NCBI RefSeq assembly: GCF_000428745.1
Contig: NZ_KE386795.1
Location: 518,692-582,691, forward strand
Direction: 5' to 3'
Origin: Veillonella magna DSM 19857
Lineage (GTDB): Bacteria; Bacillota; Negativicutes; Veillonellales; Veillonellaceae
DNA length: 64,000 nucleotides
Positions 1 through 64,000 of the stretch are shown in pieces; position 1 is the first letter of the stretch; each line of letters opens with the position of its first letter. The notes beneath the pieces are model-generated. The model was not told where the DNA came from. It was given only the letters and a program-made list of their open reading frames with translations, and ran no database searches. The position numbers were made by a program, and so were the translations under genes.

Positions 1-1648
1 TGCGGCGCATAGGAGATAAGATTTGTATGTCCAGTTCATCCTCCACGTCATCGCGCAAACTGTTATAGGCATTGATGATGGCGGACATCATATCCCGTAA
101 CGTGTGTACCTCGATGAATGTAAAGTCGCCGTCACCGCTGAGTACCGGCATCTGTCCCTCATTAATGCGATGCGCATTTTCTACGATGGCGTTTCCTTTT
201 TCTTGGCGATAAATATGTGCCAGTCTGGTATACGGAATCGTTTCTGCATTTAGCATATCCCGCAAGACAAAGCCGGCTCCGATAGGCGGTAATTGATCCA
301 CATCGCCGACAATAACGAGATGGGCCGTTGCCGGAACAGCCGCAACCAACGCGTAATACAGTTGAATGTTCAGCATAGAGGCTTCATCGACAATGACTAC
401 ATCCGCTTCCAACGGGTCATCTTCGTTTTTTGAAAAGTCGTACGCATCGCTGCCTTCCACCGGCATAAGCATGCGGTGAATCGTTGTAGCTTCAAAACCG
501 GTAGCCTCCGTCAAGCGCTTCGCCGCACGACCTGTAGGTGCACATAACAAAATGCGCTGAAGATTGGTTTGCTGAAAGGCTTCCACAATTGCTTTCACAA
601 TTGTCGTCTTCCCCGTACCCGGTCCGCCGGTAATGACCGTCACCTTATTCGTCAGTGCCATGTCGATGGCTTCGCGCTGCTCATCGCCTAGGCGTATGCT
701 GTATCGTTCTTCAAATCCGTCGAGAAAGGCTTCCGTGTCCAGCGCTGTCAATACCGGTTCCTGCATCAACAGCTGCGTCAGCGCTACCGATTCCGTTTCC
801 GCCATGTAAAGCTCCGGCGTATATACATATAAAATGCCATCGTGTTCGGTGGCTGCCAGCTGTCCGTACTCCAGCTGTTCTTCTACGGCGGCAGCAATTT
901 CATCGGCACAGCCATGCAACAGATCAAAGGTTTTCTGTATTAATACATCCACAGGCAGACAGCTGTGTCCGTTATCGCCGATGCCGGCAAGGCAATTCCG
1001 AAGTCCCGCTTCGATTCGATTCGGGTCGTCAGGTTCGATACCTAATGACGAAGCCAAGGTATCCGCCATCGTAAAGGAAGGGCCGCCAGGAATATGCAGC
1101 AATGTATAGGGATTATCCCGCAGTACATCAATGGCAGCTCCGCCGTAAATATTGTAAATCTCACGACTCCACTTGGCACTGAGCCCGCCGGCTTCCAGAA
1201 AACGGTTCAATTCCTGCAGCGCCCCTTCTCCGATGAGTGTATGATACAAGTCTTCCTTAATGCTTTTACGCAATCCGGGAACTTCCAACAGATCTTTGGG
1301 ATCGTCGGATTTTAAAATATCGATAATCTCGTCTTCAAAATAGGCAATAACCTTCTCCGCCGACTTTTCGCCGAAGCCCTTAACGCCTAAATTCATTAAA
1401 TATTGTTTGGCACCGCCTATTGTATCGGGCTTACATTTCTCCAACGTACGCACGTCAAACTGTGTGCCGTATTTCGGATGCTCCACAAAACGTCCCGTAA
1501 GTTCCAGTTCGTCCCCTTCCTTGGGGGCCTCACATTTACCGGTACAAGTAATGCGTTCTTCGTTGTAATCGTACAACAAGAAAACGCAATACGAATTCGA
1601 CTCATTCGCAAAAATAAGTCGCTGCACCGTTCCTCGAATCGTTTCCAT
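1..1648 (-). CDS. recD2: RecD2-type ATP-dependent DNA helicase, C-terminus off window
   Basis: Superfamily 1B 5'-3' DNA helicase of the RecD2/TraA type, the form found in bacteria without a RecBCD partner; expected role in DNA repair and replication-fork maintenance. My translation of the minus strand from the ATG at 1648 is open to the window edge. It shows the long N-terminal region with a helix-hairpin-helix-like part (around GGAKQYLMNLGVKGFGEKSA), then Walker A GGPGTGKTT near residue 345, a CAPTGRAAKR motif, Walker B VVIVDEASM and the VGDVDQLPPIG motif. These are RecD hallmarks. The ATG overlaps the TGA of the upstream chorismate mutase/shikimate kinase gene by one base, so the two are translationally coupled. 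The remaining C-terminal helicase motifs lie left of the window. Confidence 0.93.
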   Translation of the reverse strand, partial: METIRGTVQRLIFANESNSYCVFLLYDYNEERITCTGKCEAPKEGDELELTGRFVEHPKYGTQFDVRTLEKCKPDTIGGAKQYLMNLGVKGFGEKSAEKVIAYFEDEIIDILKSDDPKDLLEVPGLRKSIKEDLYHTLIGEGALQELNRFLEAGGLSAKWSREIYNIYGGAAIDVLRDNPYTLLHIPGGPSFTMADTLASSLGIEPDDPNRIEAGLRNCLAGIGDNGHSCLPVDVLIQKTFDLLHGCADEIAAAVEEQLEYGQLAATEHDGILYVYTPELYMAETESVALTQLLMQEPVLTALDTEAFLDGFEERYSIRLGDEQREAIDMALTNKVTVITGGPGTGKTTIVKAIVEAFQQTNLQRILLCAPTGRAAKRLTEATGFEATTIHRMLMPVEGSDAYDFSKNEDDPLEADVVIVDEASMLNIQLYYALVAAVPATAHLVIVGDVDQLPPIGAGFVLRDMLNAETIPYTRLAHIYRQEKGNAIVENAHRINEGQMPVLSGDGDFTFIEVHTLRDMMSAIINAYNSLRDDVEDELDIQILSPMRR

Positions 1649-2415
1649 CAGCGTTCTACATTCGGCAAGGCATCGATAATTTCATTTACCGCATCGCCGA
1701 TGCTGGACGCATTTTGGATCTTCACATGGCAAACCTTTTCATATAACGGGTACCGTTCTTCGTAAAGACGGAAAATGTATTCGATGCTTTCCTTCAAAAG
1801 CGGTCTGATTTCCATATCCAAATCATCTAAAATACGTGTTACATCGCGGTGGATGAATACCACAAAGCCGGAGTCGCGCATTAATTTAACCGTTTTTTCT
1901 GACAGTACCGTACCACCGCCGGTAGCCACAACACTAGGCTTTTTGTTGGTAACGATATCGCTGATTACTTCGTATTCCAATTCGCGGAAGGCTTCTTCCC
2001 CTTCATAAATAATAACATTCTGAATAGACTTGCCCGTCTTTTCCTGAATCAATGCATCCACATCATAGAAATCCATATCCTGACGCTGTGCCAAGGCTTT
2101 GCCTACCGTCGTCTTGCCGGCACCGGGCATACCTACCAGGAAAATATGCTGCTGGATGTGATCCTTCTGATAGCTGCGGCTTACGGCCATCACATCATTG
2201 AGGAAGTGTTTTACATAATCGCGTAACGACGGATCGTTTACATAGGCCAAGCCTTTTTCCAATACCTTGGTTTCTCGTTCCGGATCGTAAATTTTAATAT
2301 TTTCCGCTTCTTTAATTTTGGCAATATTTAAAACCGCGGCCAAACGTTTTTCAAAGGTCTCTACTAGTACCTGATCTAATTCATCTATTTGTTTACGTGT
2401 TTCTTCTAAATTCAT
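1648..2415 (-). CDS. aroK: Fused chorismate mutase (AroQ type) - shikimate kinase
   Basis: Two enzymes of aromatic amino acid synthesis in one 255-residue chain. Residues 1-85 form an all-helical AroQ-class chorismate mutase (chorismate to prephenate), with the characteristic start NLEETRKQIDELDQ and the conserved IKE/DPERE region. Residues about 88-255 are a shikimate kinase (shikimate to shikimate 3-phosphate): P-loop GMPGAGKTT at 95-103, an FYDVDALI segment and TGGGTVL. The ATG has an AGAGGA site 7 nt upstream. The two activities are not consecutive: EPSP synthase and chorismate synthase act between them. A separate prephenate dehydratase lies at 23.3-24.1 kb. The call of each domain is firm; activity of both halves is inferred. 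Confidence 0.92.
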   Translation of the reverse strand: MNLEETRKQIDELDQVLVETFEKRLAAVLNIAKIKEAENIKIYDPERETKVLEKGLAYVNDPSLRDYVKHFLNDVMAVSRSYQKDHIQQHIFLVGMPGAGKTTVGKALAQRQDMDFYDVDALIQEKTGKSIQNVIIYEGEEAFRELEYEVISDIVTNKKPSVVATGGGTVLSEKTVKLMRDSGFVVFIHRDVTRILDDLDMEIRPLLKESIEYIFRLYEERYPLYEKVCHVKIQNASSIGDAVNEIIDALPNVER

Positions 2416-2500
2416 ATGTCAATCCTCTTATCTATTAAATTGTAGCAGTTGACGATGCTACTCTACTCTATGTATCATATCATATTTTTTATACACACTA

Positions 2501-2544
2501 AAGGGGCAGTGCCGCAAAGCCTCATTGGCATGGCACTGCCCCTT
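2501..2544 (-). terminator. Hairpin, probable terminator of the aminotransferase gene
   Basis: A perfect 13-bp stem (2501-2513 with 2532-2544, arm AAGGGGCAGTGCC) lies downstream of the aminotransferase. On the minus strand it is followed by TTTAG, so the U tract is weak. It may act as a weak terminator or as an end-stabilising hairpin before aroK. Confidence 0.6.
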
Positions 2545-2576
2545 ATGTACTCGTAACGAAAACAACGGAATCGAAC

Positions 2577-2665
2577 GCTAACCGTTAACACTAGTAATGC
2601 TAACTGTTACCACCATTAATGCTAACTGTTAACACCATTAATGCTAACCCGCCAAGACCGTTAAT
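2577..2665. repeat. Degenerate 22-bp tandem repeat, four units
   Basis: Four imperfect head-to-tail copies of GCTAACTGTTAACACCATTAAT start at 2577, 2599, 2621 and 2643; the last is 23 bp and more diverged. They fill the gap between the aminotransferase stop and its terminator hairpin. There are no unique spacers, so this is not a CRISPR. The rest of the 2416-2719 gap holds the aroK leader, including a small hairpin at 2442-2461. Confidence 0.85.
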
Positions 2666-2719
2666 AACGATAACAGAAACAAAGTGCTATCTATCAACGG
2701 AGTGAAGCGATAAGCAAAC

Positions 2720-3904
2720 TTATTTTAAATTTGCTTTCAATACTTCGGCGATGCGTTGAATACCGGTGCGAATTGTTTCTTCGTCATTACAGGAGTAATT
2801 CAAGCGCAGGAAGTTTGTGTTGCCTTCCGATGTAAAGAACGGATCCCCCGGTACGAAGGCTACTTTCTTTTCGATGCACTGTTTCAAAATATCGCGGGAT
2901 ACCATATACTCCGGCAACGTACACCAAATGAAGAGTCCCCCTTCCGGACGTGTATAGGTTACTTCTTTCGGGAAGAATTCATCCATAGCGTTAAGCATCG
3001 TATCGCGACGACTGCGATATAAATCGCGTACGCTGGTAACATGCGCATCGAAGTCAAAATTATCCAGCCATGCTTCACACACATGCTGCGAGAACGGTGA
3101 TGTGGAAAGATCCATATTTTGCTTCAACAAATCGCATTTTTCGATAAACGTAGTGTTCGCTGCAATCCAGCCGAGACGCATGCCCGGTGCAAAGGTTTTG
3201 GAGAACGTTCCCAAGGAACATACGAGGCCCTTCTTGTCGAATGTAGTCAACGACGGTAAGAACTCGCCTTCGTAACGAAGTTCGCCATACGGATTGTCTT
3301 CGATAACCGGAACTTCATAACGGTCAACCACTTCCATGAACTGCTCGCGACGTTCGCGCGTCCAAGTAATGCCTGTTGGGTTTTGGAAATCGGTAACTAC
3401 ATAGATAAGGCGCACTTCATTTTCCTTAAGAGCCTTTTCCAGTTCTTCGATAATCATCCCTTTGCCATCGCCGGGAATTTCTACGTAATTAACCTGACTT
3501 AAATTAAAAGCCGTAATCGCTCCCAAATAGGATGGCTTCTCTACCAGTACCGTGTCACCTTTGTTGCAGAATAGACGACACAACAGGTCAAGCCCTTGCT
3601 GAGAGCCGCAGGTTACCAACACATTGTCCTTCGTATAATTTGTTTTAACCATGCGATTCATGCGCTTCGCAATGCTTTCACGAAGTGGATCGTAACCGAG
3701 AGACGGACCATATTGCAACGCCTTACCGGGTGTATTCTTCAATACGATTTCCGTAGCCTTTGCAATTTCTTCTGCGGGAAATAATTCTTCTGCCGGAAGA
3801 CCACCAGCAAAGGAAATCATATCCGGTTGTGCAATTAATTTTAAGATATCTCCGGTATCGGAATGTTTAATCGCGTTAACCGGGTCTGAATAACGTATAG
3901 CCAT
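2720..3904 (-). CDS. PLP-dependent aminotransferase, class I/II (LysN/ARO8-like)
   Basis: Fold-type I aminotransferase of 394 residues, cytosolic, transferring amino groups between an amino acid and a 2-oxo acid. The PLP lysine lies in GTFSKTFAPGMRLGW, the nucleotide-side motif is TCGSQQGLDLL near residue 100, and DFQNPTG with EDNPYGELRY are the substrate/PLP-anchoring segments. The N-terminus (ISFAGGLPAEELFP) is typical of the 2-aminoadipate/aromatic/branched-chain (LysN, ARO8) subgroup and of the catalytic half of MocR proteins, but no GntR domain is present. The substrate cannot be read from the sequence. The ATG at 3904 follows an AGGAGG. The gene is monocistronic, with its own promoter and downstream hairpin. 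Confidence 0.9.
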   Translation of the reverse strand: MAIRYSDPVNAIKHSDTGDILKLIAQPDMISFAGGLPAEELFPAEEIAKATEIVLKNTPGKALQYGPSLGYDPLRESIAKRMNRMVKTNYTKDNVLVTCGSQQGLDLLCRLFCNKGDTVLVEKPSYLGAITAFNLSQVNYVEIPGDGKGMIIEELEKALKENEVRLIYVVTDFQNPTGITWTRERREQFMEVVDRYEVPVIEDNPYGELRYEGEFLPSLTTFDKKGLVCSLGTFSKTFAPGMRLGWIAANTTFIEKCDLLKQNMDLSTSPFSQHVCEAWLDNFDFDAHVTSVRDLYRSRRDTMLNAMDEFFPKEVTYTRPEGGLFIWCTLPEYMVSRDILKQCIEKKVAFVPGDPFFTSEGNTNFLRLNYSCNDEETIRTGIQRIAEVLKANLK

Positions 3905-3936
3905 GGTTAGAACCTCCTATTTCATCTGTGATGTTA

Positions 3937-3967
3937 CTATAGTACTATTCTATAGAAGAAAAGTCAA
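3937..3967 (-). promoter_or_regulatory. Promoter of the aminotransferase gene with overlapping dyad
   Basis: On the minus strand TTGACT (3967-3962) and TACTAT (3944-3939) are separated by 17 nt, a good sigma-70 pair. Two CTATAG hexamers (3937-3942 and 3950-3955), each self-complementary, flank 7 nt and overlap the -10 and spacer. That is where a repressor could bind; the regulator is unknown. Confidence 0.65.
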
Positions 3968-4034
3968 TAAAAATAAACACATCAGTCTATTCTAAACAGA
4001 CAATTCATCGGTGCCTTCTCCGGCATGACGGCAC

Positions 4035-4108
4035 AAAAAAATCGCTTTTAAAAGGTATCCATCATTGGCAACGTCTGCCTACGATGAATACGTTTGTAAA
4101 AGCGATTT
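4035..4108 (-). terminator. Rho-independent terminator of the rimP-ribF operon
   Basis: A 12-bp perfect stem (4039-4050 with 4097-4108, arm AAATCGCTTTTA) is followed on the minus strand by a run of T (complement of 4035-4040). It lies 17 nt after the ribF stop. Confidence 0.88.
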
Positions 4109-4124
4109 CATCATTCATATGTAA

Positions 4125-5060
4125 TTAGTCCATGCTTGCGAGATATTCTCGTGCTTGCTGCTCATCGATCTTCATCTGTGTAATAAGCTCGTCCAAAGAA
4201 GAGAATTTTACTTCTCCCCGTAAAAACTGCAAAAACTCTACCGTTGCCGTCGCACCGTACACATCGCGATCAAAATCAAACAGATGCACTTCAAAGCGAT
4301 GATATTGATTGGCAAAGGTAGGATTGTCACCCATGTTACCTACGCCGCCGAACCATTCACCGTCAATGCACACTCGATTGACATACACACCGTCTGCCGG
4401 CAAGGCCATCTCCTTGGGAAACAGGAAATTCAATGTAGGAAAGCCTAAGGTTCGTCCTCGCTGATCTCCCATAATCACCGTACCGGTAAAGCGATACGCC
4501 CGTCCTAACAATGTGCGAACCAAGGCAACATCGCCTCGCGCAATGGCACCGCGAATATACGTGCTGGATACGTGTCCCGGTACTGCTTCGTGACCTTCCA
4601 ATCGCATAACTGTAACATTGATGCCCTTTAGCTCCAATGTATCCCGAATTAACGCCGGTGTACCGATACCGCCTTTGCCAAAGGTAAAGTTTTCACCGAC
4701 TACAATGCCTCGTACCGTCACCCCTTGCGTTAAGTACACCAAAAAGTCCGATGCCGTAATTGACAGTAAATCAGCATTCATCGGCAGCTCCAGCATATAG
4801 TCGACACCCAAGGCTTCCAATATCTCCGGGCGATGCTCGCGCTGTAACAGCTGAGGCGGCACTTTTTGCGGTGCCAATATAGACAATGGATGTGCATCAA
4901 AGGTAACAACCACCGTAACCGCCTCACATGTGTGAGCCATGTCTACGGCTCGTCCGATAACGGTTTGATGCCCCAAATGAATACCGTCAAATGTTCCCAA
5001 AGCATATACAATATTGGCTTGTATAGTACGTAACTCGTCAAAAGAGGTTAAAATCTTCAT
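4125..5060 (-). CDS. ribF: Bifunctional riboflavin kinase / FAD synthetase
   Basis: Converts riboflavin to FMN and then FAD in the cytosol. The chain of 311 residues is the usual length. The N-terminal FAD synthetase (nucleotidyltransferase) half carries ALGTFDGIHLGHQ near residue 20 and VSSTYIRGAIARGDV near 165-180, with the ISSTxIR-type motif. The C-terminal riboflavin kinase half carries GRTLGFPTLNF and the GVGNMGDNPTF region. It is the last gene of the rimP-nusA-infB operon, 9 nt after truB, and is followed by a strong terminator. No FMN riboswitch is visible, as expected for a gene driven from the operon. Confidence 0.96.
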   Translation of the reverse strand: MKILTSFDELRTIQANIVYALGTFDGIHLGHQTVIGRAVDMAHTCEAVTVVVTFDAHPLSILAPQKVPPQLLQREHRPEILEALGVDYMLELPMNADLLSITASDFLVYLTQGVTVRGIVVGENFTFGKGGIGTPALIRDTLELKGINVTVMRLEGHEAVPGHVSSTYIRGAIARGDVALVRTLLGRAYRFTGTVIMGDQRGRTLGFPTLNFLFPKEMALPADGVYVNRVCIDGEWFGGVGNMGDNPTFANQYHRFEVHLFDFDRDVYGATATVEFLQFLRGEVKFSSLDELITQMKIDEQQAREYLASMD

Positions 5061-5069
5061 ACTACATCC

Positions 5070-5951
5070 TTATTCCAAAAATATATTTTTCTCCGCTTTC
5101 AATGCCCCGTCCATCCCCTTGGCAATTCCCATAAATCCGCGTTCGCCGTAAGCCCGATACAACTGTCCGGATACGACCTCATCAGCGGCAAGCAGCGGCA
5201 AGCGCAACTGCTTACCTTGTAGTAACGCCAAACGTTCTTTTTCGCTAAGTCTTACCGTAGGCATATGCTGCAATGCCGTATCCACCGGTTGCAGCAGCGC
5301 TTCGCCGGATACGGCTAACTCTTCCGCCGTAACCGCATCGGCGATACGCATCGTTCCCACTTGCGTACGTGCCAGCTGTGTCATCGTAGCCGGGATTCCG
5401 ACGGCATTCGCTATATCGCGAATCAAGGCTCGAATATAGGTGCCTGACGAACAGTGGACCCGTATAGTGAAAAAGGGATACTTGTATGCCAAAAGCCTAC
5501 AATCGTAAATAGTAATCGGTCGCTCCGGCAATACAAACTCTTCACCGGCACGAGCTAACTCGTATGCGCGCTTCCCATTAATTTTTATAGCCGAATACTT
5601 GGACGGTCGTTGCATTTGTTCACCGATAAACGTTGATAACACATGCGCCAGCTCCTGCGCTGTCGGTTCCGCATCGATCGATGTTACCGATGTAAGTATG
5701 TGTCCGGTACTGTCTTCCGTATCCGTACTAAAACCGAACTGCCCTTCTGCCACATATGTTTTTGTTTCGTGACCGTTATATTCAATAAGGCGCGTTGCTC
5801 TGCCCACAAAGATCGGTAGCACACCATAGGCTAAGGGATCCAACGTACCGCTGTGACCGATGCGCTTTTCGTGCAACAGTCGTCGGCATATACCTACTGC
5901 ATCATGGCTCGTTATCCCCGGCGGCTTGAGAAATGCAAAAACACCATCCAT
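5070..5951 (-). CDS. truB: tRNA pseudouridine-55 synthase
   Basis: Isomerises U55 to pseudouridine in the T loop of tRNAs. The 293-residue protein begins with the family's signature FLKPPGITSHDAV and carries the catalytic motif SGTLDPLAYGVLP, whose Asp attacks the uridine (about residues 36-48). RPSKYSAIKINGKRAYELAR and CSSGTYIRALIRDI are the conserved RNA-contact blocks. A PUA-like C-terminal region follows. The ATG overlaps the nrnA stop by one base (TGATG), indicating translational coupling. Confidence 0.97.
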   Translation of the reverse strand: MDGVFAFLKPPGITSHDAVGICRRLLHEKRIGHSGTLDPLAYGVLPIFVGRATRLIEYNGHETKTYVAEGQFGFSTDTEDSTGHILTSVTSIDAEPTAQELAHVLSTFIGEQMQRPSKYSAIKINGKRAYELARAGEEFVLPERPITIYDCRLLAYKYPFFTIRVHCSSGTYIRALIRDIANAVGIPATMTQLARTQVGTMRIADAVTAEELAVSGEALLQPVDTALQHMPTVRLSEKERLALLQGKQLRLPLLAADEVVSGQLYRAYGERGFMGIAKGMDGALKAEKNIFLE

Positions 5952-6892
5952 CAGGGCAACTCCTTGAGCAATTCTGCTTTTGCCGCTTCTAATGGTAACT
6001 GTATAGTACAGCCTGCTGCCCGAATATGTCCGCCGCCGCCGAAATGTCCGGCGATCTGATTCACGTCGGTTGCCTTTGAACGCAGACTCACCCGCGTTGT
6101 CTTCGGACCGACTGCTTTAAGAAGCACGGCTACATCAACGCCTTCGACATTGCGTACCAAATCAACATAACCGTCTGTATCGTCACCGGCCAACGCCATC
6201 AGCTCTTCATCCAACGCAATAATGCCTACGCAACCATCATGAGGAAATTCCACATTGGCCAGTGCTTTTCGCATAATAGCCAAACGGTTCATAGATGTCA
6301 ATTCCACATGCTCCGAAACTACCTGCGGTCTTGCCCCGCACTGCACGCACAAGGCTGCCATTCGCAGCGTATGCTCCGTAGTGTTGCTGAATTTGAAGAA
6401 TCCGCAATCCGTGGCAATGCCCAAATAGAGAGCATCCGCCATAGAAGGGGTTATCGGCCAGTGCCACTGTTCACACAGATGGGCAACGATTTCACCGGTC
6501 GCCGCAAATTCCGGCACCAAGTAAAGCCCTGCTGCAAATTTAGTATTGGAAATATGATGATCGATATTGTAAATCGGTGCTTTACATACTTCGCCTACTT
6601 TGCCGATGCGTTCAAACGTACTGGCATCCAAGACGAGCAATATATCCGGTTGCTCCAAGGATTGTAGTGCCTCCGGCGGCTGAACTCGATCTGCATATTT
6701 CAAAAAGGAAAACTTATGCGGTACCGGACTATCCACTACCATCTGCACATGCTTGCCTTGCTGTAGCAATGCTTCATACATCCCCAGCATAGATCCTATG
6801 GCATCGCCATCGGGATTGACATGCACGGTAAGAACAATGGACTGCGCATCATCGATGATAGCTTTCAAGCTATCAATGTTAAGCATCTCCAT
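5951..6892 (-). CDS. nrnA: DHH/DHHA1 phosphoesterase, NrnA-like oligoribonuclease / pAp phosphatase
   Basis: Manganese-dependent DHH-family enzyme expected to hydrolyse nano-RNAs and 3'-phosphoadenosine 5'-phosphate. Of its 313 residues, the N-terminal DHH domain shows VHVNPDGDAIGS near residue 25, LVLDAS near 87 and NIDHHISNTKFA near 110. The C-terminal DHHA1 domain ends with HFGGGGHIRAAGCTI, the GGGH substrate-binding motif. It sits between rbfA (14 bp overlap) and truB (1 bp overlap), the usual Firmicutes position. Confidence 0.94.
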   Translation of the reverse strand: MEMLNIDSLKAIIDDAQSIVLTVHVNPDGDAIGSMLGMYEALLQQGKHVQMVVDSPVPHKFSFLKYADRVQPPEALQSLEQPDILLVLDASTFERIGKVGEVCKAPIYNIDHHISNTKFAAGLYLVPEFAATGEIVAHLCEQWHWPITPSMADALYLGIATDCGFFKFSNTTEHTLRMAALCVQCGARPQVVSEHVELTSMNRLAIMRKALANVEFPHDGCVGIIALDEELMALAGDDTDGYVDLVRNVEGVDVAVLLKAVGPKTTRVSLRSKATDVNQIAGHFGGGGHIRAAGCTIQLPLEAAKAELLKELP

Positions 6893-7244
6893 GGTTCTTC
6901 TCGTCCTTCTTTATATCATTTAACAGTGACTCAATATGCATGCTGTAATCCAACGAAGTATCGTTGGCAAATGCAATCTCCGGCGTATAACGCAAACGGA
7001 GTACCTTGCCCAGCTCGGAACGCACGTGACCGGCTGCATGCTTCAATGCTTGCAAGGAGGCCTTCTTTTCTTCGTCCGAACCGAATAGGCTTACATAAAT
7101 CGTGGCTTGTCGCAAATCACCGGTGACTTCCACATCGGTTACCGTCACAAAGCCGATACGCGGATCCTTAAGACCGCGCATCAACATATTGCTTACTTCC
7201 TGCTTGATGAATTCCTGTAATTTACGAACTCGTACGTCACTCAT
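6879..7244 (-). CDS. rbfA: 30S ribosome-binding factor A
   Basis: Late 30S assembly factor that binds the 16S 5' end/helix 1 region. About 121 residues, a single KH-like domain with the family's conserved VRKLQEFIKQEVSNML start and DPRIGFVTVTDVEVTGDL segment. The ATG at 7244 is chosen over the in-frame GTG at 7250. AGGAGG lies 7 nt before the ATG but only 1 nt before the GTG. The gene follows infB by 24 nt and overlaps nrnA. Confidence 0.95.
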   Translation of the reverse strand: MSDVRVRKLQEFIKQEVSNMLMRGLKDPRIGFVTVTDVEVTGDLRQATIYVSLFGSDEEKKASLQALKHAAGHVRSELGKVLRLRYTPEIAFANDTSLDYSMHIESLLNDIKKDEKNHGDA

Positions 7245-7268
7245 AGTCACACCTCCTGTTGAGAGCGA

Positions 7269-9725
7269 TTATAGCTGCGGCGTAATTTCTTCCATAACAT
7301 AGGCTTCAATAACGTCGCCTTCCTTAATATCGCGATATTTTTCAATGGAAATACCGCATTCAAAGCTGCTCTTTACTTCTTTCACTTCATCCTTAAAGCG
7401 GCGCAACGAATCAACCTTGCCTTCGTGAACAACAATACCGTCACGAATCAAGCGAATTTCCGAATTATTAGTAATCTTACCTTCCGTTACATAGGAACCG
7501 GCAACGATTGCCTTCGGCGTAGAAATAACCTGGCGTACTTCGGCACGACCTAAAATTACTTCTTTAAATTCCGGAGTCAACATACCGCGCATTGCGTTTT
7601 CTACGTCATTGATAGCATCGTAAATAACGCGATAGGTGCGAAGATCCACATTTTCTTTTTCCGCTGCCTTGCGAACCAATGCATCCGGGCGAACGTTGAA
7701 GCCGATGATAATCGCATTGGATGCCGATGCCAACATAACGTCGGATTCATTGATGGCACCAACAGCGGCATGAACAATCACGATGCGTACTTCCGGATTC
7801 TTAATTGCTTCTAGCGATTGACGCAAGGCTTCTACGGAACCCTGTACATCCGCTTTAATAATGATATTTAAATCCTTCAACTCGCCTTGCTGAATCTGAT
7901 TGAAGATATCATCCAAGGTAACCTTGTGAGTTCTCTGCATTTCGGATACACGCTGTTTTTCAATACGTTTTTCCGCAATGGTACGTGCTTCGTTATCATC
8001 CACAGCGTCCATAATTTCCCCTGCCTGCGGTACATCGGACAAACCGAGAACTTCCACCGGCATAGACGGACGGGCTGCTTTTACCTTTTCGCCGCGTTCG
8101 TTAGTCATGGCACGCACTTTACCGAAAGCGGTACCTGCGATAATGGTATCACCTACGCGAAGTGTCCCCTTCTGTACGAGTACGGTACATACCGGACCAC
8201 GTCCTTTATCGAGTTTTGCTTCGATAACAACGCCTTGCGCATGGCGATTCGGATTGGCCTTCAGTTCCATAACTTCTGCTACGAGCAAGATATTTTCCAA
8301 CAAGTCATCAATACCCTGGCGTTTCTTAGCGGATACGGGAACCATGATTGTATCGCCGCCCCATTCTTCCGGCAATAAGCCATGTTCGGCCAACTGTTGT
8401 TTTACATGATCCGGATTTGCGCCCGGCTTATCCATCTTGTTAATGGCTACCAATACCGGCACATTAGCGGATTTAGCATGGTTGATAGCTTCGATTGTCT
8501 GTGGCATAACACCGTCATCGGCAGCAACGACGAGAACGGCAATATCCGTCGACTGTGCACCGCGCAGACGCATAGCGGTAAAGGCTTCATGACCCGGGGT
8601 ATCCAAGAAGGTAATCTTATTTCCTTTGTAACGTACCATGTACGCACCGATGTGCTGCGTAATACCGCCGGCTTCATGGGCTGTTACATTGGTCTGACGA
8701 ATTACGTCCAACAATGAAGTTTTACCATGGTCAACATGCCCCATGATAGTAACAACCGGCGGGCGCGGCTGCAATGTTTCCGGCGCATCCTCGATTTCCT
8801 TGATTTCCGTAGGATCTTCTGCCGGTTCCACTTCGGTTACTTCCACACCAAAGTCTTCTGCTACGATGGTTGCCGTATCAACATCGATTTCCTGATTAAT
8901 CGTAGCCATAACGCCGAGGAACATCAACTTTTTAATAATTTCGCTGACTTCACGTCCCATTTTATCTGCCAATTCTTTTACAGTAAGCGGGCCGTCTAAT
9001 TCGATAGCTGTCGCAATCGCTGCTTCGGCACGGCGTTTTTCTTCTTCCTTGTGCTGACGATTCTGTTCGTTACGCTGTTTTACCTTATTCTTGCTTTTTG
9101 CTAAGGATGTGGACAAGAGGGATTGCGGGCGGTTGCCGTCACGCTTATTCTTTTTATCTTTTCTATTGCGACGATCGTTGCGATTATCATTTTTACCGCG
9201 ACGGTCATCACCATGGTTGTCACCGCGCTTGTTGCGATGATCATTTCGTTCATTGCGATTACTATCGTTGCCGCGATTCGAATCATTGCCGCGGTTATTG
9301 TCATGACCGTTACCATGACGGCCTTCGTTTTTCGCATTGTCGTGCTTACGATTGCCGTCGCGATTGTTATCGCGTTTTTCATGGCGATCGTTATGACGGG
9401 CTTCCTGCTTTTCAGACTGCTTGCGATGATTCTGTTTACCGCCGTTATTGCGATTGTCGTGGCTGCGGTCTTCGTTTGCACGCGTGTCTTGTGCGCGATT
9501 GTTCTGCGCTCCGTGTCCACCTTTATCCTGGTGTCCGTTCTGTTCTGCCTTAGCCTGCGGCTTATCGTTGCCTTTTAATGCTTTTTTTACAATGTCAATG
9601 GCTTTTTCGTCAATGGCATTAAAATTATTTTTGGCCTCAATATTATGTTTTTGCAGCACATCGATAACCTGCTGATTCTTTACGCCCAATTCTTTTGCTA
9701 CTTCATAAATTCTTTTTTTGGACAT
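7269..9725 (-). CDS. infB: Translation initiation factor IF-2
   Basis: GTPase that delivers initiator tRNA to the 30S subunit. From the ATG at 9725 (AAGGGGG site 7 nt upstream; earlier in-frame ATGs would overlap or crowd the site) it is 818 residues. It has a short IF2-N helix ([11 protein letters not shown]), then about 150 residues almost free of hydrophobic side chains and rich in N, R, D, K, H and G (roughly residues 50-205). A second IF2-N domain follows, then the GTPase with G1 [13 protein letters not shown]3 DTPGHEAFT and G4 NKMDKPGA, and C-terminal domains II-IV. The hydrophilic linker is longer and more repetitive than usual. The gene follows ylxQ by 20 nt. Confidence 0.97.
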
Positions 9726-9745
9726 CTGCATACCCCCTTGAGTCA

Positions 9746-10051
9746 TTACTGATCTATTTCAGCTAACAGCGCTTTGGCAAATCCGCTATCATTTACCAAA
9801 ACCACTGCCCGCAATTCTTTTCCAATAGCCTGCCCCAGTTCCTCCTTCGTCAATAGTGTACGCAACGGAACTCCGTGAGTTTCGGCCATTTGAGTATATT
9901 TTTTTGTATTATTCACAGCGCAATCCATTGCTAAGAGTACCAACGGTGCGCCACCGCGCTTCACGGCTTTTTCAACGGCAAAGTCTCCGGAAATCAACTT
10001 GCCCGCACGCTGTGCCAAGCCGAGAAGATTTTTAATTTTCTGCTCATTCAT
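9746..10051 (-). CDS. ylxQ: L7Ae-family K-turn-binding protein YlxQ
   Basis: Small L7Ae/L30e-fold RNA-binding protein, about 101 residues, with the conserved [25 protein letters not shown] start and [15 protein letters not shown] segment. It probably binds kink-turn RNA; its cellular target is not established. The ATG at 10051 overlaps the ylxR stop as ATGAATGA. An in-frame ATG at 10063 has no room for a ribosome binding site. Position between ylxR and infB is the Firmicutes norm. Confidence 0.9.
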
Positions 10052-10310
10052 GTAATAATGCATCCTTCAGTGCCGCATAAACTTCGGCGGACACACTTTT
10101 TTTCAATGAACGCTCCAAACGCTTTGCCTTGTATGCCTCTTCGAAGCAAGACTCCTTCGGTTCGATATATGCACCGCGACCTGCGGCTTTTCCGGTACGA
10201 TCCAAGGAAATCTCTCCTTCCGGCGAGCACACGATTCTGAGCAACTCCTTTTTGGGGCGAAGCTCACCACAGCCTACGCAAACACGCATGGGCGGGGTTT
10301 TCTTTTTCAT
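10044..10310 (-). CDS. ylxR: YlxR / DUF448 family RNA-binding protein
   Basis: A protein of 88 residues with the family's RVCVGCGELRPKKELLRIV block, a DRTGKAAGRGAYI turn and a basic C-terminus. YlxR proteins are predicted RNA-binding; Bacillus work links the family to RNase P and transcriptional regulation, so no fixed function is claimed. Its ATG overlaps the nusA stop by 4 nt. Confidence 0.92.
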   Translation of the reverse strand: MKKKTPPMRVCVGCGELRPKKELLRIVCSPEGEISLDRTGKAAGRGAYIEPKESCFEEAYKAKRLERSLKKSVSAEVYAALKDALLHE

Positions 10311-11404
10311 TCCGCATCTCCTGTGGATTCTACAACGGAATCATCGGCTGCGCCTACAGTATCGTCTGCTTCTTCAGCCTGTGATTCACTCTTAATATCG
10401 ATTTTCCAGTTTGTCAGTTTAGCGGCCAAACGTGCATTCTGACCGGCTTTACCGATAGCCAAGGACAACTGATAATCCGGTACAACAACACGGGATGCTT
10501 TTTCTTCTTCCTGAACGGTAACGGAAATTACCTTTGCCGGACTCAATGAATTAGCAATGTATACCGCCGGATCTTCGTCCCATTTTACAATATCGATTTT
10601 TTCATCCTGTAATTCATCAACGATGTTCTGCACACGCTGACCACGCGGTCCTACGCAAGCACCTACGGCATCGATGGTTTCGTCGCGGGAGAACACGGCA
10701 ATTTTAGAGCGCATGCCCGGTTCACGTGCCACCGATTTTAACTCGATAACGCCTTCCTTAATTTCCGGAACTTCCAATTCAAACAAGCGCTTCAACAATC
10801 CCGGATGCGTACGGGAAATCATGATCTGCGGACCTTTGGTGGTTTTCTTTACTTCCACAATATAGCATTTCAAACGATCGCCGACTTGATAGGATTCTCC
10901 GGGAATTTGTTCTGCCGGAGGCAAGATAGCTTCCGTTTTTCCCAAGTTAATAAACGCATTACGACCTTCCACGCGTTCGATAACGCCGGTAATGATATCG
11001 CCTTCGCGGCTGAAGTATTCTTCATATACAATGCTGCGTTCTGCTTCTTTAAGACGCTGCGTAAGCATTTGCTTTGCCGTATGGGCCGCACTGCGTCCAA
11101 AATTCGACGGCGTTACGTTAACAGCTACAATATCACCGACCTCGTACCGCAAATCCTGCATCCGTGCATCATCAAGACTGATTTGTGTGGCATCATCGGT
11201 CACATCTTCCACAACCTGTTTTTTAGCCAGCACACGATAGTCACCGGTTTCGCGATTAATTTCTACATAAGCTTCGGGGTTAAATCCCGGCTCTTTGCGA
11301 TACGCTTGCAATAAAGCAACCTCCAAAGATTCAAAGATAACCTCCGGTGCCAATCCTTTATTCTTTGTTAACACCGAAACCGCTTGTACTAATTCTTGAC
11401 TCAC
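10307..11404 (-). CDS. nusA: Transcription termination/antitermination factor NusA
   Basis: RNA polymerase-associated factor governing pausing, termination and antitermination. The 365 residues show the N-terminal RNAP-binding domain (LVQAVSVLTKNKGLAPEVIFESLEVAL), the S1 domain (GDIITGVIERVEGRNAFINLG near 135) and two KH domains (VGACVGPRGQRVQNIVDEL and LAIGKAGQNARLAAKLTNW). It stops soon after KH2, so it lacks the acidic C-terminal repeats of enterobacterial NusA, as in other Firmicutes. A short acidic tail remains. It is 49 nt downstream of rimP. Confidence 0.97.
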   Translation of the reverse strand: MSQELVQAVSVLTKNKGLAPEVIFESLEVALLQAYRKEPGFNPEAYVEINRETGDYRVLAKKQVVEDVTDDATQISLDDARMQDLRYEVGDIVAVNVTPSNFGRSAAHTAKQMLTQRLKEAERSIVYEEYFSREGDIITGVIERVEGRNAFINLGKTEAILPPAEQIPGESYQVGDRLKCYIVEVKKTTKGPQIMISRTHPGLLKRLFELEVPEIKEGVIELKSVAREPGMRSKIAVFSRDETIDAVGACVGPRGQRVQNIVDELQDEKIDIVKWDEDPAVYIANSLSPAKVISVTVQEEEKASRVVVPDYQLSLAIGKAGQNARLAAKLTNWKIDIKSESQAEEADDTVGAADDSVVESTGDAE

Positions 11405-11453
11405 TGTCTATTCCTCCAATAATTATTCTTCAGTTGTTATGTGATTCGCTTCT

Positions 11454-11912
11454 TTAAAATTCAAAGTGAAGTCGAATCTGGGCAATGGCGCTGCGTTCCA
11501 ACGTCATCGTTTCCTTTTCGGTAATAATAGCAATGGTTGTATCCGTATAATCACCGAGTTCACCGGTAAATTGTTTGCTACCGTTTACCGGTTTAAAGAG
11601 TTGGACATCCACCTTACTTCCTTTGTAACGGATAAAGTCTTTTTCTTTCTTCAATACGCGATCAAGTCCCGGCGAAGATACTTCCAATAAATAGTTTTCC
11701 TTAATCGGATCCTTCTTGTCCAATACTTCGCTTAACTTTTCGCTGACCATCTGGCAGTCGTCCAAATCAACACCGCCTTGCTTATCGAGATATACCCGTA
11801 AGTACCAGTCGCGCTCACGCACGTATTCTACGTCGACCAGCTCCATATCGGTATCTGCAATAATGGTCTCCACAATCGAAGTAACCAACTCTTCTACTGC
11901 TTCTCGTTTCAT
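11454..11912 (-). CDS. rimP: Ribosome maturation factor RimP
   Basis: 30S assembly factor, 152 residues, first gene of the nusA-infB operon. It has the conserved DVEYVRERDWYLRVYLDK and LEVSSPGLDRVLKKEKDF blocks of the RimP N-terminal domain and an SH3-like C-terminal domain. An AAGGAGG stands before the ATG. Confidence 0.96.
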   Translation of the reverse strand: MKREAVEELVTSIVETIIADTDMELVDVEYVRERDWYLRVYLDKQGGVDLDDCQMVSEKLSEVLDKKDPIKENYLLEVSSPGLDRVLKKEKDFIRYKGSKVDVQLFKPVNGSKQFTGELGDYTDTTIAIITEKETMTLERSAIAQIRLHFEF

Positions 11913-11976
11913 CGCTGTCGCCTCCTTTATATAGTTTTCTATCTATGCTGCGATGGTTAACTCTCGTCAGTATAAA

Positions 11977-12005
11977 TTAAAGAGTGAGCCAAAGCCCACT
12001 CTTTT
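11977..12005 (-). terminator. Hairpin after the 12.1-17.5 kb operon
   Basis: AAAGAGTG/CACTCTTT arms with an inner GC pair form a compact hairpin. On the minus strand it is followed by TTTAATTTAT. It separates the unknown gene at 12.1 kb from the rimP promoter region. The U tract is only moderate. Confidence 0.55.
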
Positions 12006-12145
12006 AACAGTTTATATAAAAGTCATGTAACATTATATCATCAAACACATAGATGCGCAAATAAAATGTACATCGCTCATGTTCATTAACCGACCTTGTA
12101 TCCGCATGCATGTGAAACGGTGATAACGTCATTCCATGAAAGTGA

Positions 12146-12799
12146 TTACAGGCGTCCTGCCAAGTCCGTCAAGATATCTTCCAAATGCTCGCGAAGCACT
12201 TGCTCCAGCTTCGGAAGTGTCTTCGCATCTAAGCGATGGCTGATTTCCGGGAAGTTATGTCGTCGCAGCTCCGCAAAAAATTCATCGCGCAGCACATTGT
12301 AAAACAATAATAAGCCGGACCGATCGTCGGGACGACAATACTCACAGATGATATAGGAGCCGTTGATCATGCGTATCGCTTTATCCGGCGTAATGTCCCT
12401 TACAAATTCACCAATGCGCGGCGGCAATATGTCTTCATACTTCCAAGTAGGTAATTGTTTGTTCTTATACGCGTAGGTAAATCCTTTTTCCGGAGTAATC
12501 AGCAACGACGTCAATCCCTCTACACAACGCGCTTTCATGCCATCCCAATAGGATGTTACCTCTTCGCGGACAAAGCTAATGTCAGTAAACTCAAATAACG
12601 GCATGCGTACATGCACGGTATAATCCTCGACTTCCTTATCGTACAAGGCTTCCCATCGCCATCCCTTGTCATTTTCATAAGAAAAGAGATGATAGCCCGC
12701 ATCATCCGCCGTGCGTTCGACAGTAAGCGTAAAATCCGCAATTGTCGGTGGCAACCAGGAAAAATCCAGGTCCTTGCATGCTTCAATAATTTTTTCCAC
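12146..12799 (-). CDS. Protein of unknown function (217 aa)
   Basis: Not recognised. A soluble, tryptophan- and acid-rich protein without a signal peptide or membrane segment. The visible features are an N-terminal FSWLPPTIADFTLTVER stretch, a central YWDGMKARCVEGL, an EYCRPDD segment and a C-terminal helix LEQVLREHLEDILTDLAG. It is the last gene of the polA-mutM-coaE-transglycosylase run, 14 nt after the transglycosylase, so it is very likely co-transcribed. Codon use matches the neighbours, which argues for a vertically inherited lineage gene. Confidence 0.75.
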   Translation of the reverse strand: MEKIIEACKDLDFSWLPPTIADFTLTVERTADDAGYHLFSYENDKGWRWEALYDKEVEDYTVHVRMPLFEFTDISFVREEVTSYWDGMKARCVEGLTSLLITPEKGFTYAYKNKQLPTWKYEDILPPRIGEFVRDITPDKAIRMINGSYIICEYCRPDDRSGLLLFYNVLRDEFFAELRRHNFPEISHRLDAKTLPKLEQVLREHLEDILTDLAGRL

Positions 12800-12813
12800 T
12801 GTTACCTACCTCT

Positions 12814-13386
12814 CTACTTGCCATCAGTTACATCTTCATACAACTCGGTGTATCGTTTTTGGTTGGCCAGTACACTGCGTACATAATTGCGCGTTTCCCC
12901 GAAAGGAATCGCATCAATATCATTAAAGCTATCGTCCCAGCCGTATTCCTTCATCCACTCTTCCACGTGACCGCGCCCGGCATTGTAAGCAGCCAAGGCT
13001 AAAATTTCATTGCCCTTGAACTCGTCCAATAAATATGCCAAATACCATGTTCCCAATTTAATATTGGTAGCCGGTTCCTTAATATCTTCGTCAGTCATTT
13101 TTGGCTGATTGAGTTGTTCCGCAATCCAATGTGCCGTGTCCGGCATGAGTTGCATAAGCCCCATAGCGCCCGGAGCCGACTTGGCATCTTCTTTAAACTT
13201 ACTTTCTGCCAATATCACACCGGCCACCAATGACGGCGATACCTTATTTTCCTGTGCTGCCGTCACTACGATTTCTCTGTGATCGAAAGGATACGCGTAA
13301 AGCCTTGCCAAACATGGCATGCCATAGCTGTAATAATACAGTCCTACAATAATGGCTGTCCAAGCCAAAAAGGTCTTACCTCGCAC
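12814..13386 (-). CDS. Membrane-anchored lytic transglycosylase (SLT domain)
   Basis: Cleaves the MurNAc-GlcNAc bond of peptidoglycan. In 190 residues it has one N-terminal membrane anchor/signal segment (about residues 5-22) and then an SLT domain. The catalytic Glu is in ILAESKFKEDAKSAPGAMGLMQLMP (E near 60) and the conserved ALAAYNAGRGHVEEW closes the domain. Short architecture without extra wall-binding domains, close to MltE/Slt-like periplasmic enzymes. It lies 12 nt after coaE. Confidence 0.93.
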   Translation of the reverse strand: MRGKTFLAWTAIIVGLYYYSYGMPCLARLYAYPFDHREIVVTAAQENKVSPSLVAGVILAESKFKEDAKSAPGAMGLMQLMPDTAHWIAEQLNQPKMTDEDIKEPATNIKLGTWYLAYLLDEFKGNEILALAAYNAGRGHVEEWMKEYGWDDSFNDIDAIPFGETRNYVRSVLANQKRYTELYEDVTDGK

Positions 13387-13398
13387 CGTGTCCCTCCT

Positions 13399-14013
13399 TT
13401 ACCGCGCCTGTAACGCAAAAAGATGTTTCTTTCCATTCCATAATACACGTAACTTCTGTTCCAATTCTTCCGGTGTACCGTTATTATCGATGATCTGATC
13501 ACTGTACGGACGCTTCTCATCGAATGACATTTGACTGGCGATTCGGTGACTTGCTTCTTCCTCCGAATAGCCGTTGCGCTCCATCAAGCGATGCAGCTGC
13601 GTTTCCGGCGATACATAAACTAGCCATACTTCATCCATGTCTTTATACCATTCCGTTTCAATCAAAAGCGGAATATCATAAATAGCCGCCGCATAGCCTT
13701 GAGCCTCCAGTTGCTTTGCTTTTGCATCAATCGCTTCTTTGATAAAACCATGCAATAATGCATTCAGCTGTTTGCGCTTTTCTTCATCGGTAAATACGAT
13801 AGCACCGAGGGCTGCTCTATCCAGCGTTCCGTCCGTTGTTACTATATCATCTCCAAATGCGTCGCGCAAGGCTGCCAGCCCCGGCGTACCGGGTTCCACC
13901 ACTTCTCTCGCTACCAAATCCGCATCGATGGCTACCGCACCATGCCGTAAAAGCCAATTAACAACTGTGCTTTTCCCCGAAGCGATGCCGCCGGTTAATC
14001 CGATTTTATACAT
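13399..14013 (-). CDS. coaE: Dephospho-CoA kinase
   Basis: Last step of CoA synthesis: phosphorylates the ribose 3'-OH of dephospho-CoA. About 204 residues from the ATG at 14013, which follows GAGGAACAGGT; the open frame extends 33 codons further but into mutM. P-loop GLTGGIASGKST, DADLVAREVVEPG and IPLLIETEWYKDMD are the family blocks. Confidence 0.95.
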   Translation of the reverse strand: MYKIGLTGGIASGKSTVVNWLLRHGAVAIDADLVAREVVEPGTPGLAALRDAFGDDIVTTDGTLDRAALGAIVFTDEEKRKQLNALLHGFIKEAIDAKAKQLEAQGYAAAIYDIPLLIETEWYKDMDEVWLVYVSPETQLHRLMERNGYSEEEASHRIASQMSFDEKRPYSDQIIDNNGTPEELEQKLRVLWNGKKHLFALQAR

Positions 14014-14030
14014 ACCTGTTCCTCGATTCT

Positions 14031-14852
14031 TTATTTTTGGCAATGTGAACAATACACTGTATGACGACCGCCCAATACAGTGTCTTCCAATATGCGCTTG
14101 CATCGTACGCAAGGTTTACCGGCACGGCCGTAAACAGCGAGATACTCTTGATTATGTCCCGCTTTACCTTCCCCGTTACGATAATCCCTAAAGCTTGTGC
14201 CACCACGTTCCAAGCTGTCCCGCAACACCTTTCGAATGGCCCTGTGCAAAGAAGCACATTCTTTTTCGGTCAAGCTGTCTGCCCGGCGGCGCGGATGAAT
14301 TCGCGCCAGAAACAGCGCCTCATCCGCATAGATATTGCCAATGCCGGCCACATATTTTTGGTTAAGCAAAAATACTTTAATCGGTGTACTGTGACGCGAA
14401 GTCATAGCATACAGCTTTGCTCCCGTAAATGCCGTGCTCAGCGGCTCAACCCCCATCTGCAATAAGCCGGGCAAATCAATATCCTTCGCCGAAGCAAAAA
14501 GGTATAGCGCACCTAACGTCCGGATATCACCAAAGGCTAACACACCGCCATCGTCCAAATAAAACAACACTCTGTCAAATCGTTCCATCCTCGGCGTACT
14601 GCGATAAATTAAACGTCCCGTCAGTTTTAAATGAACAATAAGCAAAGTCCCGTCTTCCATGGAAAGCACTAAATATTTCCCGCGACGCTTCACGCCGGTA
14701 ATCACAGCATCGGTCAATACCTGCGATGCGACTTCAGCTGTTGTATTACGCCACATCCGCGGCAGCAAGGAATCGATCCTACCGATGCGCTTCCCTGCCA
14801 CTTGACTGTCGATGTAGCGTCGTATCAATTCCACTTCCGGTAATTCAGGCAT
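14031..14852 (-). CDS. mutM: Formamidopyrimidine-DNA glycosylase
   Basis: Base-excision repair glycosylase/AP lyase for 8-oxoguanine and Fapy lesions. The ATG at 14852 after AGGAGG gives MPELPEVE, placing the catalytic proline directly after Met. Lys in LKLTGRL, the YVAGIGNIYADEALF helix-two-turn-helix and a C-terminal zinc finger (CVRC ... CSHC) complete the family set. 273 residues. It directly follows polA (8 nt). Confidence 0.97.
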   Translation of the reverse strand: MPELPEVELIRRYIDSQVAGKRIGRIDSLLPRMWRNTTAEVASQVLTDAVITGVKRRGKYLVLSMEDGTLLIVHLKLTGRLIYRSTPRMERFDRVLFYLDDGGVLAFGDIRTLGALYLFASAKDIDLPGLLQMGVEPLSTAFTGAKLYAMTSRHSTPIKVFLLNQKYVAGIGNIYADEALFLARIHPRRRADSLTEKECASLHRAIRKVLRDSLERGGTSFRDYRNGEGKAGHNQEYLAVYGRAGKPCVRCKRILEDTVLGGRHTVYCSHCQK

Positions 14853-14860
14853 AGTACCTC

Positions 14861-17518
14861 CTATTTTACATCCGCCCATGTAGTGGCACTATGTACATCG
14901 ACAATAAGCGGTACTGCCAGCTGTACTACCGATTCCATACATTCTTTCAGCAACGCTTCTACGGCATCCTTTTCCTCATTGGTAACTTCCAGCACCAATT
15001 CATCGTGCACCTGCAATAAAAGTCGTGATGTATAACCGCCGTCACGGAGCCGTGCCTCTACCTTATTCATGGCCAGCTTAATAATATCCGCCGCCGTCCC
15101 TTGAATCGGCGTATTCATCGCCGTGCGTTCCGCAAAGGAGCGACGATTGAAATTACGACTATTAATATCCGGCAATGCACGCAAACGACCGAACATAGTC
15201 CGTACCGTTCCGGTTTCATGAGCCATCGCTACCATAGCATCCATATAAGCTTTAACCTTCGGGTAGCGACTGAAATATAAAGAAATATAATTCTTAGCTG
15301 CTTCGCGCGTAATTCCCAAATCACGGGACAAGCCAAAATCACTGATGCCATAGATAATTCCGAAGTTAACAGCCTTTGCGTGCGATCGTTCTTCCGATGT
15401 TACCTCTTCCGGGGATTTTCCCAGTACCTCGGCCGCCGTGAAGCGATGGATATCCATGCCATCGTTAAACGCCTTGATCAACGCCGGATCTTCGGATAAA
15501 TGGGCCAATACACGCAATTCGATTTGCGAATAATCCGCGCTTACCAACCAATCATAGCCTTCGCCGGGTAAGAACAAGCCGCGAATTTCTTTTCCCTTTT
15601 CCGTCCGCACCGGAATATTCTGTAAATTCGGATTGGAGCTGCTCAATCGTCCCGTCGCCGTCACCATCTGATTAAAGCTGGTGTGAATACGTTTCGTATC
15701 GGGATTGATCAAGTCCTCCAGACCATCAATATAGGTAGATAATAGCTTGGCTACCGTGCGATATGCCAGGATATCTTCCACAATCGGGTGTTCCGCGCGC
15801 AGCATATCAAGAACCTCCGCATCTGTGGAGAAACCTGTTTTTGTCTTTTTAATCACCGGCAGTTGTAAGGTTTCAAACAAAATATGTCCCAACTGTTTCG
15901 GCGAGTTAATGTTAAAGGTTTCGCCGGCTTCCTCGTAAATACGTTGACGAAGTGTTTCTACTTCCTCGGTAAAACGCTGACGCAGTGCTTGCAATCGTTC
16001 CGGATTAATATAAATACCATTCTTTTCCATCACAGCCAGAGTATACACCAGCGGAAGCTCTACATCCTTATATAAGTCCCACAGCTGCTGTTCCTTCAAT
16101 AGATGTACTGCCGGACCATACATAGCCTGTAACGCCACAGCCGTCCCGGCTAATTCCATCGCACCGCCGTCGGGCACGGCAGGTACCTCGAATCGTTCAC
16201 ACAAATAGCCGATGCCATAATTGGTACGCGTCGGATCGGCCAGATACGCCATTAGCGTAACATCATAAAGACGAACAGCTTCGGCCTCATCCTCTGTGTT
16301 TGATGCCGCAGTATAAATAGCAATATCTGCCGGTGCCGTCACACCCAACATTTCCAGTAGCATTTTGCTATCCGTTGTTATGACGGCTTTTGCTTCATTG
16401 CAGGCACGCAATACTGTTTCACGATTGGCATCATCACCGCCCAAACGAATCACATTATCACCATTACTGATGAATACTACCTTAGGATCCCAAAACGGAG
16501 ATGTCCCGGCAGCCTCAAAAGCGATGGATATCACTTTATCCTGCCAGAAACTAGGCACAAAGGCTTCTTTTTCCTGCCAAGTAATCTCCGGCGGATTGGC
16601 AAAATCAGCAAACAGCGAATCACTATCACCGGTATGCGTTGCGCTTTCCTCCAGTCCCATTGCCCGCATCAATCGCGGCGTTACGGCGTGAAATCCCAGC
16701 TTATCAAAGAGGGGAATAAATTCCGTAGTATGTGCATGTTGTACAAAATCCTCCAATGTATACGGCAAATCCATGTCCGTCTTAATCGTTGCCAATTCAC
16801 GGGATAAAAAGGCCAAGTCCTTATTTTCCGTTAAGCGTTCCTTCAATTTTTTCCCGCTTACTGCTTCAAGATTATCATATACGCCTTCCAAGCTACCGAA
16901 CTGGTTCAATAATTTCAATGCCGTCTTTTCACCGACGCCGGGAACGCCGGGAATATTATCCGAGCTGTCCCCCATAAGCGATTTCATTTCGATGACTAAC
17001 TCCGGACCATATCCGTAAATTTCCTTCATCGTATCCGGTGTTACCGTCAGCATGTCGGAAATTCCCTTTTTGGTAAGCAGCACGCGACTGTACTCATCAA
17101 CCAATTGCAGGCTGTCACGATCCCCCGTAATAATATACACATCGGTGTCCGCGTTGCCCAGGGACTTACTGAGAGAACCGATAATATCGTCCCCTTCGTA
17201 CCCTTCCTCTTCGATCACTTTAATCCCCAATGCCTCTAACACTTCACGGATTAACGCAAACTGCGGGCGTAAATCGTCCGGCGCATTGGGACGGTTTCCC
17301 TTATAGTCCGGATATAGTTCCGTACGAAATGTTTCTTTTCCTTTATCAAATGCCACCGCAATATAATCGGGATGGATTTCATCATACAATTTTGTTAGCA
17401 TAGTTAAGAAGCCGTACACTGCATTGGTAGGAACACCTAATGCATTATTCAGCGGCGGAAGCGCAAAAAAAGCGCGATACAGTAAGCTACTGCCGTCTAT
17501 AATCATTAATTTACTCAT
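14861..17518 (-). CDS. polA: DNA polymerase I
   Basis: Repair and Okazaki-fragment polymerase, 885 residues. The N-terminal 5'-3' exonuclease has DGSSLLYRAFFALPPL and the DNIPGVPGVGEKTALKLL helix-hairpin-helix. The C-terminal polymerase has motif A DYSQIELRVLAHL, motif B KAVNFGIIYGISDFGLS and motif C VHDELVLEV. The middle 3'-5' exonuclease-like domain (about residues 310-490) keeps the fold, but the expected DxE is replaced by VISIAFEAAG, so proofreading is probably absent, as in Bacillus and Taq Pol I. It is the first gene of its operon and divergent from rpsT. Confidence 0.97.
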   Translation of the reverse strand: MSKLMIIDGSSLLYRAFFALPPLNNALGVPTNAVYGFLTMLTKLYDEIHPDYIAVAFDKGKETFRTELYPDYKGNRPNAPDDLRPQFALIREVLEALGIKVIEEEGYEGDDIIGSLSKSLGNADTDVYIITGDRDSLQLVDEYSRVLLTKKGISDMLTVTPDTMKEIYGYGPELVIEMKSLMGDSSDNIPGVPGVGEKTALKLLNQFGSLEGVYDNLEAVSGKKLKERLTENKDLAFLSRELATIKTDMDLPYTLEDFVQHAHTTEFIPLFDKLGFHAVTPRLMRAMGLEESATHTGDSDSLFADFANPPEITWQEKEAFVPSFWQDKVISIAFEAAGTSPFWDPKVVFISNGDNVIRLGGDDANRETVLRACNEAKAVITTDSKMLLEMLGVTAPADIAIYTAASNTEDEAEAVRLYDVTLMAYLADPTRTNYGIGYLCERFEVPAVPDGGAMELAGTAVALQAMYGPAVHLLKEQQLWDLYKDVELPLVYTLAVMEKNGIYINPERLQALRQRFTEEVETLRQRIYEEAGETFNINSPKQLGHILFETLQLPVIKKTKTGFSTDAEVLDMLRAEHPIVEDILAYRTVAKLLSTYIDGLEDLINPDTKRIHTSFNQMVTATGRLSSSNPNLQNIPVRTEKGKEIRGLFLPGEGYDWLVSADYSQIELRVLAHLSEDPALIKAFNDGMDIHRFTAAEVLGKSPEEVTSEERSHAKAVNFGIIYGISDFGLSRDLGITREAAKNYISLYFSRYPKVKAYMDAMVAMAHETGTVRTMFGRLRALPDINSRNFNRRSFAERTAMNTPIQGTAADIIKLAMNKVEARLRDGGYTSRLLLQVHDELVLEVTNEEKDAVEALLKECMESVVQLAVPLIVDVHSATTWADVK

Positions 17519-17577
17519 AACACACCTCGCATTTCATATCTTCCGCTATTATACCACAAATCCTGTACTATAAGGTA

Positions 17578-17606
17578 TTGCGCAACGCTAATCTCTATGC
17601 TATAAT
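17578..17606 (+). promoter_or_regulatory. Promoter of rpsT
   Basis: TTGCGC (17578-17583) and TATAAT (17601-17606) are separated by 17 nt, 40 nt upstream of the rpsT start. Confidence 0.75.
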
Positions 17607-17645
17607 TATTCGAGTATAATGTTAGTACATAAGGAGGTGACTCAA

Positions 17646-17906
17646 TTGCCGAATATCAAATCCAGTATTAGAAGCGTAAAAACGGATGCTGAACGTCGTG
17701 CGAAAAATGCCGCTGTGAAATCCCAGATTCGTACAGCAACCCGCAAAACGGTTGAAGCTGTTCAAGCCGGCGCAGTAGAAGATGCTAAAAAAGCACTTGT
17801 TCAAGCTACTAGCGTAATTGATAAAGCAGCCTCCAAAGGCGTTCTTCATAAAAACACGGCAGCCCGTAAAAAATCTAACTTGGCTGCTAAGGTTAATGCT
17901 CTTTAA
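17646..17906 (+). CDS. rpsT: 30S ribosomal protein S20
   Basis: S20, an 86-residue basic helical protein that binds 16S rRNA. The start is the TTG at 17646. It lies 8 nt after AAGGAGG and yields MPNIKSSIRSVKTDAERR, the standard S20 beginning; the upstream in-frame ATG would sit before the ribosome binding site. Single-gene unit on the plus strand, divergent from polA, with its own promoter and terminator. A TTG start is common for rpsT, where S20 limits its own translation in E. coli; that control here is an inference. Confidence 0.96.
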   Translation: MPNIKSSIRSVKTDAERRAKNAAVKSQIRTATRKTVEAVQAGAVEDAKKALVQATSVIDKAASKGVLHKNTAARKKSNLAAKVNAL

Positions 17907-17917
17907 TCAGCTGCAGA

Positions 17918-17948
17918 AAAGACTATCGAATACCGATAGTCTTTTTTT
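17918..17948 (+). terminator. Rho-independent terminator of rpsT
   Basis: An 11-bp stem AAAGACTATCG / CGATAGTCTTT with a 5-nt loop, followed by TTTTT, 11 nt after the rpsT stop. Confidence 0.93.
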
Positions 17949-17992
17949 ATTCCCCAAAACGATTATATAAAAAGAGAGTTATAGGACAAAAC

Positions 17993-18045
17993 AAAACCTC
18001 CGTCCCGTATCGGTATCATGACCCATACAAGACGGAGGCTTTTAT
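17993..18045. terminator. Bidirectional terminator between rpsT and the M16C peptidase
   Basis: An 8-bp CCTCCGTC / GACGGAGG stem (17997-18004 with 18031-18038) has T-rich tails on both strands. It can stop the minus-strand peptidase transcript and any rpsT read-through. Confidence 0.8.
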
Positions 18046-18050
18046 TTTAT

Positions 18051-18130
18051 GTACGTTCTACTATTTTATAGATGTTCTACTGTTTTATGTACGTCTACTA
18101 TGTTGAATACGTTCTACCCGTCTACTATAT
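18051..18130. repeat. Degenerate 19-bp tandem repeat
   Basis: Two clear 19-bp units (starts 18051 and 18070, pattern GTACGTTCTACTATTTTAT) are followed by two more diverged copies from 18089 and 18109. AT-rich, non-coding, between the terminator and the peptidase stop codon. Confidence 0.7.
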
Positions 18131-18167
18131 AACAGACCTTACATCGTATTCACAACATACTCAGATA

Positions 18168-21080
18168 TTATTGCGGCAGCGCCACTACCGTATCAAATAC
18201 ATCGGCAGCCGATTTAATTTTCTGTTCACCGCCCATAACACTGACGTGATTATCTTTCATGACAGACTCTACTACATCAGCCAATGCACGGATATCCTCT
18301 TGCGTACAAGCAATCACCTGTTCGCGGAATTTGCGTTGTTTTTCTTCGCTGCCTTCTCCGAAGTAAATACCCATAGCTCTGGCACCACGCAAAGACGGTG
18401 TTACCGGCAAATCAAGATTACTCATGGTGCCGATAATATATTTGCGCATTTCACGTTCCGATACGCTGAACTGACGGAGATACGCCGGCAATTCATCATA
18501 AACATGCAAGGACTCCGTTAAGTTAGGATCGCGGTAGCTGCAGAATACCATATTGCCGTTGTTATAGAAATTAGCAAAGGCACCGTAGGCTCCGCCTTGA
18601 ACGCGGATGCGAATCCACAAATATTCATAGCGCAGGATATTTTCCAAGACACTCATGGCACCTACATGGGTATAGCCATGATCCTTGAAATTACCGCCTT
18701 TCGCTACATACTGTACCTTACCGCTGGTGATGATGCCTTCATTTTTGTAATCACCTGTAAATGTTAACACACCGGTAGGTAATACAGCATCCGGCCATGC
18801 GCCGATAACAGGTGTTACTAATTCCTTAAAGCGCGCATACTCTTCTTCTTCACCGACGAACATCACATTTAAATTGGACGTACGGAATAATTTGCAAGAC
18901 ACGGCTGCCAGCTTTTCACCTAATCGGGAAAGACCGTTTTCATCTTTTACCAATTCCGCTAATCGCGCAAAGTAACCTAGGCCATCAGCCTGACGAAAAC
19001 GTCCGATGTCGGATACCTGCGCCGTTACCTGTGTGGAAACCAGCGTATGTCCACGGCGGAAGGCTTCCGTATCCCATACGGCCTTTTCTTCTTTTACAAG
19101 CTCTGTTAGCCGTACCGCATCCGTGTAACGACTGTGATACAAGAGTTCATCGATAATGCGAACCAACTCTTTTAGTTTACTGTGCAATGCTTTTGCACGC
19201 ACCACCATCAACGGTGTGTATCCATTGCGATCACCGCTCTTACCGATGGCTGTCATATCAATACTGAAACCGCCCAGGTTTAAATTAATATCGTTGGCAA
19301 TCGCTTCATAGCTGTGCGCGTCCGTATCGACCCGACCGATACAATCGCTGAGCACTTCCGCATAGAACAGTTCCTCTTCCGTCAAGCAGTCTACGCCAAA
19401 GTAGAACGCCGTATAGTTAATCCCCTTGGCTGCCGTCGGGATAAAGTGAAGTCTTGCGGCCCCCAGTGTTTCTTCGCGGCGTTCGATATGTTCTACGTCG
19501 GGACTTAAATCGCTAAGCTCCAACAGCGGAATCGTCGCCAAGGCTTCCGGAGAGTCCGGTGCTTCCTGCCGAGCCTTCAAGGCTTTTGTCTGTTCTACAA
19601 TAGTTTCCAATTCTTCCTTGGACATGGATGCTTTAAGAGCCGCCAACTTTTCTCGTTCTGCCGCTTCCTTCTTTTCCTGCATCCCCTTTTCCGGATAAAT
19701 GGATACCAATGCTTTGTGAGTATTTGTAAGAATATAGTCGGTAATCAAAGTTTCAAAATAATTACCGTTCAAGCCTTCACGAATTGTACGCAACGCTTCT
19801 TCATACGCTAAAATTTCAATCGGATCACGATCGTAAATCCAATTATCCATAACGCGAATGCCGTAAGCCAGCCCGATCGGACGACCGCCGAAATCGGCTT
19901 CACGCAAAGCAAATTCCGTACTGTTTAAGGATGCTTCCAACATTGTCTTATCAAGACCCTTAGCCACCATATCGCGGAGGGTATCTTCTACAATCGTCTG
20001 CAGCTGCCTTTGTTTATTCATGTCGGAGCCGGTAGCCGTAATGTTCCAAATCGGCTGACGCAAGCTGTCCAAATAATAACCGCTAATGTCCGTGCCGATA
20101 CCTGCTTTTACCAACGCTTGTTTCAACGGTGCTGCCGGCGATGTCAGTAAGGCATGAGTAATAATTTCAAAGGCCAAGCTTTTTTCCGGCGTCATCTCCG
20201 GCATTACATAGGTCAAGGAGTGCATGCTCCGTCCCGCTTCGTCTTCATCCTTGCCGATGCTATACGGGTACGATGCTACCTTGCCGGCTTTGAACGGCGC
20301 TTGTAAGCCGATTTCCGAATCTACCGTAATCGCATCAAAGTCAGACAGGTACTCATCATTAATAAAATCCAACTGTTCCTTGATGTTCATCTGTCCGTAC
20401 AAGAACATATAGCTGTTGGACGGATGGTAATAGCTGTGGTAAAACGCTTTGAAGGCATCGTATGTTAAATCCGTAATATAATCGGGATCACCGCCGGATT
20501 CTACACCGTAGGTAGTATCCGGAAAGAGTTCCGACATCATGTGACGTTCCAAAATAGAATCTGCCGAAGAGAATACACCCTTCATTTCATTATATACAAC
20601 GCCTTTATACGTCAATTCGTCATCTACGGAATCCAGTTCGTAATGCCAACCTTCCTGCATAACAATCTGCGGATCTTCAGCTACACGCGGATGGAATACC
20701 GCATCAAGGTATACATCCATTAAATTGTGGAAATCCTTGTCGTTCTTGCTGGCTACCGGGTACATCGTTTTGTCCGGATAGGTCATGGCATTAAGGAACG
20801 TATTCAACGAACCTTTTACCAATTCCACGAAAGGCTCCTTCAGCGGAAATTTTCTAGATCCGCACAATACGGAGTGTTCCATAATATGAGCTACCCCGGT
20901 ACTATCCTTCGGCGGCGTCCGGAACGAAACGGAAAAGACCTTATTCGTATCCGGTGCATCAATATATAACAAACGTGCCCCCGATTTTTCATGATGCAGC
21001 AAGTACGCTACACCATTGACTTCCTTTACCGTCTCTACACGTTCTACGCGAAAGCCGGCATATGTATCGTTAACTTTCAT
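18168..21080 (-). CDS. M16C-family zinc metallopeptidase (PreP/Cym1-like)
   Basis: Large single-chain insulysin-clan peptidase of 970 residues, expected to degrade peptides inside a closed two-lobed chamber. The inverted zinc motif HIMEH is at residues 65-69, with a distal Glu expected in the VYNEMKG segment. The M16C-associated middle region and the second, non-catalytic half follow (GGAYGAFANFY is the conserved R/Y-region of the C-lobe). ATG at 21080 has GAGGG 8 nt upstream; the GTG at 21095 is part of that site. No signal peptide, so cytosolic. Monocistronic. Confidence 0.93.
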   Translation of the reverse strand: MKVNDTYAGFRVERVETVKEVNGVAYLLHHEKSGARLLYIDAPDTNKVFSVSFRTPPKDSTGVAHIMEHSVLCGSRKFPLKEPFVELVKGSLNTFLNAMTYPDKTMYPVASKNDKDFHNLMDVYLDAVFHPRVAEDPQIVMQEGWHYELDSVDDELTYKGVVYNEMKGVFSSADSILERHMMSELFPDTTYGVESGGDPDYITDLTYDAFKAFYHSYYHPSNSYMFLYGQMNIKEQLDFINDEYLSDFDAITVDSEIGLQAPFKAGKVASYPYSIGKDEDEAGRSMHSLTYVMPEMTPEKSLAFEIITHALLTSPAAPLKQALVKAGIGTDISGYYLDSLRQPIWNITATGSDMNKQRQLQTIVEDTLRDMVAKGLDKTMLEASLNSTEFALREADFGGRPIGLAYGIRVMDNWIYDRDPIEILAYEEALRTIREGLNGNYFETLITDYILTNTHKALVSIYPEKGMQEKKEAAEREKLAALKASMSKEELETIVEQTKALKARQEAPDSPEALATIPLLELSDLSPDVEHIERREETLGAARLHFIPTAAKGINYTAFYFGVDCLTEEELFYAEVLSDCIGRVDTDAHSYEAIANDINLNLGGFSIDMTAIGKSGDRNGYTPLMVVRAKALHSKLKELVRIIDELLYHSRYTDAVRLTELVKEEKAVWDTEAFRRGHTLVSTQVTAQVSDIGRFRQADGLGYFARLAELVKDENGLSRLGEKLAAVSCKLFRTSNLNVMFVGEEEEYARFKELVTPVIGAWPDAVLPTGVLTFTGDYKNEGIITSGKVQYVAKGGNFKDHGYTHVGAMSVLENILRYEYLWIRIRVQGGAYGAFANFYNNGNMVFCSYRDPNLTESLHVYDELPAYLRQFSVSEREMRKYIIGTMSNLDLPVTPSLRGARAMGIYFGEGSEEKQRKFREQVIACTQEDIRALADVVESVMKDNHVSVMGGEQKIKSAADVFDTVVALPQ

Positions 21081-21224
21081 TAAGCTATCCCTCACTTTTA
21101 AATTGTTCTTCTTAGCGTAGGCTGTAAATACATTTTAAATTGCTTTCACTCTACTTTTAAATTGTTAGCAATTATCATTTTCACAACCTAACATCTGTAT
21201 TATAACACGAACGGATATTCTTTG

Positions 21225-23264
21225 CTACCGCTTCCCGGAACGAGCTTTTTTACCATTTTTATGCGTAGCTTCTTTTTTCTCGCCGCTATCCTTTGTATCG
21301 ACTACGGGCTTTGCCAGCGCTGGATAGGATCGATACAGCCAATCGCGAACACTGTCCGACTCGAAGCCCTTACGCCATGCGGCAAAACCTGCGATTCCTT
21401 CTTCGCCTACAAGAGCCAGCTTCTTTTGTAAAGAGGTACTGTCTTCAAACCAAATATCCGTGCGCGTATATGCCGATCCATGATTACGCGCAGGGCTATT
21501 GTGTACTGCAGTAGATGTGTTGGCTGCGTTAACTATATCGGATGTATCGGATGTTTCGGATGTTTCGGATGTATCATCCTTAACTCCGTCCTTATTCACA
21601 GCAATAGTTGCTCCCTCCGCTTTTGATCTCGTCTCTGCCGGAGCGCGCACTACCTGTATCGGCACTATACCGAACGGTGTTTCTTCCTCATCTGTTTCCT
21701 TTGTTACTGTTATTACAGACGAGCTTTTAGCCGATAGCCCGGACAAACTCTTAGGGGATACGCCGGATGAACTTTTAACCGTCGCCCCTGTAGGATGACT
21801 CGCATAGGCAGATACCACATCGGCTATATCTTCCTTTAAGGCGTTACGGATATCCGCATTCTCTGTAGAGGTATCCGAAAAGGCAACATGGTACAATCCT
21901 TTTTTATCATCCCATGTAACCGATTTGGCATGTGTGGTGCGAATCACTTCACTATCCGGCATCGCCAATGTTTTAGAGCTTGCCTTACCCGGTTTCCCAT
22001 CGGCACCGATAGGTGTTGTCCATGTGCGCATGTAAAACGGTACCCCCAGGACAGTTTTCTCTGCCGGAATTTCCTTAATGAGCCGTTCCAAATTACGCTT
22101 AACCCAAGGATAGCTGGCCACCGGTCCTGCTACGGGACTGGCTGCCCACGTTTCATCATAAGCCATAAGAACCATGTAATCCAACGACTTTGCCAACGCC
22201 GGACGATCATATACCAATGACCAGTTAGGGCTGTCCGAGTATCCCGTAACATCCATTGAGGTATATAAATTATACGCCTGCAGTCCTTTACTCAAATGTT
22301 CTACAAAGGCTGTTAATCGATCCTTATCTTTAAACGCAATGTTTTCAAAATCAAAATTATAGCCGTCATAGCCATACGCCAAGGCATAGCCTGCCAACTC
22401 ACGCACATATTCGTCCCAATGACCGGGGTCGGACAAAATGGTATGTGTCAATGTAGGATTAAATTGATTTGTAATCAACGGCCACACCCGATAGCCTAAG
22501 GCCGTGTAATTCATGACGTACTCTTCACTGGGTATCCCCGTGGTCTCCACCGTTCCTTTATGGCTTAATTGGAACCAGCTGGGAGAAATAATAGATGTAC
22601 CAGCAGCGGTCAATGCTCGTTTATATGGTGTACCCGTCGTAGCCGTAGGGTCGAACGCCCAGGCCAACGGTGCCTCTAATGCCTGTTTTACCGGTTTTTC
22701 CACTGCGCCTAACTGCGGTGACAGAAGGATACCTTTTTTATTCCGTTGCATAACAACGCCTAATGCCGATGATGTGCGACTAAGATTTACATACTCCTTG
22801 CCATGGCGTTGTACAACCGGCAACGGAACCGTACGCTGACCCGTCCCGTTGCTGAAAAGCATATCGCCGGCAGGACGCAACCCTTGTAAACGTACCGTGT
22901 ATCCTCGTTTTGCTTTCACAATGTGGTTTAAATTTGCTTTCTCATATACCGTGAAAGGCACCAAAACCTCATTGTTTTCAACAAGCGCTCCTTCATCAGC
23001 CGTCTCTATCGATCCGAAGGCACCTGCCACCGAAATCGGTATTTGCGGCATCATCGTCTGTTCATTGTCCGAATCGACATCCGCACGCTGTGTATGCTTC
23101 GGAGCTTGCTCCGCACGGACTACCGTTGTCACTGCCTGCGGCGTTGTTTTGTGCTGTCCTGCTTTTACCACTGTTATTGTTGCGGCCTGTACAGACATCA
23201 TCGAGCCGATGCCTAGCCCCAGTGCCGTTACTATCCATGTCTTGGTCATGCGTTTTTTCTGCAT
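21225..23264 (-). CDS. Secreted GH18 family glycosidase with disordered insertion
   Basis: Exported glycoside hydrolase, probably a peptidoglycan N-acetylglucosaminidase of the YaaH/SleL type. Residues 1-28 are a signal peptide (hydrophobic core, VQAA cleavage). Residues about 95-190 resemble a copper amine oxidase N-terminal-like beta domain. The GH18 barrel starts near 195; catalytic Glu307 lies in YDGYNFDFEN, and MVLMAYDETW and GVPFYMRTW are further barrel motifs. Between barrel strands (about 462-598) an insertion rich in Ser, Thr, Asp and Glu replaces what is normally a short loop, after which the barrel closes with DIWFED and GIAGFAAWRKG. The tail is lysine-rich. 13 nt after pheA. Confidence 0.88.
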   Translation of the reverse strand: MQKKRMTKTWIVTALGLGIGSMMSVQAATITVVKAGQHKTTPQAVTTVVRAEQAPKHTQRADVDSDNEQTMMPQIPISVAGAFGSIETADEGALVENNEVLVPFTVYEKANLNHIVKAKRGYTVRLQGLRPAGDMLFSNGTGQRTVPLPVVQRHGKEYVNLSRTSSALGVVMQRNKKGILLSPQLGAVEKPVKQALEAPLAWAFDPTATTGTPYKRALTAAGTSIISPSWFQLSHKGTVETTGIPSEEYVMNYTALGYRVWPLITNQFNPTLTHTILSDPGHWDEYVRELAGYALAYGYDGYNFDFENIAFKDKDRLTAFVEHLSKGLQAYNLYTSMDVTGYSDSPNWSLVYDRPALAKSLDYMVLMAYDETWAASPVAGPVASYPWVKRNLERLIKEIPAEKTVLGVPFYMRTWTTPIGADGKPGKASSKTLAMPDSEVIRTTHAKSVTWDDKKGLYHVAFSDTSTENADIRNALKEDIADVVSAYASHPTGATVKSSSGVSPKSLSGLSAKSSSVITVTKETDEEETPFGIVPIQVVRAPAETRSKAEGATIAVNKDGVKDDTSETSETSDTSDIVNAANTSTAVHNSPARNHGSAYTRTDIWFEDSTSLQKKLALVGEEGIAGFAAWRKGFESDSVRDWLYRSYPALAKPVVDTKDSGEKKEATHKNGKKARSGKR
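21529..21572. repeat. 9-bp tandem repeat inside the GH18 gene
   Basis: About four and a half copies of TCGGATGTT/A encode the repeating Ser-Asp-Thr / Ser-Glu-Thr tract of the insertion. Gain or loss of units keeps the frame. Confidence 0.8.
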
Positions 23265-23277
23265 GAAATATCCTTCC

Positions 23278-24129
23278 TTATTCTGCGGCTATCGATTGAT
23301 ACATGCCAAACAGCTGTACTGCCGTTGCCGTTTGCCGTAATTCTTCGACAGCGGCCGACACATTATCGTAGCCTGTACTCATATCCAAATCAAAGAAAAA
23401 TTTATATTCCCCCAATCGTCCCTTTGTGGGACGTGATTCGATGCGAACCAAATTAATACCGCGCTTGGCGAAAATGGCTAAGCCTTCGTAAAGCGATCCC
23501 GGTCGCAAGCCATCCAATTCGCACAGCAGAGATAACTTATGTACCTCTCCCTCCGGCTTTGTCAGCGAAGCCGCACCATGTCTGACCATGATAAACCGCG
23601 TTACGTTTAACGTATTATCCTGAATCTCATCGGTCAATCGCTTTAACCCGTACGTTTGCCCCAACGCCAATCCGCCGATAGCCGCCATGGCAGTATCGCC
23701 TTTATCCGCTACCCATCGCCCGGCCTCCGATGTGGATGCCGTTTCGTGACAATCTGCCTGTGCCAAACGATCCGTAAGAAAACGTTTACATTGTCTAAGT
23801 GCTTGCGGATGAGAATAGACTTGACGAATACCGGCCAACTCACTCCCCGGGATCCCCCATGCATAATGGCGAATAGGCATAGTAATCTCACCGCAAATAG
23901 CGACATCATCATGCTCCGTCAAATAATCCATCGTAGTAAGCACACTACCGCCCAGTGAATTTTCCACCGGCACAAACGCAACATCCGCTTCATCGAGCAT
24001 GCAGGCTTCAATGGCACCATCAATCGTACTTATGGGCTGACGTTTACCTTCTATACCGTGGATAGCACAGTAACGCTGCAACGCCTCTTCCGTAAATGTT
24101 CCCTGCGGACCTAAATAACTGATTCGCAT
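23278..24129 (-). CDS. pheA: Prephenate dehydratase
   Basis: Converts prephenate to phenylpyruvate for phenylalanine synthesis. 283 residues: a periplasmic-binding-protein-like catalytic domain starting SYLGPQGTFTEEAL, with FVPVENSLGGSV, and the catalytic TRF motif in NVTRFIMVRHG. A C-terminal ACT domain (ESRPTKGRLGEYKFFFDLD) should give feedback inhibition by Phe. It is monofunctional; the mutase activity in this window is on the fused AroQ-AroK. It starts an operon with the GH18 gene and is divergent from lgt. Confidence 0.96.
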   Translation of the reverse strand: MRISYLGPQGTFTEEALQRYCAIHGIEGKRQPISTIDGAIEACMLDEADVAFVPVENSLGGSVLTTMDYLTEHDDVAICGEITMPIRHYAWGIPGSELAGIRQVYSHPQALRQCKRFLTDRLAQADCHETASTSEAGRWVADKGDTAMAAIGGLALGQTYGLKRLTDEIQDNTLNVTRFIMVRHGAASLTKPEGEVHKLSLLCELDGLRPGSLYEGLAIFAKRGINLVRIESRPTKGRLGEYKFFFDLDMSTGYDNVSAAVEELRQTATAVQLFGMYQSIAAE

Positions 24130-24189
24130 GTGTGTCCCCCTTTTCTCTACTGCACAGAATGATTTTATTATAGCACAGGTCTCTTTTCA

Positions 24190-24218
24190 TTGTCATAATG
24201 CCGTCACTTAGTTATAAT
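24190..24218 (+). promoter_or_regulatory. Promoter of lgt
   Basis: TTGTCA (24190-24195), 17-nt spacer, TATAAT (24213-24218). The lgt ATG follows at 24248 after AAAGGAGGG. Confidence 0.85.
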
Positions 24219-24247
24219 AAACTACAACCGAATAAAAGGAGGGCATT

Positions 24248-25033
24248 ATGCATCAATATTTATTTTTTATCGGGGGATTCCCCGTTCGCGCCTATGGTCT
24301 GTTGTTGGCCTTAGGCATTATCTCCGCCGCTTGCGTGGCCTATTATCTAATGAAGAAAGATGGCCGCGGTTGGCACACTCACGTTGTTGATTTCTCTATT
24401 TACACAGGTGTAGCCGGTCTTATCGGTGCCAGGTTATGGGATGTATTCTTTTTCGACTGGGCATACTACCACAATCATCTGTGGGAAATTCCCTTTGTCT
24501 GGCAAGGTGGCATGGCTATCCAAGGCGGTGTTGTCCTGGGAACGCTGGTAGGCATTTGGTATACGAAGAAGCACGGCATCGATACATGGGCCTTTGCCGA
24601 TTTATTTGCACCTGCCATTATTCTTGGTCAATCCGTAGGACGTATGGCTAACCTGATGAACGGTGATGCGTTCGGACATCCCACGGGAGGTAACTTCGGT
24701 ATTCTCTATCCCGAAACCACCTTAGCCTATCGCACGTACGGAGCACAACCGTTATGGCCGGCCGAAATTTGGGAAGGACAAATTGATATTCTCATCTTTG
24801 TCGTACTGCTTCTCTTCAGCAGCTTTAAACATGCTAAAGGCCAAGTGTTCGTATTGTATGCCATTCTCTATTCTGCCGCTCGCTTCTGCTTAGAATTCCT
24901 TCGCGGTGATTACGTCTCCCTTACCTTAGGATTAAAATCGGCACAAGTAACCAGCCTCACCATTATGATTATCGGCATCGCTGTCTTTATTTACCTAGGA
25001 TGGGCTGACAAACGACACAACCAATCTGTGTAA
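24248..25033 (+). CDS. lgt: Prolipoprotein diacylglyceryl transferase
   Basis: Inner-membrane enzyme that attaches diacylglycerol to the lipobox cysteine of prelipoproteins. 261 residues with about seven membrane segments. Conserved blocks visible: FPVRAYGLLLALGI, GLIGARLWDVFF, VWQGGMAIQGGV and the Lgt signature GQSVGRMANLMNGDAFG. Single plus-strand gene with its own promoter and a hairpin terminator. Confidence 0.96.
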   Translation: MHQYLFFIGGFPVRAYGLLLALGIISAACVAYYLMKKDGRGWHTHVVDFSIYTGVAGLIGARLWDVFFFDWAYYHNHLWEIPFVWQGGMAIQGGVVLGTLVGIWYTKKHGIDTWAFADLFAPAIILGQSVGRMANLMNGDAFGHPTGGNFGILYPETTLAYRTYGAQPLWPAEIWEGQIDILIFVVLLLFSSFKHAKGQVFVLYAILYSAARFCLEFLRGDYVSLTLGLKSAQVTSLTIMIIGIAVFIYLGWADKRHNQSV

Positions 25034-25794
25034 GACGCAGCTACTACGCATATGACACAAGCATAGCGCAATAAACGATCAAGAGGGCCTTCCATGTGTA
25101 CCACATGAGAGGTCCTTTTCAATTCAGAGATATCTACCAATCCCTCCGAATCAATCCGATTGCCTCTCTCTTCACAATAGGCACGCACCACCGCAACCGA
25201 AGGCGGTGTGAAACAACGCTTCGGTTCTTTCTTCATTTTTCCTTTCGCAGCTTCACCTTTCTTTACTGTGGTTTCTTTAGATATGTCTTGTCTAGTCTTG
25301 TCTTGTCTATATATGCGCTCGCCTCGTGATCTACTATACGGTTCACTATATTGTTCATCTCGTGATTCATCTCGTACTACATCCTGTACGTCATCCGATT
25401 GAACAGTCGATGTATTCTCCTTTGATTCAACCGACGTCGTTATGTGGTTAGGATTCATTTCTTCATTCGATGTTTTCGTATTACCAACATATGCTGTTCT
25501 AATTCCTTCATTTGCCAACGAAATGATTTCATATAATGTAGCTAGTCTACGATTGCGTGGCGTATAACGAATACGTCCGGCACGTTGTAACACAGAACGT
25601 GCTCGTTTTACTGCAGAGACAGATAACCCTGTGGCACTGGCTAACGTTGATATAGAAACAGAAAATACCCGCTTCCAACCAAACATATTATTATAATCCA
25701 TGAGTACATACCATAATACTCTTGCCGATGAGGACACATCCGGATGCAGCGCAATCCATACGTTAAATTTATTCAACTCTTCCATGTACTTCAT
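24991..25794 (-). pseudogene. Truncated phage-type replication/helix-turn-helix protein
   Basis: Reading frame of 267 codons starting after GGAGG (9 nt before the ATG). Residues 1-95 look like the winged-helix N-terminus of phage replisome-organiser proteins (NKFNVWIALHPDVSSSARVLWYVL, then ATGLSVSAVKRARSVLQRAG). A low-complexity linker includes RQDKTRQD. The C-terminal block FTPPSVAVVRAYCEERGN is the start of the motif that in such proteins normally continues into a DFYESxGW...WKAAVRTW end. Here that end is missing: the frame runs instead through the lgt terminator and 43 nt of the lgt coding region. I infer a gene decayed at its 3' end; a functional short form cannot be excluded. Confidence 0.65.
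25081..25120 (+). terminator. Terminator of lgt
   Basis: An imperfect 18-bp stem (AAGAGGGCCTTCCATGTG against CACATGAGAGGTCCTTTT) with a TACC loop, ending in a T-rich tail, 47 nt after the lgt stop. It lies inside the minus-strand frame of the replication-protein remnant. Confidence 0.75.
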
Positions 25795-25950
25795 GTTATA
25801 TCGCCTCCATACTCAGAAATCGTAAAGGATTAATCATTTACCCCTCTACTATATACAATCCTTCGGGAAACGATTTTGTAAACCAAAATGCAAAATAAAT
25901 TTAAAAATTTTTCAATTCGTCAAAATGAACGAAGCTGATTCACACTAGTA

Positions 25951-26030
25951 TACTATTAGGATTGCTAATAGTATTACTATAAAGATTACCATTAAAATTG
26001 CTGCTAGGATTGCTACTAGGATGCTTGATA
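25951..26030. repeat. Iteron-like AGGATTGCTA direct repeats, AT-rich
   Basis: AGGATTGCTA occurs exactly at 25958-25967 and 26006-26015, with close variants (AAAATTGCT at 25995, AGGATGCTT at 26018). The surrounding 25795-26100 stretch is strongly AT-rich and has no gene. It lies just upstream of the replication-protein remnant. It could be the decayed origin of a mobile element, or simple slippage sequence. Confidence 0.5.
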
Positions 26031-26091
26031 TATACCAATGGTAAGATGCTTGTTATATTGACGTTTAGTATGATAGATATATCGTTTTAAC

Positions 26092-26149
26092 TATGAAAAA
26101 AATATACCGCCAAGGTGAGGAGAATACAGGTCCTCTTGTCCTGGCGGTG
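26092..26149 (-). terminator. Terminator after the Rpn remnant
   Basis: ACCGCCAAGG / CCTGGCGGT stem (26106-26115 with 26141-26149 region, one bulge) with an inner GAGGA/TCCTC pairing. On the minus strand it is followed by TATATTTTTTTCAT. Confidence 0.82.
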
Positions 26150-26166
26150 TAAGGTAGTTCTTTTGC

Positions 26167-27000
26167 TTATAACAAATTATGTTCTTTGGCGAGGTCGTGA
26201 ATTTCTTGTTCAGATAGAGAGGTACATTTAACAATTACATTGAGAGGTATCTGTTCCTGTAACATAGATAAGGCAATTTTTTGCGCACGTAATTGGCTTC
26301 CAGCAGCTTGGCCTTGCCGTAGTCCCTCCTCGCGTCCAATGGCAATTCCAATATTTTTGGCTTCCCGTCTGTGTCTTTCGATTTCCATTGCGTATGTCAT
26401 ATATGATTTCTCCATTTCTTTGTTTTCTTTTACCTTGCCTACCTCGGTGTCAATTTCATTAACAAATTTTCCTCGAGGGGCATGACCGTTAATGTATTGT
26501 AAGAAATAAAAAACGTTCCGAGGGATTCATAGATGTCTCGCTGGTCAGGTCTTACGAATGACACATCTACGGCATCTATGAATCCCTCTTTCCCAGCACC
26601 GGGGAGAAGAGAGTCCTGTATATAGGTTGAACAACGTCATTCGCTAGACCTGACTTGTGATGCCTATATACAGGACTCTACTTTATATTACGTATACGTC
26701 CAGACGAACGCTTTTGCTATCGCGACGGATGGCAATGGACTTTTCTACTTCAGGAAATTCAATAGACTGAATGGTAATGCCTAAGATTTTTTCAATTAAT
26801 CGTTTGCAGATTCCTTTATTATGCATTACCTTCTCGAATAAAAAATTTTCTGTAATCGTTGCGTCCTGCCATTTTGGCATATGATACTGCGAAGCATTGT
26901 ATAGCCTTGTTTTATCATGTACTAAAAATTGTGATATATCTAACTCCCTGCTGTAATGCCAATCTTTTATAGTTGGCAATTTATATTTTGCCGTGTTCAT
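26167..27000 (-). pseudogene. Broken Rpn / PD-(D/E)XK transposase-family nuclease gene
   Basis: Two pieces of one Rpn-family (PDDEXK_2) gene in order. The N-terminal piece (27000-26683, 105 codons) has the typical WQDATITENFLFEKVM and ends at RLDVYVI, right at the first catalytic Asp region, with a stop. The C-terminal piece is in frame from about 26519 to 26167: RNVFYFLQYINGHAPRGKFV, then VGKVKENKEMEKSYMTYAMEIERHRREAKNIG and the GREEGLRQGQAAG tail usual for the family. Its internal ATG at 26415 is unlikely to be a real start. About 110 residues holding most of the nuclease core are missing, and a 160-bp structured element lies in their place. The protein is therefore inactive; the N-terminal fragment could still be expressed. 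Confidence 0.8.
26520..26679. mobile_element. Two-hairpin element with mutually complementary loops
   Basis: Layout A-C-A'-B-C'-B'. A (26520-26535, GAGGGATTCATAGATG) pairs perfectly with A' (26573-26588). B (26610-26626, AGAGTCCTGTATATAGG) pairs perfectly with B' (26663-26679). The two loops contain C (26544-26562, GTCAGGTCTTACGAATGAC) and C' (26636-26654, GTCATTCGCTAGACCTGAC), complementary at 17 of 19 positions. Each loop also has an inner GTCA/TGAC stem. A 21-nt linker joins the hairpins. Found between the halves of the broken Rpn gene. No coding capacity and no U tract next to either stem. It may be a MITE-like element, a transposon end pair or a structured RNA; the class is unknown to me. 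Confidence 0.7.
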
Positions 27001-27090
27001 TCAATACACTTCCTTTGTTATTATTGTATCATCAACGAAGGAAAAAGCATAATGACTGGGAAAATATCTGATAAGTAGTTTGGTAATCAT
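27001..27090 (-). CDS. Small reading frame (29 aa) abutting the Rpn start
   Basis: ATG at 27090 follows AAGGAGGG by 5-6 nt, one of the strongest ribosome binding sites in the island. The frame encodes 29 residues (MITKLLIRYF...ITKEVY), and its TGA is immediately followed by the ATG of the Rpn fragment. This is the geometry of a translationally coupled leader. No known peptide is recognised; it may be a chance frame or a decayed upstream gene. Confidence 0.4.
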   Translation of the reverse strand: MITKLLIRYFPSHYAFSFVDDTIITKEVY

Positions 27091-27170
27091 AAAATCCCTC
27101 CTTACTATTAAAAGTACGAGAAGGGAGCGTTGTTATCCTATGTAACTTATTGGATGTTCATTCTTTTACT

Positions 27171-27227
27171 CTCAGTGATAATAAACACGCTCAGTGCTAA
27201 TAGATGCTCTCGGTATTAATTATCACA
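27171..27227. repeat. Degenerate 19-bp repeat, three units
   Basis: CTCAGTGATAATAAACACG-type units start at 27171, 27190 and 27209. I see no gene, RNA or clear promoter in the rest of 27091-27480. Confidence 0.6.
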
Positions 27228-27483
27228 TACACTACTCATATGTCTGACAGGTATTTTAAATGTTGCTATTACCATATTTTCTATACGATTGTTATGAAGT
27301 AATTAGAAAATAATTATGGTTAAAGACACATACTACTTCTATATCAATTAGCATATAACGGATGCGAGTGATATTTTGTAAATAAGATAAGAGTCATCAT
27401 TTTAAATAGGGACAAAAGAAGTCAACACAATAGTAAACATTATTCAGAATTCACAAATCAATTTTTCTCCAAAGGAATACCAC

Positions 27484-27532
27484 TAAACAAAAAAGAGGTA
27501 ACGCATCCGCAAAGGATACATTACCTCTTTTA
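27484..27532 (-). terminator. Terminator of the hslVU transcript
   Basis: AAAAGAGGTAA...GGATGCG / CGCATCC...TTACCTCTTTT-type stem spanning 27490-27532, followed on the minus strand by TTTTTTG. It stands about 75 nt after the hslU stop. Confidence 0.85.
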
Positions 27533-27606
27533 TATTTTCATCACCCGTTACTAGGTATCACCGGTAGTATCTACGCATAGGCTGTAACGAATGATACACA
27601 TTGCTC

Positions 27607-29025
27607 TTACAGGATGAAGTTCGACAAATCAACGTCCTTAACGATATCTCCCAACTGAGATTCTACCATGGCTGCTGTAATGGTAACATCAACCGGTTCC
27701 GCCGGCGGCGCATTGAAAGAAATATCCTGTAACAGTTTTTCTAAAATCGTATGCAATCGACGAGCACCGATATCTTCCGTTTCATTATTAACGCGATACG
27801 CCAATTCCGCAATCTTATCGATGGCTTCTTCCATAAAATGAATGGTTACGTTATCTGCCTTCAGCAACATATGATACTGTTTCAATAATGCTTGTTCCGG
27901 TGTCGTTAAGATTGCCTTGAAGTCTTCCTGTTTCAAGCTGTTCAGTTCGACACGAATCGGGAAGCGCCCTTGCAATTCCGGAATCAAGTCAGACGGCTTG
28001 GACACATGGAAAGCCCCGGCAGCAATGAACAAGATATGTTCGGTTTTAACCGGGCCGTATTTTGTGGACACCGTTGCCCCTTCGACGATAGGCAAAATAT
28101 CGCGCTGTACGCCTTCACGGGATACATCGGCACCGCTACGACCGTTGTTACCAGCAATTTTATCGAATTCATCGATGAAGACGATTCCTTCTTTTTCAGC
28201 CAACTCTACGGCTTTTTCCGTTACCGTATCCATATCGAGCAGCTTCTGTCCTTCTTCTTGACTGAAAATCTTGCGCGCATTGCCTACCGTAGTACGGCGC
28301 TTTCTCTTTTTCTTAGGCATGATATTTTCCATCATGTCCTGGAAATTGCTGGATAGTTCATCCGGTGTACTGCCGGTAAGCATACCGGTAAAGCCTTTCG
28401 GTGCTTCTTCCACTTCGATTTCGATTTCGCGGCTATCCATAAGACCGTTTTTAAGTTTTTCATAAAAGGCAGCGCGCTTTTCGGACATATCCGGATCTTC
28501 TGCCGGTGTCTTAGCTTCTTCTGCTTCGTTAATATCTTCGTTTTCACTATCGTTAAAAAGCATTTCCCAAGGATTGTTAAACTTACGCCCCTTGGCGGAG
28601 TCTTCTTTTTTCGGCCACAAGATTTGCAGTAACCGCTGGTTAGCCAATTCCATTGCTTTTTCTTCCTGCGCAGCCAACATCTCTTCTTTAACCATGCGCA
28701 CGGAGTTTTCCACGAGATCGCGAATCATCTGATCCACGTCACGCCCAACATAGCCGACTTCCGTATATTTAGTTGCTTCCACCTTGATAAACGGTGCTTT
28801 CATCAATTTTGCCAAGCGCCGGGCCAATTCCGTTTTACCTACGCCGGTAGGGCCGATGAGTAAAATATTCTTCGGCACATATTCTTCCCGTACGCTTTCC
28901 GGCAACTGCTTAGCACGCCACCGATTACGAAGTGCGATGGCAACCATTTTCTTAGCTTCCTGTTGCCCTACAATATATTTATCTAATTCAGCCACAATCT
29001 GACGCGGTGTATAATTCATTTCCAT
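27607..29025 (-). CDS. hslU: HslU, ATPase subunit of the HslVU protease
   Basis: AAA+ unfoldase (472 residues) that feeds substrates to HslV in the cytosol. It begins with TPRQIVAELDKYIVGQQEAKK. Walker A is GPTGVGKTELARRLA and Walker B VFIDEFDKIAG. An inserted I-domain (about residues 110-230) contains KFNNPWEMLFND and an acidic patch. The GARRLHTILEKLL sensor-2 and the C-terminal DLSNFIL tail, which docks into HslV, are intact. It follows hslV by 13 nt. Confidence 0.97.
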   Translation of the reverse strand: MEMNYTPRQIVAELDKYIVGQQEAKKMVAIALRNRWRAKQLPESVREEYVPKNILLIGPTGVGKTELARRLAKLMKAPFIKVEATKYTEVGYVGRDVDQMIRDLVENSVRMVKEEMLAAQEEKAMELANQRLLQILWPKKEDSAKGRKFNNPWEMLFNDSENEDINEAEEAKTPAEDPDMSEKRAAFYEKLKNGLMDSREIEIEVEEAPKGFTGMLTGSTPDELSSNFQDMMENIMPKKKRKRRTTVGNARKIFSQEEGQKLLDMDTVTEKAVELAEKEGIVFIDEFDKIAGNNGRSGADVSREGVQRDILPIVEGATVSTKYGPVKTEHILFIAAGAFHVSKPSDLIPELQGRFPIRVELNSLKQEDFKAILTTPEQALLKQYHMLLKADNVTIHFMEEAIDKIAELAYRVNNETEDIGARRLHTILEKLLQDISFNAPPAEPVDVTITAAMVESQLGDIVKDVDLSNFIL

Positions 29026-29038
29026 CCGTCACGCCCCC

Positions 29039-29575
29039 TTATAATTCTTCCACAATAACGTTGTGGTTGGTATATACGCAAATATCTGCAGCAATATGCA
29101 AGGATCGTTCCGCAATTTCCTTGGCACTGAGTGTTGTATTCGCCACCAATGCACGTGCAGCTGCCAACGCATAGTTTCCGCCGGAACCGATAGCTAGGAT
29201 ACCATCGTCCGGTTCGATCACTTCACCGTTACCGGAAATCAGCAAAATCGACGTGCCATCCGTTACCAATAATAGGGCTTCCAGATTTTTCAATACTTTA
29301 TCGCTGCGCCATTCTTTTGCCAACTCCACCGCACTGCGAACTAATTGTCCATTGTACTGATTGAGCTTGCCTTCAAATTTTTCAAACAAGGTAAATGCAT
29401 CTGCCACGGATCCGGCAAAGCCGGAAATCACCTTACCGTTATATAGACGACGTACCTTTTGCGCGGTATTTTTCATTACCACACTGTTGCCCATGGTAAC
29501 CTGTCCGTCACCGGCAATGGCAGTTTTACCGTCTCTCTTTACGGCACATATAGTAGTTGCATGAAATTCTGACAT
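29039..29575 (-). CDS. hslV: HslV, peptidase subunit of the HslVU protease
   Basis: Proteasome-like peptidase of 178 residues. The N-terminus [17 protein letters not shown] keeps five residues before the Thr-Thr pair that is N-terminal in E. coli HslV. This matches Bacillus CodW (ClpQ), described as using its N-terminal Ser; here Ser2 would be exposed after Met removal. [40 protein letters not shown] is the conserved core, including the S1 and active-site Lys region. Its ATG overlaps the trmFO stop by one base; AGGAG precedes it. Confidence 0.96.
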
Positions 29576-30891
29576 TACAAATTCTCCTTTTCTTTCACTG
29601 CAGCCAATTCCTCCAAGGCTCTGGCAGCAATGAGTGCATTTTTTTCTTTCTTTTTACGAATTTTTCCCGGCCATGGTTCCATAATACCAAAATTGATATT
29701 CATAGGTTGGAAGTTACTGCCTTCGTACGCACTGATATAGTGACTCAGACCACCCATCGCCGTCGTTTTCGGGAAATCAATGAGCGCTTCGCCCCGTCCG
29801 TAGCGCATAGCCTGTAAGCCTGCCATCAAACCGGAGGCCGCCGATTCCAAATAGCCTTCTACACCTGTCATTTGTCCAGCAAAGAAAAGACGCGGTTCCT
29901 TTTTGAGCTGGAAGGCATGATTCAGTAATTCCGGGGAGTTGATGTACGTATTGCGATGCATAACTCCATACCGAACAAACTCGGCTTGTTCCAATCCCGG
30001 AATCATTTGGAACACGCGTTTTTGTTCGCCCCATTTCAGATGCGTCTGGAATCCAACCAAGTTAAACATGGTAGCATCCTTATTTTCCTTGCGCAGCTGC
30101 ACAACAGCATAGGATTCCACACCTGTCCGTTTATCCACCAAGCCTACCGGCTTCAAGGGCCCAAAGCGCAAGGTGTCGATACCGCGCGCTGCCATGATTT
30201 CTACCGGCATGCATCCTTCGAAATATATTTCTTTTTCGAATTCTTTCGGCTGTACTGCTTCGGCTGTTGTCAACGCCTGCCAAAAGGCTTCGTATTCTTC
30301 TTTCGTCATCGGGCAATTCAAATAATCCGCATCACCCTTATCATACCGCGAAGCGGCAAAAACTTTATCGTAATTCAGCGACTCCGCCGTTACAATCGGG
30401 GCAGCCGCATCATAGAAGTAAAAATCATTACTGCCGGTCAGCGCCTTAATCTTCTCGCCTAACACCGGAGCCGTTAACGGGCCTGTGGCGATAATAACGA
30501 TTCCTTCATCCGGAATCGAGGTTACCTCTTCACGCACAACCGTTACATTAGGATGTGCTTCCAAGGTAGCCGTTACCATGGCACTGAATTTATGACGATC
30601 TACGGCTAATGCCCCGCCGGCCGGTACTGCCGTCGCATCGGCACATGTCATAATCAACGAATTCATGCGTCGCATTTCTTCTTTAAGCAGTCCCACGGCA
30701 TTTTCTATATTAGCCGCACGCAGCGAGTTACTGCACACTAATTCCGCAAATTGTTCTGTATGATGCGCCGGCGATGACGCTTGCGGTCTCATTTCATAAA
30801 GAGTTACCTGTATACCGCGCTCCGCCAATTGCCATGCTGCTTCCGAGCCGGCCAATCCGGCTCCGATTACTGTTACCTTTTCTGTTGTCAC
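29575..30891 (-). CDS. trmFO: tRNA U54 methyltransferase, folate/FAD-dependent
   Basis: Forms 5-methyluridine at position 54 of tRNA with methylene-tetrahydrofolate and FADH2, the Firmicutes alternative to TrmA. 438 residues; FAD-binding [19 protein letters not shown] at the N-terminus, VCSNSLR with a conserved cysteine near 53, and [20 protein letters not shown] at the C-terminal FAD site. Start is GTG at 30891 with AAGGAG 7 nt upstream. Placed between topA and hslV, its usual neighbourhood. Confidence 0.96.
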
Positions 30892-30989
30892 CTTCAGTCT
30901 CCTTATATACTAACATCACTTTCTTACCTACGTATTACACTGCCCGTCGGCACTGTAATTACTTATTGTACTGCCTAGCGGCGTTGTCC

Positions 30990-33323
30990 TTATATATTCT
31001 GCGCCGTATCACCGCGTTCGTTTCCTGTATCGGTAGTAGTGTCTTGTGTTTGTTCCGTATCGGCAGTCGCTTCTTTTTTCTTGCGAGGCTTCCTCTTCGG
31101 ACGTGTCGGACAATCATCGTTGGAACAGAATTTTTTTACCGTCCCGTTTTTATATGTCTTTTCTACCAGTAAGCTACCGCAGGTATCACATGTTTCGTTC
31201 ACCGGTTTATTCCACAGTGTAAAATCGCACTCCGGATACCGATCGCAACCATAGAAAACCCGGCCTCGTTTAGATTTGCGTTCCACAATCATCCCTTCGC
31301 CGCATTTCGGACAAGGCACGCCGGTGCTCACCGTAATCGGCTTTGTATTTTTACATTCCGGGAAGTTTGAACATGCCAAGAACCGACCGAACCGACCGAA
31401 TTTATACACCATTGGATGCCCGCACTTATCGCAGATGACATCACTTTCTTCATCGGCGATTTTTACGCGATCCACCTCACTGGCTTCTTCCAGTTCCTTA
31501 GAAAACATATCGTAAAATTGTGCCAACACCTCACGGTAGTTTTCTTTACCACCGGCAATGGCATCCAGTTCTTCTTCCAATTCCGCAGTAAAACGCACAT
31601 TAATCAGCTTTTCAAAATGGTCGATCAAAAAGTCTACAACCACAAATCCCAATTCGGTAGGCACAAATTGCTTATCCTGCCGTTCTACATAATTGCGGCT
31701 GATAATCGTGTCGATAATCGGTGCATACGTACTCGGACGACCAATGCCTTGTTCTTCCAAGGTTTTAATCAAGCTGGCTTCGGAATAGCGTGCCGGTGGC
31801 TGCGTAAAATGCTGCTTCGGATCAATTCCCGTATTGGTTACATTATCACCGGCTGCCAGTATAGGCATGGTCGTTTCTTCTTCGTTTTTATCTACGTCAT
31901 ATACTTCCGTAAAGCCTTTAAAGATGACCTTGCTCCCGGAAGCGCGCAATGTGTATTCGTCCACGGCTAATTGCGTCGTTACCGTTTCGCTGCGCTGCGC
32001 TGCCATTTGCGACGCAATAAAGCGATTCCAAATCATCGTGTACAGCTTTAATTCATCGCGATTTAAAAATTGCGCCACCATCTTCGGCGGAAGCTCCAAG
32101 CTGGTAGGACGAATCGCTTCGTGCGCATCCTGACTGCTTTCTTTTGTGCCGAATACATTCGGTTTCGCCGGATAATAATCCTTGCCAAATTCTTTAATGA
32201 TGTGCATTTTAGCAGCCTCTTGCATTTCGTGAGCAATACGCGTAGAGTCCGTACGCATATAGGTAATCAAGCCGACATGACCGTAGCCGCCGATTTCAAT
32301 CCCTTCATACAAGCGCTGTGCCAACATCATCGTTCGTTTAGCACCGAAGTTCAGCTTGCGCACCCCTTCTTGTTGTAAGGTCGATGTAGTAAACGGTGCC
32401 GGTGCCTTACGGGAACGTTTTCGTTTATCCACGGATACCACCGTAGCTTCTTTCCCATCCAACGCTGCTTTAATCGCCATCGCCGCTGATTCATCGGCAA
32501 TATGCACCTTCTCTTTACCGATGTGCGTCAGCTCTGCGGTAAACGCTTCCTTCGCCTCGGTGAGATACTCGGCGCTGATTGTCCAATATTCTTCCGGTAC
32601 AAAGGCCTTAATTTCTCGTTCCCGTTCACAGATTAAGCGCACTGCCACAGACTGCACGCGCCCGGCACTCAGTCCTTTACATACCTTTTTCCACAGCAAC
32701 GGACTTAACTTATATCCCACCAAGCGATCCAAAATTCGGCGCGCCTGTTGCGCATCCACCATATTCATATCTATCGTGCGCGGTGCTTCGATGGCTTCGG
32801 CTACCGCTGTTTTCGTAATTTCGTTAAAGGTAATACGACATGTAGAGGCCGTATCCATATTCAGTATATATGCTAAATGCCAAGAAATGGCTTCCCCTTC
32901 GCGGTCCGGGTCAGTTGCGAGCAGAACGCCTTTAGCATCATCCGCTTCGGCGCGCAGCTCATCGATTAATTTTTTTCGCGTAGCCAAATTTGTGTAGCGC
33001 GGTACGAAGCCATTTTCTATGTCAATGCCTAACTGACTTTTCGGTAAATCTCGCAGATGCCCCATGCTGGCACGCACTACATAATCGGGACCTAAAAATT
33101 TTTCAATCGTTTTTGACTTCGCCGGTGATTCCACAATTACCAAGGTTTTTCCATCCGGCTTAAAGGTACGAATCTCTCTGTCTTCAGGTGCAGACGCCAC
33201 ATATTGTACGACCTTTGTATCTTTACCTACCGTAACGGATACACGACCCTGTACCTGGCGTTCCTCTTTAGGTTCATTTGTTTTTTCTTTCTCTTCGATA
33301 ACAATCGATCGTTTAATCGACAA
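30990..33323 (-). CDS. topA: DNA topoisomerase I
   Basis: Type IA topoisomerase relaxing negative supercoils, about 777 residues. Start is TTG at 33323, 7 nt after GGAGG, which itself lies in the end of dprA. A charged N-terminal extension of about 60 residues precedes the TOPRIM domain (TLVIVESPAKSKTIEKFLG, then ATDPDREGEAISWHL). The active-site Tyr is in LITYMRTDSTRI. Three C-terminal four-cysteine zinc ribbons follow (CDKCGHPM, CPKCGEGM, CDTCGSLL), then a lysine/threonine-rich tail. Confidence 0.95.
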   Translation of the reverse strand: MSIKRSIVIEEKEKTNEPKEERQVQGRVSVTVGKDTKVVQYVASAPEDREIRTFKPDGKTLVIVESPAKSKTIEKFLGPDYVVRASMGHLRDLPKSQLGIDIENGFVPRYTNLATRKKLIDELRAEADDAKGVLLATDPDREGEAISWHLAYILNMDTASTCRITFNEITKTAVAEAIEAPRTIDMNMVDAQQARRILDRLVGYKLSPLLWKKVCKGLSAGRVQSVAVRLICEREREIKAFVPEEYWTISAEYLTEAKEAFTAELTHIGKEKVHIADESAAMAIKAALDGKEATVVSVDKRKRSRKAPAPFTTSTLQQEGVRKLNFGAKRTMMLAQRLYEGIEIGGYGHVGLITYMRTDSTRIAHEMQEAAKMHIIKEFGKDYYPAKPNVFGTKESSQDAHEAIRPTSLELPPKMVAQFLNRDELKLYTMIWNRFIASQMAAQRSETVTTQLAVDEYTLRASGSKVIFKGFTEVYDVDKNEEETTMPILAAGDNVTNTGIDPKQHFTQPPARYSEASLIKTLEEQGIGRPSTYAPIIDTIISRNYVERQDKQFVPTELGFVVVDFLIDHFEKLINVRFTAELEEELDAIAGGKENYREVLAQFYDMFSKELEEASEVDRVKIADEESDVICDKCGHPMVYKFGRFGRFLACSNFPECKNTKPITVSTGVPCPKCGEGMIVERKSKRGRVFYGCDRYPECDFTLWNKPVNETCDTCGSLLVEKTYKNGTVKKFCSNDDCPTRPKRKPRKKKEATADTEQTQDTTTDTGNERGDTAQNI

Positions 33324-34578
33324 ATTGATTCCTCCCAAGTGTCAACATGATATAGTTGCCCGGTGAGCTTTGCTCCACCAGACCTTTTAACTCTAATTGT
33401 AGCAATACAGTATGAAGAGAAGATAAAGAAAGGTCCGTTTGTTCTAGTATTTCATTAACGGAGTAGGTTGTACTGTACGACAATACCTGCAATACTTTCT
33501 TTTCTTCCAAACTACAGCTTAACATACATGCGCTATTATGGCTACTCTCTTTTTTTATCTTCTCCGTTCCGCTGTCGGTAGACTTCCTTGTATCGTCACT
33601 ATTGCCATTGTGATTTTTTTCTTCCTTGACTACACCTGCCACCTTACATGCCTGCTTGCTTTCCTTTGGTGCCCAATCGTATTCCTCGATAATATCATCG
33701 GTATGAGTAAGTACCATCGCACCTTGCCGCAACAACCAATTCGTCCCTTCGCTTTCCCCGCTTAACACATTTCCCGGAACAGCAAATACATCACGTCCAT
33801 CATTGATAGCTATGTCCGCTGTAATCAAGGATCCACTGCTGGCCTTGGCTTCGACTACGACTACCGCTTTAGCCAAACCGCTGATAATGCGATTGCGCAT
33901 AGGGAAATGATTGCCCAGTGGTTTTACTCCCGGCGGATATTCGCTGACCAAGGTACCTCCGCCTAAAAGAATATCGCGAAATAATTTAGCATGCTCCCGC
34001 GGGTACACCGTATCCAATCCGCATCCCATAACTGCGATTGTCGGCGCCTTTGCGTGTAAGGCTCCCATATGCGAGCAACCGTCAATCCCTCGTGCGCCGC
34101 CGCTGATCACAACGACACCCTTCTGTCCCAATTCATAGGAAAACTCAGCTGCCACATTGCGTCCGTATTGTGTACATTTACGCGCTCCCACCATGGCAAC
34201 ACCGCGCTCGGTACGCAATAATTTTTCACTGCCACGGTAAAAAAGCACCGCCGGTGGGTTATAGATATCTTTTAATTGCGGCGGATACATGGCATCCAAG
34301 TAGGTAACAAAATGAATATCCCAATACTCCAGTTGTTTCTTTAGCACCGTCGGCAATGATTCCAACATAGTTCGCTCTGATGTGTTGGGTTTAATCCCTT
34401 TTATTCCTAATGCATACACTGATTCATCATTGGTTAACAGTGCCTGCCAAGCTGCTTCCGGTGTTTTATAATACGCAATTAAACGCCGTATTCCCATAGC
34501 GCCCAAGCCTTCCACACATTGCATGACCGCTATATAAAAATGGGAAGTCATATTTGTTTCTCTTGTTTGTGTTGCCAT
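33313..34578 (-). CDS. dprA: DNA-processing protein DprA/Smf
   Basis: Single-strand DNA-binding RecA loader used in natural transformation. About 421 residues from the ATG at 34578 (AAAGGAG 9 nt upstream; the ATG at 34599 contains that site). SAM-like N-terminal helices, then the Rossmann core with MVGARKCTQYGRNVA, ISGGARGIDGCSHMGALH and PGVKPLGNHFPMRNRIISGLA. A linker rich in Lys, Asn and Ser (about residues 290-345) leads to a winged-helix C-terminus. With comM nearby, it supports a competence-capable lineage. Confidence 0.95.
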   Translation of the reverse strand: MATQTRETNMTSHFYIAVMQCVEGLGAMGIRRLIAYYKTPEAAWQALLTNDESVYALGIKGIKPNTSERTMLESLPTVLKKQLEYWDIHFVTYLDAMYPPQLKDIYNPPAVLFYRGSEKLLRTERGVAMVGARKCTQYGRNVAAEFSYELGQKGVVVISGGARGIDGCSHMGALHAKAPTIAVMGCGLDTVYPREHAKLFRDILLGGGTLVSEYPPGVKPLGNHFPMRNRIISGLAKAVVVVEAKASSGSLITADIAINDGRDVFAVPGNVLSGESEGTNWLLRQGAMVLTHTDDIIEEYDWAPKESKQACKVAGVVKEEKNHNGNSDDTRKSTDSGTEKIKKESSHNSACMLSCSLEEKKVLQVLSYSTTYSVNEILEQTDLSLSSLHTVLLQLELKGLVEQSSPGNYIMLTLGRNQFVD

Positions 34579-34601
34579 ACTAATGATCTCCTTTTCCATA
34601 G

Positions 34602-34673
34602 GTGTAATTATAATTTGTACCGCATGTGTAATTATGATTCGTCTCGTATGGGTACGAATGATTTATATCGACT
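34602..34673. repeat. Degenerate 24-bp tandem repeat, three units
   Basis: Units start at 34602, 34626 and 34650 (pattern GTGTAATTATAATTTGTACC...), the third more diverged. They fill the gap between comM and dprA. Confidence 0.7.
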
Positions 34674-34696
34674 AACCCAACCTATCCTTACTGTCC

Positions 34697-36241
34697 TCAC
34701 TGTCCTCGATAGGCCAATGCCGTTGCTATGTGATCGCCGGTAATCCGATCGTCACCGGACAAATCCGCCACCGTTTGTGCGACGCGAAGCAATTTATCAT
34801 AGCTGCGCAAGCTGATGTGAAGTCGGGTGAATGCCGTTTCCATCATTTGCTCGGCACTGCTGTCACAACGAAGCATTTGTTGCAAATCATGGTGAGATAG
34901 CCTGCTGTTAAGGGTATCTTCCTTTATGCCGTATGCGGCAGCTCGCTTTTGCTGACGTTCTCTTGCTTCCATTACACGCTGACGAATTGCTGCCGACGAT
35001 TCGCTGTGCCCACCGTCCTGTAATTCTTCTAACTTAGGTCTGTCCACCGGTATATACATATCGAGGCGATCTCGCAACGGTCCCGACAAGGTACGCTGAT
35101 ATTGTTCCACCTGATGAGTAGTACATATACAATGATGTATGGTGTCTTCATGACCGTACCAACCGCAGGGGCAAGGGTTCATAGCCATTACCAAAATAAA
35201 TCGACACATATATGAATAACTTCCGGACGCCCGTGAAATCGTAACCACCCCATCCTCTAAAGGTTGCCGCAATACATCCAGCACCGGTCGTTTAAACTCC
35301 GGGGCTTCATCGAGAAACAACACGCCGCCATGACTTAAGGTAAGCTCCCCCGGCTTGGGAATGGCTCCGCCACCTACCATGCCTGCCATAGTAATCGTGT
35401 GATGGGGGCTCCTAAAGGGGCGCTCCTTCATTAATTGCTGTGACGGCAATAATCCGGCAATGCTGTAAATTCGACTGATGGTCAGCTGCTCGGTCTCGGT
35501 TAAAGGCGGTAAAATGGAAGGCATACAGCGGGCTAACATAGTTTTACCGGCACCCGGCACGCCGCAAAGTAGTACATGATGACCACCGGCAGCGGCTATT
35601 TCCAATGCTTGCTTTGCTGCCTGTTGTCCTTTGACATCGCTAAAATCGGCCGTATAGCTTTCTTTCGTATCTAATCTATCATCGGCTGTGGCATATATTC
35701 TTTCACTGTCATTACAAAGCATGTTCATCAATTCACTTAGCGAAGAACTGATCATCACCCGATTCGCAAAGGCCGCTTTTGCTTCCTTGCCATTATCTAC
35801 GCCGGTTACCATCAAGTCCCATTGTTCGTTATCCGCCGCAATGGCTATAGCCAGCATACCACGCACCGATTTTATCGTTCCGTCCAATGCCATTTCACCG
35901 ATAAAGACGGTGTGTTCACTGATATACTGCCTTTTATTTTTATTTAACTTTCGTCCTCCTTGGGCCGAAGCAAAAATAATGCCTACGGCAATCGCCACAT
36001 CAAGTCCGGCTCCGTCCTTACGAATATCCGCCGGTGCCAAGTTGACGACGATTCGTTGCATGGGAAAAGTAAACCCTGCATTTGTAATAGCTGCCCGCAC
36101 TCGTTCCTTTGCTTCGCGCACGGCTGCCGTTGGTAAGCCTACGATTTCAAAGGCAGGCAATCCTTTTGTAATATTCACCTCAACCGTTACCGTATAAGCA
36201 TCCAAGCCATTAATGGCCATACTGTACGTTCTGGCATACAT
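34697..36241 (-). CDS. comM: ComM/YifB-type Mg-chelatase-like AAA+ helicase
   Basis: Hexameric AAA+ protein that promotes branch migration during transformation. 514 residues: N-terminal Lon-protease-like fold (YSMAINGLDAYTVTVEVNITKGLPAFEIVGL), the AAA+ domain with GVPGAGKTMLARCMPSILPP and GVLFLDEAPEF, a PCPCGWYG...C zinc-binding loop, and the C-terminal lid SLRSYDKLLRVAQTVADL. Upstream of dprA in the same orientation. Confidence 0.95.
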   Translation of the reverse strand: MYARTYSMAINGLDAYTVTVEVNITKGLPAFEIVGLPTAAVREAKERVRAAITNAGFTFPMQRIVVNLAPADIRKDGAGLDVAIAVGIIFASAQGGRKLNKNKRQYISEHTVFIGEMALDGTIKSVRGMLAIAIAADNEQWDLMVTGVDNGKEAKAAFANRVMISSSLSELMNMLCNDSERIYATADDRLDTKESYTADFSDVKGQQAAKQALEIAAAGGHHVLLCGVPGAGKTMLARCMPSILPPLTETEQLTISRIYSIAGLLPSQQLMKERPFRSPHHTITMAGMVGGGAIPKPGELTLSHGGVLFLDEAPEFKRPVLDVLRQPLEDGVVTISRASGSYSYMCRFILVMAMNPCPCGWYGHEDTIHHCICTTHQVEQYQRTLSGPLRDRLDMYIPVDRPKLEELQDGGHSESSAAIRQRVMEARERQQKRAAAYGIKEDTLNSRLSHHDLQQMLRCDSSAEQMMETAFTRLHISLRSYDKLLRVAQTVADLSGDDRITGDHIATALAYRGQ

Positions 36242-36291
36242 GTATCTTCACTCCCTCTACTGTGTTACTCAATATATATGCACGAATATGC

Positions 36292-36717
36292 TTAGAAACA
36301 ACTCTTCATATGACGTAACCAACCATGGTCCGCCGAGGTATAATACACCTCGATAATATCAAAGCGCAGCACGTAGTTACTGATGGGATCGGATAGTGGC
36401 GACTCCACCGCCTTTCTCCGCAGTCGCTCTACAAAATATACCGCGGCCTGCTTAATATGCTGTTGCTTTATCGGATTGACTGCTTCACAAGGTAAACCAT
36501 ATCGATAGGTTCGCCGCGTTTTTACTTCGATAAAAACAAGTACCTTCGCCTCGACGGCTATAATATCTATTTCATATCGGCCAAGACGAACATTGCGCCC
36601 TATAATGGTATATCCTTGTTCTTCTATATACGATGCCGCCTGCTCTTCACCGCGTCGTCCCAATTCTCTATTACATATCATACGTTGCAAGTCCCTTCTG
36701 TTCTTTTCTGCAATCAT
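36292..36717 (-). CDS. yraN: YraN / UPF0102 family nuclease-like protein
   Basis: Small protein with a PD-(D/E)XK-like core of the Holliday-junction-resolvase type: LGRRGEEQAASYIEEQGY, then YEIDIIAVEAKVLVFIEVKTRR with the D...EVK catalytic arrangement. Function unproven in the family. 141 codons from the first ATG; an internal ATG at codon 13 is an alternative, and neither has a clearly better site. Between rnhB and comM. Confidence 0.88.
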   Translation of the reverse strand: MIAEKNRRDLQRMICNRELGRRGEEQAASYIEEQGYTIIGRNVRLGRYEIDIIAVEAKVLVFIEVKTRRTYRYGLPCEAVNPIKQQHIKQAAVYFVERLRRKAVESPLSDPISNYVLRFDIIEVYYTSADHGWLRHMKSCF

Positions 36718-36915
36718 TGTTAGCCTACTCCGTATGTTACAGTTTGTAAAAGCTAACCGTTTGGCATATAAATAAGAACGAGCTATTACTTATACCGGAT
36801 AAAAAGCAACACTATCTATCAAGTACAACAAAACACGAATACAAACAGTCTTCTTCGCTGCGAAGAAACTCGTTTCATCATTTTACTTTTCTATAGCAAA
36901 GGAACCGAAGAAATA

Positions 36916-36968
36916 AAAAAGACCATGACGCAATGAGAAAATCATCTCACAGGTCACAGCCTTTTTAC
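36916..36968 (-). terminator. Hairpin after rnhB
   Basis: AAAAAG...GTGA / TCATGG...CTTTTT-type long imperfect stem, with a T-rich run (CTTTTTTATTTCTT) on the minus strand. In the same 341-nt gap, 36851-36867 is a small palindrome (TTCTTCGC tg GCGAAGAA type). This may split rnhB from yraN-comM-dprA. Confidence 0.6.
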
Positions 36969-36973
36969 TGTTT

Positions 36974-37027
36974 TATCTATTATATCTATCGTATCTATTG
37001 TATCTATTTCATCTATATTTCTATTTA
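36974..37027. repeat. 9-bp tandem repeat, six units
   Basis: TATCTATTA-type units at 36974, 36983, 36992, 37001, 37010 and 37019, the last two degenerate. Non-coding, just after the rnhB stop. Confidence 0.85.
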
Positions 37028-37058
37028 CATGTTATAGGGCGTCTGCTTCATTATATGT

Positions 37059-37901
37059 TTATAGGGAATCTTCTTCACCATGTGCTTGCACAATTGATTT
37101 CACAGGTTCAAAGCTTCGCCGATGAAGCGGCGTAATTCCCATATTCTCAATAGCTTCCCTGTGCAACTCCGTATAATACCCCTTATGAATACCAAAGCCG
37201 AATCCCGGATACTCCGCATCCAACGATTTCATGTATCGGTCGCGGGTCACCTTGGCAATGATCGAAGCCGCAGCAATAGAGGCACTTTTGCTATCGCCCT
37301 TTACCAAGGACTCTACCGGCATGGTAAGCTCCGGCAGCGGCATGGCATCTACCAATACGGCTTCTGCCGCAACGGGCAACGTACGGATAGCCTCATACAT
37401 AGCTTGTCTGGTAGCCTCGTAAATATTGAGTCGATCGATTACGTCTGCCGCGTAGGACACACAGCGTACCGCTACGGCTTTCTCCATAATTTCATCATAT
37501 AATGCTTCTCGCTTTTTTTCGGACAGCTTCTTGGAATCGTTAAGACCGGCAATATATGTATGAGGCGATAAAATGACGGCAGCCACCGTTACGGGGCCTG
37601 CAATCGGACCGCGCCCCACTTCATCTACACCGGCAACGTGGTAACGGTTCTCCTCATAAAAGCTATCCTCATATACATACATCGCATCCAGACGTTGTTT
37701 CTCTTCCAACGCTCTTTTTTGTTTCATCACATACGATGCTGCCAGCTTTTGCACGGAGCTTCGCCTATCCTCCTGCGCCCATAGCAGCATATCGAAAGGA
37801 AAATTACCGTCATCAAAGATCGCTTTTATTTCCTTTACCGTAAGAGATGTAAACGCATCCTTTTGCATCTGTGTCAGCGGGACCTTAGGGCTATCACTCA
37901 T
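37059..37901 (-). CDS. rnhB: Ribonuclease HII
   Basis: Removes ribonucleotides from DNA and RNA from hybrids. 280 residues: an N-terminal helical extension of about 85 residues as in other Firmicutes, then the catalytic domain with VAGVDEVGRGPIAGPV (the DE pair), DSKKLSEKKR, VLVDAMPLP and KVTRDRYMKSLD. ATG overlaps the ylqF stop by 4 nt. Confidence 0.96.
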   Translation of the reverse strand: MSDSPKVPLTQMQKDAFTSLTVKEIKAIFDDGNFPFDMLLWAQEDRRSSVQKLAASYVMKQKRALEEKQRLDAMYVYEDSFYEENRYHVAGVDEVGRGPIAGPVTVAAVILSPHTYIAGLNDSKKLSEKKREALYDEIMEKAVAVRCVSYAADVIDRLNIYEATRQAMYEAIRTLPVAAEAVLVDAMPLPELTMPVESLVKGDSKSASIAAASIIAKVTRDRYMKSLDAEYPGFGFGIHKGYYTELHREAIENMGITPLHRRSFEPVKSIVQAHGEEDSL

Positions 37902-38803
37902 TTATCTTCTCCATCGGTATAATACGGTTCTTCATCAACAGCATCTAACGTAAGCAGTCCCAGCTTAGCCGAGCGATAGTCGTTTAAAATAATCCGGCGC
38001 GCTTTATCTAAATCCACAACACCGCCGCTTACCAAACAACCGCGCTTACGACCTATGGCATCAAGTAATGTATCCGTTGAAACGAGATGTTCCTCCTTCA
38101 GCTTGTAGCGTGCCATGAGCACATCCCGCGCTTGCTCCGTTAACTGCATCAACAACTGTTTCATAACTGCTTCCAAATCATACACATCATCGGAAATAGC
38201 ACCGGTCATTGCCAAACGCGCTGCAGCACGTTGATCTTCCAGCTTTGGCCACAATACGCCGGGAGTATCCAATAATTCCAAATTTTTACCGATTTTAACC
38301 CATTGCTGTCCGCGCGTATGTCCCGGTTTATCCGCCGTTCGCGTTGCTGCTGCACCGGCCAACGAATTAATCAACGTAGATTTTCCTACATTCGGTATGC
38401 CCAAAATAATCGTGCGCACCGAACGACTGCGGATTCCCTTCGCTGTCCATTTATCAATGATCGGCTTGCTCAATCGCTCTACCGCTTTGACCAACTGCTT
38501 CTTGCCTTTGCCTGTCTTGGAGTCGATGGCAAGAACAGTAATGCCTTGGGCTGTAAAGAATTCCGTCCAGGCTTTCGTTGCCTTCGCATCCGCCAGGTCT
38601 ACTTTATTGAGGACGATGATATGCGGCTTTTGCCCAACCACTTCGGTAATCACCGGATTCGCACTACTGCGCGGAATGCGAGCATCCAAGAGCTCGATCA
38701 CCACATCTACTTTTTTTACATAGTCCTTAATCATGCGGGTAGCCTTTGCCATATGTCCCGGGAACCAATGCACTACCGGAAATACTTCTTTTTTTGTATC
38801 CAT
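37898..38803 (-). CDS. ylqF: Ribosome biogenesis GTPase YlqF/RbgA
   Basis: Circularly permuted GTPase needed for late 50S assembly (L16 incorporation in Bacillus). 301 residues: HWFPGHMAKATR at the N-terminus, G4 NKVDLAD before G1 GIPNVGKSTLINSL and G3 DTPGVLWPK, then the RNA-binding helical C-terminus. Situated between rplS and rnhB, the conserved order. Confidence 0.96.
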   Translation of the reverse strand: MDTKKEVFPVVHWFPGHMAKATRMIKDYVKKVDVVIELLDARIPRSSANPVITEVVGQKPHIIVLNKVDLADAKATKAWTEFFTAQGITVLAIDSKTGKGKKQLVKAVERLSKPIIDKWTAKGIRSRSVRTIILGIPNVGKSTLINSLAGAAATRTADKPGHTRGQQWVKIGKNLELLDTPGVLWPKLEDQRAAARLAMTGAISDDVYDLEAVMKQLLMQLTEQARDVLMARYKLKEEHLVSTDTLLDAIGRKRGCLVSGGVVDLDKARRIILNDYRSAKLGLLTLDAVDEEPYYTDGEDK

Positions 38804-38950
38804 TGTCAGCCTCCCATCATTTTATCTTTCATCAAGTATCGTTCTGTATGATTACACCGCTACTCTATTTTATATATAACACCATAACTAAGATAATCGT
38901 ATGTCTTCGCCGATTTTCGATTCGCAATTCGTGTATGTGATAGATTCGGA

Positions 38951-38984
38951 CAAAATAAAAGGCTGCCTCCAAGGGCAGCCTTTT
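38951..38984 (-). terminator. Terminator of rplS
   Basis: AAAAGGCTGCC / GGCAGCCTTTT stem (38957-38967 with 38974-38984), then ATTTTG on the minus strand, 7 nt after the rplS stop. Confidence 0.9.
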
Positions 38985-38991
38985 ATCCGGA

Positions 38992-39333
38992 TTAGCGTTT
39001 TTCGCGAATACGAGCAGCTTTACCGGTGAGGTTACGTAAGTAGTACAATTTTGCACGACGTACAACACCATGGCGCATTACTTCGATTTTTGCAAGACGT
39101 GGGCTGTGAAGCGGGAACGTTCTTTCCACGCCAACGCCGGAAGCGATACGTCTTACCGTGAAGGTTTCACGAACGCTACCACCCTGACGGTTGATAACCA
39201 AGCCTTCAAATACCTGGATACGTTCACGGCTACCTTCGACAACCTTTACATGTACGCGTACGGTATCACCGGCGCGGAATGCAGGAATGTCTGCACGAAG
39301 TTGTTCTTGCTCAAGTACGTTGATAATGTTCAC
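38992..39333 (-). CDS. rplS: 50S ribosomal protein L19
   Basis: L19, 113 residues, at the 30S-50S interface. GTG at 39333 is the start: AAGGAGG lies 8 nt upstream and the product begins [13 protein letters not shown], as expected. Conserved [29 protein letters not shown] and [13 protein letters not shown]. It has its own terminator. Confidence 0.96.
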
Positions 39334-39418
39334 TTTTATTTCCTCCTTATTGTAGACATTCTTACCCAAACATCATAGGCAGCGGACTATCTCAAATTAA
39401 CGTTATCATCTTAACACA

Positions 39419-39464
39419 AAAGTAAGAGCCATGACAAGTAAAATTTACTGACAGCTCTTACTTT
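39419..39464 (-). terminator. Terminator of glyQS
   Basis: AAAGTAAGAGC / GCTCTTACTTT stem with a 24-nt partly paired loop, 36 nt after the glyS stop. Confidence 0.75.
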
Positions 39465-39500
39465 TTGATTCTCTATGCTACTATTCAGTCACTTACATTT

Positions 39501-41552
39501 CTATTTCAAAGTACTTACATCGCCGATAACTGCCATCGTTTCATAGGTTAAACGCAACAACTGCAAACGATTTTGTTTGATTGCTTCGTCCTTATCCATA
39601 ACCATAACCGCATCAAAGAACTGATTAATAGCCGGTACTAAGCTATCCGGCGTACCTACCAACTTAACATAGTCTTCTTCTTCCAATGCAGTACGGCTGG
39701 CTTCATAGGCAGCCGATGCCTGTTCAAACAATTCTTTTTCAGCCGCTTCCTTCAGCAATCCTTCATCAACGGCAACAAATTCCGTATCCTTTACCAGATT
39801 GTAAATTCGAGTGAAGGCCTGAACCAATTCCGTATTCTGATCGATGCGATCCTTCATGATAGCCGCTGCCATACCTTCGGCCATAGCTACCGTTGTCAAC
39901 GGATTGGACAACAATAAATCGATAACGGTATGCGGCAAGGCACGATCCAAATAAATATTTTTCAAACGCAAGGCAATAAATTGTTCTAATTGACCTAACA
40001 ATTCATCACTCTTTTCCGCAGGCACGTTAAGGAGCGCCATGGCTTCGCGAAGTAACGGACGAAGACTTACATTCCATTTGCTGTCGATGAGAATATTTAA
40101 AATACCGATTGTCTGTCGGCGTAATGCGTAAGGATCTTGGGAGCCCGTCGGAATAAGACCGCGGCTGAAGGTAGCAACAATATTATCTACCTTGTCGATA
40201 ACGCTGAGTACACGGCCGGCTGCTGTTTTAGGTAGCACATCACCGGCAAAGCGCGGTAAGTATTGTTCGAAAATGGCTTCTGCCACTTCCGGGCTTTCTC
40301 CGTCCAGCAGAGCATATTCCTTACCGATAACACCTTGTAATTCCGTAAATTCCGTAACCATACCGGTAGTCAAATCCGTCTTGGCAAGCACGGTGGCCCG
40401 TTCCAAAGCAACCATATCATCTTCGCCAAGACCACAGGCTTCACCGAACAATTCACCCAACGCCAGCAAGCGTTCTGTTTTATCTGCCAAGTTCCCAAGG
40501 CCTTCTTGGAAGACGATGCGCGTCAATCCTTCGGAACGATCGGCCAATGCCTTCTTGCGGTCTTCGTTAAAGAAGAACTTAGCATCATCAAGACGGGCAC
40601 GCAATACTCGTTCATTACCGGCCTGCACCACAGTAAGCGAATGTGCATCACCGTTGCGTACGGTTAAGAACATCGGCAACAGCTTACCTTCCGCATCCAC
40701 CAACGGGAAATAGCGCTGATGATCTTTCATCGGCGTAATAACGGCAGCACTTGGCAATGTTAAATAGGATTCGTCAAAGGTACCGCATAATGCCGTCGGG
40801 TATTCTACGAGGTAAAGGATTTCATCTAATAAATCTTCATCCCAAACAATGGTTGCCTTCTTTTCATCGGCAATGGCATGTAATTGTTCTTCAATCATGG
40901 CGCGACGTTTGTCTTGATCCACGATGACAAAATTATCTTCCAAATTCTTCACGTAATCCGCCGGATGCTGGATAAGGATTTCCTTCTTGCCTAAGAAGCG
41001 ATGGCCACGACTGCTGTTAGACGCACGCACGCCGGCAAAAGTAATCGGCAATACGTCCGTGTCATACAAGGCCACCAACCAACGCAACGGACGTACGAAT
41101 TTTTCATCGAGATTTCCCCAGTGCATGGATTTCGGGAAGCTGAGTCCCGTAATCAGCTGCGGTAAAATTTCGGTTAAAATATCGCGGGCAGCCACTCCGG
41201 CCGTCGTGGTTTCCGCGTAGATATATCCGTCTTCCACTACTAAGTCGTTTACATCGATACCCTTGCCGCGAGCAAAGCCCATGGCCGCCTTTGTGGGTTC
41301 ACCATTTTCGTTGTAAGCAATCTTTACGGACGGTCCCTTGTGACGTTCGTGAATATCTGCCGAACTATCTTCCACATCATTGATAAGAAGCGCAATACGA
41401 CGCGGTGTTCCCAGGGTACGCAGTGAACCGTAACCGAGATGATGTTCGTCTAATTTCGTTTCTGCCAAGGTTTTCAGTTGTGCCAATATGCCCGGCATAT
41501 AATGAGCCGGAATTTCTTCCGCCCCGATTTCAAATAAAACATCCTTTGCCAT
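39501..41552 (-). CDS. glyS: Glycine--tRNA ligase beta subunit
   Basis: Beta chain of the heterotetrameric bacterial GlyRS, 683 residues, carrying tRNA-recognition (HD-like and anticodon-binding) domains. Typical N-terminus LLFEIGAEEIPAHYM replaced here by DVLFEIGAEEIPAHYMPG; PLRWLVAL and the SLTVVQAGNERVLRARLDDAKFFF block are conserved. AGGAGA precedes the ATG. One nt gap to glyQ, so coupled translation. Confidence 0.97.
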   Translation of the reverse strand: MAKDVLFEIGAEEIPAHYMPGILAQLKTLAETKLDEHHLGYGSLRTLGTPRRIALLINDVEDSSADIHERHKGPSVKIAYNENGEPTKAAMGFARGKGIDVNDLVVEDGYIYAETTTAGVAARDILTEILPQLITGLSFPKSMHWGNLDEKFVRPLRWLVALYDTDVLPITFAGVRASNSSRGHRFLGKKEILIQHPADYVKNLEDNFVIVDQDKRRAMIEEQLHAIADEKKATIVWDEDLLDEILYLVEYPTALCGTFDESYLTLPSAAVITPMKDHQRYFPLVDAEGKLLPMFLTVRNGDAHSLTVVQAGNERVLRARLDDAKFFFNEDRKKALADRSEGLTRIVFQEGLGNLADKTERLLALGELFGEACGLGEDDMVALERATVLAKTDLTTGMVTEFTELQGVIGKEYALLDGESPEVAEAIFEQYLPRFAGDVLPKTAAGRVLSVIDKVDNIVATFSRGLIPTGSQDPYALRRQTIGILNILIDSKWNVSLRPLLREAMALLNVPAEKSDELLGQLEQFIALRLKNIYLDRALPHTVIDLLLSNPLTTVAMAEGMAAAIMKDRIDQNTELVQAFTRIYNLVKDTEFVAVDEGLLKEAAEKELFEQASAAYEASRTALEEEDYVKLVGTPDSLVPAINQFFDAVMVMDKDEAIKQNRLQLLRLTYETMAVIGDVSTLK

Positions 41553-41553
41553 A

Positions 41554-42429
41554 TTACTTATCTCCTTTCAACAGCGGGAAGCCTAATTCTTCACGTTTTG
41601 CCAAATAACTTTGCGCACAAATACGAGCTAAGTTACGCACGCGACCGATGAAGGCTGTACGTTCGCTGATGCTGATAGCACCGCGAGAGTCCAACAAGTT
41701 AAAGGTGTGCGAACATTTAAGTACATAATCGTAGGCCGGTAATACATAGCCTTTTTCGCATACCCGTACAGCTTCCTTTTCATACATATCGAACAAGGTA
41801 AACAACATATCCGTATCGGCCAGTTCAAAATTGTATACGGACTGTTCCACTTCATTTAAATGCCAAATATCACCATAGGTTACATAATCGTTCCATTGTA
41901 AATCATATACATTTTCTACGCCTTGAATGTACATTGCCAAGCGTTCCAAGCCGTACGTAATTTCTACGGATACCGGCTTAACGTCGATGCTGCCTACCTG
42001 TTGGAAGTATGTGAACTGAGTAACTTCCATACCGTCCAGCCATACTTCCCAGCCTAAGCCCCAAGCACCTAATGTCGGAGATTCCCAGTTATCTTCAACG
42101 AAGCGAATATCATGATCTTCGGCGTGAATACCAAGACGTGCCAAGCTTTCCAAATACAATTCTTGAATATTTTCCGGCGACGGTTTAACAATTACTTGAA
42201 ACTGATGATGCTGGAACAAACGGTTTGGGTTATCCCCGTAACGACCGTCGGCAGGACGACGGGACGGTTCTACATAGCATACGGCCCACGGTTCCGGTCC
42301 GATGGCATGCAAAAACGTAGCCGGGTTCATCGTGCCTGCCCCTTTTTCAATATCATACGGCTGTTGCAAGATACAGCCCTGTTCTGCCCAGAATTTCTGC
42401 AGCTGTAAAATAATCTCTTGAAATGTCAT
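41554..42429 (-). CDS. glyQ: Glycine--tRNA ligase alpha subunit
   Basis: Class II catalytic subunit, 291 residues: [44 protein letters not shown], and [33 protein letters not shown]. Forms alpha2beta2 with GlyS. Preceded by a T-box leader and an AGGAGG. Confidence 0.98.
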
Positions 42430-42473
42430 TGCTGTGTTCCTCCTAGAAAGTCACGTCAATTTGCTCGTTACGG

Positions 42474-42690
42474 GAATAAAAAAATCCCTGTAACGAAAAT
42501 CGCTACAGGGACGAGATTCACCCGCGGTTCCACCCTTATTGGCCGAAGCCCTCTTTTTTATCTTGTTGACCTTTACTAGCCTTACGGCGTTCCTGTCATT
42601 ACTCCGCAGCGCCTTTGATTCGTTGTGAGCTTGCACCGTCCTCACTCGCTGAAAAGGAATCTACTCCTCTGCTTCATCGCATATATTATA
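42474..42690 (-). promoter_or_regulatory. T-box leader controlling glyQS
   Basis: tRNA-sensing riboswitch. On the minus strand the T-box sequence AGGGTGGAACCGCGGGT is the complement of 42520-42536. Downstream is the terminator GTCCCTGTAGCG / CGTTACAGGGAT with a T7 tail (complement of 42480-42511 and beyond). Stem I begins near 42680 and contains AGTAGA-like and GGTGCAAGCTC elements. GGC (complement of 42611-42613), in the AAAGGCGC context that matches Bacillus glyQS, is the probable Gly specifier. Uncharged tRNA-Gly should allow read-through. Confidence 0.95.
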
Positions 42691-42698
42691 TATGAAGA

Positions 42699-42727
42699 AT
42701 CATAGCAAGGAAAACGTAGTCTGTCAA
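42699..42727 (-). promoter_or_regulatory. Promoter of the T-box-glyQS unit
   Basis: TTGACA (complement of 42722-42727), exactly 17 nt, TATGAT (complement of 42699-42704). Near consensus. It lies only a few bases after the recO stop. Confidence 0.9.
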
Positions 42728-42730
42728 CTA

Positions 42731-43441
42731 TCATTTATGACTACTCAGTTCCCGTAAGAAAGCAAGAGCTGTCGGCTCGGCACCGATTTGCATAGTTGCA
42801 TAGGACCATAAATTATTTTCCAGCTCTTGCCACACTACTGCCGGAAAGGCTACCGTAACGCTGTTGTCCCAGCGATATAGGAGTATCATACCCAAAGCTC
42901 TCTTTGCTTCTCCGGAAAGCCCGTAACCGGTGATCCCTCGCAATTCATCAAAAAAGGTATCGGTACCATTCCCCTTTTGATACGCATCGGCAGCAGGGAT
43001 AAAGCCGGCCAGCGACAACAACTGCCAGCCCAGTAAAATCACGGCCAGTCGCACCGGCTTAGTGCGAATTCTCTCCGAGAAGGCGGCTACCGTACGATAC
43101 ACGCGAAAATCCTGTTCCTCTTGCAAAAAGAGGCGCGTAATTAGCTCTCCTGCGGCAGCCGCATAATATATACTTTCCAAGCTTTCCTCGACGGAGCGAA
43201 TCGAATAGCGTCCATCGATTTGCTTGAGCCGATAATACTCTCTGTCCGGCATAAGTGTAATATACACACTGCTGAAGGGTTGTAAGTAACCGGTATCCTT
43301 CATACGCTGCAGTTCGCGATGAGAGACGGAGCAATTAATAATTCCCTTTTGTTTTGTTAAAAAGGTAATGACGGAATGAAGGCGACGCTTCCGCTTCCAC
43401 AAAACAATGGCTTCGCAATTAATACCGTCCCGTTCTTTCAC
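42731..43441 (-). CDS. recO: DNA repair protein RecO
   Basis: RecFOR-pathway mediator that loads RecA on gaps. 236 residues: OB-fold N-terminus (NCEAIVLWKRKRRLHSVITFLTKQKGIINC) and a helical C-terminus. The sequence is divergent from model RecO and lacks the Cys4 zinc cluster; the call rests on length, the OB-fold start and the era...recO-glyQS context. Follows the CorC-type gene by 22 nt. Confidence 0.8.
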   Translation of the reverse strand: MKERDGINCEAIVLWKRKRRLHSVITFLTKQKGIINCSVSHRELQRMKDTGYLQPFSSVYITLMPDREYYRLKQIDGRYSIRSVEESLESIYYAAAAGELITRLFLQEEQDFRVYRTVAAFSERIRTKPVRLAVILLGWQLLSLAGFIPAADAYQKGNGTDTFFDELRGITGYGLSGEAKRALGMILLYRWDNSVTVAFPAVVWQELENNLWSYATMQIGAEPTALAFLRELSSHK

Positions 43442-43463
43442 GACATCCTCCTATCCGGCGCAG

Positions 43464-44831
43464 CTACTGCGCATTTTTTTCATCGCCGTCGGTAGCATCC
43501 TCGGTCGCCTCCGGCTCCGCAGGCTCCATCGGCATCGCTTTCAAACGAGCAATGCGATAGCCCTGCATATCGGTAACCATAAAGGTATAGCCTGCGGTTT
43601 CCACAACGTCACCTACTTCAGGCGTACGTTCCAACAGCCCGAAAATATAACCGCCGATTGTATCCTCTTCTGCCTCATCGAAGGTAACCTTCATAGCATG
43701 CTCTACATCATCAACCAAGACTTTACCGTCAAAATCAAAGCTGCCATCGCCGTGATCGACAATATCGGGCATGTCTGTTTCATGTTCGTCCTTGATATCG
43801 CCGACCAATTCCTCGATGATATCTTCCAAACCGACTAAGCCAACCATACCGCCGTATTCATCGACGACAATCGCTTGATAGATACGTTTGGTGCGCATGT
43901 ATTGCAATAACACGGACAGTTTCATCACTTCCGGTACCGTCAAAATATCACGGCGAATTAATCGTAAGTCTTTCCGCGCTTTATGCGGCTGCTCCATCAA
44001 ATCCTTAATGTGAACCAAACCGATAACATGATCCTTGTCTTCCATGCATAACGGATATCGCGTATGACTGGTAGAGGCGACTGTTTTCATCGTTTCGTCA
44101 AAGCTATCTTCCACATACACACAGTCCACATCTTGTCGCGGGATCATAACTTCTTTAGCCATGCGTTCTACAAAGTCGAATACATTATCTATTAGTTCGC
44201 CTTCCACTTGATCCAGCTGTCCTTCCAAATGACTGCGGTTAACCATCATACGTATTTCTTCTTCCGTGTGAACCAAATCTACTTCTGTTCTATACGGAGC
44301 AGCGATGCGCGTCAAAAAGAAATTACCGATAGTCTGCGCTAACCACACAAAAGGAGTAACAATCGTACCTAAGGCGACTACAAAGCTGGCAGAGAAACGA
44401 ACATATTTTGTAGGGAAGGACAATGCCAAGGCTTTAGGAATAATTTCCCCAAACACCAAGACTACCATACTGATGACGAGTAGCACTGCTACGTTTAAGC
44501 ACTCGGCCAACCATGGATATTCTACGGCCAGCTGTCCTTGCCAACTGTGAAGCGTTCCTTCCATCAACCGGCTGCCGACACCGGCGAGCAAGATAACAAA
44601 AAATAACAGCATAAACTGTGCCGTATTAATAAAGCGTTCCGGATTACGGTATAACTTCCGAAGAAATTCTCGCGCAGAATCGCTGAGATTTTCCATATCC
44701 TCCAAATGCTCTTCTCGTAGGCGGGCAAAGGAAAATTTTGCCAACACCAAACAATTAATAATTACAATACACAGGACAGCCAAACCGATAGTGAGTAGAC
44801 CGTCCCCCAGGGGCGTATCGATAGTTCTCAT
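43464..44831 (-). CDS. CNNM/CBS-domain membrane protein (HlyC/CorC family)
   Basis: Inner-membrane protein of 455 residues, likely involved in Mg2+/Co2+ transport. N-terminal CNNM domain with about four membrane segments (LLTIGLAVLCIVIINCLVLAKF, LLFFVILLAGVG and VLLVISMVVLVFGEIIPKALAL with the family's EIIPKA). Two CBS domains follow (MIPRQDVDCVYVEDS; LSVLLQYMRTKRIYQAIVVDEYGGMVGLVGLEDIIEELVG), then a CorC/HlyC C-terminal domain and an acidic tail. Between era (33 nt) and recO. Confidence 0.92.
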   Translation of the reverse strand: MRTIDTPLGDGLLTIGLAVLCIVIINCLVLAKFSFARLREEHLEDMENLSDSAREFLRKLYRNPERFINTAQFMLLFFVILLAGVGSRLMEGTLHSWQGQLAVEYPWLAECLNVAVLLVISMVVLVFGEIIPKALALSFPTKYVRFSASFVVALGTIVTPFVWLAQTIGNFFLTRIAAPYRTEVDLVHTEEEIRMMVNRSHLEGQLDQVEGELIDNVFDFVERMAKEVMIPRQDVDCVYVEDSFDETMKTVASTSHTRYPLCMEDKDHVIGLVHIKDLMEQPHKARKDLRLIRRDILTVPEVMKLSVLLQYMRTKRIYQAIVVDEYGGMVGLVGLEDIIEELVGDIKDEHETDMPDIVDHGDGSFDFDGKVLVDDVEHAMKVTFDEAEEDTIGGYIFGLLERTPEVGDVVETAGYTFMVTDMQGYRIARLKAMPMEPAEPEATEDATDGDEKNAQ

Positions 44832-44864
44832 TCCTTTCCAATTATCAACTTACAAATCGTTAAG

Positions 44865-45764
44865 CTATTCCTTATAGCCTAATTCCGACAACATACCGGA
44901 CTTATTACGCCAATCTTTCTTTACCTTTACCCACAAATCGAGATACACCTTCGTTGCCAGTAAACGTTCGATGTCGGCACGCGCTTCACCACCGATTTCG
45001 CGAAGCATGGCCCCACGCTTACCAATGATAATGCCCTTTTGCGAATCCCGTTCGCAATAAATGGTAGCACGTACATAGGTCATACCATCATCGCGCGTTT
45101 TCATTTCATCCACGTCCACCGCAATTGCATGCGGTACCTCATCTCTTGTTTTCAACAAAATCTTTTCACGCACAATATCTGCAATGATCAAGCGTTCCGG
45201 TTGATCCGTAATCATATCTTCCGGGAAATACTGCGGCCCTTCCGGCAGTACCTCTGTCAATACCTTCAGCACTTCGTCCAAGTTATCCTTTTCCTTTGCC
45301 GAAATCGGAATGATACCTGCAAAGGGATAGGCTTCCTGATACGTTACAATCGTTTTTAGAATATCTTCCCGTTCCAGTGTATCTATTTTATTAATCACTA
45401 AAAATACGGGAACCTTTACTTTCTTTAACTGTTCCAAGATAAAATTATCACCGGGGCCTCGTTTTTCGTTGCCGGCCACTACGAAAAGCACCGCTTCAAT
45501 TTCCTTTAGCGACTCAATAGCCGCATCTACCATAAATTCTCCCAGCTTATGTTTCGGCTTATGAATGCCCGGCGTATCCATAAATACGATTTGCTTTTCT
45601 TCGTCGGTATATACGCAGATAATTCGATTCCTCGTCGTCTGTGCCTTATCGGATACAATAACAATTTTATCGCCGATAAGTGCATTAATAAGTGTAGATT
45701 TGCCTACATTCGGCCGTCCCACAACGGCAACAAATCCCGATTTAAATGTATTCGCCTTATTCAT
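44865..45764 (-). CDS. era: GTPase Era
   Basis: Ribosome assembly GTPase binding the 16S 3' end. About 299 residues: G1 GRPNVGKSTLI, G3 DTPGIHKPKH, G4 NKIDTLE, then a KH domain (GIIIGKRGAMLREIG). The ATG at 45764 overlaps the ybeY stop by 8 nt; the upstream in-frame starts lie on the ribosome binding site. Confidence 0.97.
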   Translation of the reverse strand: MNKANTFKSGFVAVVGRPNVGKSTLINALIGDKIVIVSDKAQTTRNRIICVYTDEEKQIVFMDTPGIHKPKHKLGEFMVDAAIESLKEIEAVLFVVAGNEKRGPGDNFILEQLKKVKVPVFLVINKIDTLEREDILKTIVTYQEAYPFAGIIPISAKEKDNLDEVLKVLTEVLPEGPQYFPEDMITDQPERLIIADIVREKILLKTRDEVPHAIAVDVDEMKTRDDGMTYVRATIYCERDSQKGIIIGKRGAMLREIGGEARADIERLLATKVYLDLWVKVKKDWRNKSGMLSELGYKE

Positions 45765-46233
45765 TGTAAGGTGCATCCTCCCGTACATAACCTAAATTTC
45801 CCAGAATAAACTCCTCTTCAGTACGCATTTCTTTTTTATCTTCCTCTGTCATATGATCGTAACCTAAGATGTGTAAACACCCATGCACTGTTAAATACGC
45901 CAGCTCCCGTTCAAAGGGATGACCGTATTCTTTTGCCTGTTCCGCTGTTCGTTCCAGAGAAATCACAAGATCGCCTAACAGCTGTGACTCCGCTTCGCCG
46001 TTGACTTCATCACCTTCGTTAAGCGCAAAGGACAACACATCCGTAGGACGGTCAATATGTCGGTATTCGCGATTCAATTCATGAATGCGCTTGTTATCGC
46101 AAAGAAGTACACTCATTTCCCACGGCTCTTCCGGACCGTACACGCGTCCCACTTCGTCACATACCCGGCGAATCACTGCTTCATTTTGCTCGTTGCGCAA
46201 TGAGTCGTCTTCATATTGAATATCTACTATCAC
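45757..46233 (-). CDS. ybeY: Endoribonuclease YbeY
   Basis: Metal-dependent RNase for rRNA maturation and quality control. 158 residues with the H3 zinc motif in TVHGCLHILGYDHMTEEDKKEM and the RHIDRPTDVLSFAL block. 4-nt overlap with the phoH stop. Confidence 0.96.
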   Translation of the reverse strand: MIVDIQYEDDSLRNEQNEAVIRRVCDEVGRVYGPEEPWEMSVLLCDNKRIHELNREYRHIDRPTDVLSFALNEGDEVNGEAESQLLGDLVISLERTAEQAKEYGHPFERELAYLTVHGCLHILGYDHMTEEDKKEMRTEEEFILGNLGYVREDAPYNE

Positions 46234-47201
46234 TGCTTTTCCCTATCCTTTCCTTCGTTATAGGCTTCATAGGCCTTAACAATTTTACCGACTAAATCGT
46301 GACGTACCACATCTTGATCACTAAAGTAAACCATCTTGATTCCCGGCACATGACGAAGCACATGTTCGGCTTGGTTTAACCCGGATTCCACGCGATCCGG
46401 CAAATCGATTTGTGTTTTATCACCGTTCACTACCATTTTAGAGCCGTTGCCCAAGCGAGTTAAAAACATCTTCATTTGCTCCGGTGTAGTATTTTGTGCT
46501 TCATCCAAAATCACAAAGGCATTTTCCAAGGTACGTCCGCGCATATACGCCAGCGGCGCCACTTCTATAATCCCCCGCATCATGAAGCGCTGCACCTGCT
46601 CCACACCGAACATATCATGCAAAGCATCATACAAAGGGCGCAGATAGGGATCTACCTTTTCCTGCAAATCCCCGGGCAGATATCCTAATTTTTCTCCTGC
46701 CTCTACCGCCGGTCGAGTGAGGATAATTTTCTCCACCTCTCTGTTTTTCAGATAAAATGCTGCCAAGGTAACTGCCAAAAAAGTTTTACCCGTACCGGCC
46801 GGTCCGATACCGAACGTAATGGTATTGCGCCTAATACTGTCCACATAAAACTTTTGCCCTTCTGTTTTTGGCGTAATCGTTCTCCCCTTCATAGTTACGT
46901 TCAACGTATCGTCAAACATAGCATGTACGGTATCCGCCTTTCCTTTTTTTACCATTGTGGCCGCCATCTTTACCTGCTGCTCTGCCACCTGACCGCTTTC
47001 CTTATATAAAAACACCAGCTCTTCCAACACGCGTACAAATTGATCCAACACCGCTTCATCGCCGGTAAGCTGTAATGTATCGCCGCGGCTTACTACATGA
47101 CAGGGAAATTCCTCTACCAATAATTTTAAATGCTTATCCTGATAGCCCAAAATCGGAGCTGCCCATTCGTACTTAGGAAATGTAAATATACGTTCACTCA
47201 T
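46230..47201 (-). CDS. phoH: PhoH-family ATPase
   Basis: P-loop ATPase of 323 residues with an N-terminal KH/R3H-like part and Walker A GPAGTGKTFLAVTLAA; ILTRPAVEAGEKLGYLPGDL and VILDEAQNTTPEQMKMFLTRLG are family signatures. Role in RNA metabolism is presumed. Head of the phoH-ybeY-era cluster. Confidence 0.95.
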   Translation of the reverse strand: MSERIFTFPKYEWAAPILGYQDKHLKLLVEEFPCHVVSRGDTLQLTGDEAVLDQFVRVLEELVFLYKESGQVAEQQVKMAATMVKKGKADTVHAMFDDTLNVTMKGRTITPKTEGQKFYVDSIRRNTITFGIGPAGTGKTFLAVTLAAFYLKNREVEKIILTRPAVEAGEKLGYLPGDLQEKVDPYLRPLYDALHDMFGVEQVQRFMMRGIIEVAPLAYMRGRTLENAFVILDEAQNTTPEQMKMFLTRLGNGSKMVVNGDKTQIDLPDRVESGLNQAEHVLRHVPGIKMVYFSDQDVVRHDLVGKIVKAYEAYNEGKDREKQ

Positions 47202-47213
47202 GTACGTATCTCC

Positions 47214-48182
47214 TTATTTTAAAAATTTTCGTACCGCACGGCCGTTCAAATAGTCACATAAATCGCCTTGGCGTACCTGTTCTTCTTCCATGCGTCGTTC
47301 GATTTCTTCTTGAATACGCCACCACCCCATAGACCAATTGGTGAACAGGGTATTTTCTTCCGGCGCACGACCCACTAAACGCTGTAACACAATACGCTCA
47401 TCCAAGTTTCTCAGGAAAGAAATCACGCGGTCAATGTATTCTTCCGCAGAAATAAGCGTGAACTCTTTATTCTCATACCACTTGGCCATAAGGGTATTCT
47501 TTACGATATACAGCGCATGAAGCTTTACCTGATCAACGCCTAAAGCGGAAAGTATACGCGCTCCTTCTATGGTATCTGTTTCATCATCCCAAGGAAGATT
47601 TAAAATCATATGTGCGCACACGTCGAAACCATAGTGTTTGGTCCGTAACACGGCATCGATAAATTCAGCCATACCATGACCGCGATTAATCGTTTGCAAG
47701 GTACGATAATTTACTGTTTGTAACCCGTATTCCAAATAAATATCTACACCGTATCGTTCTTTAATGTCTTGCAAGATGTCTAAATATACATCGTTAATGC
47801 AATCCGGTCTGGTAGCAATAGCCAAACCTACGGTTGTATCGATGCAGCCGGCCTCCATGTATGCACGAAAGCGTTCTGGCTCCACATAGGTGTTACTGAA
47901 ATTCTGATAATAAGGAATATATTTATACGCCTTGTATTTAGGCGCAATATGAGCAATGTTTTCTTCCAGCTGTTGACGGATGGTCATACTGGCCGGTCGA
48001 TTCTCGTAACCGGCACCGATTTCACCGCAGAATACGCAGCCGCCTACACCGGCCGAACCATCGCGATTCGGACAGGTTAAGGGCAGAGCCACCGGTAATT
48101 TATATACTTTCTCGCCGTATTTTTCCTTTAGAAATGCCGAATATGCCCGATATCGTTTCGGCTTTGTCGTATCTCCCATCAA
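47214..48182 (-). CDS. TIGR01212-family radical SAM protein (YhcC/YtqA)
   Basis: Radical SAM protein of 322 residues. The cluster-binding cysteines sit in CPNRDGSAGVGGCVFCG, the wider spacing typical of this family. TRPDCINDVYLDILQDI and LEYGLQTVNYRTLQTINRGH are conserved. Family function uncertain. Its start overlaps the stop of the upstream B12-radical SAM gene by 4 nt. Confidence 0.92.
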   Translation of the reverse strand: MMGDTTKPKRYRAYSAFLKEKYGEKVYKLPVALPLTCPNRDGSAGVGGCVFCGEIGAGYENRPASMTIRQQLEENIAHIAPKYKAYKYIPYYQNFSNTYVEPERFRAYMEAGCIDTTVGLAIATRPDCINDVYLDILQDIKERYGVDIYLEYGLQTVNYRTLQTINRGHGMAEFIDAVLRTKHYGFDVCAHMILNLPWDDETDTIEGARILSALGVDQVKLHALYIVKNTLMAKWYENKEFTLISAEEYIDRVISFLRNLDERIVLQRLVGRAPEENTLFTNWSMGWWRIQEEIERRMEEEQVRQGDLCDYLNGRAVRKFLK

Positions 48183-49921
48183 CTCACCTCCGGTCGTACA
48201 AACGGCGCCACCCGTTCTTCTACATCTATAATAAGCGTTACCGTCGGAGTTGTACTGTCAACCCCCAGGCGCTTAGCCGTTTCCCGTTGCAATGTTACTT
48301 CCGCATAGGTATGTCTGATGCGGCGCCACTCATTAAAGGAATACTCCGGTATGTACCGACGTACGCTCGCTTCATCACGCCAAAACGCTTCGCTCGCTTT
48401 TAACTCTTCCTTGCGAGGCGGCGGCAAACCGATTGCTTCATCACGCAAACGTCCCTTATATGCATATAGAGTATCCACGCCTAATAACTCCATGGCAATC
48501 GTATCATGTCGCTTCTTAAAAAAATTATGTAAGAACGCCAGTTGATCACGATCGTTTAATTTCCGCTTGTCATTTCCTGCGGCCAGCCATTCCTGCGTCA
48601 TATCTTCAAAATAACGGAACGCACTTTCGCCGCGTTGTAAAATTATTTGCCCTACATAGGTAAAGGTACGGCGCAATCGTTCACTGTTATAAAAACGCTC
48701 GAATACATCTTCGAAATGTTTGAGAAACCGTATGTTTTCATAAGGCAATACATGTGTTGCTAACACCTCATACGGTGCTTTCGGATCATAGCGGTAGTCA
48801 TACGTATCCATTCGACTGACACCGGAGCCGCGCAACAGCTTTAAAAATCCCAACTGCAACGCATGGGGCTGTAGGGAAAACAAATCATCAAAAGACTGTC
48901 CGAACCGTTCATAATCTTCATAGGGCAAACCAATAATAAGATCCATATGCACATGCGTTCGTCCTGCCGCAATAATCGGACGGATGACGGTTTGAATGTG
49001 CGACCAATCATTATGTCGACGAATAGCTGTCAGCGTCGGTTCGTGAGTACTTTGTACTCCGACTTCAATTTGCATACGCCCCTTTGGTGCCGTACTCAAA
49101 AGCTCAACCTCACGGTCCCCCATGAGTACGGCTTCCATTTCTAAATGAAAATTCGTAGTTGTGTCCGCCGCATGAATCCACTCCATAATGGGAATGTGAT
49201 GATGCGGCGCACAATTGAAAGTGCGATCCACAAATTTAATTTGCTTAACCTCATGGTCTACAAACCACTGAAGCTCCTGTAATGTTCGCTGCAACGGAAA
49301 AAAGCGTACCGTATTACGATTACCGGATAAACAATACTGACAACTAAAAGGACAACCGCGAGATGATTCGTAATACATAATTTTATGAGTCAACTCATTC
49401 ATATCACTTTCGTCGTAAGGAAAAGGAATAGTGCTCAAGTCGGCTACTTCCGCAATGTCTCGGGAACCAACCAATCGTCCGTCCTCAGTACGTCCCAGTA
49501 CGCCGACAATTGTTATGTCTTCTGCAGTTCTTCCGTCTTGCAAAGCCTGCGTAAGAGCCGTAAACGCTTCTTCCCCTTCACCTTGCACAATATAATCCAC
49601 GTAAGGATGCTCCGCCATAACGGTCTCGGCGGTATAGCTGACTTCCGGTCCGCCCAAGACAATGCGCGTTTTAGGGGCCACTTCCTTGATAAGGCTTGCC
49701 ACATGTAATGTCATATCAATATTCCAAATATAGCAAGCAAAGCCTATCACATCGGGACGGTGCTCCGTTATATCTGCAAGTATGCTAAGAACAGGCATAT
49801 TAATAGTATATTCTACTATGTCATATGCCTGCCCTTTGGTTCGTCCGTAGGCGCGCAAACACCGTAACGCCAAGGATGAATGTATATATTTTGCATTTAG
49901 TGTGGTCAATAGTATATTCAT
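48179..49921 (-). CDS. B12-binding-domain radical SAM protein with DUF4080
   Basis: About 580 residues. N-terminal cobalamin-binding fold (NILLTTLNAKYIHSSLALRCLRAY, then IVLGGPEVSY), a central radical SAM domain with the CxxxCxxC in SRGCPFSCQYCLSG, and a C-terminal DUF4080-type region. The substrate is unknown; the family includes methylases and other C-C chemistry. ATG at 49921 follows AAGAGGT; an upstream frame start lacks a site. Coupled to the next radical SAM gene. Confidence 0.92.
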   Translation of the reverse strand: MNILLTTLNAKYIHSSLALRCLRAYGRTKGQAYDIVEYTINMPVLSILADITEHRPDVIGFACYIWNIDMTLHVASLIKEVAPKTRIVLGGPEVSYTAETVMAEHPYVDYIVQGEGEEAFTALTQALQDGRTAEDITIVGVLGRTEDGRLVGSRDIAEVADLSTIPFPYDESDMNELTHKIMYYESSRGCPFSCQYCLSGNRNTVRFFPLQRTLQELQWFVDHEVKQIKFVDRTFNCAPHHHIPIMEWIHAADTTTNFHLEMEAVLMGDREVELLSTAPKGRMQIEVGVQSTHEPTLTAIRRHNDWSHIQTVIRPIIAAGRTHVHMDLIIGLPYEDYERFGQSFDDLFSLQPHALQLGFLKLLRGSGVSRMDTYDYRYDPKAPYEVLATHVLPYENIRFLKHFEDVFERFYNSERLRRTFTYVGQIILQRGESAFRYFEDMTQEWLAAGNDKRKLNDRDQLAFLHNFFKKRHDTIAMELLGVDTLYAYKGRLRDEAIGLPPPRKEELKASEAFWRDEASVRRYIPEYSFNEWRRIRHTYAEVTLQRETAKRLGVDSTTPTVTLIIDVEERVAPFVRPEVS

Positions 49922-50116
49922 CGATACCTCTTCATCTCTCCTGTGATACACACAGACTTCATCGAGTGGTTCATTCCACCGGCTTATACTCTAGCATTAT
50001 ATCATATTTATTACCGTACTTACAAAACATTACATATCTTGTCGGTACTCTGCTAACTGCTTACGGAACGCACGAGGAAAATATGGCGTTATTTCGCTAG
50101 TGTGCCTTATAATTTA

Positions 50117-50131
50117 TGTGATAAAATCACA
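50117..50131 (+). promoter_or_regulatory. Perfect dyad operator upstream of the MFS gene
   Basis: TGTGATAAAATCACA, a perfect 15-bp palindrome (central A/T excluded), sits just after a TATAAT at 50108-50113. The half-sites match CRP/FNR-like TGTGA...TCACA but the spacer is 5 rather than 6 nt. Probable repressor or activator site for the transporter. The rest of the 49922-50203 gap has nothing else clear. Confidence 0.5.
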
Positions 50132-50203
50132 ATATAAAGAATACTACTACAATACATTTCATACTATTATCTATACGCATTACATGTGAAAGGACGTGTT
50201 ACA

Positions 50204-51409
50204 ATGAATTCATCTGCTTCGGCCTACAGCAGTCGGGCACCGAAGGAAACACCAAATCGATTTTTAACGTATTTTCCGGGACTGTGTCACCTTATGAATG
50301 ATACTGCCCAGGGATCACTGGCTGCTTTATTGCCACTCTTCATGACACTTTACGGTTTAAATTATGAAAAAGCAGCTGCTATTATGTTTGCCAATACAGC
50401 ACTTGCTTCTGTGGCGCAGCCACTCTTCGGTTACTTAGCCGACAAACGTTCTACGCATCTCTTTATTCCCTTGGGCATGGTCATTGCCGGATGCAGTATC
50501 GCTGCCCTCGGCTTTGTAGACAGTTACATGGCCCTTCTCTTTTTTTCTATGATGGCCGGTATCGGCTCTGCTATTTTCCATCCCGAAGCAGCTCGCTGGG
50601 TTAATCGTATTTCTGGACCTCAAAAGGGACGTGCCATGGGGTATTTTTCCGTAGGCGGAAACGGCGGTTTCGCCGTGGGACCTATTCTGGCAGGCATCGC
50701 CTACATCGTCGGTCCTCACGGTCTTATCATCTTTGCCGTTCTCACCGTTTCCATGGCATTGATATATCTTGTAATGGCACCACGCCATCGCCAAGCCTCG
50801 GTAGCGTCTACCAATACACAGCGTTTAGCCGATGCCTCTGCCGTAAATGACTGGAAAAGCTTCTTTCGCCTCTTTGTCATTATCGCTGCACGCTCGATTA
50901 ATTTTGCTGTATTAAATACATTTATTCCTATTTACTGGATCACCCATTTGCAGCAAAGTACGGCATCCGGGAACTTCGCACTGTCGGTGTTCTTCTTCCT
51001 CGGTACCGTAGTTACTCTCCTCGGTGGGATTCTCTCCGATAAGATTGGTTTTGTAAAAGTCATTCGCTATTGCTACATTCTGTTAGTCCCCATTATGATT
51101 GCCTTTACGACCAGTAACTATTACTGGCTTTCCATGGTACTACTCATTCCGCTTAGCGTTGGCGTTTTTGCACAGTACAGCCCTATCGTCGTATTAGGTC
51201 AGCAGTATCTTGCCAAAAGTATTGGCTTTGCCTCCGGCATTACCTTGGGGCTCGGCATTACCCTAGGTGGTATGGTCGCTCCGCTTGTGGGAAAGGCTGC
51301 CGACATCTACGGCTTGCAAACGGCTTGGCTCTGCCTTAACGTAGTCTGTGTAATTGCTTTGCTGTTTAGTTATCTCATAAAAGATACCTCCGCTCCTACC
51401 GTTAAATAG
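50204..51409 (+). CDS. MFS transporter, fosmidomycin-resistance (Fsr) type
   Basis: Twelve-segment inner-membrane efflux transporter of about 401 residues. FPGLCHLMNDTAQGSLAALLPLF is the family-type first segment, followed by PLFGYLADKRS (loop 2-3 motif) and HPEAARWVNRISGPQKGRAMGYFSVGGNGGFAVGP. The substrate is not evident. Single plus-strand gene amid minus-strand operons. ATG at 50204 follows AAAGGA; the GTG at 50186 overlaps that site. Confidence 0.9.
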   Translation: MNSSASAYSSRAPKETPNRFLTYFPGLCHLMNDTAQGSLAALLPLFMTLYGLNYEKAAAIMFANTALASVAQPLFGYLADKRSTHLFIPLGMVIAGCSIAALGFVDSYMALLFFSMMAGIGSAIFHPEAARWVNRISGPQKGRAMGYFSVGGNGGFAVGPILAGIAYIVGPHGLIIFAVLTVSMALIYLVMAPRHRQASVASTNTQRLADASAVNDWKSFFRLFVIIAARSINFAVLNTFIPIYWITHLQQSTASGNFALSVFFFLGTVVTLLGGILSDKIGFVKVIRYCYILLVPIMIAFTTSNYYWLSMVLLIPLSVGVFAQYSPIVVLGQQYLAKSIGFASGITLGLGITLGGMVAPLVGKAADIYGLQTAWLCLNVVCVIALLFSYLIKDTSAPTVK

Positions 51410-51520
51410 TTTAGGTAAGTAATCCGAGTAAATGACCAGAGTAAATAATCCATGCAAATAATTTAGCTTACTACCATGGGTAAATACCTGTTGGTGTTTA
51501 CCTATTTCATACTATAATCA

Positions 51521-51566
51521 AAAAAAGGCTTCGTTCTCCGCATATACAGAGACCGAAGCCTTTTTT
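51521..51566. terminator. Bidirectional terminator between the MFS gene and the gatB operon
   Basis: AAAAAAGGCTTCG / CGAAGCCTTTTTT stem (51521-51533 with 51554-51566) with U tracts on both strands. The preceding 51410-51490 has AGTAAAT-type short repeats and no gene. Confidence 0.9.
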
Positions 51567-51663
51567 ATATTCTATTTCTATAAATCAAATGCCCCTACTG
51601 TCATAAGCTATAGCCAAAAGAAGTATCTTCCATGCTATCACACTATGTCGCCGCTATATATCC

Positions 51664-52032
51664 TTACGATGATAACATACGATACACAATACGCAACAAC
51701 GTCACTATAGCTGCCAGTCCGGCAATAACACCAAAGCCGATAAGGAAAATACTGCCAAAGAAAACAACAATCGCTAATACAATACATACGACCAACGCTA
51801 AGATAAGTTTTCCCTTCCACCCCAGCGAAGACCATGTATATACCTTAATGCCCGGCATCTCGGTGCCCTGTGAAAACCGTCCTTCCGCAAACGGATTTCC
51901 TTCGGAATTCATGTCGGATCCCTTTGTTTCTTGTCCATCTTCATCGATAGTCATGCCTTGAAAACTACGGCGTTCCTCGTCCGTTAATACCGTAGTAGTA
52001 CGCGGGCGTTCCTGTCTGTTTGTTTCGTCCAT
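51664..52032 (-). CDS. Small membrane protein of unknown function, gat-linked
   Basis: About 122 residues, not recognised. Residues 1-70 are hydrophilic and probably unstructured (TNRQERPRTTTVLTDEERRS, EGNPFAEGRFSQG). Two adjacent membrane segments follow (KLILALVVCIVLAIVVFFGSIF and LIGFGVIAGLAAIVTLLRIV), with a short basic tail. The ATG at 52032 has GGAG 8 nt upstream. It follows gatB by 34 nt with no terminator between, so it is the last gene of the operon. Confidence 0.75.
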   Translation of the reverse strand: MDETNRQERPRTTTVLTDEERRSFQGMTIDEDGQETKGSDMNSEGNPFAEGRFSQGTEMPGIKVYTWSSLGWKGKLILALVVCIVLAIVVFFGSIFLIGFGVIAGLAAIVTLLRIVYRMLSS

Positions 52033-52066
52033 AGTTATCACTCCTATCAGTTTGGCTATTGTTATA

Positions 52067-53509
52067 TTAGTCCTTCAAATACTTTTGAAGCAACTGATTT
52101 ACCATTCCCGGATTAGCACGTCCTTTGCTGGCCTTCATAACCTGACCAACCAAGAAGCCGATAGCTTTACCGTTACCACTCTTCACATCTTCTACAGGTT
52201 TTGGATTATCTGCGATAACCTGTTTTACGATTTCTTCGATAGCACCGGTATCGGTAATTTGTACAAGGCCCTGTTCCTCAACGATAACATCTGCCTTTTT
52301 ACCGGTATCCCACATGCCAACAATTACTTTCTTAGCAATTTTACCGGAAATCGTTCCTTTATTAATCAGCGCAATCATCCCTGCCAGCATATCCGGTGTT
52401 ACCGGTGCTTTATCAAAAGTAAGATTGTTTTCGTTAACCATTTTGGACAAATCACCGAGCATCCAGTTCGCTGCTGTTTTAGCATCAGCCCCTGCTTTTA
52501 CGGTCGCATCCAAGTAGTCGGCCGTTTCGCGAAGAGCCGTCAATATACGACTATCTTCATCGTTTAAGCCATATTCTTTCATAAAGCGAGCCTGCTTAGC
52601 GTCCGGCAATTCCGGTAAGCTCTGACGGGCCGCTTCTACCTGTTCCGGCGATACAACAATCGGTACCAGATCCGGTTCCGGGAAGTAACGGTAATCGTTT
52701 TCTTTTTCTTTTTTACGCATAGATAACGTCATGCCCTTACTATCATCCCAGGTACGCGTTTCCTGAACGATAGCTTCACCGTCTTCCAAAGCTTCTGCTT
52801 GACGAAGTGCTTCGTATTCAATCCCTTTTTGCAACGCTGTAAGGGAGTTCATATTTTTAATTTCTGTTTTGGTGCCTAATTTTTCTTCCCCCATGAGTCG
52901 GATAGAAATATTGGCATCACAACGGAGACTGCCTTCTTCCATGCGTACATCGGATACGTCCAAGTATTTCAAAATGGAGCGTAATTTTTCTACATACGCA
53001 CGCGCTTCTTCACCGGAGCGAATATCCGGTTCGGATACGATTTCCAAAAGTGGTACACCGGTACGATTGTAGTCTACATTAGAGGAGTCGGACGTACTGA
53101 TAGTACTGCCGCTATGTACCAACTTACCGGCATCTTCTTCCATGTGAATACGGGTGATACGAATTCGTTTCGTTTCTCCGCCTACTTCAATATCCAAATG
53201 ACCGTTTAAACAAATCGGCAGATCATACTGTGAAGTTTGGAAATTTTTCGGCAAGTCAGGATAGTAATAATTTTTACGGTCAAATTTACTGAACGGTAAA
53301 ATATCGCAATTCAATGCCAAACCTACTTTAATGGCATATTCTAATACTTTTTCATTAAGAACTGGCAACACACCGGGTAAACCCAAGCACACCGGACATA
53401 CGTGGGTGTTTTGGTCGCCGCCGAATTCCGTAGTACAACCGCAGAAAATTTTAGATTTAGTTTTTAACTCCGTATGGACCTCGAGGCCTACGACTGTTTC
53501 ATATTTCAT
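52067..53509 (-). CDS. gatB: Asp/Glu-tRNA amidotransferase subunit B
   Basis: 480 residues; kinase and tRNA-binding subunit that activates misacylated Glu-tRNA-Gln or Asp-tRNA-Asn. [16 protein letters not shown]...CPVCLGLPG holds the zinc cysteines; [19 protein letters not shown] is the signature; the tail domain (YqeY-like) ends [11 protein letters not shown]. 4-nt overlap with gatA. Confidence 0.97.
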
Positions 53510-54963
53510 AGAGTTACCTCCCCGATAGGTGCGATTTTATTGCATTCCGGTCGTTCCTGTTCAAAGCTATAGGCAGCTCTGAGCAATACTTCTTCACCCA
53601 TAGTCGGTGCCAACAGCTGCATGCCGATAGGCATACCGTTGGAGCCGAAGCCTGCCGGTACACTAATGCCCGGGATGCCGGCTAAGTTAACCGGTACAGT
53701 ACAAATATCTTCTAAATACATGGACAACGGATCATCCGTCTTTTCTCCAAATTTGAAAGCTGTATTCGGTGCCGTCGGCGTTAAGAGAACATCCACCTGT
53801 TCAAAGGCACTGTCAAATTCATTTTTGATAAGACGACGTGCTTTCAAGGCCTTCAAATAATAGGCATCATAATAGCCGGAGCTAAGTACATAGGTACCGA
53901 GCAAGATACGGCGTTGTACTTCGTCACCGAAACCGGCCGTTCTCGTTTTTGTCGACATTTCCACCAAGTTATCCGCATCCACACGCATACCAAAACTTAC
54001 GCCGTCATAACGGGCTAAGTTCGAGCTGGCTTCTGCCAATGCAATAATATAGTACGCAGACAATGCATATTTAGAAGTAGGCAAGCTGACTTCTACAATC
54101 TCTGCCCCCATCTTACGATATGTATCGGCCGCTTCTTCAATTACCTTACGCACATCTGCATTAAGACCGTCACCGAAAAATTCTTTCGGCATACCGATAC
54201 GAAGACCTTTTACATCGCGTACCAAGGATTTTGTGTAATCCGGTCGTTCACCGGCAATTGATGTAGAGTCGCGATGGTCATGACCGGCAATAGCATTAAG
54301 TACAATAGCCGCATCAGTTACATCTCTTGTCAACGGTCCAATCTGATCCAACGACGACGCGAAAGCAATCAAGCCATAGCGAGAAATATTACCGTATGTC
54401 GGTTTCAAGCCAACTACGCCGCAATAGGATCCCGGTTGACGAATGGATCCACCTGTATCGGAGCCCAAGCTCCACACAGCACTGCCACTGGCTACCGCCG
54501 CTGCACTACCGCCGGAAGATCCACCCGGTACATAGTCTGCATTCCATGGATTGCTGGTTTTTGCCAATGCCGAATTTTCGGTAGAGCCGCCCATAGCAAA
54601 TTCATCCATATTTAATTTTCCCAAGCTAACAAAATCTTGGGATTGCAATTTTTCAATAACCGTTGCATTGTACGGAGGAACAAAATTTTCCAGCATTTTA
54701 GATGCACAAGTAGCTCGTTGTCCCTGAATACAAATATTATCTTTAACAGCCCCCGGAATACCGGCCAACATGGAAATTTCTTCACCGGCTGCAATTTTCT
54801 TGTCCACGGCTTCTGCCGTCGCCAATGCTTCTTCGTGAGAATCCGACAAATAGGCGTGAACGGTAGGCTCTACCTTTTCTTTATGAGCAATAACCGCCTT
54901 CGTCAATTCGACAGCGGATAATTCTTTTGCCATCAATTTAGCATGAAGTTCATGAATTGTCAC
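53506..54963 (-). CDS. gatA: Asp/Glu-tRNA amidotransferase subunit A
   Basis: Amidase subunit providing ammonia from glutamine, 485 residues. Ser-cisSer-Lys triad: Lys in [11 protein letters not shown], and Ser residues in [15 protein letters not shown] and [14 protein letters not shown]. Lies between gatC and gatB. Confidence 0.97.
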
Positions 54964-54974
54964 AGTTCTTCCTC

Positions 54975-55265
54975 CTACTCTTGAATTACACGCGGTACTT
55001 TGAAATACCCGTTATCTTCTTCAGGAGCATTTTGTAAGGCCAGCTTACGATCAAGCGACGGCTTTACTTCGTCCTTACGGAATACGTTTTGCACCTGTAC
55101 GGCATGTGCCATCGGTTCGACATCCGTTAAATCGAGTTCTTCCAACTCTTCCACATATTGTAATACATCGTTAAGCGCCTTTTCCATTTGTGCCATTCGT
55201 TCTTCCGGCACTTCAAGACGCGATAGGAGTGCAATATTTTTTATTTCCTCGCGGTTGATTTTCAT
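54975..55265 (-). CDS. gatC: Asp/Glu-tRNA amidotransferase subunit C
   Basis: About 96 residues; wraps around GatA and Gat[17 protein letters not shown]...[22 protein letters not shown] is the family pattern. ATG at 55265 after GGAAGTGGACCT. First gene of gatCAB, 45 nt after ligA. Confidence 0.95.
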
Positions 55266-55310
55266 AGGTCCACTTCCTTTCATTGTTACATTATAGCAAA
55301 AAGAAAGCGT

Positions 55311-57323
<2,013 letters not shown>

Positions 57324-57425
57324 TTACTCCTCTGTTTACTCGCACTCCGACCTATGCTATGGTACCAAACTATTTACGTGTATTTCCTAAAGCATGTATC
57401 GAGAGTAAGCAATGATTAAAAAGTT

Positions 57426-59621
57426 TTATTCTTCCAATCGTTTAATCGGCGCAAATTTCGCCATCAAAATGCGAATTCCTTGTGTAGGAAATTCTATTTT
57501 TAGTTTCAAACCGGCACCTTCACCTTGTAATGCCAACACCTTGCCTTTACCCCACTTCGCATGCATGGCTACATCACCGACCTGCCAATTTTCTACCTGC
57601 GGATTACGCACAATCGGCTTGGTCACCGGTCGTGACATAACAGACATATGCGGTGGTATACGGCGTTCTGTCATTTCCGGACGCTTTGCCTTCGCCCGCA
57701 GCTCTTCAATGAGCTCCTGCGGTATTTCCTTTAAAAAGCGCGATGGCAAATAGCCTGCCGTCTTACCGAATACAGTGCGTGTGGTCGCATTGGATACATA
57801 TAACTCGCGTTCTGCCCGTGTAATTCCCACATAACAAAGCCGTCGTTCTTCTTCAATCTCTTCGGGATTCATAAGCGTACGGCTGTGGGGAAATAATCCT
57901 TCTTCAAGACCGGCCAAGAAAACAACAGGGAATTCCAGCCCTTTTGCCGAGTGAAGAGTCATCAGCGTTACTTTTGAGTCTACTTGTTCAAAGGAATCCA
58001 CATCATTCACCAGTGCTACCTGCTCTAAAAAGTCTTGCACTGTCCCAGTTGGATTAGCATCCATAAATTCCTTGGCCACCGACAGTAATTCACCGATATT
58101 TTCGATGCGCGCTTCGTCTTGCGGATCTGTACTGTCTTCCAATTCCTTCATGTAACCGGTTTGATCCAAAATCGCTTCCAATAATTCCAGTACGTTCATC
58201 TCATTCATGGAAGCTACCAAACCGAAAATCAATACGCCAAACTCTTCCAACCGTTCCTTTGTCTTTCCCTTAATCGTAGGGATATTGTGTAACTGCGTCA
58301 GCGTCATAAATAAAGAGCTTCCCGTATCTTGTGCATAGCTTTGTAGCTTGCTAACAGTGGTTGCTCCGATACTTCGTTTCGGCACGTTAATAATACGCAA
58401 TAAACTCAAATCATCGAAAGGATTAAAGAGTACCTTTAAATACGCCAAGACATCTTTGATTTCCTTGCGATCGTAGAATTTGGTCCCCCCTACCATAGTG
58501 TAAGGAATCGCTCGTTTGATCAATCCTTCTTCCAATACGCGCGATTGCGCATTAGTACGATATAGAATGGCCATATCCCCGTAAGGTACGTTGTTTAACT
58601 CATGCTGTTTGTACATAGTCTCACTGATAAAAGCCGCTTCTTCTCGTTCGCTTTGTGCCGTAAAGTGTTTAATCTTTACGCCATCTTCTTGTTCGGTCCA
58701 CAGATTTTTTTCCGGGCGACCTTCATTATTATCAATAACCGCATTGGCTGCCTCCAAAATCGTCTTGGTTGACCGATAGTTTTGTTCTAATTTAATAGTC
58801 GTGCATTGCGGATAATCTTTTTCAAAGTCTAAAATATTTTGAATATCCGCTCCGCGCCAAGCATAAATACTCTGGTCCGCATCACCGACAACGCATATAT
58901 TATTCCACTGCGAAGCCAACAAACGCGCCAACACATATTGTGCATGATTCGTATCTTGATATTCATCAATCATAATATAACGGAAGCGATGACTGTATTT
59001 ATCCTGTACCGATGCATTAGTTTGTAGCAGCTTAACCGCAACCAGCAGCAAATCATCAAAATCAAGAGCATTGTTCTTGCGTAGCTCCCGTTCATAGTAT
59101 TCATATACATCCGCCACTTTTTGCGCATAGAAATCCTTGGCGGTACGTCTGAATTCGGATGCAAATAATAAACGGTTCTTCGCATCTGAAATGTGTGACT
59201 GCATGGCACCTACCGGATAATACTTGTCATCTAAATTCAACGCCTTTAACGCTGCTTTTATCACTACCTGCGAATCACCGGTATCATAAATTGTAAAATT
59301 TTTACTGTATCCTAAATAATTGTCCAGCTCAAACCGTAATAGCTTGGCACAAAACGAATGAAACGTACTTAACCAAATTCTATCGGCTACCGGTCCTACC
59401 AAATCTTCTACACGGCTTTTCATTTCTTTGGCTGCTTTATTGGTAAACGTAATTGCCAAAATCTCAAAAGGGCTAACTCCTTTATCCAATAAATGTGCGA
59501 TACGGTATGTAAGCACTCGTGTTTTTCCCGAACCGGCACCGGCTACGATAAGTAACGGGCCTTCCGTGGTTTCCACAGCTATGCGCTGTTCTTTATTCAA
59601 TCCATCCAGTAATGTCTCCAT
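57426..59621 (-). CDS. pcrA: ATP-dependent DNA helicase PcrA/UvrD
   Basis: SF1A 3'-5' helicase for repair and rolling-circle replication, about 731 residues. Walker A VAGAGSGKTRVLTYRIAHLL, motif II YIMIDEYQDTN, motif III VVGDADQSIYAWRGAD, and TLHSAKGLEFPVVFLAGLEEG. C-terminal Tudor-like part (WQVGDVAMHAKWGKGKVL) binds RNA polymerase. ATG at 59621 is preferred over the one 6 nt upstream, which overlaps AAAGGA. Confidence 0.97.
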   Translation of the reverse strand: METLLDGLNKEQRIAVETTEGPLLIVAGAGSGKTRVLTYRIAHLLDKGVSPFEILAITFTNKAAKEMKSRVEDLVGPVADRIWLSTFHSFCAKLLRFELDNYLGYSKNFTIYDTGDSQVVIKAALKALNLDDKYYPVGAMQSHISDAKNRLLFASEFRRTAKDFYAQKVADVYEYYERELRKNNALDFDDLLLVAVKLLQTNASVQDKYSHRFRYIMIDEYQDTNHAQYVLARLLASQWNNICVVGDADQSIYAWRGADIQNILDFEKDYPQCTTIKLEQNYRSTKTILEAANAVIDNNEGRPEKNLWTEQEDGVKIKHFTAQSEREEAAFISETMYKQHELNNVPYGDMAILYRTNAQSRVLEEGLIKRAIPYTMVGGTKFYDRKEIKDVLAYLKVLFNPFDDLSLLRIINVPKRSIGATTVSKLQSYAQDTGSSLFMTLTQLHNIPTIKGKTKERLEEFGVLIFGLVASMNEMNVLELLEAILDQTGYMKELEDSTDPQDEARIENIGELLSVAKEFMDANPTGTVQDFLEQVALVNDVDSFEQVDSKVTLMTLHSAKGLEFPVVFLAGLEEGLFPHSRTLMNPEEIEEERRLCYVGITRAERELYVSNATTRTVFGKTAGYLPSRFLKEIPQELIEELRAKAKRPEMTERRIPPHMSVMSRPVTKPIVRNPQVENWQVGDVAMHAKWGKGKVLALQGEGAGLKLKIEFPTQGIRILMAKFAPIKRLEE

Positions 59622-59721
59622 ACCCATCCTTTCTTAGTTACGCCCCTTAGGAATTGTCACCAAACATCTCTCTGCAATATATACATCGGCATTGCCAACT
59701 CCTAAGAATGCCATACAATAA

Positions 59722-59750
59722 CAAAAACGTTGCAATACGCAACGTTTTTG
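59722..59750 (-). terminator. Terminator of the pyrophosphatase gene
   Basis: CAAAAACGTTGC / GCAACGTTTTTG perfect 12-bp stem with a 5-nt loop, followed on the minus strand by TTATTG. Works either way. Confidence 0.85.
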
Positions 59751-59768
59751 TCTGTCTATCATCCTTTC

Positions 59769-61046
59769 TTATTTCATTGCGCCCAAAATCGGAGGTACAA
59801 TCTGTTTTTTACGGGATAATGTTTTTTCAAGGAATACTTCCTGTTCTTTTGGCTCTTGACCGAAAGCAGCTTTAACCACACCGTCTACATCACCGGCATA
59901 TAGTAAGTTGGTACTTTCCTTCAAGATATCCGTTACCATAATGTACGAAGCGGCATATCCGTTACTGCTCCGCAATTCTTCCAATGCTTTTAATAAATCA
60001 GCCTTACGTTTCAACACATCGGCGGCATCCATAGTAGTCAACTGACCGATACTGATAACCTGACCGTTGGCAGTAAATTCTTTCATATCCGTGCGAACGA
60101 TTTTTTCATCGGAGAAATCAGACACATCCGCACCGGCTTTTAACATTTCAAGGCCATAGGCTTCTAAGTCAACACCGGCAATTTCTGCCAAGCGCTTAGC
60201 CGTTTCCACATCCTTCGGAGTACAGGTAGGAGAACGGAAAAGTACAGTATCAGAAATGATAGCCGACAACAAGAGTCCCGCAATCTGCTGCGGAATTTCC
60301 TGATTGTACTGCCAGTACATGTTAGCAACGATTGTACAGGAGCAACCTACCGGTTCATAGTGGATGAAAATCGGATTTTCCGTCGTCAAACCACCGATGC
60401 GGTGATGATCGATATTTTCAATAATTTCTGCATCTTCAATGTCATCGATAATCTGAACTTTTTCATTATGGTCAATCAAGACTACCTTCTGTTTATCCTT
60501 CGGTGCTTCCACACCGGCACGTACCATACCCAGATACGTATCACCATCAACTACAGGATATGCACCGGTATGACCGCGATCAAACTCACGAAGCTTTAAG
60601 TCAGGAGAAATAATCTGACATTTTGTCGCCGAAGCAATGTCGCCCGCCTTAGCTGCGCCTTTACCTTCCCAGGCATTTTCCAACGCATCGATTAATTTTT
60701 TCGGCATTATAAGACCAATGTACTTACCATCCTTTACTACCGGAATACGATTCATATCGTGTTCGCGACGCCAAGCCAATACTGCTTTCAAATCTGCGTC
60801 GGCATCAACGGCCGGTACTGCTTCCATCACATCTTTAATGCGAACAGCAAAGCTCGTTACAATTTCCGGATGCTCCACACCAAAATGATTTAAAACAAAT
60901 GTAGTTTCTTTATTTGCCGGACCCGCACAAATAGCTCTTGCCGGAATTCCTAACTGATTTTTTAAATTTGCATAGCCCAATGCGGAACAGAACGAATCTG
61001 TATCAGGGCTTTTATGACCGGTTACAAAAATAACCTTTTCACTCAT
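59769..61046 (-). CDS. ppaC: Manganese-dependent inorganic pyrophosphatase with CBS pair
   Basis: Family II (DHH) pyrophosphatase, about 425 residues. N-terminal FVTGHKSPDTDSFCSALGYANL supplies metal ligands. A CBS pair is inserted at about 68-185 (IKDVMEAVPAVDADADL; MNRIPVVKDGKYIGLIMPK; AYPVVDGDTYLGMV). Then DHNEKVQIIDDIEDAEIIENIDHHRIGG with the DHH motif, and a C-terminal DHHA2 domain with RKKQIVPPI substrate-binding end. No DRTGG domain between the CBS repeats. AMP/ADP inhibition and ATP activation are known for CBS-PPases and would be expected here. A GGTATAAT promoter element lies at about 61100. Confidence 0.95.
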   Translation of the reverse strand: MSEKVIFVTGHKSPDTDSFCSALGYANLKNQLGIPARAICAGPANKETTFVLNHFGVEHPEIVTSFAVRIKDVMEAVPAVDADADLKAVLAWRREHDMNRIPVVKDGKYIGLIMPKKLIDALENAWEGKGAAKAGDIASATKCQIISPDLKLREFDRGHTGAYPVVDGDTYLGMVRAGVEAPKDKQKVVLIDHNEKVQIIDDIEDAEIIENIDHHRIGGLTTENPIFIHYEPVGCSCTIVANMYWQYNQEIPQQIAGLLLSAIISDTVLFRSPTCTPKDVETAKRLAEIAGVDLEAYGLEMLKAGADVSDFSDEKIVRTDMKEFTANGQVISIGQLTTMDAADVLKRKADLLKALEELRSSNGYAASYIMVTDILKESTNLLYAGDVDGVVKAAFGQEPKEQEVFLEKTLSRKKQIVPPILGAMK

Positions 61047-61144
61047 GTGTATCACCTCGTTATAAACTGTTGAACCGATTGGTTTTTGTATCTTTCATAT
61101 TATACCATAAATAACTTACCTATAACATACCTTATATAACAAAA

Positions 61145-61176
61145 CAGGTGGGATTTTATTAATTAAATCCCACCTG
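61145..61176 (-). terminator. Terminator of the RND operon
   Basis: CAGGTGGGATTT / AAATCCCACCTG stem (61145-61156 with 61165-61176), followed on the minus strand by TTTTG, about 17 nt after the stop. Confidence 0.88.
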
Positions 61177-61192
61177 CTTTATAAATTATTTT

Positions 61193-64000
61193 TTATTTCT
61201 TCTTACCGAATCCGAGCTTTTCAATCATAATGAAGAGCATCGGAATAACAAAGATACCAAATGCTGTCGCCGCGGTCATACCGGCAACTACGGTAATCCC
61301 CATAGATACACGAGCACCCGCACCGGCACCGGAAGAAATTGCCAGCGGTATACATCCGAGAATAAATGCCAAGGAGGTCATCAAAATCGGACGAAGACGA
61401 ATCTTTGCAGCTTCGATAGCCGCATCAACAATACGCATACCACGTTCTTCCACACGAATCTTAGCATATTCGATAATCAAAATAGCATTTTTAGCAGCCA
61501 ACCCGACCAAGGTCAACAAACCAATCTGCAAATAAATATCGTTAGCCAAATTGTATCGTCCCGTAAAGTTTAAGAGATAGGGTATCAACGCAGCACCCAT
61601 AATTCCCGAAGGAATAGAGAAGAGTACAGCGAACGGTACTTTCCACGATTCATACAACGCAGCCAATACTAAGAATACGAAGATAATCCCCATTCCCAAA
61701 ATAAGAATTGTTTGAGATCCGGATTTAACTTCTTCGCGTGACTGATCGGCCCAGTCATACGTATACCCTTGTGGTAATGTCACGGTAGCAGCTGCCTTCA
61801 ACGCATTGATAGCATCACCGGAGCTGTAGCCCTGATTCTGCGATCCCCCGATTTTAACAGCCGGATAGTTGTTAAAGCGAGTAATCGTTGCAGCCGATGT
61901 TGTCGGTTTAGGCATAATATATGTATCAACCGATACCATATTGCCAGCACTATTACGTACATAGATAAAGTGATTCATTTCCGGCGAAACGCGATATTTT
62001 TCATCCGCCTGAATCATTACCTTATAGTTTTTACCAAACTCATTGAAATCATTTACCTGAATACCACCATAGAAACCCTGTAACGCCGTGTAAATATCAG
62101 CCACCGATACACCGTCACGAGCAGCTTTATCGCGGTTAACATCAAAGTTATATGTCGGCGTAGAATCGTTATAGGTGGTATATACCGAAGCAAACACCGG
62201 GCTCTTGCGCGCTTCTGCCAAGAAGGAATTTGCTACCGTCATCATCTTCGCCGGCGAATCCCCTACTTTATTTACAAGATACATCGTGAAACCACCGGAG
62301 CTACCTAACCCAGGAATCGGTGGTGGATTCAAAGCCAAAATCGTTGCCTGCGGTTCATGTGCCGCAAAGCCAAACACTTTACCAATTTTTGCTTCTACAC
62401 CTTGCGTCGGGCCTTTACGTTGACTCCAATCCGCCAAGGTAGCAAACATAACGCCGGAGCTGGATTGCTGTGCGTTGGACAAGATATCAAAGCCTGATAC
62501 ACCGGCAACTTCCGTTATATCCGAATCATTCTGTAAGAAGTTACTTACATCCTGGATTACCTTCATAGTACGGCTGGACGAAGCCCCCGGCGGCAGATTA
62601 ATAGCTATCATGAAGTAACCGTTATCTTCAGCCGGCACGAAGGAAGTCGGCAATACGCGGAATACACCTGCTGCAATTGCCACGAAAGCAATCAATGCAA
62701 CCACCGTAAGCCATAACTTACGCGCCAACTTAGCCAACTGGAATCCATACCAATCGCTGAAACGTTCCAACAATTCATTAAAGCGATCCAGTGATCGAGA
62801 TAGCCAGTTAGATTGTGACCCCGGCACATGCGGCTTTAACATAGTCGCACACAACGCCGGTGTCAATGTTAACGCAATAAAAGCTGAGATAACTACCGAC
62901 ACGGCAATAGTCAAGGCAAACTGCTTATACAGAATCCCCGTCATACCACCCATAAAGGATACCGGTACGAATACGGATACCAATACGAAAGCAATACCAA
63001 TAACAGGGCCCTGTACATTTTTCATCGCAGCCAAAGCCGCTTCTTTCGGATGAAGTCCGTTAACCTTCATTTCATACTCAACGGCTTCAATAACAACGAT
63101 AGCATCATCAACGACAAGACCGATTGCCAGTACCATAGCAAACAAGGTCAACGTATTAATGGTGAAGTCCAAAACTTCGAACGCGGCAAAGGTACCCAGC
63201 AAGGATACCGGCACCGCAATCATCGGGATAATCGTAGACCGCCAAGACTGAAGGAAAATGTATACAATCAAGGCAACCAAAATCAACGCTTCTATGAAGG
63301 TATGAATAACTTCTTCAATTGACGCCGATACAAACATGGTATTATCAACGATAACGCTGTATTCCATATCAGGCGGTAAGCTCTTTGCCTGTTCTTCCAA
63401 GATTTTTTTGATAGCTCCGATTGTTTTAATTGCATTCGCATCATTGGTAAGCGATACGGCAAACACTGCAACCGGTTTACCATCACTTTTAGCCGTGATA
63501 CTGTAATCCTTGGATCCCAAATTAATTTTCGCAATATCCTTCAAATGAAGAAGATTGCCGTTTACGTCCTTCTTAACGATAATGTTTCCAAATTCCATAG
63601 GACTGATTAAACGACCCTGTACGGTAATAGGCATCGTACGTTGCTGTTCTATAGGCGTCGGATTGGCACCGATAGTACCTGCCGCCGCCTGTTTATTTTG
63701 CGCCTGAATAGCCGAGGTTACATCCGTTACCGTCACGCCCAACTGGGACATTTTTGCCGGATCCAACCAAATACGCATTGCAAAGTCGGAACCGAATTCC
63801 TGTACACTACCGACACCGTTTACCGACTTAATTTCATCCATCATATAGTTGGATGCATAGTTCTTTAAGAATGTCTGATCATAGGTACCGTTCGGTGATT
63901 TCAATGAAAATACCAAGGCCATATCGCCGGTAGATTTTGTCGTGGTTACACCCAATGTCTGTACTTCAGTCGGCAACTGTGCCAACGCACGCTGCACACG
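61193..64000 (-). CDS. RND multidrug efflux permease (HAE1/AcrB type), N-terminus off window
   Basis: Proton-driven inner-membrane pump of the AcrB/MexB/HAE1 class; the frame is open at the right edge, so about 100 N-terminal residues are missing. Visible: the porter domain (SVNGVGSVQEFGSDFAMRIWLDP, QAQNKQAAAGTIG), TM3-6 with VLAIGLVVDDAIVVIEAVEYEM containing the proton-relay Asp pair, ALTLTPALCATMLKP, the second porter half (FVPAEDNGYFMIAINLPPGAS) and TM8-12 with VGLAAKNAILIIEYAK. The requirement for an outer-membrane channel fits a diderm Firmicute. Membrane fusion and outer-membrane partners would be to the right. Confidence 0.96.
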   Translation of the reverse strand, partial: RVQRALAQLPTEVQTLGVTTTKSTGDMALVFSLKSPNGTYDQTFLKNYASNYMMDEIKSVNGVGSVQEFGSDFAMRIWLDPAKMSQLGVTVTDVTSAIQAQNKQAAAGTIGANPTPIEQQRTMPITVQGRLISPMEFGNIIVKKDVNGNLLHLKDIAKINLGSKDYSITAKSDGKPVAVFAVSLTNDANAIKTIGAIKKILEEQAKSLPPDMEYSVIVDNTMFVSASIEEVIHTFIEALILVALIVYIFLQSWRSTIIPMIAVPVSLLGTFAAFEVLDFTINTLTLFAMVLAIGLVVDDAIVVIEAVEYEMKVNGLHPKEAALAAMKNVQGPVIGIAFVLVSVFVPVSFMGGMTGILYKQFALTIAVSVVISAFIALTLTPALCATMLKPHVPGSQSNWLSRSLDRFNELLERFSDWYGFQLAKLARKLWLTVVALIAFVAIAAGVFRVLPTSFVPAEDNGYFMIAINLPPGASSSRTMKVIQDVSNFLQNDSDITEVAGVSGFDILSNAQQSSSGVMFATLADWSQRKGPTQGVEAKIGKVFGFAAHEPQATILALNPPPIPGLGSSGGFTMYLVNKVGDSPAKMMTVANSFLAEARKSPVFASVYTTYNDSTPTYNFDVNRDKAARDGVSVADIYTALQGFYGGIQVNDFNEFGKNYKVMIQADEKYRVSPEMNHFIYVRNSAGNMVSVDTYIMPKPTTSAATITRFNNYPAVKIGGSQNQGYSSGDAINALKAAATVTLPQGYTYDWADQSREEVKSGSQTILILGMGIIFVFLVLAALYESWKVPFAVLFSIPSGIMGAALIPYLLNFTGRYNLANDIYLQIGLLTLVGLAAKNAILIIEYAKIRVEERGMRIVDAAIEAAKIRLRPILMTSLAFILGCIPLAISSGAGAGARVSMGITVVAGMTAATAFGIFVIPMLFIMIEKLGFGKKK

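Follow-up and report, generated by a model that had tools for sequence, protein, structure and literature searches.

The window analysed here, a 64,000-nucleotide stretch of the Veillonella magna DSM 19857 genome (G000), contains the two ends of an interrupted Rpn-like gene on its minus strand, with a pair of hairpins between them. The N-terminal remnant (26683–27000, minus strand) is an ORF of 105 amino acids that ends ...RLDVYVI and a stop codon at the second hairpin; the region it occupies matches that of an uninterrupted Rpn gene (PF12784) at C1:200 kb with 85% identity over 540 bp. The C-terminal remnant of the same gene is an 82-aa ORF (26167–26415, minus strand), whose frame can be followed by eye to about position 26513. 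Neither remnant alone gives a Pfam match. Just beyond the C-terminal remnant a further hairpin is seen by eye (CCGCCAAGG...TCCTGGCGG; 26103–26150), and similar sequence also lies near the copy of the hairpin pair at C1:330 kb.

Both hairpins of the pair have 100% complementary arms, of 16 nt (26520–26535 with 26573–26588) and 17 nt (26610–26626 with 26663–26679), as an earlier, sequence-only reading had described them. Folding of 26500–26700 yields −85.4 kcal/mol, compared with −45.5 (s.d. 3.87) for 200 dinucleotide shuffles (z = −10.31). The first hairpin, copy A (26518–26589, plus strand; covariance-model match of 79.4 bits; G000:C1:545209-545280), has the core GTCA-GGTCTTACGAA-TGAC at 26544–26562 (plus strand), with the constant tip GGTCTTACGAA at 26548–26558. 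Copy B has the opposite orientation (26610–26680, minus strand; 68.1 bits; G000:C1:545301-545371) and its core, GTCA-GGTCTAGCGAA-TGAC, was located by pattern match at 26636–26654 on the minus strand. A linker read from the sequence (26590–26609) joins the two 3′ arms, making the pair tail-to-tail. The core is absent from 100/100 shuffles of the window.

The complementarity of the two loops at 17 of 19 positions, on which the sequence-only reading had placed weight, is confirmed, the cores agreeing at 17/19 positions when read on opposite strands (0 and 2 mismatches to the core). The loops are complementary because copies A and B, carrying the same directional tip motif, face each other, and the proposed order of three intertwined palindromes is therefore better described as one directional tip present in two opposite copies of one hairpin. 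A single dispersed hairpin family accounts for the 160 bp, which hold two of its copies in opposite orientation. Since loop complementarity follows from the orientation and many family copies are solitary, a kissing-loop switch, or an RNA pair designed and kept as such, finds no support.

In the V. magna genome the 201-bp window stretch has 29 matches, and the pattern GTCAGGTCTNNCGAATGAC has 76 matches at up to three mismatches (41 forward, 35 reverse), compared with one for the reversed control; a covariance model finds 73 matches at E ≤ 1e-3 (150 of 401 candidates scored). All 76 were read with their flanks and folded. The hairpin unit is directional and about 72 nt long, and the complete copies are built alike: inside a variable outer stem (19 modelled pairs) comes a small internal loop, then a mid stem of 4 bp, a single bulged base and a closing stem, also of 4 bp, that carries the constant 11-nt tip GGTCTNNCGAA. 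The closing stem is of the type GTCA/TGAC, GCCC/GGGC, GCTC/GAGC or GCCA/TGGC; among 13 further or odd matches that were folded, several have GCCC/GGGC or GCTC/GAGC closing the same tip.

The covariance model was built on 47 of the 76 core matches, which are complete and align practically gap-free. The 29 left out are 13 half-copies, C1:201266 and the two window copies (near-identical twins were kept), three C21, two C6 and two C17 copies, and C2:94108, C3:129, C5:48839, C5:63632, C26:1488 and C28:3582; C2:94108, which folds into a full hairpin, was excluded solely for its three mismatches. Among the 47, double changes occur in 25/29 pairs (outer stem 19/19, inner stems 6/10), with 321 double-change cells compared with 118 in shuffles. 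The covariation score is 0.518, compared with 0.192 in shuffles and at most 0.248 when the partner is slid by 1–3 columns; since the modelled structure was drawn from the same copies, the figure of 79.8% paired cells is biased in its favour. In a 400-kb stretch chosen regardless of hairpins, 10/12 tip words GGTCTNNCGAA are closed by at least 4 bp (G-T allowed), compared with 0/9 control words. The several copies with compensatory changes that the sequence-only reading had looked for are thus present as regards the arms, and we are highly confident in the description as a dispersed family of covarying hairpins. Of its suggestion of a non-autonomous transposable element, the real structured element with many covarying copies stands; mobility is possible. 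That the arms are free to vary while staying paired and the 11-nt tip is fixed makes the recognised part separable from the structural part, and the some 73 natural variants could be used in binding tests.

The 13 half-copies (13/76) keep the 5′ arm and the tip and lose the 3′ arm in or just past the closing stem. New, A-rich sequence follows and, to the extent that it was read, a further hairpin begins. The tip thus doubles as a breakpoint. Conversely, 3′ halves with a foreign 5′ side occur at C5:48839, C6:109769 and in C21. Four tips follow a single L-PSP gene at C8:28.7-28.9 kb, where the half-copies of the array keep the tip. A tandem hairpin array with a period of about 166 bp is also found at L015:2527-2880 (C21:11.0-11.4 kb).

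Uninterrupted Rpn copies of the same genome hold about 336–341 bp of coding sequence at the hairpin site, which rules out the possibility, raised with the sequence-only reading, that the segment belongs to the normal sequence of an undamaged Rpn gene. The gene at C1:200 kb aligns with both the N- and the C-terminal part, and the 341 bp between them correspond to about 176 bp with the hairpin pair in the window. The pair recurs in the genome at 99, 94, 90 and 92% identity. By alignment the junctions are as in the window at C1:330 kb and in one C28 copy; in a second C28 copy the C-side junction is retained and more is missing on the other side. A unit of about 209 bp that comprises the pair and 3′ sequence of the Rpn gene (26479–26687) is repeated with 90.4% identity over 209 bp at C1:673 kb, where the pair and about 47 bp of Rpn sequence lie 3′ of a histidine-kinase gene. 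No target-site duplication was seen by eye at C1:673 kb, nor was an empty site seen, the orthologous gene ends in the congener G001 being too different to compare. The simplest order of events would be one insertion at the C-side junction, then adjacent deletions, then copying of the unit; in the window, one hairpin pair together with an adjacent deletion would have destroyed the middle of the Rpn gene.

Between the window and C1:330 kb, the pair is 99% identical over 201 bp within a 1064-bp match of 83.3%, so by arithmetic the flanks are about 80% identical, which suggests that the hairpins were recently copied or else converted locally. This contrast, together with the chimeric and half hairpins and their breakpoints at the tip, would also be expected if the family were a mutational product in which gene conversion and hairpin-templated (quasipalindrome) repair homogenise gene-end hairpins with no recognition factor. 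Alone, such a process leaves unexplained why the tip is kept at unlinked genes despite different outer arms and why two relatives examined have no such family, and we consider it very improbable.

Many copies lie at gene ends. With ORFs of at least 100 aa and distances measured from the core, a same-strand stop codon lies within 80 bp upstream in 19/47 complete copies, compared with 3.4% at random positions and strands; an opposite-strand stop lies within 80 bp downstream in 7/47, three of which are also among the 19, and 24/47 satisfy neither. The 3′ foot is T-rich, with some 8-nt window of at least six T in 29/47 copies compared with 13% at random, and of at least seven T in 17/47 compared with 3%. 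T directly after the parsed 3′ arm averages 3.3 of 10, although this arm-end parse is rough, giving stem lengths from −5 to 41 that were not used. The two window copies have only weakly T-rich feet (CTCTTTCCC and CTCTTCTCC). The statement that the element is unlike a terminator fails for the family, in which both features of an intrinsic terminator occur in excess: a stable hairpin directly after a gene (19 copies, the other 28 lacking it) and a T tract at the 3′ foot. The hairpins are terminator-like and may terminate transcription.

Genes just upstream of copies include those for pyruvate kinase, dihydroorotate dehydrogenase, DHDPS and CbiZ, and among the 30 upstream proteins scanned no common function was seen. 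The family may instead be an RNA-level regulon, in which an RNA-binding protein or a small RNA recognises the tip in 3′ UTRs, as an RNA motif carried by a terminator, and the copies are kept by selection gene by gene, not by mobility. A constant tip on changing stems, the orientation bias (19/47 against 7/47, with three in both) and the half-copies of the L-PSP array, which keep the tip, agree with such a role. We nevertheless judge it rather unlikely: several of the upstream genes are housekeeping genes and yet six congeners have no match, near-identical units occur at unlinked sites, one of them with Rpn sequence, and the scanned upstream genes share no evident function.

Outside the V. magna genome the family was sought at several depths. 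The core pattern at up to two mismatches has 59 matches in the V. magna genome, none in the six congeners, and one each (with one or two mismatches) in 3/59 other genomes. The covariance model finds nothing in the 60 other genomes of the order, the six congeners included, under filters that showed 57/73 of the known copies. A class-wide model search gave 0/379 other genomes and excludes large families only, because its filters showed just 13/73 of the known copies. Phage and plasmid records have no blastn match at E ≤ 1e-5. Exact-core scans of two collections, which may omit records near the V. magna genome, gave one Gemmatimonadetes stretch among genome_contigs, with a tip on a 7-bp closing stem by eye, and two viral_contigs sharing one coding-like stretch; all were taken as chance matches. 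Because searches of related species did not find it, the family looks like a private, lineage-specific, once-mobile element, and it illustrates how private structure can be acquired by a lineage 3′ of housekeeping genes.

Rfam has no match in the window above the gathering score; at E ≤ 10 four weak hits appear, to families from animals and plants, and none reaches that score. An integron attC site has a conserved core at the foot and a variable loop. In the window family the foot varies and the tip is constant, and the assignment was rejected.

In behaviour the closest kind is the REP sequence. REPs, as the accessible text of PMC3733652 describes them with REPINs, BIMEs and the RAYT transposases, are palindromes of 20–40 bp with a GTAG or CGTC tag that are dispersed, mostly extragenic, fall into lineage-specific families and occur in paired or arrayed copies; in dispersal, lineage-specificity and paired or arrayed copies the present hairpins resemble them. 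Size, tag and transposase do not fit: where a REP is a tagged palindrome of 20–40 bp, the present unit has 72 nt, a constant tip and covarying arms. A GTAG, GGAG or CGTC tag lies within 16 nt around the 5′ foot in only 4/47 copies, and the Y1 transposase domain PF01797 has no match in G000, so that membership of the GTAG/CGTC REPs was rejected. The same domain was found in 1/7 genomes of the genus (G002) and 5/14 control-ring genomes. Its absence from the V. magna genome also leaves the idea of paired ends of a single-strand transposon without support.

Uptake-sequence terminators of Neisseria and Pasteurellaceae, in which closely spaced complementary copies form a stem, likewise put a repeated sequence into many gene-end hairpins of one lineage; by the portion of PMC1852404 at hand, the uptake word generally has at least 1000 occurrences. 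Here there are 76 copies at up to three mismatches and the constant word is in the loop, 10/12 tip words of the 400-kb stretch lying inside closed stems, and a DNA uptake sequence was rejected. Catalogued families of repeated stem-loops in bacterial genomes are similar in kind (PMC2267715, PMC1590033, in the parts accessible); the terms ‘compensatory’ and ‘loop sequence’ are absent from the available part of PMC2267715, and the tip-GGTCTNNCGAA family may differ from its families in these respects. IS1272, to which the title of PMC5678879 ascribes ‘inverted repeat-replacing’ transposition, differs in being an insertion sequence with a transposase gene, for which the 209-bp unit is too short.

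With little more than even confidence, we favour a REP-like, lineage-specific repeat that spread as DNA, was kept as terminators and has a tip recognised by a putative factor. Near-identical copies lie at unlinked places, and half-copies are broken at the tip. Copies would multiply at the DNA level and persist at sites where a hairpin behind a gene does no harm or brings a benefit. Those at gene ends would act as intrinsic terminators, and because of this function the arms would stay paired while their sequence drifts; selection for termination and hairpin-templated mutation could both be sources of the covariation. The constancy of the tip would be explained if a factor binds it, which could be a putative mobiliser that works on the hairpin once extruded, or else a partner that binds RNA.

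An analogous family with a different tip exists in a sister genus. In 400 kb of G018, a genome picked for its Rpn genes, long hairpins share the tip CAAAC-GGTATTTCATAAT-GTTTG. At up to three mismatches, this pattern occurs 44, 35, 7, 43, 47 and 39 times in the six sister-genus genomes and not at all in the other 55 genomes of the order. In 18 copies, double changes occur in 18/28 pairs, with 61 cells compared with 18 in shuffles; further pair types are no more numerous than in shuffles of these copies. Half-copies broken just past the tip, chimeric hairpins and tandem arrays recur here, and in the chimeras at L245:1794 and L250:1500 the left and right arms are of different arm types, as if swapped at the tip. 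The tandem arrays at L224:1500-1820 and L245:1500-1965 have a period of 147 bp. When 400 kb of each of four genomes was searched de novo at up to one mismatch, six hairpins sharing an 11-mer were found in V. magna and nine in G018 (shuffled maxima 4 and 5), compared with three each in the Rpn-less G001 and G009 (shuffled maxima 4). At up to two mismatches the separation is weak, with 11 against a shuffled maximum of 8 in V. magna, 14 against 11 in G018, 8 against 10 in G001 and 7 against 9 in G009.

Rpn (YhgA-like) nucleases, the PF12784 group to which the interrupted gene and the hairpin-rich neighbours belong, are found in 16/61 genomes of the order, namely V. magna, six of the sister genus and nine belonging to other families. 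In V. magna there are 7 long hairpins in the 11.2 kb that lie within 1 kb of Rpn (20 in 613.6 kb elsewhere) and 12 in 42.2 kb in the sister genus (17 in 567.3 kb elsewhere), so that in the sequence examined they are about 19-fold and about ninefold denser near Rpn; no P value is given because the sister-genus sequence was largely chosen for Rpn and the counts are clustered. A long hairpin lies within 1 kb of 5/6 Rpn loci in V. magna and 6/16 in the sister genus. The Rpn gene at C1:200 kb is flanked on both sides by a hairpin-bearing stretch of 288 bp, 93% identical, and the same hairpin is found on both sides of Rpn at L209.

These observations suggest an Rpn-driven element, in which Rpn PD-(D/E)XK nucleases would act on hairpins and spread them, each lineage with its own tip, much as RAYTs are thought to spread REPs. 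The greater density near Rpn in both lineages and the flanking hairpins at C1:200 kb and L209 speak for it, as does the absence of a de novo hairpin family from the two Rpn-less genomes (400 kb each). Within the family of 28 genomes PF12784 is confined to V. magna and the six sister-genus genomes, the same seven that have the two hairpin families, a coincidence that is partly circular because only tips from Rpn-bearing genomes were searched genome-wide. Most copies of both lineages nevertheless lie elsewhere, only 2/30 sister-genus hairpin loci containing Rpn, and long hairpins are absent from the 1-kb surroundings of 10/16 sister-genus Rpn loci. Among the loci of other families (L212-L219), tblastn finds Rpn in 4/8, and at these four no shared-tip hairpins were seen by eye. 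Rpn and hairpins may merely both collect in variable regions, and the accessible text on E. coli RpnA describes a nonspecific DNA endonuclease (PMC5350276). We regard Rpn as the driving nuclease as distinctly doubtful; that it mobilises the hairpins is a lead rather than an established result. A shade more doubtful still is a new mobile system of two genera, with tips GGTCTNNCGAA and GGTATTTCATAAT, in which the Rpn of each lineage recognises its own tip, copies or swaps half-hairpins there and seeds gene ends with terminators.

A literature search on both subjects found, among the titles and abstract openings listed, none joining Rpn to palindromic repeats, which is no proof of absence. The accessible part of PMC5350276 does not mention hairpins, inverted repeats or palindromes, nor that of PMC10327210 hairpins, inverted repeats or terminators, and Kingston and co-workers, in the part of their text at hand, raise the target-site specificity of Rpn nucleases as an open question. 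The family offers a testable link to these nucleases.

A reverse transcriptase as mobiliser was also considered. The V. magna genome has one RVT_1 match, at C1:186 kb, with the hairpins of C1:199 kb about 13 kb away, and the candidate was rejected, there being no evidence for a role. This gene is a 568-aa ORF (L155:1360-3066; G000:C1:186 kb), which by eye appears to have retron-like RT motifs and a Toprim-like C-terminal part. In G016 a hairpin of a shorter type (aagcccctacc...ggtaggggctt) borders an Rpn gene on either side (L202:8375-8422 and 9308-9355). Elsewhere in the window, positions 4039–4108 form a hairpin outside the tip-GGTCTNNCGAA family, with perfect arms of 12 nt and a 46-nt loop.
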